DNA from: Candidatus Bipolaricaulis sibiricus
Lineage (GTDB): Bacteria > Bipolaricaulota > Bipolaricaulia > Bipolaricaulales > Bipolaricaulaceae
Assembly (NCBI GenBank): GCA_004102645.1
Contig: CP034928.1
Coordinates: 1,116,001 to 1,180,000 of the forward strand
Direction of reading: 5' to 3'
Length of the DNA stretch: 64,000 nt
Under the pieces are notes generated by a model, which saw only the letters and a program-made list of their open reading frames with translations, made no database searches and was not told where the DNA came from. This document shows, piece by piece, positions 1 through 64,000 of this stretch. Position numbers and translations under genes: made by a program. How positions within the stretch are numbered: position 1 is the first letter of the stretch; the number at the start of each line of letters is the position of its first letter.

Positions 1-749
1 GTGGCCCCGGTGGCGTCCACGACGGGAACCGCGCGAGGCGGGAACCGTGTGACCCCTGCCTGCTCCACGAGGTAAGCCCCCTCGATGCCGAGGGTGATCA
101 CCACGTTCCGCACCCCACGGTCGAGAAACGCCTGGCTCACCCGCGCTGCGTCCTCCGTCGTCCCACTTGTCCACCCGGCCTGGACCTCCAACTCGTCGCG
201 GCTCCCGACCGCGAAGTCGACCCGCTCCCACGTCAGGGGCGACGGAGGGCGCGCCGCGATGGGATGGAGAACCACGACCGGTCGCTCCCGCGGCAGGGCG
301 CTCAACACGGCCTGCAACGTCGCCAGGGGAGCAGCGAGGTCGAGGAGGACTGCGTCTGCATCCCGGATGCGACTGATGTGCCGGGTGACGTACTCCCCGT
401 CGAGCATCGCGTTCGCCCCCGGCGCGTGCGCCGCCAACTGGTGCCGGTTGGGGCCCACGAACACGAGGGACGCCCCCGTCGGGGCGGCGGCAGAACGCTC
501 CACGGCACTGGGGTTGACCCCCGCCGCGGACAGGGCGGCCACGACCTCGTCGCCAAATGGATCCGCGCCGACACAGCCGTACATGCTCACCTCGGCTCCC
601 AGGCGCGCCGCTGCAATCGCCTGCAAGGTGCCTGCCCCGCCGGGTTCGCGAACGAGACCGCGGCTGGAGACCGTCTCGCCCGGTCGAGGAAGCCGGTCCA
701 CCTCGGCACGGAGGTGGACATCGAGGGTCCCCAGCACCGCGACCCTCAT
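1..749 (-). CDS. PfkB/ribokinase-family sugar or nucleoside kinase, 3' end cut by window edge
   Basis: About 249 residues are visible and the C-terminus lies beyond position 1. The N-terminal region carries the PfkB signature around residues 36-51 (a Gly-rich turn followed by an Ala-rich helix), and the last visible residues read VVDATGA, the beginning of the second PfkB signature (DTxGAGD) that carries the catalytic Asp. The family phosphorylates sugars or nucleosides with ATP; the substrate cannot be told. The ATG overlaps the stop of the beta-CASP gene by 4 nt (ATGA), so it is translated as the last visible gene of the hydrogenase superoperon. Reading across the whole 249 residues is continuous. 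High confidence in family, low in substrate. Confidence 0.85.
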   Translation of the reverse strand, partial: MRVAVLGTLDVHLRAEVDRLPRPGETVSSRGLVREPGGAGTLQAIAAARLGAEVSMYGCVGADPFGDEVVAALSAAGVNPSAVERSAAAPTGASLVFVGPNRHQLAAHAPGANAMLDGEYVTRHISRIRDADAVLLDLAAPLATLQAVLSALPRERPVVVLHPIAARPPSPLTWERVDFAVGSRDELEVQAGWTSGTTEDAARVSQAFLDRGVRNVVITLGIEGAYLVEQAGVTRFPPRAVPVVDATGA

Positions 750-2074
750 AGCGTCACGGCCTCGTACCACTCAGCGACATGGGGCCGGAGGCGGTGGGAC
801 GCGAGCCGCTGCGCGAGCGACCCAAACGCTGGGGGCTCGCCGTGGACGAGGAACACCTCGCTCGGATCGGCGTGAAGCGTCCAGTCTACGAGAATCGGGA
901 GGTCGGCGTGAGCCGAGAGGCCCTCGATCTTGTGAACCGAGGCACGTACTGGAACGATCGAGCCCAGCACCTCAACCCGCGACGCCCCGTCCTCGATCTC
1001 CCGGCCGAGCGTTCCCACGGCCTGGTAGCCGACGAATACCAACGCCGACTCCGGCCGGGGGAGGTTGTCGCGGAGGTGGTAGAGAATCCGCCCTCCTGTG
1101 CACATCCCAGAACCCGCGATGATGATCGCCCCCGAGTTCTCCCCGATCTTCTTCGAAGCCTGCCGGGTGAGGGTGTACTCCAAGAGCTCGAAATCGAACG
1201 GGTCCTCGCGCTTCTGGAACAGACGGCGTGCCGGTGCCGGAAACCGCTCCGTGTACCGCTCGAAGATCCGCGTCGCCTGAGTCGCGAGCGGGGAGTCGAG
1301 GAAGATGCGGCACGCGGGAATGGACCGCTCGCGCCACATCCGGAACAGGAGGTACAGGACCTCCTGGGTCCGCTCGAGGGCAAACGAGGGGATGACCACG
1401 TTGCCACCGGCGTCCAACGTGTCGACGATCACGTTGCGGAGCTGGGTGACGGACTCCTCCACCGGAGGGTGCTCGCGGTCCCCGTAGGTGGACTCGAGAA
1501 CAACCACGTCCGCCTTGGGCGGGTACGACGGATCCTCCACCAGCGGCTTCCCGCGGTTCCCGAGGTCGCCGGAAAACACGACGGTCTTCCCCTCCGCACG
1601 CAGCTCCACGGACGCCGCTCCGAGGATGTGGCCCGCATCGTGGAACCGGACCCGCACATCCCCGCCCAGCCGCAGCTCCTCCCCGTATTCGAGGGGCGTC
1701 TGGAACAGGTCGACGGCGGCCACCGCATCGGCAGCCGTGTACAGAGCGGCCTCGCCTTCCTCCTCCTGAATCCGCGCCGCATCCATGAGCATCACGTGAG
1801 CGATGTCCCGCGTCGGAGGCGTGCATGCCCCTCGCCCGCGGAATCCCTCCCGCACCAGGCGGGGGATCAGGCCGAGGTGGTCGAGATGGCCGTGGGTGAG
1901 CAAGACCCAGTCCACCTCTTTGGGGTCGAACGGAAACGGGGCGCAGTTGCGCTCCTCGAGCTCCGGCAGGCCCTGGAACATCCCGCAGTCGACGAGGATC
2001 TGTTGACCGTCCGTCTCAACGTGGAAGCACGAGCCGGTGACCGTGCCCGCCGCCCCGGCGAAGGTCAGCTTCAT
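746..2074 (-). CDS. MBL-fold beta-CASP RNA-processing-type hydrolase
   Basis: The 442-aa protein has the metallo-beta-lactamase zinc motif HGHLDH at residues 61-66, a beta-CASP insert with GSGMCTGGR, and the C-terminal RMMBL motifs SAHAD (387-391) and a later VHGEP. This is the layout of the CPSF73/YSH1-like bacterial RNA nucleases (COG1236). Family members cut or trim RNA in the cytoplasm. The ATG at 2074 was chosen because it overlaps the upstream NuoF-like stop (ATGA) and begins with the canonical first strand; a longer frame upstream is low-complexity shadow. Why an RNase sits behind a hydrogenase is unclear; it may simply ride on the operon or process its long mRNA (inference). Confidence 0.9.
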   Translation of the reverse strand: MKLTFAGAAGTVTGSCFHVETDGQQILVDCGMFQGLPELEERNCAPFPFDPKEVDWVLLTHGHLDHLGLIPRLVREGFRGRGACTPPTRDIAHVMLMDAARIQEEEGEAALYTAADAVAAVDLFQTPLEYGEELRLGGDVRVRFHDAGHILGAASVELRAEGKTVVFSGDLGNRGKPLVEDPSYPPKADVVVLESTYGDREHPPVEESVTQLRNVIVDTLDAGGNVVIPSFALERTQEVLYLLFRMWRERSIPACRIFLDSPLATQATRIFERYTERFPAPARRLFQKREDPFDFELLEYTLTRQASKKIGENSGAIIIAGSGMCTGGRILYHLRDNLPRPESALVFVGYQAVGTLGREIEDGASRVEVLGSIVPVRASVHKIEGLSAHADLPILVDWTLHADPSEVFLVHGEPPAFGSLAQRLASHRLRPHVAEWYEAVTL

Positions 2075-3705
2075 CGGTCGGTGGTCGCCCGCACCCCGCG
2101 GGCGACGGCCGTTGCCTCGCACCGCGCACACGGTGGCCCGCCGAGATGGGCGGCAAACTCGTCCCGGAACCCGGCAACCGCGGTGCGCACGGGAAGCGCA
2201 ACCGACTGCCCGAGGGGACACAGCGAGGCAGCGCGCATCGCATCCACGATGGAGACCATCTGGTTCAGGGTCCGGTCATCGGCCTGTCCGCACTGCAGGG
2301 CCGACACGAGCCGCACCAGCACATCCGTTCCGCTTCGGCAGGGAGCGCACTGCCCGCACGACTCGTGGCGGAAGAAACGCAGCACGCTCGACAGCATGTC
2401 CACCACGCACGCCGACTCGTCGAGGACAAGGACCGCGCCGGACCCGAGCGCAGCCGCACGCTCGGCAAGGGAGTCGAAGTCAAGACGAACGTCGAGCTCG
2501 CTCGTTGGAAGAAACGCGCCGGCGGCCCCTCCCACGAGCACGCCCTTCAGGCTCCGGCCGGGGAGAAGCCCACCCCCCAACTCGTAGATCAGGGCACGCA
2601 GCGGGGTTCCCATCTCGACCTCGACAAGCCCGGAGTACCGTACGTTCCCCAGAATGGTGTACACCTTCGTGCCCGGACAGGTTGCCGTGCCGAGAGCGCG
2701 ATACCACGCCGGGCCGTGACGGACGATGTCGGGGACGTTGGCGAGCGTCTCAACGTTGTTCACGACCGTCGGCTTTCCCCACAGGCCGTGGGTCACGGGG
2801 TAGGGTGGCTTCATCCGGGGCCAGCCGCGCTTCCCCTCGAGTGATTCGAGCAGCGCTGTCTCCTCGCCGCACACGTAGGCCCCGGCGCCAGGACGAACCT
2901 CGATCCGAAACGCAAAGTCCGTGTCGAACACGCGATCGCCGAGGATGCCCAACGCTTCGGCCTGAGCGATTGCGCGCTGCGTTCGGGCAATCGATAGGCC
3001 GTACTCGCCCCGGATGTAGACAATGCCCACGTGGGCACCCACTGCGTACCCGGCGAGGGCCATCCCTTCGAGGAGTTTGTGCGGATCTCCCTCGAGAATG
3101 AGCCGATCCTTGAATGTCCCCGGCTCGCCTTCGTCGGCGTTGCAGACCACGTAGCGCTCCGGGTCGGCTGCCGTGCGCACGGCCGACCACTTGATCCCCG
3201 TCGGGAAGCCCGCCCCACCGCGGCCCCGCAGCCCCGACCGTTTCACGAGGTCGAGGACAGCCTCGGGAGCCAGCTCCGTGACCGCCGTGCCGAGGGCCTC
3301 GTACCCCCCTTGAGCGATGTACTCCTCGATGCTCTCTGGATCAATGATCCCGCAGTTGGCGAGGACAACCCGCGTCTGGCGACCCAGAACGTCGGCGGGT
3401 CGGGCCACGGGAGCCGTCGTGGGAAGGCGCAGCCGGGCCACCGGACGGCCCTTGAGAAGGTGCTCCTCGACGATCGTTCGCGCGTCGGCCGGTGTGACAT
3501 GGGCGTAGTACACGCCGTCGGGCTGAACTGCGAGGACGATCCCGTGTCCAGAGACCCCGAGGGAACCCGTCTCGATGACCTGGACCTCCGACTCGAGGCC
3601 AAGCTCCGCGACGGCCGTGCGCAGTGCGGACAACACACCGTCCACGCCTGCCAACCGGGCTTCATCATCCACCCCGACCAACACGTGCGCCCGCGCCAGC
3701 CTCAT
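2071..3705 (-). CDS. NuoF/HoxF-like NADH-binding flavoprotein lacking N-terminal [2Fe-2S] ligands and C-terminal ferredoxin domain
   Basis: 544 aa. The central domain keeps the NADH/FMN motifs of NuoF ([39 protein letters not shown]) and the SLBB region, then the N3-type cluster motif CGQCAPCRSG with the fourth Cys in SLCPLG. The N-terminal thioredoxin-like domain is present as a fold but lacks the cysteines seen in its neighbour at 4172-5953: the GCMGPC site reads GSLGVS, and no Cys occupies the first site. The C-terminus stops soon after a CARC motif, without the two [4Fe-4S] domain. It therefore looks like a plain NAD(P)H dehydrogenase module rather than a bifurcating HydB. The start at 3705 overlaps the NuoE-like stop (ATGA). 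It probably pairs with the NuoE-like protein at 3702-4160. Confidence 0.9.
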   Translation of the reverse strand: MRLARAHVLVGVDDEARLAGVDGVLSALRTAVAELGLESEVQVIETGSLGVSGHGIVLAVQPDGVYYAHVTPADARTIVEEHLLKGRPVARLRLPTTAPVARPADVLGRQTRVVLANCGIIDPESIEEYIAQGGYEALGTAVTELAPEAVLDLVKRSGLRGRGGAGFPTGIKWSAVRTAADPERYVVCNADEGEPGTFKDRLILEGDPHKLLEGMALAGYAVGAHVGIVYIRGEYGLSIARTQRAIAQAEALGILGDRVFDTDFAFRIEVRPGAGAYVCGEETALLESLEGKRGWPRMKPPYPVTHGLWGKPTVVNNVETLANVPDIVRHGPAWYRALGTATCPGTKVYTILGNVRYSGLVEVEMGTPLRALIYELGGGLLPGRSLKGVLVGGAAGAFLPTSELDVRLDFDSLAERAAALGSGAVLVLDESACVVDMLSSVLRFFRHESCGQCAPCRSGTDVLVRLVSALQCGQADDRTLNQMVSIVDAMRAASLCPLGQSVALPVRTAVAGFRDEFAAHLGGPPCARCEATAVARGVRATTDR

Positions 3706-4160
3706 CGTCCCTCCCGATACCGAACGAGCGTCTCCCGAACTCGTTCTGGCGTGAGATTGCCGACAACCTCGTCGTCCACCATCATCACCGGCGCCACGCC
3801 GCACGCCCCCAGACAGCTCGTCAGTTCAAGCGTGAACGCGCCGTCTTCTGTCGTCTCCCCGATGTCCACTCCGAGAAGCCGGCGCAGCTCGTCGAGCGCT
3901 GACCACGCTCCCGCGAGATGGCAGTTCGGGGAATCGCAGAGACGGATGATGTGCCGACCCCGCGGCCTGAGGCTGAACATCGAGTAGAAGGTTGCCGCGT
4001 CGTGAACCGCAGACAGGGGCAGACCGACGTGGGCTGCAGCCAACACAAGGTCCGCCTCCGTCAGATGGTGTCCCGCGTTCGCCAGCTGAAGGTCATGGAG
4101 GAGCGCGAGCAGCGCCTCCGGCGAGCGCGGATGCTGGGCGGCGATCGCTTCCTTGGTCAT
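3702..4160 (-). CDS. NuoE/HydC-like [2Fe-2S] thioredoxin-fold subunit
   Basis: 152 aa, the usual NuoE size. An N-terminal helical region is followed by a thioredoxin-like fold with all four cluster ligands: CDSPNC (CxxxxC) and CLGAC (CxxxC), then the family ending PVMMVDDEVVGNLTPERV. NuoE-type subunits dock to NuoF and hold the N1a-type [2Fe-2S] cluster. The ATG at 4160 is preceded by GGGAGG on the minus strand at a good distance, and the gene overlaps the following NuoF-like gene by 4 nt. It is one of two NuoE-type genes in the operon; the other is 9940-10413. Confidence 0.93.
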   Translation of the reverse strand: MTKEAIAAQHPRSPEALLALLHDLQLANAGHHLTEADLVLAAAHVGLPLSAVHDAATFYSMFSLRPRGRHIIRLCDSPNCHLAGAWSALDELRRLLGVDIGETTEDGAFTLELTSCLGACGVAPVMMVDDEVVGNLTPERVRETLVRYREGR

Positions 4161-4171
4161 CGGTCCTCCCT

Positions 4172-5953
4172 TCACCGCGGCTCCTTCTTCACCGCGTCGA
4201 ATGGACAGACATCGAAGCACGCTCCGCAGAGGATGCACAGATCGTCAACGATCCGGTACGGGGGTTTCCCCGCCTTCCCCTGGGCTGCTCCGGTGGGACA
4301 GGCCCGGCGGCAGGCGTCGCACCCCCGACACGCATCGGCAACAACCACGTACCGAACGAGATTAGGACAAACACCTGCCGGGCACGATCGATCGCGGATG
4401 TGGGCTCGGTACTCGTCGGCGAAGTAGCGGAGGGTGGAGAGCACAGGGTTAGGCGCGGTCTGGCCAAGCCCGCACAGGGACGCCTTCTTCATCATCTCTC
4501 CGATTTCGACAAGGCGCGTGAGGTCCTCCTCCGTGCCCTGGCCCTGCACGATTCGGTCGAGAATCCCGAGCATCATCTGGGTTCCCACCCGGCACGGAAC
4601 GCACTTCCCGCAGGACTCATCAGCGGTGAACTCGAGGAAGAACCGCGCCATGTTCACCATGCATGCCGCATCGTCGAGGATGATCACCCCGCCCGAGCCC
4701 ATGATCGCCCCATGCTGGGATAGCGAATCGTAGTCCACCGGGACGTCGAGGAGCGACGCCGGCAGGCACCCGCCCGAGGGTCCGCCGATCTGCACGGCCT
4801 TGAACTCCCGCCCCGCCGGAACCCCACCCCCGATGTCGAACACGAGCTCGCGGAGGGTGATCCCCATCGGGACCTCGACGAGCCCCGTGTTCCTGATCTT
4901 GCCCGCCAGGGCGAACACCTTCGTCCCCTTGCTCTTCTCGGTCCCCACCGCGGCGAACGCCTCGGGCCCGCGGAGGAGGATGTGGCGAACATTGGCATAG
5001 GTCTCGACGTTGTTGATGAGGGTCGGCTTGCCCCACAGCCCGCTGGTGGCGGGATACGGAGGGCGCGGCCGCGGCTCGCCCCGCCGGCCCTCGATCGAGG
5101 CGATGAGCGCCGTCTCCTCTCCACACACGAATGCCCCCGCACCGATGCGAACTTCGACGTCGAACGAGAAGTCGGTCTCGAAGATGTTCGCTCCCAGCAA
5201 CCCCAGCTTCCGCGCCTGCCCCAGCGCGGTCTGGATCCGCTGCACCGCCAACGGGTACTCGGCGCGGACGTAGATGTACCCGTGCGTCGCTCCGACGGCA
5301 TAGGCAGCGATTGCCATTCCCTCGACGATCGCGTGGGGGTCCCCTTCCAAGATCGCGCGGTCCATGAACGCCCCCGGGTCACCTTCATCGGCGTTGCAGA
5401 CCACGTACTTCGGCGTGCCGGCCGCGGCCCGGACGAGCTCCCACTTCGTGCCGGTGGGGAATCCTGCCCCGCCCCGCCCCCGCAGGCCCGACTCCCGGAT
5501 CGCCGCAATCACCTCGTGCGGCGCGAGAGACGTGACCGCCTTGCCTAGGGCCTCATACCCGCCGGCAGCGATGTACTCGTCGACTTTCTCGGGGTCGATC
5601 GTTCCGCAGTTGCCAAGCACAAGCTTGACCTGGCGGGCGAAGAACGGGATCTCGGTGGGTCGGGGAGCGCCCTCGGTCCACAGCAGGCGCCGCACGGGGC
5701 GGCCCTTCAGAAAGTGCTCGGTCACGATCTCCGAGGCATCCTCCGGCTTGACCCGCACGTAGAACGTGCCCTCAGGGTACACAAGCAGGACCGGACCCAG
5801 CTCGCAGGGCCCCATGCAGCCAGTCTCCACGATCTGCACCTCGTCAAGAAGGTTGTGGAGGCCGAGGGCTTCAAGGAGAGCCCGCCTCACTCCTTCGCTT
5901 CCTGAGGACTGACAAGCGGTTCCCGAGCAGAGAAGGACCTGAATGCGCCTCAC
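4172..5953 (-). CDS. HydB/HndC-type NADH-binding flavoprotein of an electron-bifurcating hydrogenase
   Basis: 593 aa with the three-part HydB layout. The N-terminal thioredoxin-like domain has cluster ligands C9, C14, C46 and C50. The NuoF core has [39 protein letters not shown] and the N3-type [10 protein letters not shown]. The last 52 residues (542-593) form a two [4Fe-4S] ferredoxin domain with [12 protein letters not shown] and [12 protein letters not shown]. In bifurcating hydrogenases this subunit carries FMN, binds NAD(H) and passes electrons to ferredoxin. The start is GTG at 5953, preceded by GGGAGGGAG and overlapping the maturation protease stop (GTGA). All ligands appear intact, unlike the paralogue downstream. 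Confidence 0.93.
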
Positions 5954-6378
5954 GGGCTCTCCCTCCCTCCCAGATAGGCTCGCAGGCGCCCAACGAGGGC
6001 CTCTGCGGCACGCCGCGTCCGCGGCGACAGGCCCTCACCCAGCGACAGGTCGCGCGCAGGGACAGTCACCAGCCACGCCTCCGGGGCGCGACCGAACAGG
6101 TGCTCCGCCCAGGCGAGAAGGCCGCGCGGAGTGAAGGCGTGGGTCAGGGCCGGTCGTTCTCCAGGCCGAATCTGCTCCCACCGCACGGGCCCGGACCCCA
6201 CCCGCGAATCCACGAAGATGACGAGGTCAGCGACCGCAACCTGGGGGATCAGCTCCGGGGTCAGGTCTTGAGCGCCGACCACCTTCAGGTCGCCCGTGTT
6301 GGACAGACGGCTCGCGACCCACAACCCAACAGCATCGTCCCGCCGCAAGGGATGACCAAGGCCGATGATGAGGATCAT
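5950..6378 (-). CDS. [NiFe]-hydrogenase maturation endopeptidase (HoxW/HycI-like)
   Basis: 142 aa. The N-terminus reads [18 protein letters not shown], the hydrogenase maturation protease signature (GxGNxLxxDDGxG-like), with the Ni-sensing Asp/Glu region and an IFVDSRVG strand following. These proteases read nickel in the large-subunit precursor and cut its C-terminal tail after insertion of the NiFe(CN)2CO centre. The gene lies directly behind the large-subunit gene and overlaps it by 4 nt (ATGA at 6378), which fits a dedicated partner. The conserved His of the family is not assigned with certainty by eye. Confidence 0.88.
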
Positions 6379-7799
6379 GCGCCCCGCACCACCTCGTCGA
6401 GCAATTCCCCATCGGGCCCGAACAGAACCACCTTCAGCGGCATCTGCCCCACCGCGTGCACCGAGCACGACAGGCAAGGGTCATAGGCACGAATGCCGCC
6501 CTCCATGCGGTTCAGAAGACCCTCGGTGATCTTCTGGCCGTCAAGATAGCGGTGGGCGATCTGGGTCATCGTGCGGTTCATGGCGAGGTTGTTGTGGCCC
6601 GTGGAGACAATGAGGTTGACCCGCTCGATCATCCCGTGCTCGTCCACGGTGTAGTGATGGAAGAGCGTCCCGCGCGGCGCCTCGTGTACCCCAACCCCCT
6701 CGCGCTCGTTGATCCCGGCCTCGGCGCGCACGCGCGCGGACAGGATGTCGGGATCATCGAAGTAGATCCGAATTCGCTCCAGCGCGGCGACGATCTCGAT
6801 GAGCCGTGCGTAGTGGTAGTGGAACGAGCTCGTCACCGCCTTCCCACCCGCCGTGGCCCGGAACCGCGCGAGGGCTTCGTCTGCGAGCGGGGTTCCGATG
6901 TGGTCACAGCAGTTGAGACGGGCAAGGGGACCGACCCGGTACACACCGTCGGGATACCCCTGCTCCCGGTAGAAGGGGAACTTCAGGTACGACCACCCCT
7001 CCACGGCCTCCCCGATGTAGTCGAGGTAGCGTGCAGGATCGAGATGGTCGGCAACGACCGTTCGCTCGGCGTCCACGATCCGGATCCGGCCGTCGTGGTG
7101 CTCCCAGGCACCGTTCGCCCCGACCAGCGACAGGAACAACGACGGGAAGTCGCCGAACGACCGGACCTCATCAGCCCACGCCGGGATGCTCTTCTCGTAC
7201 AGCGCGAGGGCGTCCGTGGCGATGCGCATTGCCTCGGGCAACTTGGCCGCCAGTCGGTCCCTGGCCTCTGGGGTCAGCGGAGAGCGCACGCCGCCCGGGA
7301 CCGCCCACGCCGGGTGGACCCGTTGCTCGCCGAGCGCGGCGATGATCTCCTGGCCAAACGCCCGCAGACGGATCCCATCCAACGCCAGCTGCGGGTTCAC
7401 CGCCGCCAGGCCAAACACGTTCCGCGTAGCGGGTTCCGAGTCCCAGCCCAACAGGAGGTCGGGGGAGGACAGATGGAAGAACGACAGAGCATGGGATTGG
7501 ACGAACTGCCCGAGGTTCATCAACCGGCGAAGCTTGTCTGCAGGTCGGGGGGGGCGTACCGCCAGAATCGCGTCGCCCGCCTTCGCCGAGCACAGAAGGT
7601 GCGAAACCGGACAGATTCCGCAGGTTCGCGCCGTGATGGCCGGCATCTCCCACAGGGTGCGGCCACGGCAGAACCGCTCGAACCCGCGCCCCTCGGTGAC
7701 GTGAAACCGGGCTCGGCTCACCTTGCCGGCGCGGTTGAGCTCCACCGTGATCAGACCGTGACCTTCGATTCGCGTTACGGGTACCTTGATCTCGCGCAC
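6375..7799 (-). CDS. [NiFe]-hydrogenase large subunit, group 3 (HoxH/HydL-like)
   Basis: 474 aa. Both nickel-ligand motifs are intact: L1 [10 protein letters not shown] (C60, C63) near the N-terminus and L2 DPCLSCSVH (C442, C445) near the C-terminus. A 26-residue tail after the last His matches a maturation-protease substrate. The TRIEGHG start and the [10 protein letters not shown] stretch are typical of the cytoplasmic NAD(P)-linked group 3 enzymes (HoxH). The reaction is reversible H2 oxidation. Two GTG codons six nt apart can start it (7805 or 7799). I chose 7799 because AGAGAGG lies 5 nt before it, while the first GTG overlaps that site. It is followed at once by its protease gene. Confidence 0.95.
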
Positions 7800-7809
7800 G
7801 GGCACCTCT

Positions 7810-8337
7810 CTAGCCGAACTTCAGGTCCGCGCCGGTAAGCTCAGGGCGCTTGCCGGCAAGGAGCGCCTGAAGGAATCTCCAGATGCGATCAGCGGACGGC
7901 GGGCAGCCCGGGATGAACCGGTCCACCTTGACGAAGGCGTGGATCGGAAGGGCCTGAGGGAGCATCTTGGGGACATCGCCCTCCTCGAGGCCCGGAATGT
8001 CCCCCTCGCCGTACACCTCCCGCAGCAGTTCCTCCCGTGGAATGGGGTTGCGGAGCGACGGAACATTGCCCGTTACCGCGCAATCGCCGAACGCGACGAC
8101 GATCTTCGTCTTCCCCCGCATCTCCTCGAGCAGATGACGCTGCTCGCTGTTCCCGATCGCGCCCTCGACCAGGAGGACGTCGACGTCCTCTGGGTACTCC
8201 TTGATGTCCACGATCGGGGAGTAGACGAGGTCGACCTTCGCCGCCAACTCCAGCAGACGCTCGTCGAGGTCGAGGAACGACATGTGACAGCCCGAACACC
8301 CGGAGAACCACACCGAGGCAAGACGGACCTTAGGCAC
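7810..8337 (-). CDS. [NiFe]-hydrogenase small subunit (HoxY/HydS-like)
   Basis: 175 aa, the short cytoplasmic form without signal peptide or extra medial and distal cluster domain. Proximal [4Fe-4S] ligands are visible as SGCSGCHMS (C14, C17), [11 protein letters not shown] and [10 protein letters not shown]. The protein passes electrons between the Ni-Fe site and the Fe-S chain of the HoxU-like protein. The start is GTG at 8337, with GGAGG 4 nt upstream; it lies inside the end of the HoxU-like gene (8-nt overlap). A long in-frame extension upstream is shadow of that gene. Confidence 0.93.
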
Positions 8338-9031
8338 GGGGCCTCCTTTCCGTGATCTCCGCAAGGACCTCGGGGCGCTTCTCCTGCTCAGCGGTCGCCT
8401 TCCCCTTCTCGAACAGCGCCCCCGTCGGGCAAGCCTGCACACACTTGCCGCACCCAGTGCAGGTCCTCGACGTGCCCCACGGTTCCCCGAGGTCGGCCTC
8501 GACCAAGGTATGCACGCCCCGTCCGGCGAATCCCCAGGTGAACGCGCCCTCCACATCCGCGCAGGCCCGAACACAGCGACCGCACAGGACGCACCGGTTG
8601 TGATCGAGCCCGTACTTGGCATGACTGACATCTACCCGCAGAGCAGGGAACCGATACGGGAAGCTCACATGGTCCATGCCCAGCTCGGTGGCGAGGTCCT
8701 GAAGCTCACAGTGTCCGTTTGACACGCAGAACGCGCAGATGTGGTTCCGCTCTGCGAACAGAAGCTCGAGCACCGTCCGACGGACCTCGGCCAGCCGGTC
8801 GGAGTGCGCGACCACGTCCAGCCCCTCCTGCGCAGGGGTGGCGCAGGCGGGAACAAGCCGCCCGTTCCAGTTGCGAATCTCCACCAGGCACAGCCGACAT
8901 GCGCCCACCGGGCACAATGCCTCCAAGTGGCACAGGGTGGGGATACGGATCCCCGCCTCGCGCGCGGCATCGAGGATCGTCTGCCCCGGTTGAGCCTGGA
9001 CCGGGGTGTCATCAATGCGCAGGCTGATCAC
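8330..9031 (-). CDS. HoxU/NuoG-N-terminal-like iron-sulfur subunit
   Basis: 233 aa carrying the HoxU cluster set. There is an N-terminal plant-type [2Fe-2S] domain (TLCHLEALCPVGACRLC and a later PACATP), a His-coordinated [4Fe-4S] motif (HICAFCVSNGHCELQ), and a two [4Fe-4S] domain with CVLCGRCVRACADVEG and CTGCGKCVQACPTGA. In NAD-linked and bifurcating hydrogenases this chain joins the HoxY/HoxH pair to the flavoprotein. The start is GTG at 9031, giving a 20-nt overlap with the HndB-like gene. The last 30 residues are charged with no motif. There is no FeFe H-cluster domain, so catalysis must lie with HoxH. Confidence 0.93.
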   Translation of the reverse strand: MISLRIDDTPVQAQPGQTILDAAREAGIRIPTLCHLEALCPVGACRLCLVEIRNWNGRLVPACATPAQEGLDVVAHSDRLAEVRRTVLELLFAERNHICAFCVSNGHCELQDLATELGMDHVSFPYRFPALRVDVSHAKYGLDHNRCVLCGRCVRACADVEGAFTWGFAGRGVHTLVEADLGEPWGTSRTCTGCGKCVQACPTGALFEKGKATAEQEKRPEVLAEITERRPRA

Positions 9032-9395
9032 CCTTCACCTCCCGCACTTCTACCACACGCTCGGCAACCGGCCGTCCGTTGACAACGTGGTCAGCAACGA
9101 TCCGCCGTGCGACCACCTCGTCCACCTCGCCGTAGATCGTGACTCGGCCTGGCTCGTGAACCTCGACGATCGGTTCCTGAGCGGCGAGCCCCTTCTCCCC
9201 GGTCTGGGTGACGATCACATCCCGCAGCTCGCGCCGGGCGACCTCATCCAGGATCGCCCGCAGGGTCTGCCGGGCCCCGGCCGCGATGCCCGAGGTTCCC
9301 ATCCCCACAACGACCTTGACCCGAGTGGCTCCACCCCGGAGACGGAGCTCGGCCTCCGCCCGTTCTCGGATCTTCCTTAGCTCATCGAGCTTCAT
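9012..9395 (-). CDS. HndB-like thioredoxin-fold hydrogenase subunit with no cysteine
   Basis: 127 aa. The sequence follows HndB-type ferredoxin-domain proteins closely, with VVVGMGTSGIAAGAR, VIVTQTGEKGLAAQEPI and ADHVVNGRPV in order. In relatives, as I recall them, the first motif reads MGTCGIAAGAR and the second QTGCxGLC. Here those positions are Ser, Glu and Ala, and no Cys occurs in the whole protein, so it cannot hold a [2Fe-2S] cluster by the usual ligands. The fold and surface motifs are kept, which argues for a structural or regulatory role rather than decay. ATG at 9395 has GGAGGAG upstream and overlaps the HATPase stop by 4 nt. Confidence 0.88.
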   Translation of the reverse strand: MKLDELRKIRERAEAELRLRGGATRVKVVVGMGTSGIAAGARQTLRAILDEVARRELRDVIVTQTGEKGLAAQEPIVEVHEPGRVTIYGEVDEVVARRIVADHVVNGRPVAERVVEVREVKGDQPAH

Positions 9396-9943
9396 CGCTC
9401 CTCCTTCAGCCCCGCAGCGTCCATACCTTCCCGAAGGCTCTGCTCCAAAAAAGAAAGCACCTCGGGGTGGGTCAGGGGGATGTCCCCGATGCGCTCACGG
9501 ATCTCGTGCGTGCACAGCCGCCACGTCGTCTGATCATCGCTGAGCTCAACCGTAAACTCAACCCCGGGACTCGTGGCGATGAGGGGAACGAGCGTCCCCA
9601 CGAGGTCCCCCAGCGGAGGGCGATCGGGGTGGTCCCAGCCGAACCGCGCGACAACCCTGGTCCCCCGTTCGGGTCGCGGCTCCACGCAGCATGCCCCTCC
9701 CGTCCCCTCGGCGGTCTGGACGAGCAGGGGGAGGCCAAGGCCGATCTGAGCGCGGGGTTTCGTCGTGAAGAACGGGTCCGTGGCGCGGGCTCGCTGCGCC
9801 TCCGACATGCCAGACCCGTCATCGGAGACTTCGATCTGAAGAGCATCCCCTTTTCGGGCGACCGCAACGGTGATGTGGCGCGCCCCCGCCCGGAGGGAGT
9901 TCTCCACCAGGTCGGCCACGTGCATCGCCAGGTCCTCGATCAC
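9392..9943 (-). CDS. GHKL-type ATP-binding (HATPase_c) protein of hydrogenase operon
   Basis: 183 aa. A Bergerat ATP-binding fold is visible: N-box HVADLVENSLRAGAR, G1 box VSDDGSGMS, an F-type FFTTKPRAQIGLGLPL segment and a GTRVVARF strand. There is no receiver, histidine dimerisation or membrane part, so it is not a complete sensor kinase. Small HATPase genes of this type accompany HydABC and Hnd operons in anaerobes (family knowledge), where their role is not settled. The C-terminal third is unassigned. The start is GTG at 9943, overlapping the NuoE-like stop (GTGA). Confidence 0.85.
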   Translation of the reverse strand: MIEDLAMHVADLVENSLRAGARHITVAVARKGDALQIEVSDDGSGMSEAQRARATDPFFTTKPRAQIGLGLPLLVQTAEGTGGACCVEPRPERGTRVVARFGWDHPDRPPLGDLVGTLVPLIATSPGVEFTVELSDDQTTWRLCTHEIRERIGDIPLTHPEVLSFLEQSLREGMDAAGLKEER

Positions 9944-10413
9944 CCGCTGCCCTCTCGGATCTGGCGCAGGATCCGCTTCGTCTTCTTCGCGTCAAGTTTC
10001 CCGTGCACCTCTTCGTCCACCATCATCACCGGCGCAAGACCGCATGCACCCAGGCACCGCACCCCTTCCACCGTGAACAGGCCATCGGCCGAGGTCTGCC
10101 CCAGCCCCACGCCCAGTTCTTCGCGAATCGCCTTGAGGATGTGTTCCACGCCCCGCACATGGCACGCCGTCCCCAGGCACAGACGAAGGGTATGCCTGCC
10201 CACCGGCGAGGTGCGGAAGAAGTGGTAGAACGTGATCACACCCCGAACCTGGGACAGCGGAACGCCCAGTGCACGCGCCACCGCGGCTTGCGCCTCCGGA
10301 GGGATGTACCCCAGTTCACTCTGAACGCGGTGTAGGGCCTGGATGAGCTCCGATGGCCTTCCAGCGTAGGGCTCGGTCAGTCTGGCCAGCTGGGCTTCGG
10401 TCGCTGCAGTCAA
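9940..10413 (-). CDS. NuoE/HydC/HndA-like [2Fe-2S] subunit
   Basis: 157 aa. It has the typical N-terminal helices (RVQSELGYIPPEAQ) and thioredoxin-like [2Fe-2S] domain with ligands in CLGTAC and CLGAC, then PVMMVDEEVHGKL. It probably forms the HydC/HydB pair with the flavoprotein at 4172-5953 or serves both NuoF paralogues. The start is uncertain: GTG at 10416 abuts the ribosome site, whereas TTG at 10413 has AAGGAG 5 nt before it and makes the 4-nt TTGA overlap used throughout the operon, so I chose TTG. Confidence 0.92.
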   Translation of the reverse strand: MTAATEAQLARLTEPYAGRPSELIQALHRVQSELGYIPPEAQAAVARALGVPLSQVRGVITFYHFFRTSPVGRHTLRLCLGTACHVRGVEHILKAIREELGVGLGQTSADGLFTVEGVRCLGACGLAPVMMVDEEVHGKLDAKKTKRILRQIREGSG

Positions 10414-11168
10414 CACTCCTCCTTTGTCTCTTGGCTTGGCCGTACCGCTCGGCCGCCGGCGTTCTGCACGGCCCTCCGCAGCTCGGCAAGCGATGGCTCT
10501 GCACACAGCAGCTCCGTCCACGCCCGGCCGATCTCGGTGGGATAGTGGGCGTCGGAGCCACGCAGGATCGCCCGCCCCTGCAGTTCAGGCCAGGCACGCA
10601 CAGCGTCCGCGAGCCGGGTCCATGGCGCGATCTCCACGGCTTCTGGCCAGCTCCCGTCAGGAAGCAGCCCGAGCACGGCCAGGAGTCCCCCCGGGAGCCG
10701 ATCGACATGAGCGGGGACGGCCATCCCTCCGCGGTCCTCGACCCGTCGCACCACCTCCGACAGGGAGAGCGCCACCGGAGTCAGAAGGAGCCGCTCGACC
10801 CGCCGCACGATCTCTCCGTCCTCGTCCACCACAACCTGATCGCCAAACAGATCCGGATCGCACGGGATGTCGGGGAGGCTCTGCTGCAACTCCTGTTCGA
10901 GCTGGAACGCGTGTTCCTCGTCCGCGAACACCGCCAGAACCTCGACTTCCTCTGCAGTCTGTATTTCCATTCCCAGCAAGACGACGGGTTCCCCCCCGGC
11001 AGCACGCCGCACGTACCGGCCGTTCTCGGCGGCATTGTGGTCGCACACTGCAATGAGATCAAGTCGAGCCCGTCGCGCCTCGGCAACGATGCGCGCCGGC
11101 GACATCTCCAGGCTGGCGCACGGGGACAGCGTGGAGTGAATGTGGAGATCGGCGCGCCACCACCTCAT
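10410..11168 (-). CDS. PHP-domain phosphoesterase of hydrogenase operon
   Basis: 252 aa. Metal-site motifs of the PHP family are visible: DLHIHSTLSPC near the N-terminus, AVCDHN, GMEI (strand with metal-ligand Glu), PAHVDR and SDAH toward the end. A middle insert contains an acidic region. PHP proteins hydrolyse phosphate esters, or act as nucleases, using a trinuclear metal site. This stand-alone type is regularly found between DRTGG and NuoE genes in anaerobe hydrogenase operons (family knowledge). Its substrate is unknown. ATG at 11168 overlaps the DRTGG gene (ATGA). Confidence 0.87.
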   Translation of the reverse strand: MRWWRADLHIHSTLSPCASLEMSPARIVAEARRARLDLIAVCDHNAAENGRYVRRAAGGEPVVLLGMEIQTAEEVEVLAVFADEEHAFQLEQELQQSLPDIPCDPDLFGDQVVVDEDGEIVRRVERLLLTPVALSLSEVVRRVEDRGGMAVPAHVDRLPGGLLAVLGLLPDGSWPEAVEIAPWTRLADAVRAWPELQGRAILRGSDAHYPTEIGRAWTELLCAEPSLAELRRAVQNAGGRAVRPSQETKEEC

Positions 11169-11497
11169 GGGTAGAGGACGCGGTGCAGTCGTCCCGCGAC
11201 CTCGAACGCCGCCGCGGGCGTCACAAGGAGGTTGACCCCCTCCGCCTCGGCTCGGGTGATCACGTCGGAGCTGGGGCGCAGACCGCGGGCGAACACGATT
11301 CCCGCTACGCCTCGCAGCTTCCCCACGGCCACCACGTTCAGGTGGCGCTGGTGCGTGATCCACAGATCGCCAGGTTGGGCATGAGCAAGGACGTCCGACA
11401 AGAGGTCGGAGCAGTAGCCACCCCGCACCTCTCGACCCAGATCGGGGGCGGCCAGTGGCTCCAATCCCAGGATCTCGACAATGGCCTGTAGCTGCAT
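11165..11497 (-). CDS. DRTGG-domain protein (hydrogenase operon)
   Basis: 110 aa, matching in layout a single DRTGG domain: GYCSDLLSDVLAHAQPGDLWITHQRH, then LRGVAGIVFARGL and a final segment ending in an amphipathic helix. The one Cys in GYCSDLLSDV is not part of a cluster motif, so older names such as iron-sulfur-binding hydrogenase are not supported here. The domain resembles those next to CBS domains and in phosphotransacetylase and may bind a nucleotide. It starts at ATG 11497 with GGAGGTAGG upstream. It is a paralogue of the gene at 11928-12323; both flank a HATPase gene. Confidence 0.82.
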   Translation of the reverse strand: MQLQAIVEILGLEPLAAPDLGREVRGGYCSDLLSDVLAHAQPGDLWITHQRHLNVVAVGKLRGVAGIVFARGLRPSSDVITRAEAEGVNLLVTPAAAFEVAGRLHRVLYP

Positions 11498-11506
11498 CCT
11501 ACCTCC

Positions 11507-11956
11507 TCACAAGAACGGAATCCCGCGGAGGATGGTCGCTCGAACGACGGTTCCCTTGCCCACGCGCGATCGGATCTTGAACAAATCGGAGTTCTGCTCC
11601 ATGTTGCTGATCCCCAACCCTGCCCCGAACCCCAGCTCGCGGGCCCAGTCGGGGGCGGTGGAGTAGCCGGGTTGGCTCGCGAGTTCAACATCGGCGATGC
11701 CCGGCCCGTCGTCAGAGAACAGGAGTTCGACCCGATCCTCTCGGACAAGGAGAACGATCCGCCCCCCGTTCGAGTAGAGCACGAGGTTCATCTCGCCCTC
11801 AAAGCAGATGATGCTCGCGCGAAGGACAACATCAGGGCTGACCCCCAGTGCGAGGAGCTCGCGGCGGACCTCGGTAGAGACCGTGCCCGCCCGTTCGAGA
11901 TCACGGGCCGCCACTGGGTAGATCCGCCTAAGGACGAGGCGCGTCCGGGGACCCAT
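11507..11956 (-). CDS. Anti-sigma-factor-like HATPase (RsbW/RsbT type)
   Basis: 149 aa. It has an N-box CFEGEMNLVLYSNGG, G1 box FSDDGPGI and G2 region GFGAGLGISNMEQNSD, the layout of RsbW/RsbT serine kinases and anti-sigma factors. No sigma or STAS partner is seen in the window. It sits between two DRTGG genes upstream of the PHP and NuoE-like genes, the arrangement recalled from clostridial and Thermotoga HydABC regions. The start at 11956 gives a 29-nt overlap with the upstream gene and has no clear ribosome site, so coupling by re-initiation is likely. Confidence 0.82.
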   Translation of the reverse strand: MGPRTRLVLRRIYPVAARDLERAGTVSTEVRRELLALGVSPDVVLRASIICFEGEMNLVLYSNGGRIVLLVREDRVELLFSDDGPGIADVELASQPGYSTAPDWARELGFGAGLGISNMEQNSDLFKIRSRVGKGTVVRATILRGIPFL

Positions 11957-12323
11957 CGTCAAGGGGCATCCTCTTGCGCTGCGCAGCCTCGACTCCCGCC
12001 TGGTAGAGAATGCCGCAGGCCTCGAACATGATCCGGCGGGTGGCGAGGAGGGGGATGCCGGTTCCAACCGCGTACGCAACCGTCGCCGCCGCCGGCACCT
12101 TCCCCCGCACAAACAGCACCGCGCACATGTTCATGACCTCGGCGACCCGGACCACCTGGGGGGTGATCATCCCGGTGATCAGGAGAACACCCTCATCCTG
12201 CACCATCGCCAGGACGTCCGACAGAAGATCCGCCGCGAAGGCGCTGGTTACCTCCCGCTCGGCCTGATCCGCTCCCGTTACGAACCGTGCGTCGACGAGC
12301 TCAGCGATCTCTCGCAGCTTCAC
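11928..12323 (-). CDS. DRTGG-domain protein (hydrogenase operon), second copy
   Basis: 131 aa. The same pattern as the gene at 11165-11497 is visible (AFAADLLSDVLAMVQDEGVLLITG, then CAVLFVRGKVP and GIPLLATRRIMFEACGILYQAG). The SDVL core is shared; the Cys in the first copy's CSDLLSD is Ala here. It has a hydrophilic C-terminal tail that overlaps the following HATPase gene. The start is GTG at 12323 with GGGGGAG upstream, 9 nt behind the apgM stop. Function is unknown; a role in sensing nucleotide or redox state for the hydrogenase is only inference from context. Confidence 0.82.
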   Translation of the reverse strand: MKLREIAELVDARFVTGADQAEREVTSAFAADLLSDVLAMVQDEGVLLITGMITPQVVRVAEVMNMCAVLFVRGKVPAAATVAYAVGTGIPLLATRRIMFEACGILYQAGVEAAQRKRMPLDDGSPDAPRP

Positions 12324-12332
12324 GTCTCCCCC

Positions 12333-13565
12333 TCACGATCCGAACTTCGGGCCGAGGTCGCAGTACCCGAGGAGCTGCGGCACAAGACGCCCCGAGAACC
12401 TCCCCAACCCTCCCCGACCCGCGGCCCGCTCGCCGAACTGCCGGCACGGGTCAGGCGGGACTGCCGGCCCGACGAACAAGACCGGAACCGGATCGGCCGT
12501 GTGTTCCTTGACGCGGGGAGGCGTGGTGTGGTCACCGGACACACACAGGTGCACCTCGCTCCACGCCAGCGAGTCGGCGAGTAAGGCGAAGAACTCCTGA
12601 TCCACACGTTCGATGAACGCCCGTTTGGCGGGGGCGTCTCCGTCGTGGGCGGCATTGTCCGTACCCTTGATGTGCGCGAACACGAAGTCGGCCCTTTCGA
12701 TCGCGGAGACCACAGCGCGAGCCTTTGCCCCGAGGTCGGTCTTGAGGTCGCCCGTTGCTCCCGACACATCCAGCACACTCAGTCCGGCGAGCTTCGCCAC
12801 CCCCTTGTACAAGGCCCCGCCCGCCACGCACGCGCCGCGGATCCCGTACTCCGCGGTGATCGGGCGGAGGTGAGGCATCACCGCCGCCCCGCGAAGGAGG
12901 ACCGCGTTCGCCGGCCGCTCCCCCCGGCGGACCCGTTCCAGGTTGAGCGGGTGGTCGGAGAGCACCTCGTGGGCCCGCTGGGTGAACAGGTTGACCGCGT
13001 CCGCCGTCCTCTGGCCTGTCGGGTCGAGAGGCCGACAGCGCTCCACGGGCCGTCCTTCCTTGCGGGGGTCGGTATCGGACACCGCAGCTGATGCGCCAGG
13101 ACCCCGCAGGAGGAGCGCCCCTCGGTGCTCGGTTGATGCCCGGAACTGAACCTCGACACCGAACTCCCGAAGGTCGATCTCGGCGATCGCCCGCTCCAGG
13201 GGCTTCCCATCCGCCAGTCGGCCAGCGCGGCGGTCGATGACGACGAGCTCCCCACTGCGCGGCTCGACCGTTGCGAAGTTGGCCCGGAAACAGACATCGC
13301 CGCCCCGAACGTCAAGGCCAATCCCCAGAGCCTCGAACGCTCCCCGGCCCGTGTACACCCGGAACGGATCGTAGCCGAAGATCGACAGGTGCGAGGTGTC
13401 CGAGCCAGGGCGCACACCGGGGGCCACGGGGTCCATCAGCCCGAGCGCCCCACGACCGGCAAGATCGTCAAGCACGGGGGTGACCGCACGCTCCAGACAA
13501 GTCGCCCCGTCAAGATCGGTGGGTCGCCCCCCTAGCCCATCGAGGATCACCAGAATGCCCGGCAT
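12333..13565 (-). CDS. apgM: 2,3-bisphosphoglycerate-independent phosphoglycerate mutase, archaeal type
   Basis: 410 aa, the usual ApgM length. Alkaline-phosphatase-superfamily metal motifs are visible: VILDGLGGR at the N-terminus, GSDTSHLSIFGYDP (with the phosphorylated Ser), and HIKGTDNAAHDGD and SGDHTTPP near the C-terminus. It interconverts 3- and 2-phosphoglycerate in glycolysis and gluconeogenesis without a bisphospho cofactor. ATG at 13565 follows GGGGGAGGAGGAG. It heads the tightly packed part of the hydrogenase superoperon, tying a glycolytic enzyme to hydrogen metabolism in expression. Confidence 0.94.
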   Translation of the reverse strand: MPGILVILDGLGGRPTDLDGATCLERAVTPVLDDLAGRGALGLMDPVAPGVRPGSDTSHLSIFGYDPFRVYTGRGAFEALGIGLDVRGGDVCFRANFATVEPRSGELVVIDRRAGRLADGKPLERAIAEIDLREFGVEVQFRASTEHRGALLLRGPGASAAVSDTDPRKEGRPVERCRPLDPTGQRTADAVNLFTQRAHEVLSDHPLNLERVRRGERPANAVLLRGAAVMPHLRPITAEYGIRGACVAGGALYKGVAKLAGLSVLDVSGATGDLKTDLGAKARAVVSAIERADFVFAHIKGTDNAAHDGDAPAKRAFIERVDQEFFALLADSLAWSEVHLCVSGDHTTPPRVKEHTADPVPVLFVGPAVPPDPCRQFGERAAGRGGLGRFSGRLVPQLLGYCDLGPKFGS

Positions 13566-13623
13566 GCGGATCTCCTCCTCCCCCTGCCACGGCGCACGAT
13601 CAGCGTGCTCCTCTTCCCAGGTG

Positions 13624-14466
13624 CTATTTCCCCTCGATCTGACTCATCAGGTTCAGGGCGAGGATCTTCGCGTACCCGTTCTCCAGCGCGTCAACACCGA
13701 TCGGGGCATCGATCACGATCTGCAGCTCCCGCCGCGCTTCAGCCCACTTCTCGGCGGGCATCAGGTAGTACTGCACGTAGAACACGCGGTTCTCCAGGTA
13801 GTCCGGATAGGAGGCGACCGCCTCTTCCATCAGAGCTCGCACCTTCTCGGGGTCCTTGCTGAACGGGTGCTCTGCCCAGTACCCCGCAAGCGCCCGCAGC
13901 GGCCCGCCGGAGATGTATCCCCGATCCAACTCGATGCACCGCTCCATCAACGCCATGAGCTTCTTGTCGTCGCCCCGCAGCGCCGCGGCGAGGAGCCCGA
14001 CGGCCCCGCCCAACTGGACCTTGCGCGCCCAGTTCGAGTACGTCCAGAACAGCGCGGCCACGTCCGACGATACCTTGACCGCCTCGACGAACCCCTTCTC
14101 CCGTTCGACGCGCACGAACTCCGGGTTTGTCCGCAGGGAGCGCTCGCCGTACTCCTGGCCCTTGGTGTGAACCGCGGACTTCTCCTTGTCGGGGAGGAAG
14201 ACATCGGCGAGGGTGTAGTAGCACCGGGACAGCATGTTGAGGGCGTGAACGTAGTTCTCGTCCTGGGCAAGCGCTTGCTCGTAGAGAGCAATCGCCCGTT
14301 CCAGTTTGGCTTGGAGCTCGGGGGCATCGGTCAGCGTGTACTGCGTGACCCAAACCTCGTCAAACAACGCGTCTCCCTGAGCCGCAAGCTCGGCGGAGGT
14401 CTGACCCAACGCCGGGGTTGCCAACAGCGCGAGCACACACACGATCAACGCTCTTCGACCGGACAT
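13624..14466 (-). CDS. Exported TatT-like TPR protein
   Basis: 280 aa with a clear signal peptide (hydrophobic core ending LLATPALG, cleavage before Gln22) and no lipobox. The mature part is alpha-helical with TPR-like repeats and the features of the TRAP-transporter TatT family: ALNMLSRCYYTLADVF, GGPLRALAGYWAEHPF and PDYLENRVFYVQYYLM. TatT from Treponema is a periplasmic partner of a TRAP transporter; none is seen here. ATG 14466 was chosen over an upstream TTG because it opens the signal peptide. It is the first gene after the minus-strand promoter at 14499-14527, so it probably leads the superoperon; 58 nt separate it from apgM. Confidence 0.75.
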   Translation of the reverse strand: MSGRRALIVCVLALLATPALGQTSAELAAQGDALFDEVWVTQYTLTDAPELQAKLERAIALYEQALAQDENYVHALNMLSRCYYTLADVFLPDKEKSAVHTKGQEYGERSLRTNPEFVRVEREKGFVEAVKVSSDVAALFWTYSNWARKVQLGGAVGLLAAALRGDDKKLMALMERCIELDRGYISGGPLRALAGYWAEHPFSKDPEKVRALMEEAVASYPDYLENRVFYVQYYLMPAEKWAEARRELQIVIDAPIGVDALENGYAKILALNLMSQIEGK

Positions 14467-14498
14467 CACTCCGCACCACCTCCGCAATGGTTTCCGGT

Positions 14499-14527
14499 AC
14501 TATACAGACCGGGCACGGATCGAGCAA
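14499..14527 (-). promoter_or_regulatory. Promoter for TatT-apgM-hydrogenase superoperon
   Basis: On the minus strand TTGCTC (14527-14522) is 17 nt from TATAGT (14504-14499), a good sigma-70-type match about 32 nt before the TatT-like ATG. It is divergent from the ferredoxin promoter, so the two share about 130 nt. No other convincing promoter was seen down to the window edge, though internal ones may exist. Confidence 0.6.
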
Positions 14528-14537
14528 CACGCTTCTG

Positions 14538-14566
14538 TGGATCGGATCGCGAGCTGGGGGTATAGT
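14538..14566 (+). promoter_or_regulatory. Promoter for ferredoxin gene
   Basis: TATAGT at 14561-14566 is a strong -10 element. The -35 region (14538-14543, tggatc) is weak. The ribosome site AAAGGAGG and the ferredoxin ATG follow at normal spacing. Confidence 0.5.
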
Positions 14567-14598
14567 ACGCAGCCGAAACGCCCAAAAAGGAGGTGCCA

Positions 14599-14778
14599 AT
14601 GGCGGTCAGAGTCGATCAGGATCTTTGTACGGGATGCGGACTGTGTGCGCAGGTATGCCCTGACGTGTTCGAGGTTGGCGACGACGGGTACGCTCATGTG
14701 ATCAAGGGGGCCAACACGTCGATCTCCTGCGTGGACGAGGCCGTTGACCAGTGCCCGGTTGGGGCCATCAGCAAGTAG
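14599..14778 (+). CDS. Small [4Fe-4S] ferredoxin
   Basis: 59 aa. It has CTGCGLC with a downstream VCP, then SCVDEAVDQCPVGAI. This is the single-cluster Thermotoga/Pyrococcus-type ferredoxin pattern: three ligands in CxxCxxC and the fourth before the final Pro, the two other cysteines being able to form a disulfide. It is a cytoplasmic one-electron carrier and a likely partner of KorABC and the HydB-type subunit. AAAGGAGG precedes the ATG at 14599 by 5 nt; a GTG two codons upstream is less likely. Its promoter is divergent from that of the hydrogenase superoperon. Confidence 0.93.
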   Translation: MAVRVDQDLCTGCGLCAQVCPDVFEVGDDGYAHVIKGANTSISCVDEAVDQCPVGAISK

Positions 14779-14788
14779 GAACGGGATA

Positions 14789-14815
14789 GGGCAGGCCCGT
14801 CAGCGGCGCCTGCCC
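14789..14815 (+). terminator. Terminator-like hairpin after ferredoxin
   Basis: GGGCAGGC at 14789-14796 pairs perfectly with GCCTGCCC at 14808-14815 around an 11-nt loop. No T-run follows, so it may only attenuate transcription into the patatin gene that starts 9 nt later. Confidence 0.4.
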
Positions 14816-14823
14816 GTTCTCCC

Positions 14824-15603
14824 ATGAAACGTCTCGGGCTGGCGTTGAGCGCTGGTGGCCCGCGCGGGATCGCCCACCTCGGGGTCCTCCGCCTTCTTTG
14901 TGAGGCCCAGATTCCAGTCCACGCCATCGCCGGCGCAAGCGTCGGGTCCTACGTGGGCGGGCTGTTTGCCGCCGGCGTCCCGCTGGAGCAGATCGGGCAG
15001 TTCTGGGACGAGATGGGATTCCTCAAGACGGCTCGCTTTCTCCTGCCCACGTTCCCCTGGCGCGGGTGGAGCTCGGGGATTGAGCTGCAGCGGGCTCTCG
15101 TTGGTATCGTCGGCGAACGTCGGATCGAAGATCTGTCGGTACCGTTCGCCGCAGTAGCCACTGATCTCCAGACCGGCCAACCGGTGGCGATCCGCCAAGG
15201 AAGGTTGGCCGACGCGATCCGTGCCTCGTTGTCCGTGCCGGGGTTGTTCGTCCCGGTGGACCTCGGAGGACGCACGCTGATCGACGGGGGCGTGGTCCAT
15301 CCGTTGCCGGTCGATGTGGTGCGGGAGATGGGCGCGGAGGTCGTCGTTGCGGTGGACGTGCTGGTCCCCCCGGGGAAGAAGCGGTTGACCCACGTGACGG
15401 TGTTCACGGTCCTCTTCCAGATGGCAACGATCTTCCAGAAGCGGGTTGCCGAGCTCGAGGTAGCCGCCCTTCGCCCCGAGGTCCTCCTCTGCCCCGACTT
15501 CGGCGACGGGCCCCCCACGTACGTGTCGGTCGGCACAGGCGCCGAGGCAGGGTACCGTGCCGCTCAGGCGGCACTTCCGCGGATCCGCGCTCTGTGCACT
15601 TGA
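14824..15603 (+). CDS. Patatin-like phospholipase (RssA/YlbK family)
   Basis: 259 aa. The oxyanion-hole motif GGPRG is at residues 11-15, the nucleophile elbow GASVGS is at 37-42 (Ser39), and the catalytic Asp is in LIDGGVVHPLP near residue 154. The Ser-Asp dyad of patatins is thus complete. Bacterial members are soluble lipid acyl hydrolases, mostly of unknown substrate. There is no signal peptide. ATG at 14824 has no clear ribosome site; it follows the hairpin behind the ferredoxin. Its stop overlaps the start region of the EamA gene. Confidence 0.9.
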   Translation: MKRLGLALSAGGPRGIAHLGVLRLLCEAQIPVHAIAGASVGSYVGGLFAAGVPLEQIGQFWDEMGFLKTARFLLPTFPWRGWSSGIELQRALVGIVGERRIEDLSVPFAAVATDLQTGQPVAIRQGRLADAIRASLSVPGLFVPVDLGGRTLIDGGVVHPLPVDVVREMGAEVVVAVDVLVPPGKKRLTHVTVFTVLFQMATIFQKRVAELEVAALRPEVLLCPDFGDGPPTYVSVGTGAEAGYRAAQAALPRIRALCT

Positions 15604-16481
15604 GCCCTCTATCGCCGCCGTTCGTGCGCGGCGGGCTGGTCCTCGCCCTTGGGGTGGTATCCCTATCGTGGGCGGCAATCCTCATCCGGCTGACCGCCGC
15701 CCCCGCTGTCACCGTGGCGGCGTGGCGGATGGCCCTGTCGGCAGCCGTGGTCCTCACCCTCCTCGGCGCACGGCGAACCCGTCTCCCGCCGCGTGGGATG
15801 GGGTTCGCGGTTGTCGCGGGGGCGTTTCTCGCGCTGCACTTCGTCCTCTGGATCGAGTCGCTTCGCCACACGACCGTGGCGAGCTCGGTCGCCCTCGTCA
15901 CAACGAACCCGATCTTCGTGGGACTCCTGTCGGCCGTTGTTCTCGCCGAGCGCCCATCGCGAGTGCTGTGGCAGGGGATCGGTCTGTCCGTGATGGGGGG
16001 GCTGCTCATCGGGTGGGGCGACTTCGCGGTCGGCGGCACCGCGCTCTTGGGCGATGTGCTCGCCCTGCTCGGGGCGGTGGCGGCTTCGGCGTACCTCCTC
16101 ATCGGACGGCGGGCGCGAAGCGAAGGCTCGTTTCTCCCCTACGTGGGCGTGGCTTACGGGACCGCCGCGGTGCTCCTCCTGGCGGGAGCAGCCGCAACCG
16201 GGCAGTTCGTCCCGGCCGGAGGCGAATGGCTCTGGATCGCACTGATGGCGCTCGGCCCTCAGCTCCTCGGTCATACAAGCGTGAACTGGGCCCTGCGGCG
16301 GTTCTCCGCATCGGCGGTGGCGGTGGCCATTCTCGGGGAGCCTGTCGGTGCCACGCTGTGGGCGTACGCGGTGTTTGGCGAGGTCCCGGGGCCGACCCAG
16401 GGGATCGGGATCGCCCTCGTCCTTCTGGGGATCGTTCGCGCCCTGCGCGGCCCGCGGCCGTACGCTACGATCGACCCATGA
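15594..16481 (+). CDS. EamA/DMT-superfamily permease
   Basis: 295 aa with about ten hydrophobic segments in two repeated halves. The first EamA repeat ends at ALVTTNPIFVGLLSAVVLAERPS and the second contains HTSVNWALRRFSASAVAVAILGEPVGATLWA, matching drug/metabolite exporter families. The substrate is unknown. The start is uncertain: GTG at 15594, or TTG at 15600 that overlaps the patatin stop; both give a short N-terminal tail before the first helix. It overlaps the S-adenosylhomocysteinase start by 4 nt (ATGA). Confidence 0.87.
   Translation: MHLSPLSPPFVRGGLVLALGVVSLSWAAILIRLTAAPAVTVAAWRMALSAAVVLTLLGARRTRLPPRGMGFAVVAGAFLALHFVLWIESLRHTTVASSVALVTTNPIFVGLLSAVVLAERPSRVLWQGIGLSVMGGLLIGWGDFAVGGTALLGDVLALLGAVAASAYLLIGRRARSEGSFLPYVGVAYGTAAVLLLAGAAATGQFVPAGGEWLWIALMALGPQLLGHTSVNWALRRFSASAVAVAILGEPVGATLWAYAVFGEVPGPTQGIGIALVLLGIVRALRGPRPYATIDP
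16466..16471 (+). promoter_or_regulatory. Possible internal -10 element before ahcY
   Basis: TACGAT lies 6 nt before the ahcY ATG, within the end of the EamA gene. This is the same -10-to-start spacing as at 21872, 25790 and 26626, consistent with a leaderless mRNA. No good -35 is seen, and the gene may simply be co-transcribed. Confidence 0.3.
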
Positions 16482-17740
16482 ACACGGCGTCGGCCAACGA
16501 CGCGGCCGGCCGCGGCCGGGAGAAGATCGCGTGGGTTCGGTCCCACATGCCGATCCTCGCCGCGCTGGAGGAGGAGCTCCGGCCCGCGCGGCCGTTCGCT
16601 GGGTTCCGGATCGCGTTGTCCATCCACCTCGAGGCGAAGACGGCGCGGCTCGCGCTCGCCCTAAAGGAGCTCGGGGCCGAGGTCGCGGTGGCGAGCTCAA
16701 ACCCCCTGTCGGCGAAGGACGACGTCGTGGCGGCGTTGAGCGGTGAGGTCGCCACCCACGCTCGGTACGGAGCGAGCGAGGCGGAGTACACCGCTTTCCT
16801 CGAGAGGGTCCTCGCGATTCGGCCCCACCTCGTGCTCGACGACGGGGGCGACCTGTGCGCCCTCCTCCACGGCGCGCGACACGACCTCGGGGCCGACGTG
16901 ATCGGGGCGTGCGAGGAGACAACGACCGGTCTCGTTCGGCTGAGGCAGCTGGCCCGCGACGGGCGGCTCTTGTTCCCGGTGGTGGCAGTGAACGACGCAC
17001 GGATGAAGCACCTCTTCGACAACCGCCATGGCACCGGGCAGTCGGTGTGGGACGCGATCATGCGCGCCACGAACCTTCTCGTGGCTGGGAAGCGGGTCCT
17101 CGTCGTCGGGTACGGTTCGTGCGGCCGGGGGATCGCCGATCGGGCGCGGGGCCTGGGGGCCCATGTGACGGTGGCCGAGGTGGACCCGGTGCGGGCCGCG
17201 GAGGCTCTCCTCGAGGGGTTCCCCGTTTCTACCGTCCACGCCGCGATCCCCAGCGCCGAGTTCGTGATCACGGCCACCGGATGCATCGGAGCGGTAACGT
17301 TCGATGACCTCTGCGCAGCCCCGGATGGGGCAATCCTCGCCAACGCCGGACACTTCGACGTCGAGATCGATGTCCAGTCGCTGCGAGCCCGGGCCGCGGG
17401 GCGGCGTGTCCGCGACCACGTCGAGGAGTTCACGTTGCCCAACGGGAACAGGGTGCACCTGCTCGCGGAGGGACGCCTGGTGAACCTCGTCGCCGGCGAC
17501 GGCCACCCCGCCGAGATCATGGACCTTTCGTTTGCCGTGCAGCTCCTGTCCCTGCTGTGGCTCGCGCGGAGCGGGCGGGGGTTCGCCCCCGGGGTGTACC
17601 CCGTCCCGGCCGAGGTCGACGAGGAGGTGGCCCGGCGGTTCCTGGGAAGCCGCGGAGTACGAATCGATACCCTCACCCCCGACCAGCGGGCGTACCTCGG
17701 GCTGTGCGGGCGGGGGCCTACCTTTTCCCCCAGTCCGTGA
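16478..17740 (+). CDS. ahcY: S-adenosylhomocysteinase
   Basis: 420 aa, the short form without the internal insert of many bacterial and eukaryotic enzymes. Substrate-side motifs are SIHLEAKTARL, EETTTGLVRL and NDARMKHLFDNRHGTGQS. The NAD-binding loop is VVGYGSCGRGIADRARG near residue 210, in place of the more common GYGDVGKG. It splits S-adenosylhomocysteine into adenosine and homocysteine, removing the product of methyltransferases. The ATG at 16478 overlaps the EamA stop. Its 3' end overlaps the convergent lipoprotein gene by 23 nt. Confidence 0.95.
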   Translation: MNTASANDAAGRGREKIAWVRSHMPILAALEEELRPARPFAGFRIALSIHLEAKTARLALALKELGAEVAVASSNPLSAKDDVVAALSGEVATHARYGASEAEYTAFLERVLAIRPHLVLDDGGDLCALLHGARHDLGADVIGACEETTTGLVRLRQLARDGRLLFPVVAVNDARMKHLFDNRHGTGQSVWDAIMRATNLLVAGKRVLVVGYGSCGRGIADRARGLGAHVTVAEVDPVRAAEALLEGFPVSTVHAAIPSAEFVITATGCIGAVTFDDLCAAPDGAILANAGHFDVEIDVQSLRARAAGRRVRDHVEEFTLPNGNRVHLLAEGRLVNLVAGDGHPAEIMDLSFAVQLLSLLWLARSGRGFAPGVYPVPAEVDEEVARRFLGSRGVRIDTLTPDQRAYLGLCGRGPTFSPSP

Positions 17741-18419
17741 GCTCAATCCGATAGCGCAGGACGACCGAGTGGAGGTGTGTCACTTCGCCTTCGGCGTGTA
17801 CCCACCCCTGCACCTCACTGCTCCACCAAGCCGTCCCATGGTGCTCCCCCGACCAGCCTTCAGCTTCGTAGTCCACCCGGCAGGTTTCCCGGAACTCCCC
17901 GGCCGGCGTGGGAATGCCATCACCCCAGTCCACGGCGAGTGCCACCCGCTCTCGGAGGAGCGCGCCCTCCCCTCCTGGGAGCACCCGCGTCTGTACCGCC
18001 GAACCGTCTGGGTCTCGGACAATCCCTACGGTGGCTGCGGCAAGGACGAGATGGGGGAGAACCTGGTTCGTCACGAACAGAACGGGGAGGGGCCATCGCG
18101 CGATCGAGACTGAGGGCGCGACCTGCCAGAAGGTGAGTGGTTCGGTGCGCCGCTCCCATGGTGTGTCGAGAACAGCTTCGAGAGACCAGCCTTGGAACAA
18201 GCCTTCAGGACAGGTCGGACAGGGGGAACCTTCTACCCTCTGGCCTGTCTGGATCGTCAGGGTGAACTCATGCGTAGAGACCGTCCACGGATTGAGGTAG
18301 TCTGTCGCTTCAACCCGGTAGGTCCAATACATCCCCTCGGCCAGGTCCTCTGTCAGCGGGCAGCCGAAGACGGCTCCTCCGAGGGCAACTGCAAGCAGCG
18401 TGGGAAGAACGCCTCGCAT
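17718..18419 (-). CDS. Putative lipoprotein of unknown function
   Basis: 233 aa. The signal peptide has its hydrophobic stretch and a lipobox-like VFGC ending at Cys20, a loose match, so lipidation is probable rather than sure. The mature domain is beta-rich with a GSPCPTCPEG motif and many Trp residues; I do not recognise a family. ATG 18419 follows AGGAGG at proper spacing. It starts 11 nt after the Cys-rich reading frame at 18430-18777 and likely shares its promoter, so the two may act together at the cell envelope. Confidence 0.72.
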   Translation of the reverse strand: MRGVLPTLLAVALGGAVFGCPLTEDLAEGMYWTYRVEATDYLNPWTVSTHEFTLTIQTGQRVEGSPCPTCPEGLFQGWSLEAVLDTPWERRTEPLTFWQVAPSVSIARWPLPVLFVTNQVLPHLVLAAATVGIVRDPDGSAVQTRVLPGGEGALLRERVALAVDWGDGIPTPAGEFRETCRVDYEAEGWSGEHHGTAWWSSEVQGWVHAEGEVTHLHSVVLRYRIELTDWGKR

Positions 18420-18429
18420 CGCCGGCCTC

Positions 18430-18777
18430 CTAGGTTGGGAAAGGCAATTGGGCAGCAGCCTCTTCGAACTCAACCGGTGGCTCGATCCGCATCGGCCGAT
18501 CACCACAGATCCAACACCGATAGGAGAAGCACGTCCACTGTGGGCACGTGCCGCAGAAGCTGCAATCGCACTCACAGAACATGGGCTGGGGCTGCGTCAA
18601 GCACCACGCCACGAAAGCGGCGCAACCGATCCAGCACAGCGAGGCACACGGCTCGCAGGGCAGATCGTCGTACCCGCAATCCCAGCACGTCCGCCATCCG
18701 CACTCTGGTGGTCAGATCTGAGCGAACGCCGGGACCAGTCCCACCATGGCCGCGAGGGCCACCGCGACCGGCTGCAT
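18430..18777 (-). pseudogene. Cys-rich secreted small protein with in-frame TGA (nonsense or recoded)
   Basis: From ATG 18777 the frame encodes a textbook signal peptide (hydrophobic, ending PAFA before Gln), then TGA at 18714-18712 as codon 22. The same frame continues to TAG at 18432-18430 with 93 more residues, 16 of them Cys, in motifs such as ECGWRTCWDCGYDDLPCEPC and FCECDCSFCGTCPQWTC. A strong promoter and an AAGGTGG ribosome site precede the ATG, so this is an expressed unit. I checked the frame codon by codon. The TGA may be a recent nonsense mutation, a sequencing error, or selenocysteine. I see no convincing stem-loop just behind it by eye. It resembles no family I know. Confidence 0.6.
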
Positions 18778-18807
18778 CCACCTTGACACTCCGATCACCC
18801 CGTGATG

Positions 18808-18836
18808 AGTATAGCTTAAATTGTACCCCCGGTCAA
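18808..18836 (-). promoter_or_regulatory. Strong sigma-70-type promoter for the Cys-rich gene and lipoprotein
   Basis: On the minus strand TTGACC (18836-18831), exactly 17 nt, then TATACT (18813-18808). It lies about 30 nt before the ATG of the Cys-rich frame and is one of the best promoter matches in the window. Confidence 0.75.
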
Positions 18837-18864
18837 GTCCTTCGCTCGCGATGGTGGGGGTCCG

Positions 18865-19617
18865 TCAGTGATCGCCGGGTCTGATCGGGACGAGAACGTA
18901 GCCCATGTCGAGGTCGCCGAAGCGGCGGCAGCCGGCCTCGCCCCAGTACCAGAGGTGGAGGGCGATGTAGGCGCAGACCAGGGCATCGAGGAGGTCCTCG
19001 ACCGCCTTGAGGGCCCGACCGCGGAGGCCCTCGGGGTCGAGGGTCGCCAGCAATGGTTCGGCGTCGAGGGACGGCTCGGACTCCGCAAGTGTCCCCAGGA
19101 GACCGCGTAACCGACGGAGCTCCGCCCACCGGGAGGCCAGGGTTCGTCCGGGGCGGGCCTTGTACTTGAGCGTCTTCTCGAGCCCAAACAGCTCGACGGT
19201 CGCTGGGTGGGGGTAGACCTCGACAACCTGCCGTGCCTCCGTCCTGCGGGGCACACTCGGTCCAAGGCCGAACCCGAGCGTACCCAGGCAAGAAGCGAGC
19301 GTCTCGCCCCGCACCTCGGGGCCGAGACGGGCGCGGTTGGCCGGGTAGGCGCCGGCCTCCTGGCGGCGGTAGGCACGGGAGAGGGCCCGGTCGCACGGCC
19401 GCGCTCCCCCGTCGTTGGGGACGATGAGCGGGGCATCGATCGCCACCAGAGCGTTCCCGCGTCCCACCCCCCGCCCGATGAATGAGAGGATCGCCTCGTC
19501 GTCTCCGAGCGCGCCTTCCCACACGCGGGGCCGGCCGACCGCACCATCCCCATCCAGGACCACGGCCGCGGTGGGATTCCGGCGTGACCAGGCCAGATCG
19601 ACGCCGACGAACCGCAC
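18865..19617 (-). CDS. DUF429 domain protein (predicted RNase H-like nuclease)
   Basis: 250 aa. The start FVGVDLAWSRRNPTA and the later VAIDAPLIVPND and YPHPATVELFG match the DUF429 family, which is predicted to have an RNase H-like fold with the first Asp as metal ligand. Biochemical function is unknown. The start is GTG at 19617, three nt behind the stop of the secreted protein upstream, with no clear ribosome site, so translation is probably coupled. It is followed by the promoter of the Cys-rich unit. Confidence 0.82.
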   Translation of the reverse strand: MRFVGVDLAWSRRNPTAAVVLDGDGAVGRPRVWEGALGDDEAILSFIGRGVGRGNALVAIDAPLIVPNDGGARPCDRALSRAYRRQEAGAYPANRARLGPEVRGETLASCLGTLGFGLGPSVPRRTEARQVVEVYPHPATVELFGLEKTLKYKARPGRTLASRWAELRRLRGLLGTLAESEPSLDAEPLLATLDPEGLRGRALKAVEDLLDALVCAYIALHLWYWGEAGCRRFGDLDMGYVLVPIRPGDH

Positions 19618-19620
19618 GGA

Positions 19621-20676
19621 CTACGGGATCTCGGGCGACGCCTCGAGAATCGAAAGCCTGTACTGGCCGCTCCCGCTGCGGAGGGAGATGCGGATGAACA
19701 GCCGGCATACCCCGTCCAGGAAGCACTCCTCGGCCAGGGGGGCGCAGTCCACACCGGGGTAGCAGGGGACACGCGTGACCGACGGTCTCGACACGTTCAA
19801 GCACTCGGTAAGGACGTCACCGCAGGGATCGTGAATCAGGAACACGTCAACCACCAGGTTGCCCGGATCGAGCCACACAAGGAACGCGTCACCGTAGGAC
19901 GCCTGGATCCTGTACCAGTCCTGGAAGTCACCCTCGCCGAGCGATCCCACGTAGTGGCCAGGCCGGAGGAGCACCGCATCTTCTCCTGGCCCGAACGACT
20001 CCGGTAGGGTCTGCCGGGGGACCGTGGCCAGGTCAAGCCCGGGGATCAAACAGTCCGCAGGCACGTCCTCCACCCGGCACAGAAAGTCAGGCCCCGCACT
20101 GCACGTCGGTTCTGGAGGTTGCGGCGTGGGCAGCGGGGGAGGCGGTGGGGGCGGGGTGGGCAGAGTCGGTAGCGGAACAGGCGTTACAGCGACCGGCCGC
20201 GCGCCGAAGGTCAGGCTACCCCACGAGAAACCAACGTGCGGATCACAGCCCAGCACCCGCTGCGCGATGATCACGAGCTCAGGCCCAGTGGGGAAGATCC
20301 GGGTCTCGCCGCGGACCGGGTACGCGATGAGACACTCGGCTCCGGGAGCCGCCACATTGCGCAACCAGAGGTCGGCTCGCTGCCAGTACCGATCTCCCGG
20401 CGACTGGTAGTAGAGGCGCACGAGCACGTCCCGCCCCACGTAGCAGGTAGCGCAGATGTCGTTCGCCACTCCCTCCACCACGAGGGGGAGGGCTCCACCC
20501 ACAGGGACGTTCGAGAACCGCCACGTCGCGGTGTCCGTGAGGCGGGCGTTCGACAGCCAACACACGTCCCCGCGATTCTCACCAGAACAGACAAACGAAT
20601 TGGCCTCCATTCCCCAGCCCGGGGAAGACAGCATGAGGAGAACGACGCTGAACGCTGCCCAGGCAACCCGTGTCAC
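19621..20676 (-). CDS. Secreted protein with Pro-rich linker and PPC-like domain
   Basis: 351 aa. A signal peptide (AAFSVVLLMLSSPGWG) is followed by a Cys-containing N-terminal domain, a linker with a run of seven Pro (residues about 195-215), and a C-terminal beta domain. The C-terminal part (PGHYVGSLGEGDFQDWYRIQ and later DVFLIHDPCGD) resembles bacterial pre-peptidase C-terminal domains, often found on exported enzymes. Several Cys pairs suggest disulfides. GTG at 20676 follows AAGGGGG. No enzyme domain is recognised, so I take it as a surface or periplasmic binding protein of unknown role. Confidence 0.7.
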   Translation of the reverse strand: MTRVAWAAFSVVLLMLSSPGWGMEANSFVCSGENRGDVCWLSNARLTDTATWRFSNVPVGGALPLVVEGVANDICATCYVGRDVLVRLYYQSPGDRYWQRADLWLRNVAAPGAECLIAYPVRGETRIFPTGPELVIIAQRVLGCDPHVGFSWGSLTFGARPVAVTPVPLPTLPTPPPPPPPLPTPQPPEPTCSAGPDFLCRVEDVPADCLIPGLDLATVPRQTLPESFGPGEDAVLLRPGHYVGSLGEGDFQDWYRIQASYGDAFLVWLDPGNLVVDVFLIHDPCGDVLTECLNVSRPSVTRVPCYPGVDCAPLAEECFLDGVCRLFIRISLRSGSGQYRLSILEASPEIP

Positions 20677-20706
20677 ACCCCAACACCCCCTTGTGGACCT
20701 CCAGTC

Positions 20707-20736
20707 ATTGTAGGGTGGAACAGGGGCAGACGACAA
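20707..20736 (-). promoter_or_regulatory. Promoter for the secreted PPC-like protein
   Basis: TTGTCG (20736-20731), 18 nt, TACAAT (20712-20707) on the minus strand, about 30 nt before the GTG at 20676. Confidence 0.5.
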
Positions 20737-20760
20737 GTGATCGACGTCACACCGGAGTCC

Positions 20761-21783
20761 TCAACGAGGTCTCTGGGCCAGCGCTTGCCACAGCGCCGTG
20801 TAGTCGGACCTTGGATTCCAGAAGAGATAGCCGTCTGCCCCGGCGTCCTCCACAGCGCGAATCTGGGCAGCGATGTACGCCGGGAGGGTCATCCCACTGG
20901 GGAGCGCCATGTCGAAGGCCTGCAGATAGGGGCGAACGGCAATCGACGCTCGCCCCACCGCGTCGCGCGTCGCCTGAAGAACCGTCCGGTACGGGTCATC
21001 CTTGAACGCCTGCTCCACGTAGTGGGATGGGTAGACCATTGGCGACACAGCGTCCACCCATTGGGCGATACCCTCCAGATGCTGTCCGATGGGGTCGATG
21101 CGGCGGGCGTTCCAGGGAAACGTCACCCGCCCGTACACATCCGCCGAGATGGGGAGGGTCAAGCGCTCTCCCGCTCGCGCCAGAAACGCCTCCACCGCCT
21201 GACAGCGCTCGGTGTAGTCGGGGCCGATCGGCCCGTCGTCTGGAAACCGGATGTAGTCGAACTGGATCTCGTCGAACCCGGCGCGTTCGACCTCGGCAGC
21301 GAGGTCGAGGTTGTACGAGGTCGCCGCTGACACCGTCGGGAGCACCCACGGGGCGCTCGAGACCCCCAGATACCGAGCGAGGAAGGGATCGTAGAACACC
21401 ACCAGGCGGGCGATGATGTAGAGCCCGCGCGCGTGCACTGCCCCCACGAGGGCCGACAGGTCGAGCAACCGCTTGACCGCCCCGATCTCGCGCGCCAGCG
21501 GGACGTCGGACGCGTAGCACACCTCGCCGTGGTTGTTCTTCACATCCACCACCACGGTGTCCAGCCCGTGTCGGACCAGGTTGTCCAGGACGTCCTCGAA
21601 CAAGGCGCCTTGGCTTGCGGCGTAGGCAGTGAGGTACACCCCACGTCGGTCATGGACCGACAACCGGGGAGCAGGGGAACTGGGCGAGCTGAGGACTGCG
21701 GCGGTCGGGGCGTGCCCCAGCCACGCGATGCCCACCAAGCCGGCCACGAGGGAGAACAACGCGAATCGGTACCTGACGTTCAT
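20761..21783 (-). CDS. DUF4015-type putative glycoside hydrolase
   Basis: 340 aa. An N-terminal membrane anchor or signal sequence (FALFSLVAGLVGIAWLG) is followed by a TIM-barrel-like protein with VVVDVKNNHGEVCY, GFDEIQFDYIRFPDDG, VSPMVYPSHY and DGYLFWNPRSDY, which are hallmark stretches of the DUF4015 putative glycosyl hydrolase family. It acts outside the cytoplasm; the substrate is unknown. ATG 21783 was chosen over a GTG four codons upstream; neither has a clear ribosome site. It is divergent from the HAD gene at 21884. Confidence 0.83.
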   Translation of the reverse strand: MNVRYRFALFSLVAGLVGIAWLGHAPTAAVLSSPSSPAPRLSVHDRRGVYLTAYAASQGALFEDVLDNLVRHGLDTVVVDVKNNHGEVCYASDVPLAREIGAVKRLLDLSALVGAVHARGLYIIARLVVFYDPFLARYLGVSSAPWVLPTVSAATSYNLDLAAEVERAGFDEIQFDYIRFPDDGPIGPDYTERCQAVEAFLARAGERLTLPISADVYGRVTFPWNARRIDPIGQHLEGIAQWVDAVSPMVYPSHYVEQAFKDDPYRTVLQATRDAVGRASIAVRPYLQAFDMALPSGMTLPAYIAAQIRAVEDAGADGYLFWNPRSDYTALWQALAQRPR

Positions 21784-21849
21784 GGGGAAGGCCACAGTAG
21801 CGGGCGGGCGACGCTCGCAGAGGGACCTCGGTCCTCTCGACCGAGGGTG

Positions 21850-21877
21850 TTGTGTCCGTTGGCTGACGGGCTACCAT
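21850..21877 (+). promoter_or_regulatory. Promoter of HAD gene, probably leaderless
   Basis: TTGTGT (21850-21855), 16 nt, TACCAT (21872-21877), then only 6 nt before ATG 21884. The predicted transcription start falls on or next to the start codon and there is no ribosome site. Confidence 0.5.
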
Positions 21878-21883
21878 CCCTCC

Positions 21884-22645
21884 ATGTCCGGGCGGTGGGT
21901 GCTTGCGGGTCGTGTGGTCCCCGCCTGGGGATTCCTGTTCGACAAGGATGGCACCCTCCTCACCTTCGCCCACTGGCGGGCGGTGATGGAGGAGCGCGCA
22001 CGCCGACTGGCCGAGGAGCTGAACCTGAGCGAGCCCCAGCGGCAGGCGTTGGCGCGATGGATGGGGGGAAGTTCGGACCACGGACAGGATGAGAGCTGGG
22101 GGCTCATCCCTCTTCCCCGCCCCGATGCCGAGCAGGCGGTGGCCGAACGGCTTGCCACCGTGCTCGGGCTCGATCGCCCGACCCTCCACGCTCGCGTAGC
22201 GCGGGTGTTCCGCGAGGTCGACCGTGACTTCCCCTTCGAGCATCATCTTCAGCCAACCCCAGGCGCCGAGGCGTGCCTGCGGGCGATCCGCCGTGGTGGG
22301 GGCCGGTCCGCGGTTGTCACCCATGACGTTCCGTCCGCGGCCGGCCGCCATCTGGCCGCACTGGGGTGGGACCACCTCGTGGACGTGGTGATCGGACTGG
22401 ACGGGACCATGGAGCGCAAGCCAAGCCCTCAACCCCTGCTTGCGGCGTGTCGTGCGTTGGGCGTGCCTCCGGAGGAGACGGTGATGGTAGGGGACACCGT
22501 GACCGATCTCGTTGCCGGACGCGGAGCGGGGTGCGCACTCACGGTGGGCGTGCTCACCGGACTCGATCCGCGTGAGAAACTGGCTCCTCATGCGGACATC
22601 GTGGCTCCCGACCTCGCCACCCTCGGGCTGGCGCGTGCCGACTGA
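21884..22645 (+). CDS. HAD-superfamily hydrolase (phosphoglycolate-phosphatase-like)
   Basis: 253 aa. HAD motifs I-IV are present: FDKDGTLLT (nucleophile Asp), VVTHD, KPSPQP and MVGDTVTDLVAGRGAG. A helical cap lies between motifs I and II, as in subclass I phosphatases such as Gph. It probably removes phosphate from a small metabolite; the substrate is open. ATG at 21884 has no Shine-Dalgarno but a -10 element 6 nt upstream. Confidence 0.88.
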   Translation: MSGRWVLAGRVVPAWGFLFDKDGTLLTFAHWRAVMEERARRLAEELNLSEPQRQALARWMGGSSDHGQDESWGLIPLPRPDAEQAVAERLATVLGLDRPTLHARVARVFREVDRDFPFEHHLQPTPGAEACLRAIRRGGGRSAVVTHDVPSAAGRHLAALGWDHLVDVVIGLDGTMERKPSPQPLLAACRALGVPPEETVMVGDTVTDLVAGRGAGCALTVGVLTGLDPREKLAPHADIVAPDLATLGLARAD

Positions 22646-22682
22646 ACCGACCCGGCCGAGGGGGACAGGAGCACCGCTGTCC

Positions 22683-22759
22683 TGGTGGGCCCGCCTGGAC
22701 TCGAACCAGGGACCTCGCGCTTATCAGGCGCGCGCTCTAACCACCTGAGCTACGGACCC
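22683..22759 (-). tRNA. tRNA-Ile (anticodon GAT), CCA encoded
   Basis: On the minus strand the acceptor GGGTCCG pairs with CGGGCCC. The D-loop has GTTAGAGC, the anticodon loop CTGATAA places GAT, and the T-arm is GGTTCGAGTCC with a matching stem. A 3' CCA is encoded (22685-22683). All arms are intact. It lies alone between a HAD gene and a cNMP-binding protein. Confidence 0.95.
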
Positions 22760-22847
22760 GGAGGGCTGGATCTTAGCCGCACGCATCTAGGCCCTCAACC
22801 GGACGCCATCGGCCGCACATCGACGGGGGAGCCGAACGGAGCAACGC

Positions 22848-22876
22848 TTGTGGGCACGATGCGGGAATGCTATGAT
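22848..22876 (+). promoter_or_regulatory. Promoter for cNMP-binding protein
   Basis: TTGTGG (22848-22853), 17 nt, TATGAT (22871-22876). AGGAGGG and ATG 22910 follow. Confidence 0.6.
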
Positions 22877-22909
22877 CCTCAACGATCCGAGCGAACAGGA
22901 GGGAACCCG

Positions 22910-23332
22910 ATGACCAAGAGCGTAGCCGAGATGTTGAGGGACGTTCCGTTGTTCTCGTCGTTCACCGACAAGCACCTCCAAGCGGTCGCCAAAACCGCCA
23001 AGGAGACGGAATTCGAGGCCGGCAAGCCGATTGTGAAGGAAGGCGATCGAAGCAAGGTCGGCTTCTTCCTCATCCTTGAGGGGCAGGTCGAGGTGCGCAA
23101 GGGCGGCAAGGTTCTGTCTCGTCTCGGGTCCGGCCAGTTCTTCGGCGAAATGGCCGTGCTCGACGGCCAACCCCGCTCAGCCGATGTGGTCGCGGTTGCC
23201 CCCACGAAGTGCCTTGTCCTCGCAAGCTGGGACATCAAGGCCCTGATCACAACCTACCCCGACATCGCCCTCGAGATCATCGGGGAACTCACGCGGCGTC
23301 TGCGCCAGACGAGCATGGCGCTCTCCGAGTAG
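22910..23332 (+). CDS. Single-domain cyclic-nucleotide-binding protein
   Basis: 140 aa made almost entirely of one cNMP-binding (CAP_ED) domain: LRDVPLFSSFTDKHL at the N-terminus, then SGQFFGEMAVLDGQPRSADVVA, the phosphate-binding cassette with Glu and Arg in the canonical places. There is no DNA-binding helix-turn-helix, so it is not a Crp regulator but a stand-alone sensor or partner protein. The C-terminal helix ends the gene. AGGAGGG precedes the ATG. No cyclase is seen in the window. Confidence 0.9.
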   Translation: MTKSVAEMLRDVPLFSSFTDKHLQAVAKTAKETEFEAGKPIVKEGDRSKVGFFLILEGQVEVRKGGKVLSRLGSGQFFGEMAVLDGQPRSADVVAVAPTKCLVLASWDIKALITTYPDIALEIIGELTRRLRQTSMALSE

Positions 23333-23404
23333 GCCCCGGCAACAGGGGGAACCGCAGTACGCCCACCGCGTCAGGTCGATGGGCCTGTCGCGGGGTGCCG
23401 AGCG

Positions 23405-24109
23405 CTAGATCGGAACTGGGGTCTCCCGTTGGAGATCGGCAGCGAAGCCCTGTTCGAGGTGCGCGAGCCGGACCAAGAACGCGGCAAGGATCACCGCGAA
23501 GTGGCACATCACCGACGGCAGCGCGCCATCAGAGGCTGGCAGGAGCTGCGCCGTGATCACCGCCGGCCCGAGAAAGGCCAGGGAACCCGTTAGCACCAGC
23601 CTCGCCAGGCGCCCGTTGTGGGGATCCCGTGGCCGTGCCGCCCCGTATCCCGAGAACACGACCAGGCCCAGGAGACCCGTCCAGTAGAATCCAGAGTAGG
23701 CCAGGAAACCAGGGGTCGGATGGCTGTACCGGGCGTAGACCGCCTCACAGACCGAGAGCCGGGCGAAGCTCGGATCAAACCCAATCCAGAACTGGATCAC
23801 AACAGCACAGGTGAGCATCGCAGCGGCGAAGCCGCGGGCTACACCTGCCCCGGCACCGAGCAGAAACGACACCAGAAGAACCCCCAGCGGGGGGAGCCAC
23901 GTTACAACCATGAACGCGAGCCGGGGAAGAAAGCTGGAACCAGGCGCGATCGAGCACAGCGTCGCCTCCACGATCTGGTAGGCTGCAAGGAACAGCAGAA
24001 GCGCTGTCGTGACGAACAGGACCGGCCTCCGCCCTTGACCCCTCAGCACCCACGCCGCAGCACCCAGCTCGAACCCGGCGGTCGCGACCGCCAACGCGGG
24101 CGAATACAT
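23405..24109 (-). CDS. Multi-pass membrane protein, unknown
   Basis: 234 aa with about seven hydrophobic segments evenly spaced and short loops; the C-terminus ends in a short hydrophilic tail. The arrangement resembles the 7TM histidine-kinase input domain type, but no kinase follows, and I do not recognise a family. AAAGGAGG lies 8 nt before ATG 24109; a GTG one codon earlier is also possible. It is convergent with the cNMP-binding gene and downstream of nothing obvious. Confidence 0.65.
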   Translation of the reverse strand: MYSPALAVATAGFELGAAAWVLRGQGRRPVLFVTTALLLFLAAYQIVEATLCSIAPGSSFLPRLAFMVVTWLPPLGVLLVSFLLGAGAGVARGFAAAMLTCAVVIQFWIGFDPSFARLSVCEAVYARYSHPTPGFLAYSGFYWTGLLGLVVFSGYGAARPRDPHNGRLARLVLTGSLAFLGPAVITAQLLPASDGALPSVMCHFAVILAAFLVRLAHLEQGFAADLQRETPVPI

Positions 24110-24186
24110 CACGCGAACCTCCTTTGGACAACGTGCGGTCTTGGCCTTCCGCGCCCGACCCAGCGTGTTCTTGCCGACATCGCCCC

Positions 24187-25383
24187 TCAGGCCGCGATGC
24201 AGCGTAGGGAGGTCTGCGGTCGGCTCAAGAACTCACATCCCCTCGCCGTGACCAGCACATCTTCCTCGAGGCCAACCGGCCCGTAGCGGACGGTCGGCAC
24301 GTGGAGCTCAAGGGTGAACACGTTTGCCTCCTCCACGACGCCGAACGGCGCATCGCCGTAGCGCTCCCACGGCGGGCCGAGGAGAGTGCCACCGTCGTGG
24401 GCGAACCGCCCGATCTGGTGGCCCAGCGCGTGCGCGAACGGGGGGTACCCGCGGGCAACAACGTGAGCGCGGGCCACAGCGTCCACGTCCACGCCGCGCA
24501 CGCCGGGGCGGAGGAAATCCGCGGCAACGGCGATTGCATCCCGAACCGTGGCAAAGGCGCGAGCAACCTCGTCCGGTACTTCATCGACCTCACCGAAGAA
24601 GTACATCCGCTGGAGATCGGCGCTGTATCCCTCCGCTTGGACGCCGAAGTCGAGGTGGAGAAGATGGCCCCGCTTGGTGCGGTTCTCGGAGGGCGCCCCG
24701 TGCCCAAACGCCTTCTCTGGACCCGCGTCCACGGCTGGATTCGACGCCGGCTGCCACGCAAAGCCCACACCGAGCTCTCCCATCCGCCGGTGCACGAACG
24801 CTTGGATCTCCCGTTCGGTCTGGCCCACCGCTAGGAAGCCCTCGAGCTCGGCGAGGATCCCCTCGGTCAGTCGGACGGCGCGGCGAATCCGCTCCTGCTC
24901 GAGCGGGCTCTTGCGGCCCCGGAATCGTGCGATCACGCGCTCGGCGCTCACCAGGCGGGCCGCGTGTGAGGTTGGAGCAAGGAGATCAAGGAGCAACGCC
25001 TTCATCCCCGCGGTCAGGCCGTCGGCGCCCACGTCGCTCTTGCTCTCGTTGATGCCGATCGTTCGGGGAGCGATCCGGTCCAGCTCCGCCTGCAGGAGCG
25101 CAGCGATCCCCTCGGTGTAGGGGACGACGCGATCGTACAGGTCGGCCGGGATCACCGCGGCGTCGAACGACCCGACGATCGCCACCCGCTCCCCGGTCGC
25201 CGTGAACAGGAGCGCCGATGGCCACACGAGGTCCGCCCCAAGGACGAGAGGGAGAACGGGGTCGGGGGTGTGGACCGTCTCCCGAACCCAGACCAGCCAG
25301 ACGTCCATTCCTGTCTCGGCAAGGATCGCCGGAAGCTGAGCGAGCTTCTCCTCCTGCAAACGGTTGTCCCCGCAGGTGTCCAT
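24187..25383 (-). CDS. M24-family aminopeptidase (Xaa-Pro dipeptidase-like)
   Basis: 398 aa with an N-terminal creatinase-type domain and a pita-bread catalytic domain. The five metal ligands are recognisable: two Asp in HLDFGVQAEGYSADLQRM, His in HALGHQIG, Glu in EEANVFTLELHV and Glu in GLEEDVLVT. Members remove N-terminal residues, often before Pro, using two metal ions. It is cytoplasmic, with no signal peptide. ATG at 25383 lacks a ribosome site but has TACACT 7 nt upstream. The N-terminal residues include a CxxxN segment of no known role. Confidence 0.9.
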   Translation of the reverse strand: MDTCGDNRLQEEKLAQLPAILAETGMDVWLVWVRETVHTPDPVLPLVLGADLVWPSALLFTATGERVAIVGSFDAAVIPADLYDRVVPYTEGIAALLQAELDRIAPRTIGINESKSDVGADGLTAGMKALLLDLLAPTSHAARLVSAERVIARFRGRKSPLEQERIRRAVRLTEGILAELEGFLAVGQTEREIQAFVHRRMGELGVGFAWQPASNPAVDAGPEKAFGHGAPSENRTKRGHLLHLDFGVQAEGYSADLQRMYFFGEVDEVPDEVARAFATVRDAIAVAADFLRPGVRGVDVDAVARAHVVARGYPPFAHALGHQIGRFAHDGGTLLGPPWERYGDAPFGVVEEANVFTLELHVPTVRYGPVGLEEDVLVTARGCEFLSRPQTSLRCIAA

Positions 25384-25390
25384 GGGGCAG

Positions 25391-25396
25391 AGTGTA
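25391..25396 (-). promoter_or_regulatory. -10 element of M24 gene, leaderless type
   Basis: TACACT on the minus strand, 7 nt before ATG 25383. No Shine-Dalgarno sequence is present and the -35 is weak. Confidence 0.4.
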
Positions 25397-25423
25397 CGGA
25401 GCGGGCGGGCGCGAGGCCCGGCC

Positions 25424-25783
25424 TCAGCCGTCGCCGATCGGGGGAACGGGGTGGAGGAAGTGCTGGAACTCGATCCGGCGCCCGTCGGGATCGGTCCCGA
25501 AGAAGTGGTAGATGCGGTACCGGGGGTTCTCCACCGGTGTGGAGGTGGCGACGTCGGCGAGCTGGCGGTACATCCCGTCCACATCCGCCCGGTGCGGGTA
25601 GAAGAAGGTGAGGAGCACATCGCGGTCCGGAGTCGGCTGCCGGTGGAACCCCACCAGCATGTTCCCATGGCGGAGGATCGTGATCTCCGGCTGCTCCAAC
25701 CAGACCACCATCCCCACGCGCCGTATGTAGAACTCTCGCACCGCTTCGAACTGGGCTGTCCTGAGGAAAACGATGCCCGCCAT
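25424..25783 (-). CDS. VOC-family (glyoxalase/dioxygenase-fold) protein
   Basis: 119 aa, one vicinal-oxygen-chelate domain: REFYIRRVGMVVWLEQPE, HGNMLVGFHRQ and YRIYHFFGTDPDGRRIEFQHF, with the final Glu as probable metal ligand. It might be a glyoxalase-like enzyme, a resistance protein or a dioxygenase relative; the substrate is not evident. ATG 25783 has TAGACT 6 nt upstream and no ribosome site. It sits 40 nt upstream of the M24 gene on the same strand, and both appear to have their own promoter. Confidence 0.83.
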   Translation of the reverse strand: MAGIVFLRTAQFEAVREFYIRRVGMVVWLEQPEITILRHGNMLVGFHRQPTPDRDVLLTFFYPHRADVDGMYRQLADVATSTPVENPRYRIYHFFGTDPDGRRIEFQHFLHPVPPIGDG

Positions 25784-25789
25784 GTTCCC

Positions 25790-25795
25790 AGTCTA
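25790..25795 (-). promoter_or_regulatory. -10 element of VOC gene, leaderless type
   Basis: TAGACT on the minus strand ends exactly 6 nt before ATG 25783. Confidence 0.4.
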
Positions 25796-25914
25796 GCCTG
25801 TAGCGCGAAGGGCCACCAGGGCCGACCGCGTGGCCACCGCCCCCGGTCGTGGGAGATGGAGGGGAGCGTCAGCTCCTCACACCGAGGTGCGGCTTTGCCC
25901 CCCCCGCGAAGACA

Positions 25915-25942
25915 CGCGCGGTGGGAGAGTTCCCACCGCGCG
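25915..25942 (-). terminator. Strong hairpin terminator after the DUF2680-like gene
   Basis: Perfect 12-bp stem (25915-25926 with 25931-25942) around a 4-nt loop, 20 nt behind the stop at 25963. On the minus strand it is followed by TGTCTTC, a weak T-rich stretch. Confidence 0.65.
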
Positions 25943-25962
25943 GATGAGCCTACAGGTTCCAG

Positions 25963-26421
25963 CTACCGACAGGAGCACTTGCGCTCCATCACCCTCCCCA
26001 ACATCCGCCCTGCGACTCCCCGACCCGCGGGCATGGCCCCCCGGACGTCTGTCCGTCCGCCCATTCGCCCCCGCAGGAGAGCGAGCTGGTCCGGGGTGAT
26101 CTTGCCATCAGCCATCGCTTCGGCGAACACTTCGCGCAGCGCCTGACGGGCCTCGATGCGATCCTTCATCAGTTGCGCCTGCTCGGCCGTGATCCGTCCC
26201 GCAGCTACGGCCTCATCGATCATTTCCAGTCGGGCCTTGGAGAACGCGGTCACGAGGTCGTCCACGCTCACGCCAAGGTTCGCCGCCACCTTCGCGAGGA
26301 GACCCTCCCGCGGAGAGGTCGCGCTGTCGGTGTCCGCCTGAGCGAACACCACGAATGCCACGGTCGTCGCGGCGACCACGGCCATCACAGCCATCACAAT
26401 CGCCTTCGTTCGGTTGATCAT
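25963..26421 (-). CDS. Exported helical protein, DUF2680-like
   Basis: 152 aa. An N-terminal signal or anchor (AIVMAVMAVVAATTVAFVVFAQA) is followed by helical repeats such as LGVSVDDLVTAFSKARLEM and AAGRITAEQAQLMKDRIEAR, then a Gly/Met/Arg-rich tail ending KCSCR. The paired helix pattern resembles DUF2680 (YckD) secreted proteins; function is unknown. AAGGAGG precedes ATG 26421. A perfect hairpin terminator follows the gene. Confidence 0.7.
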   Translation of the reverse strand: MINRTKAIVMAVMAVVAATTVAFVVFAQADTDSATSPREGLLAKVAANLGVSVDDLVTAFSKARLEMIDEAVAAGRITAEQAQLMKDRIEARQALREVFAEAMADGKITPDQLALLRGRMGGRTDVRGAMPAGRGVAGRMLGRVMERKCSCR

Positions 26422-26625
26422 TGCCGTCCTCCTTGTTGACATCTCGAGGTGTTGGTCCAAAGGGTGCCACCCAACGGTGGAGTACCCCGTGCGGTGTTGT
26501 GGCAGGACTGTGGAGGCCGGTGGACCCCGATGTAGAGGCGCTCCCTTCCGCCGCCCCCGCTTGCGCGGACCCACGTTCGTCCCCTGCAGGGCGCCGGCCG
26601 CACCTTCCTCCCCATCGGGCCGTGG

Positions 26626-26631
26626 TAGGAT
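26626..26631 (+). promoter_or_regulatory. -10 element of MgtC/DUF4010 gene, leaderless type
   Basis: TAGGAT ends 6 nt before ATG 26638. No Shine-Dalgarno and no clear -35. Confidence 0.35.
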
Positions 26632-26637
26632 CGTCCC

Positions 26638-27894
26638 ATGGACCCGGTCACCCTGTTCTACCGGTTCGGGCTGGCTCTCGTCATCGGCGGCTTGGTCGGC
26701 CTACAGCGGGAGTACGCGCAGGGAGAAGGACGGGGAGCGTTCGCCGGGGTCCGCACGTTCCCGCTGTTCGCCCTGGCCGGCGCAGGGGGGGCCCTGATCG
26801 CAGAGGCCCTCTCCCAGCCGTGGGCGTTCCTCGTCCTCCTGGCGGTGGTGGGACTGCTGATCGTCGTGTCACACGGGATCAGTGCCTGGCGGGGCGAGGT
26901 CGGGCTGACGACAGAGATGGCGGCCATTCTCACCTTCCTTGTCGGCGCACTCTGCTATTGGGGGATGATCGAGCTCGCCGCTGCGCTTGGGGTTACGGTC
27001 ACCGTGCTCCTGTCCCTGAAGCTCGAGCTGCGCAGGTTCGCCCAGCAGCTCACCCAGGCTGACGTCCTGGCTGTCCTCAAGCTCGCCGTGATCACGGCGA
27101 TCGTCCTCCCCCTCCTCCCGAACCGCACGTTCGGCGGAGCGCCATGGGATGCGTTCAACCCCCATCGCGTCTGGCTGATGGTGGTCCTGGTGTCCGGGGT
27201 CGGGTTCGCGGGGTACGTGCTCATGAAGCGGCTGGGACCCGGAAGGGGGATCAGCCTCACGGGGTTCATCGGTGGGCTCGTATCCAGCACCGCCGTCACA
27301 CTGAGCTTCTCCCAGCGCGGGCGGCGAGAGCCGATGTTGGCTCAAGCCCTCGCCCTCGGAATCGTCGCCGCCTGGACCGTGATGTTCGCCCGGGTGCTGG
27401 TCGTGGTATCTGTGGTCAACCCCCAGCTCCTTCCGCGGATCGCCCCGCCGATCGTTACCGCGGGGCTAGTTGGACTGGCCTACTCTCTGGTTCTGTTGAG
27501 AGCCGCGCAGCGTGGCCAGGCCCCGGCGTTGAACGTCGGTGCGCCGTTCGAGCTGGGACCCGCCGTCCGGTTCGGAGTCCTCTACGCGGCGATCCTTCTT
27601 GCGGCGCGGGCCGCCCACCTGTACCTGGGAGACCTGGGGATCTACCTCTCGAGCATCGTGGCATCCGTAGCCAATGTGGATGCGATCACGCTCACCATGG
27701 CCGAACTCGGACGCGCCGGGGGGAGCGTGGACCCCGTCACGGCGGGCCGGGCGATCGTCATCGCCGCGATGACGAACACGCTCGTGAAGGGTGGGATGGT
27801 GGCAGCGCTCGGTGGTCACTCGTTGCGCAGGGCAATCGGGCCCGGGTTGGCGGCGATGCTCCTCGCTGGGGTCGGCCTCGCCTTCATCTTCTGA
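26638..27894 (+). CDS. MgtC/SapB-DUF4010 family membrane protein
   Basis: 418 aa. The N-terminal third carries the MgtC signature (LALVIGGLVGLQREYAQG and GVRTFPLFALAGAGGALIA). The rest is a DUF4010 membrane domain with TGFIGGLVSSTAVTLSFSQR, VDAITLTMAELGR and VIAAMTNTLVKGG. About twelve hydrophobic segments are visible. Fused MgtC-DUF4010 proteins are common and of unknown function; an ion-related role is guessed from MgtC. The ATG is chosen by the family N-terminus. It lies upstream of the rubredoxin gene, which has its own promoter. Confidence 0.9.
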   Translation: MDPVTLFYRFGLALVIGGLVGLQREYAQGEGRGAFAGVRTFPLFALAGAGGALIAEALSQPWAFLVLLAVVGLLIVVSHGISAWRGEVGLTTEMAAILTFLVGALCYWGMIELAAALGVTVTVLLSLKLELRRFAQQLTQADVLAVLKLAVITAIVLPLLPNRTFGGAPWDAFNPHRVWLMVVLVSGVGFAGYVLMKRLGPGRGISLTGFIGGLVSSTAVTLSFSQRGRREPMLAQALALGIVAAWTVMFARVLVVVSVVNPQLLPRIAPPIVTAGLVGLAYSLVLLRAAQRGQAPALNVGAPFELGPAVRFGVLYAAILLAARAAHLYLGDLGIYLSSIVASVANVDAITLTMAELGRAGGSVDPVTAGRAIVIAAMTNTLVKGGMVAALGGHSLRRAIGPGLAAMLLAGVGLAFIF

Positions 27895-27916
27895 CGCGAA
27901 CCCCAGTGAGGACCGC

Positions 27917-27922
27917 TATAAT
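27917..27922 (+). promoter_or_regulatory. -10 element of rubredoxin operon
   Basis: TATAAT, a perfect -10, 26 nt before the rubredoxin ATG; the -35 region is weak. GGAGG follows at proper distance. Confidence 0.5.
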
Positions 27923-27948
27923 GGTCCAATCCAAGAAGGAGGTCAGCG

Positions 27949-28110
27949 ATGGAAAAGTGGGAATGCACGGTCTGCGGATGGATCTACGATCCCGCGAAAG
28001 GGGACCCTACCCAGGGCATCTCGCCCCGGACGGCGTTTGAGGACCTCCCCGAGGACTGGTTGTGCCCGGAGTGCGGTGCTCCGAAGGACATGTTTGAGCT
28101 TGTAGGCTAA
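27949..28110 (+). CDS. Rubredoxin
   Basis: 53 aa. The Fe(SCys)4 ligands are in [10 protein letters not shown] and [11 protein letters not shown], with the usual DLPEDW segment, so the protein is complete. It is a small cytoplasmic electron carrier. AAGGAGG precedes ATG 27949. The TAA stop overlaps the next ATG by one base (TAATG), so it is made together with its probable reductase and should carry electrons from NAD(P)H to oxygen- or peroxide-removing enzymes, none of which lies in this window. Confidence 0.96.
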
Positions 28111-29297
28111 TGGCGTTCGTTGTCCTCGGCGGAGGACTGGCTGGAGTCACCGCAGCCAGGACCCTGCGGTCGCTCGATGGCGCGACGGCAATCACCATCG
28201 TCGAGGCTGAGCCCACCCCCTACTATCTGCGCCCTGGCCTGATCGAGGTCCTTGCAGGGCGCAAGACCCTCTCCGAGATCACCCCGTTTCCCCGGGCGTG
28301 GTTTGAACACCGGAGGATCGCCTACCGATCGGGGACGCCGGCGGTGGCGCTCCAGCCGGCCGCGCACCGGGTGCAGCTCGCGTCTGGCGAGGTCCTCACC
28401 TACGAACGGCTGTTGCTCGCTTGTGGGGCGGAGGCCGTTCAGCCCGATCTCCCTGGGGTGAGCGTGGGAGGCGTGTTCACCCTGCGTTCGGCGGCAGACG
28501 TCGAGCGGATTCGGACGCGTGCTGAGACCGTATCGGCTGCGGCGGTGATCGGGGGAGGATGGCTGGGGATCGAGGTCGCCCGCGCCCTCCACGATCTCGG
28601 CCTGGCGGTGGTTCTCCTCGAGCGGGGACCGTGGCTCCTCAACCGCCAGCTCGATGCCGGTGCGGCCCGCGTACTTCAGGAGATCCTCGTCGCTCAAGGG
28701 ATCGGGGTCCGCGTCGGCGCGGCGTGCCAGACGATCGTGGGCTCCACAGAAGTCGAGGCGGTCCGCCTTGCCGATGGCGAGGAGATCGCAGCCGGGTTGG
28801 TCGTGATCTCCGCCGGGATCCGGCCCCGGGTCGGGCTGGCACTGGCCGCAGGCCTCCGCACGGGCCAGGGGGTGATCGTGGACGATCACCTCGCGACCTC
28901 CGACCCCGAGATCTTCGCCGCGGGCGACGTCGCGGAGTGGCGTGGCCGCATCTACGGGATCATCCCCGCGGCCCGCGAGCAAGGCGAACTGGCCGCCCGC
29001 AACATGGTCGAGCCGGGTCGCGCCACGTACTCCGGCACCTCGCCCACGAACAAGCTCAAGGTGGCGGGGGTGGACCTGCTCTGCCTGGGAAACACCCAGC
29101 CCCGGGGGGGGTCGCTTCGCGAGATGCGCCATGCCGACCCAAGCTCGGGCCGCTATGTGAAGTTCGTCCTGGGCGGAGATGGCGAGCTGGCCGGTGCGAT
29201 TCTCCTCGGCGCCCCAGAGCTCGCCGGTCCAATCGAAGAGCTGGCACAGGCCGGCGTGCCCGCCGAAGACGACCTCCAACGCCTCCTCGCATCCTAG
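28110..29297 (+). CDS. FAD-dependent NADH:rubredoxin oxidoreductase-like protein
   Basis: 395 aa. The FAD dinucleotide motif VVLGGGLAGVTAARTL is at the N-terminus, the NAD motif VIGGGWLGIEVARAL is near residue 150, and the FAD-closing motif IFAAGDVAEW lies near residue 270. A C-terminal domain of about 90 residues matches NROR/NirB-type reductases. There is no redox-active CxxC. The immediate overlap with rubredoxin points to NAD(P)H:rubredoxin reduction. The convergent KorC gene ends 71 nt away with no clear terminator between. Confidence 0.9.
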   Translation: MAFVVLGGGLAGVTAARTLRSLDGATAITIVEAEPTPYYLRPGLIEVLAGRKTLSEITPFPRAWFEHRRIAYRSGTPAVALQPAAHRVQLASGEVLTYERLLLACGAEAVQPDLPGVSVGGVFTLRSAADVERIRTRAETVSAAAVIGGGWLGIEVARALHDLGLAVVLLERGPWLLNRQLDAGAARVLQEILVAQGIGVRVGAACQTIVGSTEVEAVRLADGEEIAAGLVVISAGIRPRVGLALAAGLRTGQGVIVDDHLATSDPEIFAAGDVAEWRGRIYGIIPAAREQGELAARNMVEPGRATYSGTSPTNKLKVAGVDLLCLGNTQPRGGSLREMRHADPSSGRYVKFVLGGDGELAGAILLGAPELAGPIEELAQAGVPAEDDLQRLLAS

Positions 29298-29368
29298 CCG
29301 GCGATCCGCACAGACCGACCGCTCGCTCCGCAGCGCACCCTGGCCCTCCCCCTCCCCGCAGACCCGAT

Positions 29369-29896
29369 CTACGCGAGGGAGTGCCCGAGATGGACCATGC
29401 GTGTTGCCTCGCCGGCCGTCGCTCCCGTCCCGATCGCCGCGATCAGGCCGTCGAGGTCAACCACCCCCCGCCCGGCGAGGAACCCCAGGGCGAGGAGGGG
29501 GGCCGCCCGGCCGGGATCCCCCGAGGCGCTCATCTCGGCGGTCCGGATGAGGGGTCGGACCTCCGCCCGCACACCGTCCGGGACGTCGCGGAGCTCGATC
29601 TCCCCATCGAGGACGAGGAGCGCCCCCGGCGCGAGCCGCGGGAGGACCTCCGCCACGGCGGTGCGGTGCAGGACCACGGCCACGTCAGCCGTCTCGAGGT
29701 ACGGGCAGCGGATCGGGCCCTCCGCGACCACGACCTCGGAGTGGACCGCGGTCCCCATCACCTCCGCCCCGTAGGCGTGGCGCAGCGCGACGTGCTTTCC
29801 CTGGCCAAACCACGCCCGGGCGAGGAGCCGACCGGCGAACACGATCCCCTGGCCCCCGACCCCGGAGATGAGGACGCCCTTCTCAGCCCCGTTCAT
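29369..29896 (-). CDS. 2-oxoacid:ferredoxin oxidoreductase, gamma subunit
   Basis: 175 aa with the gamma signature ISGVGGQGIVFAGRLLA and AYGAEVMGTAVHSEVVV. It completes an alpha-beta-gamma set with the two genes upstream. These enzymes oxidatively decarboxylate 2-oxoacids with CoA and reduce ferredoxin. ATG at 29896 gives a 14-nt overlap with the beta gene. No delta (two [4Fe-4S]) subunit gene is adjacent, so electrons must leave through the beta-subunit cluster or a separate ferredoxin such as that at 14599. Confidence 0.92.
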   Translation of the reverse strand: MNGAEKGVLISGVGGQGIVFAGRLLARAWFGQGKHVALRHAYGAEVMGTAVHSEVVVAEGPIRCPYLETADVAVVLHRTAVAEVLPRLAPGALLVLDGEIELRDVPDGVRAEVRPLIRTAEMSASGDPGRAAPLLALGFLAGRGVVDLDGLIAAIGTGATAGEATRMVHLGHSLA

Positions 29897-30701
29897 CCCG
29901 TCCCCCCTTCGGGCGAAGCCCGGCCAGGGTCTCCACCAGCCCGGGCCGGTCCCGGTTCGTGTACTCGCCGACGGTGAACCGGTCCCCGGTCGCGTCTCGG
30001 TCGGCCTCCCCGAGGGGGACGCTCCACTCCTTGAGCCAGTTCAGGAACACGGCGGGCTCCATCTTGAGCCGCCCCCCGACCCGCGCCGGACACTGGGACA
30101 GGGCCTCCACGAACCGGAACCCCGTCTTCCCGAGCGCCGTGTGAAGCGCTTCCTCGAGCCGACGAGGGTGGGCGACCGTCCACCGCGCGGCGTAGTTCGC
30201 CCCGGCGGCGGCGACCACGGCAGCGGCGTCCATCGGCGCCTCCGGGTTCCCGTAGGGAGTGGTCGAGGTGGGGAGGCCGTGGGGCGTGGTCGGGCCGACC
30301 TGGCCCCCCGTCATCCCGTAGACAAGGTTGTTGACCATCACGACGACGATGTCCGCGTTGCGGCGCGCGGCGTGAACGAGGTGGTTCCCCCCGATCCCGG
30401 CGATGTCGCCGTCCCCACCGACGACGACCACGTTCAGGTCAGGGCGGCGCAGCTTGACCCCGATCGCGGTGGGGATCGCCCGTCCGTGGGCCACGTGGAG
30501 GCTGTCCGCCCGGAGGTGGGGGCTCGGGATCCACGCCGCGCACCCGATCCCGCTCACGAACGCGAACTTCCGGAGGTCGGCGTGCCCAGCGCGAGCGATC
30601 GCGCGGACGAGCGCGCCGAGGACCAACCCGTTCCCGCACCCCGGGCAGAACGGACCTGGCAAGACCTCCTCGCGGAGGTAGGCGTGCAGGGGGTGGTTCA
30701 C
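29883..30701 (-). CDS. 2-oxoacid:ferredoxin oxidoreductase, beta (TPP-binding) subunit
   Basis: 272 aa. The cluster motif begins with CPGCGNGLV. The TPP/Mg motif is GGDGDIAGIGGNHLVHAARRN with VMVNNLVYGMTGGQ following, typical of KorB/VorA-type beta chains. A 2-oxoglutarate or branched-chain substrate cannot be separated by eye. GTG at 30701 overlaps the alpha stop (GTGA), with GGGAGG upstream. Confidence 0.92.
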   Translation of the reverse strand: MNHPLHAYLREEVLPGPFCPGCGNGLVLGALVRAIARAGHADLRKFAFVSGIGCAAWIPSPHLRADSLHVAHGRAIPTAIGVKLRRPDLNVVVVGGDGDIAGIGGNHLVHAARRNADIVVVMVNNLVYGMTGGQVGPTTPHGLPTSTTPYGNPEAPMDAAAVVAAAGANYAARWTVAHPRRLEEALHTALGKTGFRFVEALSQCPARVGGRLKMEPAVFLNWLKEWSVPLGEADRDATGDRFTVGEYTNRDRPGLVETLAGLRPKGGRDERG

Positions 30702-31828
30702 GGCATCACCTCCCGCACGCGAGCCGCGATCTCCGACGGGAAGAGGGGGATCCCGCCCCCAACCTTGGACAGCCCGATCACCGGGCACGCGCCGGCCGCG
30801 ATCCGCTCCACGTCGAGGACGAGCTGGCCCAGCGACAGCTCGGGGACGACGATCGCCCGCACCCGCTCCGCCAGCCGGCGGATCGGCTCCTCGGGAAGCG
30901 GCCACAGGGTCTTCGGGACGACCACGCCCAGCCGGATCCCCTGCGCAGCGACGAGCTCCCGTGCCGCCAGGGCCGCCCGGGCCACCGAGCCGTAGGCCAC
31001 CACGCCCACCTCGGCATCGTCGGTCCCGTGCTCCTCGATCACGGCAAGCTCGTCGGCGTTCAGCCGCACCTTGTCCACAAGCCGCGTCGCGAGCGCCCGG
31101 TGGACGTCCGGGTCCGCGGTGAACCGCACCCCCCGGCCATCGTGGGTCGACCCGGTCATCAAGACCCCGTGGCCCTCCCCGAGGGCTGGCATCGGGGGGG
31201 TGACCCGGGGGTCCGGGGAGGCGAACGGCAGCCCCTCCCCCGTGTACCGTGGCCGCTCAACCCGTTCCACCGTCTCCGGCACGGCCACTCCTTCCCAGGT
31301 GTGGGCGACGAGCTCGTCCGAGAGGAGGACCACCGGCACCCGCAGCTTCTCCGCCGTGTTCACCGCCCGCACCGCGAGGTCGAAGCAGTCCTGGGCCGAC
31401 GTCGGCGCGTACACGACGAGGTGCTGGTCGCCGTGCCGACCCCACCGCGCCTGCATGAGGTCCCCCTGGCCGGCCTTCGACGCCTGCCCCGTCCCGGGCC
31501 CGAGCCGCATCACGTCCACCACGACAAGCGGGGTCTCGGTCATGATCGCGATCCCCAACCCCTCCTGCATCAGCGAGAACCCGGGGCCGCTCGTGGCGGT
31601 GAGGGGGCGGCCGCCGGCCCACGAGGCGCCGATGAGCATGAACACGCTGGCGATTTCGTCTTCGGCCTGGAGGAACGTGCCCCCACGCTTGGGGAGCTCG
31701 CGGGCGAGGTGCTCCATGATCGCCGACGACGGGGTGATCGGGTACCCGGCGTAGAAGTCGACCCCCGCGGCGAGGGCCCCCTCGGCCACGGCGATGTTCC
31801 CCGACCACAGCTTGCGCGTTGCGCTCAC
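30698..31828 (-). CDS. 2-oxoacid:ferredoxin oxidoreductase, alpha subunit
   Basis: 376 aa. The pyrimidine-binding domain has AGVDFYAGYPITPSSAIMEHLA, a conserved Glu in QAEDEIAS, and the TSGPGFSLMQEGLG motif; domain II follows. This is the short KorA/VorB form without a fused gamma domain. The start is GTG 31828 because the family N-terminus (KLWSGNIAVAEGAL) begins there; TATCCT lies 8 nt upstream. It is the first gene of the operon. With ferredoxin it would feed electrons to the bifurcating hydrogenase in reverse. Confidence 0.92.
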   Translation of the reverse strand: MSATRKLWSGNIAVAEGALAAGVDFYAGYPITPSSAIMEHLARELPKRGGTFLQAEDEIASVFMLIGASWAGGRPLTATSGPGFSLMQEGLGIAIMTETPLVVVDVMRLGPGTGQASKAGQGDLMQARWGRHGDQHLVVYAPTSAQDCFDLAVRAVNTAEKLRVPVVLLSDELVAHTWEGVAVPETVERVERPRYTGEGLPFASPDPRVTPPMPALGEGHGVLMTGSTHDGRGVRFTADPDVHRALATRLVDKVRLNADELAVIEEHGTDDAEVGVVAYGSVARAALAARELVAAQGIRLGVVVPKTLWPLPEEPIRRLAERVRAIVVPELSLGQLVLDVERIAAGACPVIGLSKVGGGIPLFPSEIAARVREVMP

Positions 31829-32003
31829 GGTGGCCAAGGATAGCCGCTTCCCGCCGCTGGCGACAGAACGACGGGCCGACCCGCCCGAGGTCCCCCCGAC
31901 GGAATCACGGGCCACAGATGACGCCTCACGGGCAGCAGTCCACGGACAACGGACTCCGGACAACGTAGCAGGATCGCAGCCGCCGCCCCGCGCCCGCGGG
32001 CCT

Positions 32004-33512
32004 CTACAGGAGCCCTATGCGGACGGCGACGATCATCCCCACCCCGAGCGCGAACATCACGAGCCCAGTGATGAAGTGGAACTTCCCCGCCTTCGCCTTC
32101 CGCCACCGCTCCGCGCGGGCCGTGGTCGTGAACCCGAAGTGCACCGCGAGCGCCAGGACGATGAGCGGCACGACGAACACGAAGTTGTAGAGGAGAAGCA
32201 ACAGCGCCCCCTCCAGCCGCTCCGTGGTCTGGGAGAGAAGAGTGAGGATCGCCAGGTACGGACCCGACGTGCACGGGGCGAGGAACAGCGACTCCAAGGC
32301 CCCGATCACGAACGCCCCGGGGACGCTGGCCACGGACTCCGCGAGCTTCTTCGCCCGCGGCTTCCACCGCTCGGGGATCTCGATCGAGAACCAGCGACCG
32401 TACCACAGGAGGTCCTTCATCTGGAACAGCCCGATCAGGATCGCCAGCGAGGACACCGTGTACAGGAACGGAACACGGAACCCCCGCGCCCCCACCGTGA
32501 CCCCGAGCAGGGTGTACACCGCGAATCCCATCGTGAAGTAGGTCACGTACGTCCCGGCGATGAACGCGAGCCCCGCCCAGAGCACCTTCATCCGCTTTCC
32601 GAGGACGATCAGCGTCCCCATGAGAAGGAGCATGAGGGCGAAGTCGCACGGGTTGAGCGAATCCAGGAGCGCAGCCCCGATCACGGCCCACAGGGTGAGC
32701 TGTTCCCGCAACCGAAGGCGCTCGAGGGGTGAGGCGGCCTCGTCTGCAACCGCGCGGGCAACGAGAGCATCGACCGTGCGCAGGTCGTCCTCGCCGAACG
32801 CGAACGGCCGGGGCGCCTCGCGGCGCACGTAGAGCGTGTCGCCCACCAAGGCGAGATCACCGACGAACAGGGCCGGCGGGTCCCCAGGAGCGTCCATCAT
32901 CCGCTGCAGGCGCCCCACGGTGCGCCGGTCGTCGTCACGCGCCGGGTCGAGCCGGACCAGCCCAAGACCGGGATGCTGCGCCAGGAGGTCCTCCACCAGC
33001 CGCTCGTACGACCCGCTGGCGGGATCGGACGGGTCCAGGAACGCCACGAGGTCCGTCTTCGTCGCGGGCAGGCGGTCGTAGGGAGAGGCCGTGGGGACCT
33101 GGACAGCTCGGGCGACAGCCTCATCCAGGGCCAGCTCGAGGGCCAGACCCGTCAGGCGCACCGGCGACTCGCGCAGGCCGTAGAACGTGCTTCCGATCAT
33201 CGCCACATCCCCGACGAACACCATCGGCACCGGGCCGAGCTCCGCACCGTACGCGGTGAGCAGCCGCTGGACGAGGCGACGTCCCTCCGAGGAGTGGACG
33301 TCGTACCGATCGATGCGCAGCGTCGGGTAGAGCGCGGCGAGGTCCTGGAGCAGGGCGTCGACCCGCGCGCAGTCCGTACAGCCGAGCTCGTAGACGTAGA
33401 CGAGCTCGACCTGCGGGGGAAGGACTTCCGCCAGCGCCGATGCGCCAGCCGCGATCGCCAGCAGCCCGAGCGCCAACCCTGCTGCCCGCCCGCGCGTTCG
33501 TGTGGTGTTCAT
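32004..33512 (-). CDS. Thioredoxin-like domains fused to CcdA/DsbD-type membrane thiol transporter
   Basis: 502 aa. A signal or anchor sequence is followed by a first glutaredoxin-like domain with CTDC (C45, C48). A second similar domain (about residues 140-240) has lost the CxxC but keeps the same DxxxLVGDTLYV-type ending. From residue about 275 a CcdA-like six-helix membrane domain carries the two key Cys in LNPCDF and APCTSGPY. It probably moves electrons from the cytoplasm across the membrane to extracytoplasmic disulfides. The linked order thioredoxin-thioredoxin-CcdA is unusual. ATG 33512 has AAGGCGG upstream. Confidence 0.85.
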   Translation of the reverse strand: MNTTRTRGRAAGLALGLLAIAAGASALAEVLPPQVELVYVYELGCTDCARVDALLQDLAALYPTLRIDRYDVHSSEGRRLVQRLLTAYGAELGPVPMVFVGDVAMIGSTFYGLRESPVRLTGLALELALDEAVARAVQVPTASPYDRLPATKTDLVAFLDPSDPASGSYERLVEDLLAQHPGLGLVRLDPARDDDRRTVGRLQRMMDAPGDPPALFVGDLALVGDTLYVRREAPRPFAFGEDDLRTVDALVARAVADEAASPLERLRLREQLTLWAVIGAALLDSLNPCDFALMLLLMGTLIVLGKRMKVLWAGLAFIAGTYVTYFTMGFAVYTLLGVTVGARGFRVPFLYTVSSLAILIGLFQMKDLLWYGRWFSIEIPERWKPRAKKLAESVASVPGAFVIGALESLFLAPCTSGPYLAILTLLSQTTERLEGALLLLLYNFVFVVPLIVLALAVHFGFTTTARAERWRKAKAGKFHFITGLVMFALGVGMIVAVRIGLL

Positions 33513-33837
33513 GAGCGCACCGCCTTCACCTTAGCCGGGGACTCCGGCTCGCGCAACGGCGCGAACCACACCGAGCCAGTCTTGGAGAGGATCATCCCAC
33601 GTGGTCCACGGGCACCGTGCACGCGAAGGCGCGCACCGACCTTGGCCACGGCACGTGCGGTGAGGAGCAAAGGACGGGTGACGGGTCAAGGGCCAATCAG
33701 GCCGATCCACCCTCGTTGTCCCCTGTCCCCGCGGGGGACGAGACGCCAGGGCAACGGGCGTTCACTGGCCCTCATCCCCAACAAACCTGCCCTGCACGGA
33801 TCACGGACCGCAAGGGGCGTACAATGGCGGCCGAGCC
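33513..33837. other. Gene-free spacer with a GC hairpin
   Basis: No gene seen. A short palindrome GTCCCC-GCG-GGGGAC lies at 33725-33739 and short direct repeats of ACGGGT precede it (about 33673-33686). The nagA -10 lies at the right end. It separates divergent genes, so it should hold both promoters; only the nagA one is clear. Confidence 0.5.
33820..33825 (+). promoter_or_regulatory. -10 element of nagA
   Basis: TACAAT, 12 nt before ATG 33838. No good -35 at 16-18 nt and no Shine-Dalgarno. Confidence 0.4.
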
Positions 33838-35004
33838 ATGGAAAAGGGCGGGAGCCTCCTCATCCGCAACGCGCGGCTCGTGACCCCGGCCGGGGTGCGT
33901 GCGGGGGACTGCCTCATCCAAGACGGACGGATCGCAGCCGTGGGAGAGGTGAAGAACCCCGGGCGCGCCCCGGACCTGGATGCCGAAGGGCGGTACCTCG
34001 CGCCGGGGTTCCTCGACCTCCACGTCCACGGCGGGGCAGGGGCCGACTTCATGGACGGGGACCCCGACGCCGCGCGGGCGGTCGCACTCTTTCACGCCCA
34101 GCACGGGACGACCGGCCTCCTCGCTACGATCGTCCCGGGCCCCTTGGACCGGATGCGGAGGGCGATGGCGGCCGCGGCGGGAGTCCCGGGGATTCTGGGG
34201 ATCCACCTCGAAGGGCCGTTCCTGAACCCCGAGAAAGCCGGCGCGCTTGATCCAGGGTGGTTCCTCCCGCCAGGCCGGGACGCGTTCCGAGAGCTCGTCG
34301 CCGGGTTCGAGCACGAGATCAAGGTCGTCACGTTCGCCCCCGAGCTTCCCGGCGCGCTCGACCTCGTCGCCGAGATCGAGGCGATCGGCGCCGTCCCCGC
34401 GATCGGCCACACCGCGGCCACGCACCAGGGAGCGGAACAGGCCTTCCAGCGCGGGGCGCGGCACGTAACCCACCTCGGGAACGCGATGACCGGGCTCCAC
34501 CACCGCGCCCCCGGCTGCGTCGGCGCGGCGCTCCTTTCCGCCGCGTCGGTCGAACTCGTCTGCGACGGGGCCCACCTGCACCCCGTGTTCGTCCGCCTCG
34601 TGGTCGAGTTCCTCCGCGGGCGGGGGGAGCTCCACCGGCTGTGTCTGGTGACCGATGCTACCGCCGCGGCGGGGATGCCCGACGGCAACTACCGCCTGGG
34701 CGATCGCGAGGTCTGCCTGGAGCGCGGGGCAGTCCGCCTCGCCGACGGTACCCTCGCCGGCTCCGCCCTGACGCTGGACCAAGCCTTACGGAACGCGACC
34801 CGGTCTGCCAACTTGCCCCTGGAAGACGCCCTGGTCCTCGTCACCGCAAGTCCGGCGCAAGTCTTGGGGCTGGACGGCGTAATCGGGGCTCTCGCTGTGG
34901 GCGCTAGGGCTGACCTGGTCTTCCTCGACCCTGACCTCACAGTGTTGACCACTTTCCAGAGCGGTGAGATCGCCGCTACTGGCAGACAGATCAAGAGCAG
35001 ATAG
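33838..35004 (+). CDS. nagA: N-acetylglucosamine-6-phosphate deacetylase
   Basis: 388 aa. Amidohydrolase metal motifs are visible: LDLHVHGG, GIHLEGPFLNPEKAGA with the metal-ligand Glu, AIGHTAATH, THLGNAMTG and the catalytic Asp in LVTDATAAAG. The enzyme removes acetate from GlcNAc-6-P, feeding amino-sugar or wall recycling. No nagB or nagE homologue is near. ATG 33838 lies 12 nt behind a -10 element and has no ribosome site. The C-terminus closes with the usual DLVFLD strand. Confidence 0.93.
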   Translation: MEKGGSLLIRNARLVTPAGVRAGDCLIQDGRIAAVGEVKNPGRAPDLDAEGRYLAPGFLDLHVHGGAGADFMDGDPDAARAVALFHAQHGTTGLLATIVPGPLDRMRRAMAAAAGVPGILGIHLEGPFLNPEKAGALDPGWFLPPGRDAFRELVAGFEHEIKVVTFAPELPGALDLVAEIEAIGAVPAIGHTAATHQGAEQAFQRGARHVTHLGNAMTGLHHRAPGCVGAALLSAASVELVCDGAHLHPVFVRLVVEFLRGRGELHRLCLVTDATAAAGMPDGNYRLGDREVCLERGAVRLADGTLAGSALTLDQALRNATRSANLPLEDALVLVTASPAQVLGLDGVIGALAVGARADLVFLDPDLTVLTTFQSGEIAATGRQIKSR

Positions 35005-35164
35005 GAGCATCGAGCACGGTTGGCTGGCGGACAACGGAACCATGCCAGTTCACCTACTATGCTGCAGCCGCCGGGGTCAGATCTTGTTCCGTGCACGCTT
35101 GTTCCAAGGCGCAGAGACGCGGTATTCGCCAAGAAGTCTCGTGGCGGGTGAGCGGTGCGCATCC

Positions 35165-35200
35165 GTCACCCCAGCGAGAGCCGGGATCCAGAACTCAATC
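35165..35200. repeat. Dispersed REP-like palindrome (GTCACCCC...GGGATCCAG type)
   Basis: The stretch GTCACCCCAGCGAGAGCCGG followed by GATCCAG matches the general form of the widely dispersed GTCATTCCCGCGAAAGCGGGAATCCAG palindrome known from many bacterial genomes. It lies in the 273-nt gene-free spacer 35005-35277 between the tandem ends of nagA and polA. A GCGCAGAGACGCGG element is also present at 35108-35121. Nothing else is seen in this spacer. Confidence 0.45.
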
Positions 35201-35277
35201 CCAAGACCGGTTACTTCCACGCCTCGTGTGGTACACAGAGTGCAGCGATAGGCGGATTCCTGAGGAGCAGGCTCTCT

Positions 35278-37992
35278 CTAGATTTCCGCCCAGTCGCGGC
35301 CGGTCTTGACCTCGACCGCGAGGGGCACACGAAGGTCAGCCACGCGCTCCATGATCGCCTTGACCTCGCGCGCCGCTCGGTCGGCGTCCTGTTCGTCGGC
35401 CTCGAACACGAGCTCGTCGTGGATCTGGAGGATCATCTCCGCCGGAAGCTCGCCCGCCCGCCACGCCGCGTGAAGACGGAGCATGGCGAGCTTGATGAGG
35501 TCCGCCGCCGACCCCTGAATCGGGGTGTTGATCGCGTTCCGCTCCTCGTACCCGCCCGCACCGGCCAGCGGGAGCGGCTCCCCCTTGAGGCTCACCGGCC
35601 GCCGCCGGCCGAGGAGGGTCCGCGCGTACCCCGTCTTCCGCGCCTCGGCGACGAGCTGCTCGAGAAACGGGCCGACCTTGGGGTAGGCCGCGAAGAACCG
35701 GTCGATGTGCCCCTTCGCCTCGGCCTGGGGGATCCCGAGGTCGCGCGCGAGGCCGTACGGGCTGATCCCGTACAGGATCCCGAAGTTGACCCGTTTGGCG
35801 ATCGTCCGCATCCTCCCGTCCACCTGCTCCGGCGGGACGTCGAACAGGGTCGCCGCCGTGCGTCGGTGGAGGTCCTCGCCGCCCGCGAACGCCGCAATCA
35901 GGTTCTCGTCCCCAGAGAGGTGGGCGAGGACGCGAAGCTCGATCTGGGAGTAATCGGCCCCGAGGAGAACCCGGCCCGGAGGCGCGACAAACGCCCGCCG
36001 GATGTCCACCCCCGCCTCGTGGGCGGCGGGGATGTTCTGGAGGTTTGGCTCGGAGGACGACAGGCGGCCGGTGGCGGTCCCGGTCTGGTTCCACGAGGTG
36101 TGGACCCGCCCGGTGCGGGGATGGACGTACGCCGGCAGCTTCTCGATGTACGTGTTGCGGAGCTTCTCGAGCTCGCGGTACGCGGCGAGCTTGCCCGGGA
36201 ACTCGTGGCGCCCAGCGAGCTCGCGGAGGACGAACGCGTCGGTGGCAGGCCCGGTCTTCCGCCTGCCGAGCACGGGAAGTTTCAGTTTCCCGTACAGGAT
36301 CTCCCGCACCTGGGGGGTGGAGTTGGGGTTGAACGGCCCGCCCGCAAGGGCGAACAGCTCCTCGCGAAGCTGGGCGATGAGGATCTCGAGCTCCTTCCCT
36401 TGTTCGCGGAGGGCGTCCACGTCGAGGAGGACCCCCCGTCGTTCCATCGTCCGCAGCACCTCGATGAGCGGGAGCTCGACCTCGGTGAACAGCCTCGTCA
36501 GCCCTGCCGCGTCGAGCTGGGCGGTGAGGCCCGGGCGAAGCCGGCACACGACCGCTGCATCCTCGCCGGCGTAGCGGGCGGCGCGGTCCACCGGCACCTC
36601 GGCGATCCCCTTCTCTCCACCGGTCGCGAGGAGCTCCTTGTAGGTCTGGACCCGGATCCCGAGCTCGGAGCGGGCGATCGCGTCCAGCCCGTGGGCCGGC
36701 GCGTCGGGGTAGAGGAGCCAGTGGGCGATCATCGCGTCGAACGCGACCCCGCGGACCTCGATCCCGTACGAGGCGAGGACCTGGAGGTCGTACTTCAGGT
36801 TCTGGCCGAGGACCCGTGGCCGCTCGCCTGCGAGGAGGGGCCGTAGCGCGTCGAGGACTTGCCCCACCGGGAGCTGGGCCGGGGCACCGGGGTAGGTGTG
36901 CCCCACCGGGATGTACCACGCCCGATCGGGTTCCACGGCGAGGGCGATCCCCACGATCTCCGCCGTGAGGGGGTCCGTGCTTGTCGTCTCGAGGTCGAGC
37001 GCGAACTCCTCCGCCGCGCCCAGGGCGCGGATCACCGCCGCAAGCTCGTCCTTGGTCGTGACGACCGTGCACGGGCCCTCGGGCTCCCGCGGCCGGTCGA
37101 GGACCAGCTCAGCGAGCACCGTGCGGAACTCGAGGCCCTCGAGGACGGACCTCAATCGATCCGGGTCGAGGTCCCGTGGCGCGCAGTCGGCCACCGAAAG
37201 CGGGAGAGGCACCTTGCGCAGGGCCACAAGCTCGCGGGATAGGAGCGCGTCCTCGCGGTGGGCCGCGAGCGCATTCGCCACGCGCTTGTTCCGGATCCGA
37301 TCCGTTGCCGCAAGTACGGCGTCGAGGGAGCCGTGCTCAGCGAGGAGCTCGCGGGCCGTCTTCTCGCCGATCCCCTTCACCCCGGGGACGTTGTCCGAGG
37401 CGTCCCCTTCCAGGGCAAGGAGGTCGCCAACCCGTTCGGGTGGCACACCGAACTTCTCCTCGACACCGTCACGATCGAGAACGGTGAGCCGGTCCGCCAG
37501 CCCGCGGCCGGGGCGGAGGAGCTTGACCCGTTCCGACACAAGCTGGGCCATGTCCTTGTCCCCGGTGAAGAGGAGGACGGGGATCCCCGCCCGCTCCGCC
37601 TCCCGAGCCAGGGTGGCCATCACGTCGTCCGCCTCGTAGCCCGGGATGACGAGGGACGGGATCCCCAGCGCGTCCAGGACCTCCGGGACCCGGGGGATCT
37701 GCGCGACGAGCGGCTCGGGGATCGGCTTCCGCGTCGCCTTGTACCCCGCGTACGCCTCGTGACGCACCGTGACCCCGCCAGCGTCGAGGGCCACCGCCAC
37801 GTAGCGCGAGGGGTACTCGCGCAGGACCATGAGGAGGGTCCGCACGAACCCGTACAGCGCGCCCACCGGCTCCCCACGGGACGTGGTGAGGTCGGGGACG
37901 GCGAAGAACGACCGGTAGAGGGCAGAGTGGCCGTCCACAAGAAGGAGCCGCTCCGGAACCTCCGAGATCCCCAGCGCTTCGTGGATCGTCAC
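35278..37992 (-). CDS. polA: DNA polymerase I with active-looking proofreading domain
   Basis: 904 aa in the full three-domain layout. The 5'-3' exonuclease (LVDGHSALYRSFF, GYEADDVMATLA, TGDKDMAQL, GVKGIGEKTA) fills about residues 10-300. The 3'-5' exonuclease has all three motifs (ALDLETTSTD, GQNLKYD, YAGEDA). The polymerase has motif A DYSQIELRVLAHLSGDE, motif B RTIAKRVNFGILYGIS and motif C QIHDELVFEA. Proofreading ligands are kept, unlike Taq. The start is uncertain; GTG 37992 has only a weak AGGT upstream, and the first conserved strand begins some 20 residues later. It serves repair and Okazaki-fragment processing. Confidence 0.95.
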   Translation of the reverse strand: MTIHEALGISEVPERLLLVDGHSALYRSFFAVPDLTTSRGEPVGALYGFVRTLLMVLREYPSRYVAVALDAGGVTVRHEAYAGYKATRKPIPEPLVAQIPRVPEVLDALGIPSLVIPGYEADDVMATLAREAERAGIPVLLFTGDKDMAQLVSERVKLLRPGRGLADRLTVLDRDGVEEKFGVPPERVGDLLALEGDASDNVPGVKGIGEKTARELLAEHGSLDAVLAATDRIRNKRVANALAAHREDALLSRELVALRKVPLPLSVADCAPRDLDPDRLRSVLEGLEFRTVLAELVLDRPREPEGPCTVVTTKDELAAVIRALGAAEEFALDLETTSTDPLTAEIVGIALAVEPDRAWYIPVGHTYPGAPAQLPVGQVLDALRPLLAGERPRVLGQNLKYDLQVLASYGIEVRGVAFDAMIAHWLLYPDAPAHGLDAIARSELGIRVQTYKELLATGGEKGIAEVPVDRAARYAGEDAAVVCRLRPGLTAQLDAAGLTRLFTEVELPLIEVLRTMERRGVLLDVDALREQGKELEILIAQLREELFALAGGPFNPNSTPQVREILYGKLKLPVLGRRKTGPATDAFVLRELAGRHEFPGKLAAYRELEKLRNTYIEKLPAYVHPRTGRVHTSWNQTGTATGRLSSSEPNLQNIPAAHEAGVDIRRAFVAPPGRVLLGADYSQIELRVLAHLSGDENLIAAFAGGEDLHRRTAATLFDVPPEQVDGRMRTIAKRVNFGILYGISPYGLARDLGIPQAEAKGHIDRFFAAYPKVGPFLEQLVAEARKTGYARTLLGRRRPVSLKGEPLPLAGAGGYEERNAINTPIQGSAADLIKLAMLRLHAAWRAGELPAEMILQIHDELVFEADEQDADRAAREVKAIMERVADLRVPLAVEVKTGRDWAEI

Positions 37993-38129
37993 GCTAGACC
38001 TGGAACAGGTCAACCCGTCTCACCGCCGAGCAACGCAGAGAACGCGGACGAGCCGGATCACTCTCCGATCCACGTTCCGGATCGGCCTCGATCCTGCTCC
38101 CGTCAACCCCCACGCGTCACCGGTCACGG

Positions 38130-38627
38130 TTACGCGCCGCCCGCGAAGAACGCGCACAGGGCGATCGCCACCGCGTCGCCAGCGTGGTCGGACCACTTCG
38201 CCATCGCCTCGCCATCGCCGGACACGAGGGCCTTCACCATCGCCAGCATCTGTTCCTTGGGGGCGGAACCGTTCCCGCAGATCCACTTCTTCACCTGGCG
38301 CGGGGGGAACGCCCGCAGCTCCCGTCCCCGCGCCAGGAGCTTCACGATCCCGATCACCTCTGCCGTCCCCATCGCCGACGGAGCGTTGCGGGCCAGGAAC
38401 ACCTCTTCCACCGCGACCGCATGCGGCTCGTACGTTGCGATCGTCTGGACAAGGGTGTCGTGGATGTGTCCCAGCCGCTCCGGGAGGACCGTCCCGGGCT
38501 GGGTGCGGATCGTCCCGGCGGCGAGCACGGCGAACCGCCGACCGCGCGCCTCAACGACCGCGTACCCGGTCGAAGAGAGGCCCGGGTCCACACCGAGGAC
38601 CCTCGTTCTTGTCGGGCCGTGGCTCAT
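38130..38627 (-). CDS. ruvC: Holliday junction resolvase RuvC
   Basis: 165 aa, the usual length. Catalytic acids are visible in GVDPGLSSTGYAVV (Asp14), AVEEVFLARNA, and HAGDAVAIALC near the C-terminus, with the RQVKKWICGNG strand typical of the family. It cuts four-way junctions with RuvAB; neither is in the window. ATG 38627 overlaps the DUF177 stop (ATGA). The gene is followed by a 137-nt spacer with an ACGCAGAGAACGCGGA element. Confidence 0.93.
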   Translation of the reverse strand: MSHGPTRTRVLGVDPGLSSTGYAVVEARGRRFAVLAAGTIRTQPGTVLPERLGHIHDTLVQTIATYEPHAVAVEEVFLARNAPSAMGTAEVIGIVKLLARGRELRAFPPRQVKKWICGNGSAPKEQMLAMVKALVSGDGEAMAKWSDHAGDAVAIALCAFFAGGA

Positions 38628-39121
38628 CGCTCGGACGGCGGCTCGTCGAGGAGCTGGCGCAACACCGCGAGCCGCGGGTCGAGCCGTTTCGTCTGCCCGT
38701 GACAGCCCTCGCGGTGCCGCTCGCGGTTCAGGTCGGCCCCGCACTCCGGACAGATCCCGAGACACCCCGGCGTGCAGAGGGGCTTGGGGGAGAGCCCCAG
38801 CCGCAGCCCGGCCTCGATGAACGGGTGCAGCTCGAGAAACCGACCCTCCAACTCCGCAGGGTGAACCTCCGGCGTCCCGTCTTCGTGCACGTCCTCCACC
38901 AGCTCCACCAGGCATCGAGAGCACGTTCGTCGCACCCGACCGCGCACGGATACCCTGAGGATGAACTCGCCCTCTTGGTAGATCGCGCTGGCCTCCACAT
39001 GCACCGGTCCCAGCACACGCAGGCCCTCCCCTTGCCACTCCAGATCCGGAAGTTCAACGTCCCGGGTTAGGTTGAACGGGCGGCCCGGCTCCGCTCGCAG
39101 CGCTTCGAGATCGAACTTCAT
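38624..39121 (-). CDS. DUF177/YceD family protein
   Basis: 165 aa. YceD features are a beta-rich N-terminal half, a CSRCL motif, and the C-terminal zinc-ribbon-like CTPGCLGICPECGADLN followed by DPRLAVLRQLL. The family is linked to 23S rRNA accumulation and usually precedes rpmF (L32). Here ruvC follows instead by a 4-nt overlap, and no rpmF is seen. GAGG lies 5 nt before ATG 39121; a GTG two codons earlier is less likely. TATACT on the minus strand at 39155-39150 is its probable -10. Confidence 0.88.
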   Translation of the reverse strand: MKFDLEALRAEPGRPFNLTRDVELPDLEWQGEGLRVLGPVHVEASAIYQEGEFILRVSVRGRVRRTCSRCLVELVEDVHEDGTPEVHPAELEGRFLELHPFIEAGLRLGLSPKPLCTPGCLGICPECGADLNRERHREGCHGQTKRLDPRLAVLRQLLDEPPSER

Positions 39122-39149
39122 CGTCACCTCGCTCGGTCCAGCGAAGAGA

Positions 39150-39155
39150 AGTATA
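39150..39155 (-). promoter_or_regulatory. -10 element of DUF177-ruvC
   Basis: TATACT on the minus strand, 28 nt before ATG 39121; the -35 region (CTGTCC or CCTGTC) is moderate and overlaps the divergent rplI promoter. Confidence 0.45.
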
Positions 39156-39162
39156 GCGCCGT

Positions 39163-39191
39163 TTGCGCTCCGGACAGGGTGCCTCTACCAT
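39163..39191 (+). promoter_or_regulatory. Promoter of rplI
   Basis: TTGCGC (39163-39168), 17 nt, TACCAT (39186-39191), then AAGGAGGG and GTG 39215. Confidence 0.5.
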
Positions 39192-39214
39192 TGCCTGGTC
39201 AAGGAGGGATACAG

Positions 39215-39661
39215 GTGAAGGTGTTGTTGACCCGTGAGGTGGCCGGATTGGGGATTCCAGGGGACGTCGTCGAGGTCAAAGACGGCTACGCCCGCAACTA
39301 CATCCTGCCCCGGAAGCTCGGCGTGGTTCCCACGCCCCACGAACTGGCCCGGTTCGGGCAGCTCCGTTCCCGCTACGAGGCTGAGCTCGCCGACCGAAAC
39401 ACCCAGGCCCACGCGCTCGCCGAGAAGCTCAACGGGGTGGAGCTCGTGTTCACCCGCCGCGTCCACGATCAGGACAAGCTGTACGCCACGGTGCGTCCCC
39501 AGGACGTGGCCAAGGAGATCGCCGATCGGTTTGGGGTCAAGATCGATCCGGACCGGATTCGCATGTCCACGGTGGAGACCCTGGGCGAGCACCAGGCGGA
39601 GATCCTCCTCTACGAGAACATCACCGCGACCGTCAAGCTGACGGTCACGCCGGCCGCGTAA
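39215..39661 (+). CDS. rplI: Ribosomal protein L9
   Basis: 148 aa, full length. The N-terminal RNA-binding domain reads KVLLTREVAGLGIPGDVVEV followed by the conserved DGYARNYILPRKL. The long central helix and the C-terminal domain (GVKIDPDRIRMSTVETLGEH) follow. It is a structural protein of the large ribosomal subunit. The start is GTG 39215 with AAGGAGGG upstream. It stands alone with its own promoter, not in the rpsF-ssb-rpsR cluster common elsewhere. A hairpin follows its stop. Confidence 0.96.
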   Translation: MKVLLTREVAGLGIPGDVVEVKDGYARNYILPRKLGVVPTPHELARFGQLRSRYEAELADRNTQAHALAEKLNGVELVFTRRVHDQDKLYATVRPQDVAKEIADRFGVKIDPDRIRMSTVETLGEHQAEILLYENITATVKLTVTPAA

Positions 39662-39664
39662 CCC

Positions 39665-39696
39665 GGCGCTGGGGAACGTTACGAACTCCCCGCGCC
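39665..39696 (+). terminator. Terminator-like hairpin after rplI
   Basis: GGCGC-T-GGGGA (39665-39675) pairs with TCCCC-GCGCC (39687-39696) with one bulged T and an 11-nt loop. There is no T-run. A second small hairpin, CCTGCC/GGCAGG, lies at 39732-39748. Confidence 0.4.
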
Positions 39697-39770
39697 CGTC
39701 GGACGAACCACCGCCAAGCCCTCCGCCCGGCCCTGCCCTGGCGGCAGGCAGAGGGTCATTCCTCGGTGAC

Positions 39771-41237
39771 GTGTTCCGGGGGGCGGGCGGGACCGTGCTC
39801 TCGCGGGTAGTCGGCCTCCTCCGCGACGCAGCGATTGCCTATGCGTTCGGGGCATCCGCCGGGTACGACGCGTTCCTTGTGGCATTGTACCTCCCCCAGG
39901 CCCTGCGCCAGGTCCTGGGCGAAGGCGGTCTTGCTGCGGCATTCCTGCCCGTGTACGCCCGAGCACGGGAAGACGGGCAAGGTGACGAGCTGGCCCGCTC
40001 GGCGTTCGTCTACCTCCTGTTCGTCCTCCCCCCGATCTGCGCATTGGGTGCCCTGTTCGCCCCCTTCTACCTGCCCGTGCTGGCTGCCGGGTTCGCCCCG
40101 GAGACGATGGCCCAGAGCGTGGCCCTTGCCCGGTGGCTGTTCCCGCTCATCGGGTTCATCTCCATCGCCGCTCTCGCGGGGGGCATCCTCAACGCCCACG
40201 GCCGGTTCTTCCTGCCCGCGCTTGCCCCGGCCGTGCTCAACGTGGGGATGATCGTCGGCGCGACCCTATTGGCCCGTCTCGCCCGCCCGCCGATTCTCGG
40301 CCTCGCCCTCGGTGCGCTCGTCGGTGGTGCGGGGATGGCGATCCTCCTCCTCCCCCCGCTCCGCTCCACCCTGCGCGGGCCATGGCGCGTGTGGCCTCCC
40401 CACCCCGCGCTCGGCGAGGTGGCGTGGCGGCTCGTCCCGTCCCTCGGTGCGTTGGTCGTCGCCGAGCTGAACACGCTCGTCGACAACCGGCTCGCTTCCT
40501 ACCTCGCGCCCGGCTCGATCGCCACCCTTCAGTACGCGATGCGGTTGTTCCAGCTGCCGTTGGGAATCCTCGCCGTCTCGGTCACCACGGCCGCCCTGCC
40601 GCGACTCGCCCAGCTCGTTGCCCAACGTGATGAGATTGGGTTTCGCCGCGCCCTCAGTCGGGGGTTCCTCACCACCGGGACGCTCATCCTGCCAGCTCTT
40701 GCTGGACTCCTCATCCTGGGGACGCCGATCCTCACCGTGCTGTTCGAGCGTGGGGCGTTCACGGCCACCGACACGGGGCGTGCCTACGCCGCCCTCGCTG
40801 GGTACCTGAGCGGGCTGTGGGCGTATGCCCTTGTGTACCTCCTGTCGCGGGCGTGGTTTGCCCTCGGGCGGCCCCTTCTCCCCGTTCTCGCCGGGGCAGG
40901 TGCCCTCGCCGTGAACATCGGCCTCAACCTGTGGTGGGTGCAGATCTGGGGTACGTTCGGACTTGCCCTGGCCACGGGTGTGGCAGGCTGGGTGAACGCC
41001 GTCCTCCTCGCGGTGCCTCTCTGGCGACGGCACCGGGGCTGGATCTCCGTTCACAGCACCGTGCGGCTGTTCGCTGCCGTAGGCGGGATGTGCGGTGGTC
41101 TCCTCCTCGTCCGCCCCGCGCTCTCCCCCCTGGGGCCGTGGGTCGAAGTGGCCGTGGGCGTACCGTTGGGTGTCGTCCTCTACGCAGGTCTTCTGTGGAC
41201 CCTCGGGATCAGACGGTTCTTGGCGGGCGAACGATGA
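39771..41237 (+). CDS. murJ: Lipid II flippase MurJ
   Basis: 488 aa with about 14 hydrophobic segments. The MurJ N-terminus (GTVLSRVVGLLRDAAIAYAFG), the acidic/basic cavity residues in LYLPQALRQVLGEGGLAAAFLPVY, and the later NTLVDNRLASYLAPGSIA and VLFERGAFTATDT are family hallmarks. It flips the peptidoglycan precursor across the inner membrane. The start is uncertain: GTG 39771 leaves only a few residues before the first helix, and no earlier ATG or GTG in frame was found in the preceding 100 nt. It overlaps the convergent zinc-binding gene by 29 nt. Confidence 0.92.
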   Translation: MFRGAGGTVLSRVVGLLRDAAIAYAFGASAGYDAFLVALYLPQALRQVLGEGGLAAAFLPVYARAREDGQGDELARSAFVYLLFVLPPICALGALFAPFYLPVLAAGFAPETMAQSVALARWLFPLIGFISIAALAGGILNAHGRFFLPALAPAVLNVGMIVGATLLARLARPPILGLALGALVGGAGMAILLLPPLRSTLRGPWRVWPPHPALGEVAWRLVPSLGALVVAELNTLVDNRLASYLAPGSIATLQYAMRLFQLPLGILAVSVTTAALPRLAQLVAQRDEIGFRRALSRGFLTTGTLILPALAGLLILGTPILTVLFERGAFTATDTGRAYAALAGYLSGLWAYALVYLLSRAWFALGRPLLPVLAGAGALAVNIGLNLWWVQIWGTFGLALATGVAGWVNAVLLAVPLWRRHRGWISVHSTVRLFAAVGGMCGGLLLVRPALSPLGPWVEVAVGVPLGVVLYAGLLWTLGIRRFLAGER

Positions 41238-41817
41238 GGCCTTCGGGCTGTTCGGGAGGAGGCGGGAACAGCCCGAGGAGGCCCCGTGCGAACTTGTGGG
41301 GATCTGCTTCCGACCGGTACCCTGCCAACCAGGCCGCCAGCGCCTGGGCAGCCTTTCGCAGCTTCGCTCCGTCCAGCTTTCCCCCGCGCACAAGCTGAAC
41401 GAGACCGTCCTCGGCCAGCGCACGCCCCAGCGCGGGTGGAGCTGTCGACACGAGAACCACCGGTGACAACGCCTGATCCAGGTGACGAAGCGCTCCCTCG
41501 ATCTCGGAATCGACCGCAGGGTCGCGGCGGAGGAGCGTGGCCACTGCTTCGCCGAGAAGCTCGATGTGGGACCAGATGCTCTCGCCCCCCGCAGCGGCCA
41601 GCTCGCGGTACCAGACACCCCATGCCCGTTCGAGCTCCTTCGCCCGTCGTTCGCGCAGCCGTTCCTCGGCCACGCGGCCGTAGGGGCAATCGGCGGGACA
41701 GCGGACGATCTTCCCGCGATGGGATCCGCAACAGGAGCTACACAGCCTGCGGTCGAGGGCGAGGCAGCGACGGTCTCCCGCTCGCTCCCCGCACACCGCG
41801 CACAGCTCGCGCGTCAC
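41209..41817 (-). CDS. Protein with N-terminal Cys-rich zinc-binding motif
   Basis: 202 aa. The N-terminus has a cluster of Cys: CAVCGERAGDRRCLAL, then LCSSCCGSHRGKIVRCPADCPYG. This pattern recurs in uncharacterised bacterial proteins and probably binds zinc. The rest is helical and ends with FPPPPEQPEG. GTG 41817 overlaps the DUF59 stop (GTGA), making a Rrf2-DUF59-zinc-protein operon; a link to Fe-S or metal handling is inference from that company. Confidence 0.75.
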   Translation of the reverse strand: MTRELCAVCGERAGDRRCLALDRRLCSSCCGSHRGKIVRCPADCPYGRVAEERLRERRAKELERAWGVWYRELAAAGGESIWSHIELLGEAVATLLRRDPAVDSEIEGALRHLDQALSPVVLVSTAPPALGRALAEDGLVQLVRGGKLDGAKLRKAAQALAAWLAGYRSEADPHKFARGLLGLFPPPPEQPEGLIVRPPRTV

Positions 41818-42113
41818 GGGGTGGCGAGCTGACGCCGTGCATCGTCCGACATCATCTCCGGGGTCCAGCGAGGTTCCCACACCAGCGTCACGCGCGCCTC
41901 GCAACCGACGAACTGCTCCCGCAGAAGACGCTCGACCTGACTGGCCAGGTTGGACGCGTACGGGCAGGACGGTGCGGTGAGCGTCATCCGGACGTGAATG
42001 TGGTTCCCCTCGACCTCGACCCCGTACACCAGCCCGAGGTCCACGACGCTGATCCCGAGCTCAGGATCCGTCACCCCCCGGAGAACCGCCTGCACCTCGC
42101 CTGCCGTGGGCAC
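41814..42113 (-). CDS. MIP18/DUF59 Fe-S assembly factor (SufT/PaaD-like)
   Basis: 99 aa, a single DUF59 domain: GVTDPELGISVVDLGLVYGVEVEG and LTAPSCPYASNLASQVE with the conserved Cys. The family helps mature Fe-S proteins. The start is GTG 42113, 4 nt after the Rrf2-like gene, which supports Fe-S-responsive control. No suf or isc scaffold genes are in the window, although the hydrogenase and oxidoreductases here need many clusters. Confidence 0.9.
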   Translation of the reverse strand: MPTAGEVQAVLRGVTDPELGISVVDLGLVYGVEVEGNHIHVRMTLTAPSCPYASNLASQVERLLREQFVGCEARVTLVWEPRWTPEMMSDDARRQLATP

Positions 42114-42117
42114 GGGG

Positions 42118-42594
42118 TTACTTCCGCGTTTTCTTGCGGCCCCGCGTGGGAGTGGAGCGAGCTGCCGGCGTCCGTTTCTTGGCCGAGGAACGCGATTGGT
42201 TTACGACATCGGCAAGCGTGCTGTTGGCTAGAGCCTGGGTGAACTTGGCCTCGACTCCCTTCCAGAACGGCCCCACAGGGCAATCCTCTCCCGTCACGAA
42301 CCCGCCGCCGCGCTGCCGGCCGTAGACAAGGTTCGGAGTCTCCGACTCCAGAGCGTGGATGAGCTGACCGATCTTGATCGCCTTCGGAGCATGGGCAAGT
42401 CGGTACCCGCCCGTGCGCCCCTTCTGAGCCGTGACGAGGCCAGCCCGCCGGAGATCGAGGAGGATTTTGCGCACGAAGGCTTCGGGCACACGATACCCGT
42501 CAGCGATGTCCCGCGCCGAGTGGTAGCCGTCCTCGCGGGTCGCAAGCTCGTACAGAACACACACTCCGTACCCCAAGCGCTTGCTGGTAATCAT
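42118..42594 (-). CDS. Rrf2-family transcriptional regulator
   Basis: 158 aa. The winged helix reads GYHSARDIADGYRVPEAFVRKIL and RAGLVTAQKGRTGGYRLA, with a typical wing. The effector region has only one Cys (GEDCPVGPFW) where IscR has three, so an IscR-type [2Fe-2S] cluster is not evident. The Lys/Arg-rich tail ends KKTRK. ATG 42594 lies 11 nt behind the dxr stop and has no ribosome site. The gene likely regulates its own promoter and the DUF59 operon. Confidence 0.88.
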   Translation of the reverse strand: MITSKRLGYGVCVLYELATREDGYHSARDIADGYRVPEAFVRKILLDLRRAGLVTAQKGRTGGYRLAHAPKAIKIGQLIHALESETPNLVYGRQRGGGFVTGEDCPVGPFWKGVEAKFTQALANSTLADVVNQSRSSAKKRTPAARSTPTRGRKKTRK

Positions 42595-42604
42595 AGCGAT
42601 CTAG

Positions 42605-42634
42605 TTTATACGCTGCGGCCCCGCCGCGCCACAA
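42605..42634 (-). promoter_or_regulatory. Promoter of Rrf2 operon inside end of dxr
   Basis: TTGTGG (42634-42629), 18 nt, TATAAA (42610-42605) on the minus strand. The -10 includes the dxr stop codon; ATG 42594 follows 10 nt later. Confidence 0.5.
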
Positions 42635-43784
42635 ACTCCTCTGCCCTCACCCGCGCCCAGTTGTCTGCGGAAAGCACGGTCTGCACGTCGACAGCAGGGT
42701 TTGGCGCGTGGGCCGCGACGACCGCTGCGATGCCCTCGGCGATGTCGGTGAAGGCGATCTTCCCGCTCAGGAACGCCTCCACAAGGACCTCGTCCGCAGC
42801 ATTGGCTACCGCCGGGGCAGTCCCGCCCCTCTCGCCGGCCTCGACCACGGCCCGAAACGCTGGGTAGCGCTGGGGAGCGAGTTCCTCGAGAACGAGGTTC
42901 ATCCCAGCCAGAGGCAGCCGAGGGGCAGGCCGGGGCAGGCGATCGGGATGGGTGAGCGCAGCCTGGATCGGGATCCGCATGTCCGGATACGCAACCTGGG
43001 CGAGAACCGTCCCGTCCACGAGCTCGACCAGCGCGTGCACACAGGCCTGGGGGTGAATGAGGACCCCTATCTTCGACCATGAAAGCGCGAACAGATGATG
43101 GGCCTCGATCACCTCGAATGCCTTGTTGGCGAGCGTTGCCGAGTCGACACTGATCCGCCTTCCCATCGACCACACCGGGTGGGCGAGCGCCTCGGCGGGC
43201 GTCACCCGACAGAGCTCAGCAGCGGACCGATCTCGAAACGGCCCTCCGGATGCGGTGATCCAAGCGCGGTCGACGTGGCGCCCGTCCACTCCAGTCAGGA
43301 GTTGAAACAGCGCTGCGTGCTCAGAGTCCACCGGAAGGATCTGATCCGGACGGCGCCGCGCACCCAGGACCAGCTCACCCCCAATGACGAGCGACTCCTT
43401 GTTCGCGAGGGCGACCGTCTTGCCGGCCTCCAGCGCCGCCAGGGTAGGCGCCAGACCCACCGCACCCACCACTGCGTTCAGGACGAGATCCACATCGGGA
43501 TGCGAAGCGAGGTACGCCAGTCCGTCTGCCCCGTGGACGACCTCCGTCTCCCGCGGGAGCAGCTTCCGCACGAGGTCGGCCTCGCGCGGCGCCGCCACCG
43601 CGACCCGCGGGACCGCGAACTCCCGCGCCACAGCGGCCACGCCGTCCACGTTCCGACCCGCCGCGAGGGCAGCCACCTCCACCGCACGCCCCGCACGGCG
43701 AAGGTCGCGAATCACTGCGAGGGCTTGGGTTCCGATTGAGCCCGTCGCCCCGAGGATCGCCACCCGGGTCGCGGCCGCCGTCAT
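42606..43784 (-). CDS. dxr: 1-deoxy-D-xylulose-5-phosphate reductoisomerase
   Basis: 392 aa. The NADPH motif AILGATGSIGTQALAVI is at the N-terminus, ANKESLVIGGEL and PVDSEHAALFQLL follow, and the substrate loop (ITASGGPFRD) and MGRRISVDSATL are present. It makes methylerythritol 4-phosphate in the MEP isoprenoid pathway. ATG 43784 overlaps the ftsH stop (ATGA). The usual rseP or uppS/cdsA neighbours are absent; ftsH precedes it instead. Confidence 0.95.
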   Translation of the reverse strand: MTAAATRVAILGATGSIGTQALAVIRDLRRAGRAVEVAALAAGRNVDGVAAVAREFAVPRVAVAAPREADLVRKLLPRETEVVHGADGLAYLASHPDVDLVLNAVVGAVGLAPTLAALEAGKTVALANKESLVIGGELVLGARRRPDQILPVDSEHAALFQLLTGVDGRHVDRAWITASGGPFRDRSAAELCRVTPAEALAHPVWSMGRRISVDSATLANKAFEVIEAHHLFALSWSKIGVLIHPQACVHALVELVDGTVLAQVAYPDMRIPIQAALTHPDRLPRPAPRLPLAGMNLVLEELAPQRYPAFRAVVEAGERGGTAPAVANAADEVLVEAFLSGKIAFTDIAEGIAAVVAAHAPNPAVDVQTVLSADNWARVRAEEFVARRGRSV

Positions 43785-45625
43785 CCCGTCGGTTGAAGAG
43801 CGAGATCGGAGAGGAGCGCGTCGATCTCCTCCCCATCCAGCGACTCGCGGCGCAGGAGCTCCTGGGCGATCCGGTCGAGCGCAGCCCGGTTGCGGGCAAG
43901 GAGGTCCTTCGCCCGGGCGTAGGCCTGGGACAGAATCGCCCGGACTTCCCGATCCACCGTTGACGCCAGCTCCTCGGAGTGGTCCTCGCCCCGCACGATC
44001 TCCTCGCCGAGGAAGACGTTGACCCGATCGCCCGCCACGTTGACCGGCCCCAGAGCCTCGGACATCCCCCACTCGACGACCATTCGCTTCGCGATCTCGG
44101 TGGCTCGCTTCAGGTCGTCCGAGGCCCCCGTCGTTTGCTCGCCGAACACGATCTCGTCGGCCGCCCTTCCGCCGAGGATCATCGCAAGATGATCGAGCAG
44201 AAGCTGACGAGACCATAGCCGTCGGTCTTCGGGAAGGGGCTGGGCCAACCCGAGCGCCCCCGTCCCTCGCGGGACGATCGTGACCTTGTGAATCGGACCC
44301 GTTTCGGGGAGGAGCTTCATCATCAGCGCGTGCCCCGCTTCGTGATGGGCGATTCGGAGCCGCTCATCATCGCGAATGTACATCCCCTTGCGGGCAAGAC
44401 CGGTGAGAACGCGGTCCAGCGCTTCCTCGAAGTCCTCGAGCTCAACGCGGTCCTTGTTCCGCCGCGCGGCGAGGAGCGCCGCCTCGTTGCAGAGGTTCTC
44501 GAGATCGGCCCCCACGAACCCCGGAGTTCGCCTCGCGAGGAGCGCGAGATCCACGTCGGTCGCCAGCTTCTTCTCGCGGATGTGAATCCTGAGAATCGCC
44601 TCTCTTCCGTGCAGGTCAGGAGACGGAACGGCGATCTTCCGATCGAACCGGCCGGGGCGAAGGAGTGCCAAATCCAGCACGTCGGGTCGGTTCGTGGCTG
44701 CAAGCACGATCACGCCGGCGTTCCCTTCGAACCCGTCCATCTCGGAGAGAAGCTGGTTCAGTGTCTGCTCTCGCTCGTCGTGGCCTCCACCCAGCCCGGC
44801 GCCGCGCTTTCGCCCTACCGCGTCGATCTCGTCGATGAACACGATGCAGGGGGAGCTGGCCTTCGCCTTCTGGAACATGTCTCTCACCCGCGCCGCGCCG
44901 ACCCCGACGAACATCTCCACGAAGTCGGACCCTGAAATGGAGAAGAACGGCACCCCGGCCTCACCGGCGATCGCCCGCGCCAGGAGCGTCTTGCCCGTTC
45001 CGGGTGGGCCCACGAGAAGGATCCCCTTCGGGATCTTGGCTCCCAGTCGCACGAACCGCCCCGGGTCCCGCAGGTAGTCCACGATCTCCCGGACCTCGTC
45101 CAGGACCTCATCGATCCCAGCCACGTCCTTGAACGTGACCTTGGTGAACTCCTTGGTCACGAGCTTGGCCCGCGACTGACCGAACGTGAACGCGTTCCCG
45201 CCCTGCATCCGGCGCATCATGTACATGAGAAGAAGCGGGAACAGGATGAGCAAGAGCGCGAACGGCAGCAGTGAGACGAGGAACTGGGTGACCCCGCTTG
45301 GCGACTGAAACCGGTACACCACACCTCGAGCATCCATCTCTTTCGCCAGCTCCGCGTAGAGGGGAGACCCCTCGGGAGGGCCCTGAACGACGAAGTTGCG
45401 GATCTCCCCTGCCCGCAGCACGCCCTCGATCCGGGAACCCTGGATTACGACCTCATCCACGTTCCCTGTTTGAAGCTGGACGAGCAGATCCGAGTACGTC
45501 AGCTCGACGGTGCGTCGCTGCCCCGGCCAGAACGCCTGCATGACCAACAACCCGAGCATCACCAGGATGACCAGGAACGTGATGCTGCGCAGCGTGCGGG
45601 GCGGCTGAATCGGACGACGGTCCAT
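43781..45625 (-). CDS. ftsH: ATP-dependent zinc metalloprotease FtsH
   Basis: 614 aa. Two N-terminal membrane helices flank an extracytoplasmic region. The AAA+ domain has Walker A GPPGTGKT near residue 205, Walker B with [15 protein letters not shown], and the second region of homology. The zinc site HEAGH lies near residue 427. It degrades membrane and short-lived cytoplasmic proteins. I chose ATG 45625 because the -10 TACAAT ends 8 nt upstream; ATG 45631 is two codons earlier but would start before the expected transcript start. Confidence 0.96.
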
Positions 45626-45633
45626 ACCCATGC

Positions 45634-45661
45634 ATTGTAGCCCCCCCATCCTGTGGATCAA
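45634..45661 (-). promoter_or_regulatory. Promoter of ftsH-dxr, leaderless type
   Basis: TTGATC (45661-45656), 16 nt, TACAAT (45639-45634) on the minus strand; 8 nt separate the -10 from ATG 45625. Confidence 0.5.
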
Positions 45662-45690
45662 CGATCCTGGCTCGATCGAGACTCGGTGGC

Positions 45691-45696
45691 TACAAT
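45691..45696 (+). promoter_or_regulatory. -10 element of subtilase operon, leaderless type
   Basis: TACAAT, 8 nt before GTG 45705. No ribosome site. It is divergent from the ftsH promoter about 30 nt away. Confidence 0.45.
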
Positions 45697-45704
45697 GAGT
45701 CGCT

Positions 45705-47861
45705 GTGGCCGGGCTTCTGCGATTTCTCGTCGTTGTACTCTGTCTGTTCTCCGCCGCCGCTGTGGCTGCGCCAGAGAAACTCGACCCATTTCTGCGTCTG
45801 CTGCTCGCGGCGCACGACGGGGAAGGCCCCGTCTCCCTTTTCACCCCGGAGGCCCTGCCGAATCTGATCGCGTTGGGGGAAGCTCCTCACGCTCCGCTCG
45901 ACGCGTGGCGGGCAGGCGTTCCCATCCAGGTATTCGTCCTGACGGCAGACCCCGGCGCCGCACGGGCACTTCCCCTGTTCCGGCCCCACCAGGTACTGGG
46001 CCGGCTCGCAACTGGTGAAGTGGCTCTCGCAGATCTCACGGCGCTCGCTGCCGACCCGCAGGTAGTGTACGTCGAGGCCAGTCGACCGGTGTACCCGACG
46101 CTCGATCGCTCCGTGCCCGAGACGGGGGCGCCCGCTCTGTGGTACGCAACACCCGGTGCGACCGGTCGGGGGGTGCTCGTCGGCATCGTGGACTCGGGCA
46201 TCGACATTCTCCACCGCGACTTCCGTGTGGACCGAGACGGCGATGGGATCGAAGAGGGGACGCGGATCTTCTACCTGTGGGATCAGACAGGGGTCGGAGC
46301 CACGGGGTTCCCGTACTGGTGGGGGGACGTGCTCGCCGAGACCTACTATGGACGAGCATTCTCCCGCGATGAACTCGAGCGGGCGATCGCTAGCGGGTTC
46401 GCCCCCACCCTCGACACCCACGGCCACGGCACCCACGTCGCTGGCATCGCGGCGGGCGATGGCTCGGCTTCGCCCTTAGGGCTGCGAGGAGTTGCACCCG
46501 AGGCTGAGCTCGTGGTGGTGAAGACCACGTTCTATCAGAACACGGTGGTGGATGGGGTGAGGTTTGTGTTCGAAGCCGCGCAGGCCCGTGGAATGCCCGC
46601 CGTGGTGAACCTGTCGCTCGGCAGCCACAGCGGCCCGCACGACGGCACCTCGTTGTTCGAGCAGATGCTCGACGCCATGCTCGATCGGCCTGGCAGGGCA
46701 ATCGTAGTTGCCGCTGGGAACGAAGGGGACCGACGGATCCACGTTGCCGGAGACGTGCGAGCTCCCACCACGTGGCACCTCGAAGTAGAGAAGAGCACTG
46801 TGTCTGTTCAGCTTTGGCACATGGGAACAGCTAGCTTCTCCCTGGAAGTCCGGACCCCAGGCGGTGAGTCCGTGAGCGTCCTTCCGTCGAGCCAGCGTTG
46901 GACATCCACCGCCTCCGGCGGAGTGTGGCTCGACAACACGTCCCTCCCCGACCCTCGCAACTTGGGCCGCTACATCTACATCGCTCTGAGTGAGGTCACT
47001 CCGGGGACAACGTGGGCCCTCACGCTCACCCCGGTCATCGGCGGGGGCCGCGTGGACGGGTGGGTGGAGAACCCCTCGGCGGGTCAGTTCAGAGAAGGCG
47101 ACTCGGACTACACGATCAGCGAGCCGGGGAACGCCCAACGCGTGATCACGGTCGGTGCCTACGTCACGAAGAACCGCTGGACCGCGGTCACGGGGGAGCA
47201 GACGGGGGATGGAATCGTAGGAGCGCTCGCGTCGTTCTCCTCGCGCGGGCCAACGCGAGACGGTCGTCTCAAACCCGATCTTGCGGCACCAGGAGCGTGG
47301 ATCGCGTCGGCCCGCTCTGTCAGCGCTTCACCTGGGGGGTGGCTCACCCTCCCCGGGGGTGAGTACTCGATGCTGCTTGGGACGAGCATGGCCGCGCCCC
47401 ACGTGGCGGGAGCCGTGGCCCTGCTGTTCTCTCGTCGGCCCAACCTCACCTGGTCCGAGGTCAAGGATGCCCTTGTTGCTGGAGCAAGGGCTGACTCCCA
47501 CGTTGGGATGGCACCAAACCGCTCCTGGGGCGCAGGGAAGCTCGATATCGCCCGCAGCGCGGCAGCCATCGGGGGCACTGCGCCAGCGGGAAGACCCTCC
47601 CTCCAGATCACAGCCAACCCCGTGTCCCGTGAGGCGGTGTTCGCTTACCGATGCCCTCCGGAGACCCTGTGGGCAAGCCTCCACGTCTACGACCTTGCCG
47701 GACGATTGCTCTTCACCCAGCTGCTGGCCCTCCCCTCGGGCGAGGCGCGGTGGCCTCTGTCCACCGCCTCGGGGGAGCGAGTTGCGAGCGGGCTCTACCT
47801 CGCCGTGGTCGTAACAGATCGAGCGCGTTCTGAGACTGTCCGGGTGGTGGTCCAGCGATGA
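45705..47861 (+). CDS. Secreted subtilisin-like serine protease (S8) with sorting-type C-terminal domain
   Basis: 718 aa. There is a signal peptide (FLVVVLCLFSAAAVA), then a propeptide-like region. The S8 domain has the triad Asp163 in VDSGID, His241 in HGHGTHVAG and Ser561 in GTSMAAPHVAG, plus the oxyanion Asn in AAGNEGD. A beta insert of about 170 residues sits before the Ser motif. The last 80-90 residues (SLQITANPVSREAVF, LHVYDLAGRLL, GERVASGLYLAVV) resemble the FlgD-like or type IX sorting C-terminal domain. GTG start with no ribosome site. It overlaps the PorV-like gene by 4 nt. Confidence 0.93.
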   Translation: MAGLLRFLVVVLCLFSAAAVAAPEKLDPFLRLLLAAHDGEGPVSLFTPEALPNLIALGEAPHAPLDAWRAGVPIQVFVLTADPGAARALPLFRPHQVLGRLATGEVALADLTALAADPQVVYVEASRPVYPTLDRSVPETGAPALWYATPGATGRGVLVGIVDSGIDILHRDFRVDRDGDGIEEGTRIFYLWDQTGVGATGFPYWWGDVLAETYYGRAFSRDELERAIASGFAPTLDTHGHGTHVAGIAAGDGSASPLGLRGVAPEAELVVVKTTFYQNTVVDGVRFVFEAAQARGMPAVVNLSLGSHSGPHDGTSLFEQMLDAMLDRPGRAIVVAAGNEGDRRIHVAGDVRAPTTWHLEVEKSTVSVQLWHMGTASFSLEVRTPGGESVSVLPSSQRWTSTASGGVWLDNTSLPDPRNLGRYIYIALSEVTPGTTWALTLTPVIGGGRVDGWVENPSAGQFREGDSDYTISEPGNAQRVITVGAYVTKNRWTAVTGEQTGDGIVGALASFSSRGPTRDGRLKPDLAAPGAWIASARSVSASPGGWLTLPGGEYSMLLGTSMAAPHVAGAVALLFSRRPNLTWSEVKDALVAGARADSHVGMAPNRSWGAGKLDIARSAAAIGGTAPAGRPSLQITANPVSREAVFAYRCPPETLWASLHVYDLAGRLLFTQLLALPSGEARWPLSTASGERVASGLYLAVVVTDRARSETVRVVVQR

Positions 47862-48664
47862 AGACCTGCGCGACAGCACTCTGCATCCTCGCGGCAGCCC
47901 TGACCAGCGCCGCTGCGGGGTTCATCGGCGGGGACATCCTGTTCGACCTCGGGGCAGGAGCGCGCAGCGCCGGAATGGGGGGAGCCGGGATCGCTCTCCC
48001 CGCGAGCGACGCCTTGTTCGTCAACCCGGCGGGTCTCCCGTGGGTCGAGGGCATCCAGGTTGTCTCCACCTATGGGAACGTGTTCGACGTCGCCGACTTC
48101 GGCGCGCTGTCCGTTGGGATGCCGGGGCTTGCGGCGGCCGGGCTCGTGCTAGACGCAGGGACGATTGGGCCTGCCCTCGCCTATCGAACCACCGGTGCCG
48201 TGGTGGGAGCCGGCGTGCGCCTGGGACCGCTGGGGGCTGGCGTGCGGGCACGCCTGGTGCGCCCAGTGGCTCCTGTTCCCGGCGCGGGCGGAGCCCTCGA
48301 CTTCGCCCTCCTCTGGCGCGGCCCCGTGCAGGTGGGAGCGGTGTGGCGTGCTATCCTTTCCCAAGCCCCTGTTGCAGCTGAGTCCTGGCCTGCCGAACTT
48401 GAAGTTGGCCTCGCGCTGCCGGTTCGGGGTTTCGGCCTTAGCGCGTCGCTCGCCCTCGATGTGACCGGCGTGGGTACCGACCCCTCATTCGCCCTTGGCG
48501 GCGAGGTGGGTGCCGATTGGCTCTTCATCCGTGCCGGGTACGGCCCCGCCGGTGTCGCCATCGGCGGCACGGTGCGGTGGAGGCCGTTCGCCCTTGACTG
48601 GGCGGTTCTCCTGCACCCGGTTCTACCGGCCACGTATCGCGTATCCTTTGCAGTGAGACTATGA
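47858..48664 (+). CDS. PorV/PorQ-like outer-membrane beta-barrel protein
   Basis: 268 aa. A signal peptide (ILAAALTSAAA) is followed by FDLGAGARSAGMGGAGIALPASDALFVNPAGL, split here as the family opening, which is the start of PorV/UPF0164 barrels. Alternating beta strands run to a final aromatic and hydrophobic C-terminus (TYRVSFAVRL). In type IX secretion PorV shuttles cargo from the translocon; in other phyla its role is open. ATG overlaps both neighbours by 4 nt, so protease, barrel and the 1288-aa protein are one translational unit. Confidence 0.8.
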   Translation: MKTCATALCILAAALTSAAAGFIGGDILFDLGAGARSAGMGGAGIALPASDALFVNPAGLPWVEGIQVVSTYGNVFDVADFGALSVGMPGLAAAGLVLDAGTIGPALAYRTTGAVVGAGVRLGPLGAGVRARLVRPVAPVPGAGGALDFALLWRGPVQVGAVWRAILSQAPVAAESWPAELEVGLALPVRGFGLSASLALDVTGVGTDPSFALGGEVGADWLFIRAGYGPAGVAIGGTVRWRPFALDWAVLLHPVLPATYRVSFAVRL

Positions 48665-51600
48665 TGAGAAGATACCTACTCGTTCTCCTCGTCGGCGGCG
48701 GCATCGCGTTGGCCCAGCAGACCCCCAGCTTCAACCTAACAGTGAGTGGGGAGAAGACGTGGACCATCTGGCTCGGGTTGGGGTCGGCGAGCCTGCTTGC
48801 GGACCAGGACCTGACCCCGGGCCAACCCGCCCTCACCCAGACCCTGCGCGCGATGATCGAGGGCAAGGCCCTCGGGTTCATCACCCTCCGGGCGAGCTTC
48901 AACGATCAGCTCGACGTCGGGTTCCAGGACTTCTTGCTCACCGTGGATCGCACTCCGTGGACGGGAGAACTCGGCCGGTTCGTCGTCGGGGCGGAGGGAG
49001 AGGGCCTCGGGGTGTACAACAAGCGCGTCCTAGGCGCCCGGGTCGGCTACGCCAGCGATGGTGTGGCGCTGAACGCCGTCGTGACGCGGCTCGAGGGCAT
49101 CTCCGAGTCGCGCACGTTCCGCGGGGAGGAAGGCCGCGGGGAGGCCCTATTCACGGTCAACGATCCCGACGAGCCGTGGCGCGAGGCGGCCTACCTCCGC
49201 TCCGTGGAGGGCCTCGCCTACTGGCCGCTCCGGATTCAGTTCGTGGAAGGACTGACGAACGTCCAGCTTCGCCTGAGCGGAACCTCCGCCCTGTGGACGT
49301 TCCTCGCCGAGTGGGGCCTCGACTTCATCCGGGACGACCTGGCCGCCGAGCTGGTGACCCCGCTGACAGCGGCAGAGTACGTCGTGCTGCGCAACGAGCG
49401 CGACGATCTTGCCCTGCGCGTCGCGCCGTCCACCCTGGCGCGGCGGCGAGTCCAGCAGGCGATCGACGCCTACAACGCACGTCTTGGGCTTACGGGCAAA
49501 GATCGCAAGACCTACCCGTTCGTCGAAGCTAGCGAGCTCGAAAACCGCTTCCTGGCGGGGTTCACCGGGTTTCTCGCCGTCCTCGTCGACGACGACGCCC
49601 ACCCGTTCTCCGACCTCGCGCGCCGCCGCTACCTGTTCCTCGGCGAGCGCGACGTGATCGAGGGGTCGGTCGAGGTGTGGATCCGCCGGCCGGGAGAGAC
49701 CGACTACCGTCCGTCGACGGATCCCGAGCTTGGAGAGTACACCTGGACGCTGCTGCCTGCCGACGGGACACTGCGCATTTCGTTCCCCTCAGCGTTCTTC
49801 ACAGGGGGCGCAGTGCGCGTCGCCTTTGCCTACCGTCGGGAGGGGACGGCTTTCTCCCTGGGCCCCTCGCTTGTCCCAGGCTCAGAGCGGGTGACGCTCA
49901 ACGGGCGCCGGCTCGCCCGGGGCACCGACTACAGCCTGGACTACGCGTCTGGCGTCCTGCTCCTGTTCACCCCCCTCGGGCCCGACGACGAGCTACGGGT
50001 CGACTTCGAACGCCAGCGCGGCGGGCTGGGCGCCGTCACCGACTACGAGCGGAACCTGTTCGGGCTTACCCTCAGCGTGCCCGGCTGGGACGGGTTCAAG
50101 CTCGCCCTGTACCGGGCGATGGACTCCGGCTCGCCCCGACCCACCACGCACACGATGCCCAACACCCACAGCGTGGCCGCCGTGTCCGCGTCGGGCAAGG
50201 TCGCGGGGTGGACCTACAGCCTGAGCCTCGCTGGATCGGAGAACATCTTTCCCTTCGACGACAACGCCCGCGTACCCTCTGCGAATCGAGTTCGCGCAAT
50301 CGTCAGTGCTCAGGCTCCTGATGGGGAGTACGTGATCCTCGGGCACCACAACGGTCTCACCGTGTACAAGGACGGGACGTTCGCCGCCTACGGGCCCGCC
50401 CACGGCCTGGGGGGTCGGTCGGTTCATGCCCTGCTCGCTCTCCCCGGGCAACTGCTCGTCGGCACAGATGCGGGGCTGACCGTGGTCCGCCTGGCCGAGG
50501 CGACGCCGTTCGATCGCGTGAGGAGTTGGGTCAGGGTCACCGGGACAGACCAACTCCCGGGAACCGAAGTTCTGGCCCTGACCCGCGCCGACGGCCGGGT
50601 GTACCTCGCCACTGACACCGCCCTCGTCTCGTTCCGGGCCGCCGATAGCGAGGACCCCAGCAAGTGGGATCGAGCGGACCTGCCCACCAACGGCGGCCGA
50701 CCGACAGCCCTGCTGGGGACGGACGGGCGGCTGTACCTCGGCACGACCAGCGGGCTCTACCTGCGCACCGACGGGGAGTGGATGCTCGTCGTCGACGCCG
50801 CGGGGATGATCCACGACCTCCTCGCCCGCGGCCAGGACGTGTACGTGGCGTCCGAGCACGGCATTCGGATCCTCCGCGGCGCGAGCGGTGTGGGGTGGGC
50901 AGCGTTCGGGACGGCCGTGTACGGTCTGGCGCTGCGGGACGGCATCCTGTGGTACGCGGCCGAGGACGGCCTGTGGCAAGAGAACCAGATCGGCCCTGTC
51001 GTCAGCGGGCCCGTGACCGCGGTCGGGGCCGGGCAAGGGGCGGTGTGGGCGGCCGCCAAGGCCAGCGCGGACTTCCGGCTCGACCTGTGGCGGGTGATCG
51101 ACAGCGCGGAGAGGCTCCCCCCGACCCGGACCAAGCTCGACGGCCGCGACCTCGGGCGGTTCCAGGACATCCCAGCGGCAGACCACACCCGGTACGGGAC
51201 CTCGGCCAGCCTCGCCCTGACCCAGACCTTCGGCGACTGGCAGTGGGAGCTGCGCGCGGCGAGCCGGCTGCCGGGGTACGAGGAGATCGGGCGCCCTGGG
51301 CGCTCCGACAGCCACGGGCTGAGCCTTGCCGCCCGCTACACCGGCGGCGGCCCGACGAGCGTCGACGTCCGGGCGAGGTGGGATCTGACCAACCTCGCGA
51401 CCAAGCCCCGCGGCCGACTCGCCGGCAGCGTGGACTGGCGCTGGTCCGACGGCCCCACCGCCACTGTGTCCATCACCCCGACCCTCACCGGTGACGGGCT
51501 GGTGTCGTTCCACCAGCTGGAGCTGGGGTGGCAGGCCGGTCTGTCGAACAAGACCCAGGCGTGGTCGTGGGGGGTGACCACCAGCGGTACGTTCCGCTCC

Positions 51601-52527
51601 CCCGCCCTCGTCGCCTCCGGTCAGCTCGGGGCGACCTTGTCCATCGTTCCGGTGCCGGGGTGGACGATGGACCTGAGCTGGACCCGGCCGTTCCGTACAA
51701 CGGGCGCCCCGGGCAGCGAGACGTTCCGCGCCGTCCTACGGTGGGCTGCCGAGACCGACCGCGCGTCGCTCAATGCAAGCTGGCAGGAGGACTGGCGACA
51801 CCATCTCACCGCCGGCACGTGGCGGGACGAGCGCACCCTCCAGGGCGATGCGCGATGGAAGGCATGGTCGATCCCCGATGGCGGCACTCTCACAACGCGC
51901 CTGTCGACGTCAGTCCGACTCAGTCCCACTGAGCAGCGCTGGACCTCCCGTGTGGAGGCCGACATCGCTCGTTCGCCGAACGTGATCCGGCTTCGGGTCA
52001 CCCTCGGGCAGGGTCTTCTGCCGCTCACCGAGCGGTCCGATCGAACCCTCGGTCTCTCTGTGTATTGGGAGACCACGGCCTGGGAGGGGGTGCGGGCCTC
52101 CCTGCAATGGGACAGGTCGTGGCTCACCCTCTCCCATCCTCGCTACCCAACGCAGACCACGGACAAGGAAGAGGTTACAGCCCGCGCAACGTGGGAACCG
52201 AAGGGTGCCACCTGGCGAGACGCCCTCACCCTGACCTGGAAACCCCGTGCCAAGGAGGCAGCCCTCTCCAATCGGCTGACATGGGCCCTCGGAGCAGCCT
52301 CCCTGTCGGTAGACACGTCCGCCACCCTCAAGGGTGAGGCGCTTGATGTGAAGACCACGGCCCAGCTCGGTCTACCTCTGGACACCATCCTCACCGCCCT
52401 CGGAGCGAGGCCGATCGGCGACACATGGGGGATCAGCGCCGAGATGGGTCACATCGTGTCCCTCAAGGGGAGAGCCGAGCCCAGACATGCCCTGTTCATG
52501 GGCGTGACTCTCGCTGTCCGGTTCTGA
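48661..52527 (+). CDS. Giant outer-membrane-type protein with beta-propeller insert
   Basis: 1288 aa. A signal peptide (RRYLLVLLVGGGIALAQ) is followed by a long beta-strand region. Residues about 405-440 read GSERVTLNGRRLARGTDYSLDY, a motif type I recall from SprA/Sov-like surface proteins. Residues about 540-820 are a propeller of repeated VGTDAGLTVVR, LATDTALVSF, LGTTSGLYLR and VASEHGIRIL units. The last 450 residues are amphipathic strands rich in Trp, ending VTLAVRF with a C-terminal Phe, as in outer-membrane barrels. It is co-translated with the PorV-like protein. A translocon, adhesin or sensor role is inference; sequence similarity to SprA is limited. Confidence 0.72.
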   Translation: MMRRYLLVLLVGGGIALAQQTPSFNLTVSGEKTWTIWLGLGSASLLADQDLTPGQPALTQTLRAMIEGKALGFITLRASFNDQLDVGFQDFLLTVDRTPWTGELGRFVVGAEGEGLGVYNKRVLGARVGYASDGVALNAVVTRLEGISESRTFRGEEGRGEALFTVNDPDEPWREAAYLRSVEGLAYWPLRIQFVEGLTNVQLRLSGTSALWTFLAEWGLDFIRDDLAAELVTPLTAAEYVVLRNERDDLALRVAPSTLARRRVQQAIDAYNARLGLTGKDRKTYPFVEASELENRFLAGFTGFLAVLVDDDAHPFSDLARRRYLFLGERDVIEGSVEVWIRRPGETDYRPSTDPELGEYTWTLLPADGTLRISFPSAFFTGGAVRVAFAYRREGTAFSLGPSLVPGSERVTLNGRRLARGTDYSLDYASGVLLLFTPLGPDDELRVDFERQRGGLGAVTDYERNLFGLTLSVPGWDGFKLALYRAMDSGSPRPTTHTMPNTHSVAAVSASGKVAGWTYSLSLAGSENIFPFDDNARVPSANRVRAIVSAQAPDGEYVILGHHNGLTVYKDGTFAAYGPAHGLGGRSVHALLALPGQLLVGTDAGLTVVRLAEATPFDRVRSWVRVTGTDQLPGTEVLALTRADGRVYLATDTALVSFRAADSEDPSKWDRADLPTNGGRPTALLGTDGRLYLGTTSGLYLRTDGEWMLVVDAAGMIHDLLARGQDVYVASEHGIRILRGASGVGWAAFGTAVYGLALRDGILWYAAEDGLWQENQIGPVVSGPVTAVGAGQGAVWAAAKASADFRLDLWRVIDSAERLPPTRTKLDGRDLGRFQDIPAADHTRYGTSASLALTQTFGDWQWELRAASRLPGYEEIGRPGRSDSHGLSLAARYTGGGPTSVDVRARWDLTNLATKPRGRLAGSVDWRWSDGPTATVSITPTLTGDGLVSFHQLELGWQAGLSNKTQAWSWGVTTSGTFRSPALVASGQLGATLSIVPVPGWTMDLSWTRPFRTTGAPGSETFRAVLRWAAETDRASLNASWQEDWRHHLTAGTWRDERTLQGDARWKAWSIPDGGTLTTRLSTSVRLSPTEQRWTSRVEADIARSPNVIRLRVTLGQGLLPLTERSDRTLGLSVYWETTAWEGVRASLQWDRSWLTLSHPRYPTQTTDKEEVTARATWEPKGATWRDALTLTWKPRAKEAALSNRLTWALGAASLSVDTSATLKGEALDVKTTAQLGLPLDTILTALGARPIGDTWGISAEMGHIVSLKGRAEPRHALFMGVTLAVRF

Positions 52528-52553
52528 GAGGGAGACGTCTCAGAACAACACGC

Positions 52554-52580
52554 GGGGCTGACCTGCCGACGGTCAGCCCC
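52554..52580. terminator. Bidirectional terminator between two surface operons
   Basis: GGGGCTGACC (52554-52563) pairs perfectly with GGTCAGCCCC (52571-52580) around a 7-nt loop, in the 61-nt space between convergent genes. A GAGACGTCTC palindrome lies just before it. Confidence 0.7.
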
Positions 52581-52588
52581 GTGCGTCT

Positions 52589-53437
52589 CTAGAACCGAGC
52601 GCCGAACCCGAACCGGTGCGAGGCTGACAGGACCGGATGCGTGAGCAGCGCGTAGTCGAGCACGAACATTCCCCATCGCGCCCCAAGACCGAGCGCCCAC
52701 TGCAGGCCCGCCTGGAAGCGCAGACCAGCGCGAATCTCGAACGCCCCGAACGCAGACCATCCGACCCCGATTGCCGTGTACTCCGCGGTGAGGTCCATCG
52801 CGAGGGTCAACCCAAGGGGATTCACCAGCGCCACACCCGCCGCGAGATCCGTTGTCCAACCATCGCTCGTCTCCCCAACCGTGGGTCCGAACCCAAACTC
52901 TCGCAGTGCCAGGCCTACTCGGAGCGGCCCCACCGGGGTGCCCAACCGCCCGAGGAGCCCCACGTCGAGCGCAAACCCGCTCCCCGACGCGTCAGCGATG
53001 CGCACGTTGTGGTACTTGATCGCCACCCCACCCGCTGCCGGGAAGGGAAACACGCGTAGCATCGTCAGATCGAACGCGGCACCCAGCACAGCCGCCAGGT
53101 GCGAGAAGGCGAGCGGATCGCCCTCTGGATCCGTGATCCCGCCGACCCCGAGGTACCCCACCCCCGCACCGAAGTTCGGGACCGCACCCCCGATCCACGT
53201 CACCGAGTACAGCCCGAGCACGCTCGACAGGCTCGAGTCGGCGCGCGTCCCGGTTGACCACGCCAGCCCGGCCGGGTTGGTGAGGAGGGCCTCCGTGCCC
53301 TCGGCGATGGCGATGTACGCCCCGCCGAACCCCATCGCCCGAACCCCCAGACCCACGTCGAACGGGTTCGGCAAGCCCTGGCCCAGGGCCAGCGTCCCGG
53401 CCAAGACCACGCCCAACAGCGTGAACGCTCGTCGCAT
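52589..53437 (-). CDS. PorV/PorQ-like outer-membrane protein, second copy
   Basis: 282 aa. A signal peptide (FTLLGVVLAGTLALG) is followed by FDVGLGVRAMGFGGAYIAIAEG and LLTNPAGLAW, the same opening as the copy at 47858. The barrel ends in HRFGFGARF, again with a terminal Phe. Similarity of layout and ending to the first copy suggests an old duplication within this cluster. Two adjacent ATGs exist; I chose 53437, with GAGGAGG 5 nt before it. It lies 10 nt behind the PKD protein and shares its operon. Confidence 0.8.
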   Translation of the reverse strand: MRRAFTLLGVVLAGTLALGQGLPNPFDVGLGVRAMGFGGAYIAIAEGTEALLTNPAGLAWSTGTRADSSLSSVLGLYSVTWIGGAVPNFGAGVGYLGVGGITDPEGDPLAFSHLAAVLGAAFDLTMLRVFPFPAAGGVAIKYHNVRIADASGSGFALDVGLLGRLGTPVGPLRVGLALREFGFGPTVGETSDGWTTDLAAGVALVNPLGLTLAMDLTAEYTAIGVGWSAFGAFEIRAGLRFQAGLQWALGLGARWGMFVLDYALLTHPVLSASHRFGFGARF

Positions 53438-53447
53438 CATCCCCTCC

Positions 53448-56400
53448 TCAGCGCACCACAAGGATCTTCCCGACTTCTGAAGAGATGGTCCCACCGTCCA
53501 CGCGGGCTGTGACAAGGAAGAAGTACAGCCCGTCGGCGATCGCGCGACCATTCCCATCCCTGAGATCCCACGTGAACTGCGTGCCCGTCACATCGCTCCG
53601 CCGCACCTCGCGGCCCAGCATATCGAAGATCTGGATCTGGGCCTGAGCTGCGCCGGCGGGCAGGACGAGCTGAATCCGGCACTGGGTCCGCGCAGGGTTG
53701 TCCAGCAGCCGGGTACCAATGCCGCCGCCAACCGGCAACACCGTGACGTCTCGGGCGAACCACTCTCCCCACCCCCCGGCGTCGCGGGCCCGTGCCTGAA
53801 CCCGGAACACACCGCTCGCGGCGAAGGTATGGGTCTTGACGTTCGTCTCGCTCGGCACAACCGTGTCATCGCCCAACTTCCACTCATAGCCCGTGATGGG
53901 GTCTCCGTCCGGATCGGCGGCCGTGGCCGTGAACGTGATCGCCTGCCCCACCTGAGGATCGGCGGGGTTCGGCGTGATCGCGCTCACCACCGGCCGTCGG
54001 TTCACAGGAGTGGCGGTCACCGTGACCACCTTCTCCTTCGTGCCGACCTCACCCCGGCTGTTCGTGACCGAAAGGACCACGGTGTACGTGCCCGCCGCAG
54101 CGTAGGTGTGCGTCGGATTCTGCACCGTCGACGTCCCGCCGTCCCCAAACGCCCACGCGTACGTGTACGGGGTGAGGGGCGGCGTGGCGGGGTCCGTCAC
54201 CTTCGAGGTGAACGCAACCTCTTGCCCCACAGCAGGACTGTCCGGCGTCAAGGTGAAGTCCACCACCGGTTGTTTGCCGATCACGTCCACCTGGCGCGTC
54301 TTCGCGGTGGACAGGCCCCCTTCCCCCGTGACCGTCAGGGTGACCTGGAACGTGCCGCCAAGCGCGAACTTGTGGGTGACGGGGGCCGAGCCCTTGGTCT
54401 GGGCCGTCTTCCCGTCGCCGAAGTTCCAGCGGAAGGTGGCGTTGGCGATGTTCCCCGACGGGTCGGCGATCCCCGCCGCCGGGGTGAAGGTGACATCCAC
54501 CCCTGCCTCCGGCGCAGTGGGCGCCCAACTGAAGTCCACCCCGGTCGGGCGCTGGCCGATCGCCGTGGTGAACACGGCGGGCCCCAGCAAGGCGGTCTTG
54601 TGGTGCGTCTGCAGGCCCTCCGAGTGCCACACCACAGTCTCCAGCTGAAGCTTGCGGCCGGCAGGAGCGGTGTCTTTGAGGGTCACCCAGATCTCGATCT
54701 CGACCACGGTGTCGTCGGGCACGATGTTGTTGGCGGTCGTTGGCACGCGAACCCCAGCAAGGCTCAAGCCCACCACAGGATCCGGCGCCTCGCCGAGCAG
54801 CGCCCCATCCGATCGCCGTCGGACCTCGATCCGCGCCACGTGCTGATCGGCAAGTGGATCCGTCGCCACATTGCGGATCATGAGCGAGTTGATGATCACA
54901 TCGTACGGATCGTCATCGCTGTCCCTGAGCTCCAGGCGTTGAGCGAGGAACCGCACTCCCTGGAACACGGTCCGATCGGCGAGCGTCAGCGCCGTCTCCC
55001 CTTCGAAGCCCTGGCCGCTGGCGGGTCCGGTGATGAACTCCGGGCCCTCCAGGGGGGTATCGGGAGCCTGAGGCTTGCCAAAGATCTTCGAGTCCTCCGT
55101 GTGCCAAACCACGGTCTGCAGCTGCACCTTCCGATCGAGGGGCACGGCCGGACCGAGTGTCACCCACAGCTCGATGACCTCACGCGTGTCGTCGGCGACG
55201 ACGTTGTTCGAGCTGGTGCCAATACGCACTCCCCCCGAGCGAAGCCCCGATGCGCTCGTTACCGATCCCATCAGCGCGCCGTCGCGGGCGCGGATGACCT
55301 CGATGCGAGCGATGTGGTCGTCCGAAAGAGGTGCGTCCGGAGCGATGTTCCACACCACAAGCGAGTTGATCGTCACGTCGTACGGATCGAGGTCGTCGTC
55401 GCCAACCTCGATGCGCTGAGCCAGGAACCGTTGGTTGGAGAAGACTCGGCCGCCGGCGAGATCGTGGTTCTCCACCGTCTCGAATCCCGTCGGCTCCTTC
55501 ACGGTGAACGTAGGAGCTTCGTCATCCGCCGGGATGTCCCTTCCTCCGCACCGGACATCGGCCGCAAGCTGCAGCTTGTGGCCCATCGGGGCGGTCAGCT
55601 TCAGCGTGACCCAGATCTCGAGGTGCAGCGCGCTGTAGGGGCCGGCCTTGGCGTTCGACGTGGTGATGGTCACGCCCGTCGTGGTGAGTGCCGCAACCTG
55701 GCTCGTCGAGCCGAGTTGAGCGTCGTCGCTTGCCCGGCGAACCTCGATCTTGTCCACGTACGCGCCCGTCAGCTTGGTACCGCCCACCGCCACGTTCTTG
55801 AGCACAACCTGGGAGATCGTGGTCTCGAACGGGAGATCGGTCGCGTCCACCAGGATGCGCCCGGCAAGGAACCGTTGCCCGCGGTACACGTCGGCACCGG
55901 GAACGGCGCCATCGAACTTGACCACCGGGAGCCGCACCGTGAAGGTCGCCGCAGGACCTCCTCCCGGAGGAGCGTAGTTGATCGCCGCACCCGGGGGCGT
56001 GATGGTTGTTCCGCCCAACCTGAGCTTCAGGCCCACCGGAACACCGGCCTTCAGCTTGACGAAGATGTACAACCGATGGGTGCCGGCGGTGAACGTGTTG
56101 TTCGCCAATCCTGTGATCGCGATCCCCGCCAGAAGATCGTCTCCTACACCGATGGTGTGCTTTTTCAGGACTGGTCCTGTTTCTGTGTTTCTTCGGACTT
56201 CAATGTACTCCACATCGGCACTCTTCACGCGGTTGTCGGGGTCGGGCGGCGTTGGGAGTGGAAGGTCGTTTTTCACGCTCAGAGCGGTAATTGTGACCGT
56301 GTTCCCCGTGCCAACTGTGAACTGGACCACCTGGGCCAGGACCACGGCGCCCGGGGCCACGTTCTCATCGGGCAACCCGATGTTGTTGAACGTCTGGGCT

Positions 56401-56456
56401 ACCACCGCCGGCGCCGCGAGGGCGACCGCCACCGCAAGCAACATGCACCATTTCAT
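53448..56456 (-). CDS. Secreted PKD-repeat surface protein with sorting-type C-terminal domain
   Basis: 1002 aa. A signal peptide (MLLAVAVALAAPAVVA) is followed by an N-terminal unit (about 20-180). Three tandem repeats of about 150 residues each carry RGQRFLAGRI / SNQRFLAQRI / QGVRFLAQRL, near 190, 342 and 500. Three PKD domains (FRWNFGDGKTA, YAWAFGDGGTS, YEWKLGDDTV) fill about 650-910. The C-terminus has IQIFDMLGREVRR, WDLRDGNGRAIADGLYFF and GKILVVR, a typical FlgD-like or type IX sorting domain. GAGGAGG precedes the ATG. It may be an S-layer or adhesion protein exported with help of the PorV-like partner. Confidence 0.85.
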   Translation of the reverse strand: MKWCMLLAVAVALAAPAVVAQTFNNIGLPDENVAPGAVVLAQVVQFTVGTGNTVTITALSVKNDLPLPTPPDPDNRVKSADVEYIEVRRNTETGPVLKKHTIGVGDDLLAGIAITGLANNTFTAGTHRLYIFVKLKAGVPVGLKLRLGGTTITPPGAAINYAPPGGGPAATFTVRLPVVKFDGAVPGADVYRGQRFLAGRILVDATDLPFETTISQVVLKNVAVGGTKLTGAYVDKIEVRRASDDAQLGSTSQVAALTTTGVTITTSNAKAGPYSALHLEIWVTLKLTAPMGHKLQLAADVRCGGRDIPADDEAPTFTVKEPTGFETVENHDLAGGRVFSNQRFLAQRIEVGDDDLDPYDVTINSLVVWNIAPDAPLSDDHIARIEVIRARDGALMGSVTSASGLRSGGVRIGTSSNNVVADDTREVIELWVTLGPAVPLDRKVQLQTVVWHTEDSKIFGKPQAPDTPLEGPEFITGPASGQGFEGETALTLADRTVFQGVRFLAQRLELRDSDDDPYDVIINSLMIRNVATDPLADQHVARIEVRRRSDGALLGEAPDPVVGLSLAGVRVPTTANNIVPDDTVVEIEIWVTLKDTAPAGRKLQLETVVWHSEGLQTHHKTALLGPAVFTTAIGQRPTGVDFSWAPTAPEAGVDVTFTPAAGIADPSGNIANATFRWNFGDGKTAQTKGSAPVTHKFALGGTFQVTLTVTGEGGLSTAKTRQVDVIGKQPVVDFTLTPDSPAVGQEVAFTSKVTDPATPPLTPYTYAWAFGDGGTSTVQNPTHTYAAAGTYTVVLSVTNSRGEVGTKEKVVTVTATPVNRRPVVSAITPNPADPQVGQAITFTATAADPDGDPITGYEWKLGDDTVVPSETNVKTHTFAASGVFRVQARARDAGGWGEWFARDVTVLPVGGGIGTRLLDNPARTQCRIQLVLPAGAAQAQIQIFDMLGREVRRSDVTGTQFTWDLRDGNGRAIADGLYFFLVTARVDGGTISSEVGKILVVR

Positions 56457-57179
56457 CGCACGACCTCCTCGCCCAGCTCGGGCCGGCCGGCATCTGCGCG
56501 CCAGGAACCCGTTTCCGTAGGCTTCATCAAGCTCGTCTTCTCCTCAATCGCGAGGCTTCTCGACACGGTGCCCAGTCTAGGTGACCCACATCACGCTGCG
56601 CAGGATCCGGGTTACTCCCACCCCAGGCGTTTGTCCCCACCAGCCTATACCCGTGTCCGCCGTACCGGGGAGACACACGACAGGCGAGGCCAGCCCTCGG
56701 ACCCCAATCACCGACGAGACATGCGGACTCCCCACGAAGACCGTTCCCCGTGGCGTGGCGTCGCGTCGGGTCCGTTCCTGAACGGCGGGGGTCAGCCTCG
56801 GGGGCTCAGGGGCTGTTCGTGGTTCCATTGAGCACCGGGTCCGACCCTGGTAGCTCCGCAACTGCCGAGTCCGCCCGGCGCGCCGAGGACAGCCAGTCCG
56901 ATCTAGCACCACTGCAGACGCCCAGCGGGACGAAGCTTCTCGCCGGCGGGCTCGCAGAGGACGCGGAGAAGGTTGGGTCCGGGGTTGAGTTTGGCCCGCG
57001 CGGAGGATCACCCAGGAGACGGAGGAGACCACGCTCCATGGGGCCCATCTCCCGAGACGTTGCCATCTCGTGCCGGTTCCGGCCGACCTTGGTGACCTTC
57101 TTGCCGGGTGCCACCGGTGCCGACTCCGACCCGCAGCCACGAACCGGGCCACGAAAGGGCCGCCACGGCAGACCTGGTC
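56457..57179. other. Gene-free spacer with dispersed GCAGAGGACGCGGAG element
   Basis: No gene supported: all frames here are Arg/Pro-rich low-complexity shadows without ribosome sites. A possible -10, TAGACT on the minus strand (56579-56574), lies 118 nt before the PKD-protein ATG and leaves a long 5' leader. The element CGCAGAGGACGCGGAGA lies at 56953-56969. The 720-nt size is large for this dense genome and may be a decayed gene or mobile remnant. Confidence 0.4.
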
Positions 57180-57680
57180 CTAGAACTCCAACGTCTCGAA
57201 CTCGACCGGGAGCTCGGTGCGTGTCACCCTCACGATGTGGAACGGATGGGTCAGCGCTTGGGACACGACATCGTCCGCGCCAGGCTGGCTCAGCCCCGCG
57301 CGCACGACCATGCGATCGCTGCGAAGGAGAATCCGGGTGATCTCCACCGCGTAGCCCCCCGTCGGCTTCTCCCCGAGGAACACCGCGGCGACGATCTCCT
57401 CCGTGAAGTCCACCCCGGGCACCGGTGGCCGGGGATCGGCACCCGTGGTGTGCTGGTACCACAGCGCGGCCCACGTCTCCGCATCGCGCACCACGACCTG
57501 GCGGGGGTCGCGGATCCCGCTGCTCGTGCCCTGATCGACCGTCTCGAAGCTCAGCTCGACGCGCACCGCCGCTCCCCCGCCCGGGCACGTCGGGCAGCCG
57601 GGATCAGTGCGGGGAAGGCACCCCGCGAGAAGGCTGACAGGTCCGAGAAACAAGACTGCGACGCCGGTCTTCGCTCGCAC
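57180..57680 (-). CDS. PrcB-like lipoprotein
   Basis: 166 aa. The signal peptide ends in a good lipobox (LLAGC, Cys about 20). The mature part has CPTCPGGG, VVVRDAETWAALWYQHT and VAAVFLGEKPTGGYAVEI, the core of PrcB_C domains, known from a Treponema protease complex. It probably sits on the periplasmic face of a membrane; no PrcA/PrtP partner is adjacent. The start is GTG 57680, with GGAGG 8 nt before it. TATACT on the minus strand (57714-57709) may be its -10. Confidence 0.78.
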   Translation of the reverse strand: MRAKTGVAVLFLGPVSLLAGCLPRTDPGCPTCPGGGAAVRVELSFETVDQGTSSGIRDPRQVVVRDAETWAALWYQHTTGADPRPPVPGVDFTEEIVAAVFLGEKPTGGYAVEITRILLRSDRMVVRAGLSQPGADDVVSQALTHPFHIVRVTRTELPVEFETLEF

Positions 57681-57729
57681 GGACACCACCTCCTGGGTCT
57701 CACGACTCAGTATACCGAACGGAAGCGAA

Positions 57730-57751
57730 GGGCGGCCCCGAAGGGCCGCCC
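57730..57751 (-). terminator. UUCG-loop terminator after 57773-58633 gene
   Basis: On the minus strand GGGCGGCCC pairs with GGGCCGCCC around a TTCG tetraloop (9-bp stem 57730-57738 with 57743-57751), followed by TTCGCTTCC. It lies 22 nt behind the stop. Confidence 0.7.
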
Positions 57752-57772
57752 GCCTTGTGTCCGACCCGGTTC

Positions 57773-58633
57773 CTACTGGGAGAGAGTCAGCACGTACGGC
57801 ATCGCCGGCCCGAGGTCCCACTTGATCACGAGGACGAAGAACAGCGTCCCCGGCACCGGCGCGTTCCCCCACTGGGTGAACGGCTGGTAGATCGCGGCCC
57901 GGTCGAGGGACACGGACAGGGCCCCCGTGAGGGGCGACCACGCGGTGGCCGTGTTCCAGAAGTTGGGGACCGGAACCACCCACAGCCAGATGAACGCGCC
58001 CGGCCGATCGTGGGTCACCGCGACCCGCAACGACCCGGTCGTGCTCACCCACAATGCCCGCACCGCAAACCCTGTCGGGAAGGCACCGATCAGGATCGGG
58101 TCATCGGCGTCGCTCAGCTTCGGCTGGCTCTCCGAACCCTGTACCTCGACCTGGGCCCCCGCCGCTTGGAGGGCCGCGATGAGCTGGCTTGGGCTCATCC
58201 CCGGCGTGAGGGGCGGCCGCGGCATCCCCGCGGGGAGCTCGGGTTGGGCGCCGGTCGGGGTCTCGGTGGGCGGTTGCTGGCCTGGCACGGTGAGGGTGAG
58301 CGTCCCGCAGGCGAACCTCACGGTCTGGCCCGCCGGAACGGTCACCTCGAACGCCTGGCCCTGGGCTGTGCCGCGCACCACCACCGCCGTCGGGGCGGCC
58401 GACAGCTGGGCCTCCGAGGTGTACGTCTGTCCCAACCGGACCAGCACCTGCAAGATCTGCAGCCCAATGACCTGGTCGCCCCGCACCCACACGATCTGGG
58501 ACAGCTGGACTCCCGCCGAACACGTATCGTTCCGAATCGCAACCGACGCCTGAACCGGGGCGGTCTGAGAGAGGGCCGGAACGAGGAACGCCGCCAACAC
58601 CACAACGAGCACACCTGCACGCAACGTCCGCAT
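57773..58633 (-). CDS. Secreted protein of unknown function
   Basis: 286 aa. There is a signal peptide (VLVVVLAAFLVPALS), then a beta-rich domain, a Pro-rich linker near residues 120-145, and a C-terminal beta domain with a GAFIWLWVVPVPNFWN segment. Two Cys are in the N-terminal domain. No family recognised. TATGGAGG lies before ATG 58633. It has the best promoter of this region (TTGACA-16-TATGAT) overlapped by a palindromic operator, so it should be tightly controlled, and it ends at a strong terminator: a single-gene regulated unit. Confidence 0.72.
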   Translation of the reverse strand: MRTLRAGVLVVVLAAFLVPALSQTAPVQASVAIRNDTCSAGVQLSQIVWVRGDQVIGLQILQVLVRLGQTYTSEAQLSAAPTAVVVRGTAQGQAFEVTVPAGQTVRFACGTLTLTVPGQQPPTETPTGAQPELPAGMPRPPLTPGMSPSQLIAALQAAGAQVEVQGSESQPKLSDADDPILIGAFPTGFAVRALWVSTTGSLRVAVTHDRPGAFIWLWVVPVPNFWNTATAWSPLTGALSVSLDRAAIYQPFTQWGNAPVPGTLFFVLVIKWDLGPAMPYVLTLSQ

Positions 58634-58652
58634 GGTCCACCTCCATAATCCT

Positions 58653-58693
58653 GGATATGTGGACCATCATATCCATACAGTCTCGCCTGTCAA
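58653..58693 (-). promoter_or_regulatory. Promoter with palindromic operator
   Basis: On the minus strand TTGACA (58693-58688), 16 nt, TATGAT (58671-58666). The perfect inverted repeat GGATATG-8-CATATCC (58653-58659 and 58668-58674) covers the -10 and probable start site, a classical repressor position. The regulator is unknown; no transcription factor gene is adjacent. Confidence 0.65.
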
Positions 58694-58701
58694 GGGGGGG
58701 T

Positions 58702-60186
58702 CTACAACCCGTAGACCTCCCCGTACCTGTCCCGGATGTAGCGCAGGAACGGCTCGGCCGACAGGCCACTTCCCGTGACCCGCTTCACGAGATCCTCGGG
58801 TAGGTACACCCGTCCATGGCGGTGCACGTTCTCCCGCAGCCACTCGCGAATCGGGGTGAGCTGGCCGGTCCGCACCTTGTCCCAGAACCCCGGGATCTCC
58901 CGCTCCGCCGTCTCCGTGATCTGCGCCCCGTACAGGTTGCCCAGAGCGTAGGACGGGAAGTAGCCGAACATCCCGCCCGACCAGTGCACGTCCTGCAGGA
59001 CGCCGCTCCGGTCGTCGGGAGGGGTCACGCCCAGGTAGTCCGCCATCGCCTGGTTCCACCGCTCGGGAAGCCCGTCTACGCCCAACCGTCCCTCGATCAG
59101 ATCCACCTCGATCTCGAACCGGAGGCAGATGTGGAGGTTGTAGGTGACCTCGTCGGCTTCGACCCGGATGAGCGATGCCTCGGCTCGGTTCACGTGCCGC
59201 CACACGTCGTCCGGCGTTGTCCGAGCCAGGTGGGGGAAGTACCGCACGAGCCGCGGATGGGCGTGGGCCCAGAACGCCCGACTCCGTCCGATCTGGTTCT
59301 CCCAGAACCGGGACTGGGACTCGTGGATGCCGAACGAAGCGCCGCCCGCAAGCCCGGTCCAGGCCAACGCCGGGTCGGTCCCCTGAGCGTACAGGGCGTG
59401 TCCCCCCTCGTGGAGTGCGCCGAACAGCCCCGGGAACGGTTCCTCGTCTTGGTAGCGGTTCGTCACCCGCACATCGCCCACGCCGACGCCGATCGTGAAC
59501 GGGTGGGCGGAATCATCGAGCCGGCCGGCTCCGAAGTCGTACCCGATCCACCCCAGCGCCTCGCGGCACATCTCCCGCTGCGCGTCAATCGGGTACGTTC
59601 CCGACGGCAACGGCCGGGGCGGCCGTCCGCGGGACAGCTCCCGAAGGAAGGCGACGAGCTCCGTGCGCAGGCTGGCGAGAAGGGGTCGCAGAGAGGAGAC
59701 GGTCATCCCCGGCTCGTACTCGTCGAGAAGCGCGTCGTACGGGCTATCCTTGAACCCAATCAGCTTCGTGATCTCCCGCACGAGGTCCACAACCTCGGCG
59801 AGGTGAGGGCGAAACAGACCGAAGTCCGACGCGGCCTTGGCCTTCTCCCACACTGACTCGGCTCGGGAGGTGGTCTCGACGAACTTCTGGTACAGGGCGG
59901 GCGGGATGGCGCGGTTCCGGGTGTGATCGTGCTTCCAGACGCGGATCAGAGCGCGATCGACCTCGGAGTGGGCCCCGCTGCGCTCGGCGTCTGCGAGGAG
60001 CTCGCCCATGCGGTCGGACACCACCCGCTCGAACGCCATCCGCTCCAGCCGCCCCAGGACCTTGGCCCGTGCTTCGCCACCCTTCTCCGGCATGTGGGTC
60101 CGCTGGTCCCACGCGCACAGCGCCGCCGCGGACTGGATCTCGGTGATCTCCCGAACGTAGGCTCTCAGTTCCTGAAGGGCGCTCAT
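58702..60186 (-). CDS. Metallocarboxypeptidase M32
   Basis: 494 aa. The zinc motif HEGGHALY is near residue 259, with the third Glu ligand in GIHESQSRFWEN and the family segments NRYQDEEPFPGLFGALHEGG split around it, RVEADEVTYNLHI and HWSGGMFGYFPSYALGNLYGAQI. M32 enzymes remove C-terminal residues with broad specificity; thermophile forms are cytoplasmic. ATG 60186 follows two nt after the PmbA-like stop, so the two are co-translated. Confidence 0.94.
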   Translation of the reverse strand: MSALQELRAYVREITEIQSAAALCAWDQRTHMPEKGGEARAKVLGRLERMAFERVVSDRMGELLADAERSGAHSEVDRALIRVWKHDHTRNRAIPPALYQKFVETTSRAESVWEKAKAASDFGLFRPHLAEVVDLVREITKLIGFKDSPYDALLDEYEPGMTVSSLRPLLASLRTELVAFLRELSRGRPPRPLPSGTYPIDAQREMCREALGWIGYDFGAGRLDDSAHPFTIGVGVGDVRVTNRYQDEEPFPGLFGALHEGGHALYAQGTDPALAWTGLAGGASFGIHESQSRFWENQIGRSRAFWAHAHPRLVRYFPHLARTTPDDVWRHVNRAEASLIRVEADEVTYNLHICLRFEIEVDLIEGRLGVDGLPERWNQAMADYLGVTPPDDRSGVLQDVHWSGGMFGYFPSYALGNLYGAQITETAEREIPGFWDKVRTGQLTPIREWLRENVHRHGRVYLPEDLVKRVTGSGLSAEPFLRYIRDRYGEVYGL

Positions 60187-60187
60187 C

Positions 60188-61525
60188 CTACATCCGCTCC
60201 GTGCGCCCAGTGAAGGTGAACTCGGCGATCCGCAGCTTGGGGACGAGGTAGGCTCCGAAGCCCTCCCCGTGGGTGATGAGCCGCCGGGTGTTGCCCACTG
60301 CCTCGACACTCGCAAGGGCGCGGAGCCCGGACTCGGTGACCCGCATGTCCTCCACCGCTCCGCTCACTACCCCCTCCTCGACCAGGAACACACCGTCGCG
60401 GGTCATCATCGTCACCACACCGCGCATGGGATCGACGGGCCGCGCGTAGTGGAACCGGGTGACGAGGAGCCCCCGCTTCACGCCGGAGATGAGCTCGTCG
60501 TCAGTCGCCCCCCCCGGCTCCATCACGAGGTGCGTCGGCATCGGCGACCAGCCCGCCGCGGGGGGAGGAAGGGCATGCCCCGTCGACCTGGTCTTGAGCA
60601 GGGTGGCGGTGCGCGTGTCGTGAACCACAGTGCCCGCCACGCCGTTCCGGAAGAAGTACACCCGCGTCTTGGGCACACCCTCAAAGTCGAACGGCAGGCG
60701 CGTCGTCGCCGGGTGGAGACCATCGTCGTACACGGTCACAAGGTCGGACACCATCCGCTGGCCTTCCTTCCCGCCCAGGAAGCTGCGGCGCTCAAGGAGA
60801 GAGCGCGCGGAAAACCCCATCATCGACAGCATCCCCAGGAGCGTGGCCACAGCCGGCTCCTCGAGGACCACCGTGTACGCTCCGGGGTCAAGCGGGATGC
60901 GCACCTCCGACAGCTGTGCCTTGGCCAGGGCGCGGCCGGCCGCCTCTTCGGGCCGGAAGTCGGCGAGCCTCGTCCCCGAGTACTCCGCGTATCCAGAACC
61001 GCCGCTCTTCCCCAAGATCACGGTCACGAACCGCACCGACGAGGTCCGGTGGTGGACGTCCACGCCGCGGGTGCTCCTGATCCACAACTCGGCCCCGCCG
61101 GTCGACAGCGCCCCCGACGCGTTGAATCCCGCGCCCGCCGCCCCGTGCACCGCCCGCGCCACGAGCTCGGCCCGCGCCTGCGGGTCGGCCTCCCACGTCG
61201 CCGGATCCCAGTCCTCGACCTCCTGGACCGGGAGCGGGTCGGGCGGGGCGTACCCCGCGGGGCGCGTCTGGGCCCGGGCCATCGTCGCTGCGTCGCTGGC
61301 GGCCCGAGCAAGTCCGCGCGCGGTGAGCTCGTTCGTCGTCACGACACCCGCCTTCCCGTCCACCCACGCTCGGACGTGCACGGTCGTGTCCACTGCAGCC
61401 ACGTTCTGGTGGATCTGGCAGTCCGTGAACCGGGTCAGCTCCTCCCGGCTGCGAATGACAACCAGCTCCAGCTCATCCGCGATCCGCTTCTTGACCACTC
61501 CGTCCAACAGCGTCTGTACGTTCAC
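60188..61525 (-). CDS. TldE/PmbA-family metalloprotease-related protein
   Basis: 445 aa. TldD/TldE-family stretches are seen in QNVAAVDTTVHVRAWVDGKAGVV, GYAEYSGTRLADF (split for length), ETLL-type LEEPAVATLLGML, and the C-terminal beta core with GVKRGLLVTRFHY and MTRDGVFLVEEG. The HExxxH of TldD is not seen, so this is the non-catalytic TldE-type half. TldD, the usual partner, is not in the window. GGGGGAGCA precedes GTG 61525. It pairs in an operon with the M32 carboxypeptidase; both handle peptides. Confidence 0.87.
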   Translation of the reverse strand: MNVQTLLDGVVKKRIADELELVVIRSREELTRFTDCQIHQNVAAVDTTVHVRAWVDGKAGVVTTNELTARGLARAASDAATMARAQTRPAGYAPPDPLPVQEVEDWDPATWEADPQARAELVARAVHGAAGAGFNASGALSTGGAELWIRSTRGVDVHHRTSSVRFVTVILGKSGGSGYAEYSGTRLADFRPEEAAGRALAKAQLSEVRIPLDPGAYTVVLEEPAVATLLGMLSMMGFSARSLLERRSFLGGKEGQRMVSDLVTVYDDGLHPATTRLPFDFEGVPKTRVYFFRNGVAGTVVHDTRTATLLKTRSTGHALPPPAAGWSPMPTHLVMEPGGATDDELISGVKRGLLVTRFHYARPVDPMRGVVTMMTRDGVFLVEEGVVSGAVEDMRVTESGLRALASVEAVGNTRRLITHGEGFGAYLVPKLRIAEFTFTGRTERM

Positions 61526-61606
61526 TGCTCCCCCTTGTTCGCACACAGCCCTGTTCCATCCGATCCTTCCGCCACGGAGACCGTTGGAGCTCGTGGTCCG
61601 ATCTTA

Positions 61607-61708
61607 CCGCGGAGACCGCGGACGACGCAGAGAAACGAGATCCAATAGGCTGAAGCCTGCCCCTCACCGCGGCCGGCCCCTCTGCGATCTCGGCGTCCTC
61701 GGCGGTGA
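61607..61708. repeat. Inverted pair of dispersed CCGC-GAG-CGC-GA-CGCAGAG elements
   Basis: The plus-strand element CCGCGGAGACCGCGGACGAC plus GCAGAGA (61608-61633) and the minus-strand element CCGCCGAGGACGCCGAGATC plus GCAGAG (61706-61680) match at roughly 18 of 26 positions. They face each other across about 45 nt, so the RNA could fold into a long hairpin. Shorter relatives lie at 35108, 38033 and 56953. It fills most of the space between tldE and nadK. Confidence 0.5.
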
Positions 61709-61723
61709 ACCCGTTCCGCCCCC

Positions 61724-62506
61724 TCATGCGGGCCAGCCAAGCCTGTCCCGAAGTCGGGCGAACAGCGAGTCGGTGTCAGCCAGACGCACGAGAACCGTGC
61801 TCGCGGGAGCGGCGGTCACCTGCACCACCTCTCCCGCTCGGAGCGTGTGGACCGCATCGCCATCCGCCAGGACCTGGACCGCTCCGCGCGCGCGAACCGA
61901 CACCGTCGCCTCCTCGGGGAGCACGATCGGACGAAGCCCGAGATGGTGCGGAGCAAGCGGTACCACCAGCATCGCGCGGACATCGGGAGCAAGGATCGGC
62001 CCGCCCGCAGCGAGGGCATAGGCCGTGCTCCCCGTCGGCGTGGAGACGACCACCCCGTCGCCGTCGACCGCCAGTGCCCGCTCCCCGCCGACAGCGATGT
62101 CGAGTTCCGTGAACCGCTCGGCCGCGGGCCCAACGAACGCGACCTCGTTGAGGGCCGTCGAGTTGAACCCCACCCCGCGTGCGGCGATACGCGCTCGGCG
62201 CTCGATCCGGAACCCGCCCTGCACCACTCCGGCCAGGGCGTGCTCGATGTGGCGGGCGTCGCCTGCAGACAGGAACCCCAACCCGCCCGCGTGAACTGCG
62301 AGAACGGGGATCTCCCGGGGATACAGAAGCTGCGCTGCTCGGAGCAACGTCCCGTCGCCACCCACGGCGACAAGGAGGTCCACTCCCGCGGCAAGCGGCG
62401 CATCCCCAGCGTGGACCCCTGCTTCGATCCCGTTCCGGTGGCACCACGCCAACCCGCGCTCCACGGCCTCGGTCGCCGCCGGGCGCCGGTTGTGGAGGAA
62501 CTCCAC
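61724..62506 (-). CDS. nadK: NAD kinase
   Basis: 260 aa. The signature VAVGGDGTLLRAAQ is near residue 60, the Gly-rich HAGGLGFLS follows, and the conserved Asn-Glu in STALNEVAF and the GDGVVVSTPTGSTAYALAAGGPI motif are present. It phosphorylates NAD to NADP. GGAGG lies 8 nt before GTG 62506, which I prefer to a GTG five codons earlier that lacks one. It starts 4 nt after the permease stop. Confidence 0.94.
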   Translation of the reverse strand: MEFLHNRRPAATEAVERGLAWCHRNGIEAGVHAGDAPLAAGVDLLVAVGGDGTLLRAAQLLYPREIPVLAVHAGGLGFLSAGDARHIEHALAGVVQGGFRIERRARIAARGVGFNSTALNEVAFVGPAAERFTELDIAVGGERALAVDGDGVVVSTPTGSTAYALAAGGPILAPDVRAMLVVPLAPHHLGLRPIVLPEEATVSVRARGAVQVLADGDAVHTLRAGEVVQVTAAPASTVLVRLADTDSLFARLRDRLGWPA

Positions 62507-62510
62507 CCGC

Positions 62511-63296
62511 CTAACCTCCACCCCTCGCCCCCACGAACTTCCACCGGCACAGGACCCGTTCCAGCAGCTCGAGAACGACGTAGAACAGGAGGCCGAGGAG
62601 GGCCAACCCAACCACCCCAGCGAGCGAGATGTCCCCCCGGAACGTGTAGTACTCGATGAACCGCCCCAGTCCCGCCCCAGGACCGAGGAGGACCCCCAGC
62701 TTCGTCTCCGCGATGTAGAGCATGGTGATGCCCAGGCCTACCGATACGCGGGCTGCCGTGAGGACACTCGGAAGGGTCGCCGGGAGGACGACGTGGCGGT
62801 AGATCTGCATTCGGGTCGCCCCCGCCGACCGGACGGCGGTGATGTGAGAGGGCACGATGTACTTCGCTGCACCCTGGGCGGCAACGACAACTTGGAAGAA
62901 CAACGCCATCACCACGACCACCAGCCGGACCACCTCGCCCAACCCGAACGCGAGGTAGAGGAACAGGAGCAGCGCCACGGGCGGCATCGGGTAGAGGAGG
63001 TAGATGAGGGGTGACAGATACCGATCGAGTCTGGGTTCGAACCCCACCGCCAGACCGAGGGGGAGGCCAAGGGCAAACGCCACGATCAGCGCAATCAGGA
63101 ACCGCAACGCCGAGGTCCCGAACGCACTGGCGAGCGTGCCGAGGTTGTCCGCCGCCGCGGTGAACGTGACCCACGGTGTGGGCAGGATCTCCCTCCCCCG
63201 AACCGTCTCCAGCAGCCACGACACGCCCGCCCACACCAGGACCACGACGGCCATCGCCAGTAGGTAGTAGAGCGCCAGTCGCAGTGTCCGCGTCAT
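62511..63296 (-). CDS. ABC transporter permease, NitT/TauT (SsuC-like) family
   Basis: 261 aa with about six hydrophobic segments. The EAA-type loop is SAGATRMQIYRHVVLPATLPSV, a hallmark of importer permeases, and RGREILPTPW near the N-terminus is typical of SsuC/TauC types. Possible substrates include sulfonate, nitrate, aliphatic compounds or thiamine precursors; the binding protein lies outside the window or elsewhere. ATG 63296 overlaps the ATPase stop (ATGA). Confidence 0.9.
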   Translation of the reverse strand: MTRTLRLALYYLLAMAVVVLVWAGVSWLLETVRGREILPTPWVTFTAAADNLGTLASAFGTSALRFLIALIVAFALGLPLGLAVGFEPRLDRYLSPLIYLLYPMPPVALLLFLYLAFGLGEVVRLVVVVMALFFQVVVAAQGAAKYIVPSHITAVRSAGATRMQIYRHVVLPATLPSVLTAARVSVGLGITMLYIAETKLGVLLGPGAGLGRFIEYYTFRGDISLAGVVGLALLGLLFYVVLELLERVLCRWKFVGARGGG

Positions 63297-64000
63297 GTGT
63301 CGTTCGCCCCCAGCACCTGCCGCAGGTGGGCCACCTGGGCCACGAACTCCGGCGTCCCACGGTATCCCGGTTCGCCCATCCCTGGGTTCTCGACGACCTC
63401 GAGCACCCGCGCCGGGCGCTTGGACAGCACGAGGATCCTCTTCCCGAGGAACACCGCTTCCTCCATGTCATGGGTCACGAGGACCCCGGTGAACCCCATC
63501 TCCCACCACAGGCCGAGGATGAGGTTCTGGATGTGCTCCCGGGTGATCGAGTCGAGGTTGGCAGTGGGCTCGTCCATCAGCATCACCCGTGGCTGGAGGG
63601 CCAGCGCGCGAGCGATCCCCACCCTCCGCTTCATCCCCTCCGACAGCTCGCTCGGGAACCGCCTCTCGAACCCGGCCAACCCGAGGTCAGCGAGCACCTT
63701 GGCCGCTGTCTCTTTCCGCCCCTGGATCCGCAAGGACAGCTCGGCATTGGCACGTACGGTCTTCCACGGGAGGAGTCCCGCGTCCTGAAGGATGAGCGCC
63801 ACGTCACGGCGTACCCCCCGCACTTCCTCCCCGTGAATCCGAATCTGACCCGCAGTCGGGGCCAATAGCCCATCGAGGGCGAACAGGAGGGTCGTCTTCC
63901 CGCAGCCCGAGGGTCCCACCACGGACACGAGCTCGTAGCTGTCCACGGCCATCGAGAGCCCGGCGACCGCAGGGACGGCGGCACCCCCGCGGCCGTAGAT
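63293..64000 (-). CDS. ABC transporter ATPase, NitT/TauT family, 5' end beyond window
   Basis: About 235 residues are visible; the reading frame continues through position 64000 without a stop, so the true start is outside. Walker A GPSGCGKTTLL, a Q-loop in LILQDAGLLPW, the ABC signature LSEGMKRRVGIARALA, Walker B VMLMDEPTANLD and the H-loop VLVTHDMEEA are all present. The signature is LSEGM rather than LSGGQ, a common variant of this family. It powers the permease encoded by the overlapping next gene. Confidence 0.93.
   Translation of the reverse strand: MYGRGGAAVPAVAGLSMAVDSYELVSVVGPSGCGKTTLLFALDGLLAPTAGQIRIHGEEVRGVRRDVALILQDAGLLPWKTVRANAELSLRIQGRKETAAKVLADLGLAGFERRFPSELSEGMKRRVGIARALALQPRVMLMDEPTANLDSITREHIQNLILGLWWEMGFTGVLVTHDMEEAVFLGKRILVLSKRPARVLEVVENPGMGEPGYRGTPEFVAQVAHLRQVLGANDT

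What the first reader, a model, noticed from the sequence alone, without database searches (positions are those of the whole stretch)
45705..56456. Type-IX-like surface and export cluster outside Bacteroidota
Seen: a subtilase and a PKD-repeat protein both end in FlgD-like or sorting-type C-terminal domains. Each lies in an operon with a PorV/PorQ-like barrel, and one operon adds a 1288-aa barrel protein with a GSERVTLNGRRL..DY motif like those of SprA. The three genes of the plus operon overlap by 4 nt, and the two operons face each other across a shared terminator. Known: in type IX secretion PorV binds the SprA translocon and carries cargo with a C-terminal domain. Inferred: cargo, shuttle and channel may form a reduced or divergent export system. 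The absent PorKLMN set and the short channel leave other roles open.
Basis: partly seen in the sequence, partly recalled or inferred. Interest (0 to 1): 0.72.

Follow-up and report, generated by a model that had tools for sequence, protein, structure and literature searches.

The report
Motorless type-IX-like export cluster, Bipolaricaulota
This bacterium from a little-known phylum carries a cut-down relative of the type IX protein-export channel, with its own cargo and carrier proteins but no detectable motor, in a group where that system was thought to be absent and where even the existence of an outer membrane is uncertain.

Summary
Observation confirmed; interpretation largely supported. 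The genome is Candidatus Bipolaricaulota. The plus operon encodes an intact subtilase with a type-IX-like C-terminal domain (CTD), a PorV-like barrel and a 1288-aa protein. The facing minus operon encodes a PKD protein with a CTD and a second PorV-like barrel. The family profile of the 1288-aa protein's N-terminal half hits only SprA among PDB sequences (E 5.5e-11). Two overlapping AlphaFold models rank SprA first, with about 36 long barrel strands by my count plus a beta-propeller that SprA lacks. The PorV profile hits only PorV (E 4e-9); the CTD profile hits the PorU CTD best (E 1.3e-11). The 1288-aa family is in 37 of 38 good genomes of the phylum, usually as subtilase-PorV-channel. In 110 of 120 cases a PorV-like gene directly follows a CTD gene. 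No GldM (0/100, no positive control), no MotA/ExbB/TolQ (0/10 genomes, control positive), no C25 sortase here. I read it as a SprA-PorV-CTD translocon core with dedicated cargo-shuttle pairs and no known motor, a new variant outside the FCB phyla. Function is inferred. Not filed as a bona fide T9SS: the C25 sortase was not found and the motor test is inconclusive.

The parts
45705..47861 (+). Secreted subtilase (Peptidase_S8) with a C-terminal type-IX-like CTD; proposed cargo and possible surface processing protease
   Evidence: PF00082 E 1e-44; triad Asp163/His241/Ser561 conserved in 31 of 31 aligned proteins, one of them the window's; CTD profile match E 3.7e-32
47583..47858 (+). CTD of the subtilase
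   Evidence: Alignment A5; profile best PDB hit PorU CTD 6za2 E 1.3e-11, then FlgD, PorZ CTD, T9SS cargo CTD 8glj_D
47858..48664 (+). PorV-like 268-aa barrel PV1, proposed shuttle
   Evidence: PorV_fam E 4e-6; family profile A6 hits only PorV 6h3i_F in the PDB, E 4e-9; directly upstream of the channel gene in 31 of 36 loci
48661..52527 (+). 1288-aa SprA-like outer-membrane channel (BAR)
   Evidence: Sole PDB sequence hit SprA E 5.5e-11; AF2 pLDDT 87, Foldseek top SprA E 5.7e-18 and 1.8e-15; in 89/100 genomes of the phylum
48769..49119 (+). BAR residues about 37-153, aligned with SprA 148-269
   Evidence: stretch 1
49870..50148 (+). BAR residues about 404-496 with the GSERVTLNGRRL..DY motif, aligned with SprA 695-785
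   Evidence: stretch 3; TIGR04189 E 5e-5
50278..51105 (+). Beta-propeller inserted in BAR (about residues 540-815), absent from SprA
   Evidence: Profile hit to two-component-regulator propeller 4a2l E 8e-26 (PorZ 5m11 E 1e-3); VIA Z 24-26 on model residues 520-795
52551..52583 (.). Hairpin between the facing operons, possible shared terminator
52589..53440 (-). Second PorV-like barrel PV2 (283 aa), proposed shuttle/anchor of the PKD protein
   Evidence: PorV_fam E 5e-11; A6 profile E 4e-84
53448..56456 (-). PKD-repeat surface protein (1002 aa) with a C-terminal CTD
   Evidence: PKD E 2e-40, FlgD_ig 35 bits over cut-off; CTD profile E 5.7e-27
53451..53726 (-). CTD of the PKD protein

Best explanation
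The cluster encodes the outer-membrane core of a type-IX-like export route. CTD proteins (subtilase, PKD protein, and a 981-aa and an 856-aa surface protein elsewhere in the genome) cross the inner membrane by Sec. They enter the SprA-like 1288-aa barrel and are captured through the CTD by a PorV-like barrel docked at it. They then leave with that barrel and stay displayed on the surface. In most cases the shuttle is encoded right behind its cargo (4-nt overlap to about 200 nt), so each pair is probably made together and the shuttle may double as a one-use anchor. This would fit the lack of a detectable motor, C25 sortase and LPS anchor. The subtilase may act in place of PorU. Shown: homologies, predicted fold, phylum-wide conservation, gene pairing, no C25 or MotA/ExbB/TolQ hits. 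Inferred: translocation, pairing specificity, anchoring, motor independence, the subtilase's role.
For: The N-half profile of the channel hits only SprA in the PDB, two collinear stretches; Foldseek ranks SprA 1-3 for both overlapping models. PorV profile hits only PorV. CTD profile hits PorU, PorZ and cargo CTDs as well as FlgD. Channel in 37 of 38 good genomes of the phylum; subtilase-PV1-channel order kept across families. Own genome: exactly three PorV-like genes, each next to a C-terminal CTD gene. 110 of 120 PorV-like genes follow a CTD gene. Literature: cargo loading onto SprA-PorV needs no energy, and the SprA N-terminal extension binds SkpA/SprE (PMC10994853); that extension is about 100 residues longer than anything before the aligned region here. 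Type B CTD proteins stay bound to co-encoded PorP-like barrels (PMC9143113; PMC12618676).
Against: No biochemical evidence. In F. johnsoniae a motor is needed to release cargo from SprA (PMC10994853), so a motorless version must differ or use an unrecognised motor. Some relatives have many more CTD matches than shuttles (G047: 87 matches, 4 PorV-like; G057: 41 and 5), which does not fit a strict one-cargo-one-shuttle rule. Every match is below the curated cut-off for SprA and PorV. TM-scores to SprA are moderate (0.39-0.44). The CTD profile also resembles FlgD.
Confidence: 0.66

Rival explanations
1. A full type IX system is present, with motor and ring proteins (PorKLMN) too divergent for the models used.
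For: GldM search had no positive control, so absence is not proven; GldK, GldL, GldN, PorP, PorE, SprE and SkpA were not searched; some relatives have many CTD proteins.
Against: No MotA/ExbB/TolQ hit in 10 genomes including large-cargo ones, control positive (this family need not recognise GldL itself); no C25 sortase in the window's genome and in 96 of 100; the channel lacks most of the N-terminal extension that binds SkpA/SprE in SprA.
Confidence: 0.14
2. The PorV-like barrels anchor CTD proteins at the surface, but the 1288-aa barrel is a separate transporter (for example for lipid, glycan or nutrients), and cargo crosses by another route.
For: CTD-PorV pairs exist away from the channel gene; LptD is also a structural neighbour (E 3e-7 and 1e-9); the propeller has no counterpart in SprA.
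Against: SprA outranks LptD by many orders of magnitude in both models and is the only sequence match; the channel gene is fixed in an operon with a PorV-like gene and a CTD protein in most loci.
Confidence: 0.14
3. The CTDs are generic FlgD/Ig-type surface domains and the PorV-like proteins generic FadL-type porins; the pairing reflects surface-protein operons without dedicated export.
For: FlgD appears among the CTD profile's PDB hits (E 1e-5); a FlgD-like domain occurs internally in another protein.
Against: PorU CTD scores far better than FlgD (E 1.3e-11 against 1e-5); the PorV profile finds PorV alone; 110 of 120 pairing; the domain sits at the very C-terminus with a mostly basic end.
Confidence: 0.06

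Closest known systems
SprA/Sov-PorV translocon of the Bacteroidota type IX secretion system (F. johnsoniae, P. gingivalis)
   Same: SprA-homologous giant barrel (about 36 long strands by my count; SprA has 36), PorV-homologous shuttle, type-A-like CTDs; shuttle and channel in one operon here
   Different: 1288 instead of 2403 aa, most of the N-terminal SkpA/SprE-binding extension missing, a beta-propeller inside the channel, no GldM or MotA/ExbB-type motor found, no C25 sortase, LPS genes reported missing in a relative
Type B CTD proteins with cognate PorP/SprF-like shuttles (PMC12618676, PMC9143113)
   Same: Each cargo gene is linked to the gene of its own carrier barrel; cargo may stay anchored on that barrel
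   Different: Here the barrels are PorV-like and the CTDs are closest to the PorU/PorZ and type A CTDs
PorU-PorV pair (sortase and shuttle)
   Same: A protease with its own CTD encoded next to a PorV-type barrel (the porU-porV adjacency in P. gingivalis is from my own knowledge); CTD profile closest to the PorU CTD
   Different: Subtilase (S8) in place of a C25 cysteine protease; sortase activity untested
PorZ (propeller plus CTD surface protein)
   Same: Its propeller and its CTD are both among the PDB hits of these families
   Different: Here the propeller is fused into the channel; other propellers score better, so no specific descent is claimed

Membership tests
Type IX secretion system | SprA/Sov-type outer-membrane translocon | tested here: met
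   Remote homology: sole PDB sequence hit SprA E 5.5e-11; top structural match in two models. Below the curated TIGR04189 cut-off (20.5 against 200 bits)
Type IX secretion system | PorV-type shuttle barrel | tested here: met
   Sole PDB hit PorV 6h3i_F E 4e-9; below the NF033709 cut-off
Type IX secretion system | Cargo with a Sec signal and a conserved C-terminal sorting domain | tested here: met
   signal peptides by inspection
Type IX secretion system | PorL/PorM (GldL/GldM) proton-driven motor | tested here: inconclusive
   GldM 0 of 100 genomes but no control rang; MotA/ExbB/TolQ family 0 of 10 with control positive, a family that need not include GldL
Type IX secretion system | PorK/PorN ring, PorP, PorE, SprE/PorW, SkpA | not tested
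Type IX secretion system | PorU C25 sortase | tested here: not met
   No Peptidase_C25 in the window's genome; 4 of 100 genomes in the phylum have one
Type IX secretion system | Covalent anchoring of type A cargo to A-LPS | not testable with these tools
   A relative (Ran1) is reported to have no LPS genes (PMC6092417)
TIGR04189 SprA/Sov equivalog | Full-length match over the curated cut-off | tested here: not met
   20.5 bits over residues 404-452 only
PorV/PorQ family NF033709 | Match over the curated cut-off of 90 bits | tested here: not met
   26.5 and 42.7 bits

The most novel reading that the evidence does not exclude
A motorless minimal type-IX-type translocon, core to a candidate phylum outside the FCB group: co-encoded one-use shuttle-anchor barrels carry their own cargo through a SprA-like channel with a built-in propeller, and cargo binding or folding replaces the proton-driven motor. 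It could be an ancestral or simplified form from which the motorised Bacteroidota system can be understood.
Probability: 0.35. Interest if true: 0.87.

Novelty: new variant of a known kind. Interest (0 to 1): 0.72.

Why it matters
A 2024 paper states that type IX genes are absent outside the FCB phyla (PMC11285876). Here the translocon core is conserved across Bipolaricaulota. The 2018 description of a relative could not decide whether these cells have an outer membrane and found no LPS genes (PMC6092417); a conserved SprA-type barrel with its shuttle barrels is strong genomic evidence that they do, and suggests how they decorate it. If the motor is really missing, the system gives a natural test of what the motor does in protein export through SprA, an open mechanistic question.

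Tried and rejected
Chance or annotation artefact: rejected by phylum-wide conservation. Channel as a member of a Pfam family: no Pfam match. LptD-type or simple porin channel: LptD is a much weaker structural match than SprA. Propeller as proof of PorZ ancestry: rejected, two-component-regulator propellers score far better; the VIA list was filled by propellers and tests nothing about the barrel. Proteins with FlgD-like domains at 1558123 and 874948 as cargo: rejected, the domain is not at the C-terminus. Plasmid collection: no relatives of the channel. The first attempt at a genome-contig scan with the full-phylum alignment had no usable pattern; a same-family alignment worked. No paper describing type IX components in Bipolaricaulota was found; only the held library was searched.

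Full report
What is there. The window is positions 1116001-1180000 of a closed 1.70-Mb genome. Close relatives of the channel gene come from records titled Candidatus Bipolaricaulota / Acetothermia, so the genome belongs to that phylum. The plus operon is subtilase, PorV-like (PV1) and 1288-aa protein (BAR), with two 4-nt overlaps. The minus operon is PKD protein and PorV-like (PV2), 7 nt apart. A 13-bp hairpin lies between them. Curated models give only weak matches to SprA and PorV, so I built family profiles.

The channel. Searching 100 genomes of the phylum finds BAR in 89, and in 37 of 38 that are at least 90% complete. The profile of its N-terminal half, searched against all PDB sequences, hits one protein only: SprA of F. 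johnsoniae, E 5.5e-11, in two collinear stretches (SprA 148-269 and 695-785). The full profile adds beta-propellers of two-component regulators (E 8e-26) and, weakly, PorZ, for the middle of the protein. Both have mean pLDDT 87 and pTM 0.68, and both rank SprA structures first to third in the PDB (E 5.7e-18 and 1.8e-15; TM-score by query 0.39-0.44), ahead of propellers and LptD. Counting long strands by eye in the secondary structure (about 7 before the plug-like domain, 4 after it, 25 after the propeller) gives about 36, the number in SprA (PMC10994853). I could not check barrel closure on coordinates. Aligned position 37 of the profile corresponds to SprA 148, so most of the long N-terminal extension that docks SkpA and SprE in SprA is missing here.

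The shuttles. The PorV-like family profile hits only PorV of the SprA-PorV complex in the PDB (E 4e-9). The genome has exactly three such genes: PV1, PV2 and one at 1499788-1500621.

The cargo signal. The CTD profile finds the PorU CTD best (E 1.3e-11), then FlgD and the PorZ CTD (E 1e-5), and the cargo CTD of the SprA complex 8glj (E 0.002). In this genome four proteins end in it: the subtilase, the PKD protein, a 981-aa protein directly before the third PorV-like gene, and an 856-aa protein with none nearby. The subtilase keeps its catalytic triad in 31 of 31 aligned proteins.

Pairing across the phylum. In 40 genomes at least 90% complete, PorV-like genes occur in 40 and CTDs in 39. Of 120 PorV-like hits scored (N-terminal-less fragments and weak hits left out), 87 have a listed CTD end within 400 nt upstream on the same strand. 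Because the CTD list was cut off, I fetched the flanks of the other 33 and found a CTD within about 200 nt upstream in 23 more, allowing up to 18 residues between the profile end and the stop; the script's stricter 15-residue rule counted 17. Total 110 of 120. Seven of the rest (L151-L157) form a divergent, unpaired class. PV1 lies directly before BAR in 31 of 36 loci; subtilase, PV1 and BAR together recur across most families sampled.

What is missing. No Peptidase_C25 (PorU type) in this genome and in 96 of 100. No GldM in 100 genomes, but nothing rang in the control set, so absence is not proven. No MotA/ExbB/TolQ homologue in this closed genome or in nine others, including those with 36-87 CTD matches, with the control positive. 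Other T9SS parts were not searched.

How it probably works. From the F. [quoted passage not shown] Type B CTD proteins use carriers encoded beside them and stay anchored on these (PMC12618676; PMC9143113). Put together, I propose that Bipolaricaulota export CTD proteins through the SprA-like barrel with PorV-like carriers that are mostly made with, and stay with, their cargo. The subtilase may take over the part of PorU. These steps are inference. Genomes with many CTDs and few shuttles show that the one-to-one rule is not universal.

Known or new. A 2024 paper states that T9SS genes are absent outside FCB phyla (PMC11285876), and an earlier survey found them only in Bacteroidetes (PMC4793230). 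A 2018 description of a relative left open whether it has an outer membrane and found no LPS genes (PMC6092417). I found no paper on T9SS parts in this phylum. I do not file it as a type IX system, because a C25 sortase was tested and not found and the motor test is inconclusive, but it very probably works with the same core. Whether phyla other than those searched carry it could not be tested here.

Noticed in passing
G000:C1:423366-427610 (L115:6367-10611): 856-aa CTD protein with DUF7507/DUF11/CARDB domains directly follows a 554-aa protein; together they resemble the 981-aa CTD protein at L042:6697-9642. Candidate surface-layer components.
   Followed up: partly
L043:3931-9048: 1705-aa subtilase with CARDB and PKD regions and an internal, not terminal, FlgD-like domain.
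   Followed up: partly
G047, G057, G060: Some Bipolaricaulota outside the window's family have 87, 41 and 36 CTD matches with only 3-5 PorV-like genes, so shuttles there must be shared.
   Followed up: no
L151-L157: A divergent class of PorV-like genes without a neighbouring CTD gene, in several families; role unknown.
   Followed up: partly
G072, G023, G089, G070: Four genomes carry Peptidase_C25 (gingipain/PorU-type) proteins, G072 with four matches; not checked for CTDs.
   Followed up: no
L083 (DYGJ01000047.1): Record titled Thermotoga sp. encodes a channel 76% identical to the window's; apparently a mislabelled Bipolaricaulis bin.
   Followed up: no
window 57183-58633 (-): Two genes upstream of the PKD operon on the same strand: a PrcB_C-domain protein and a secreted 286-aa protein without Pfam match; relation to the cluster unknown.
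   Followed up: no
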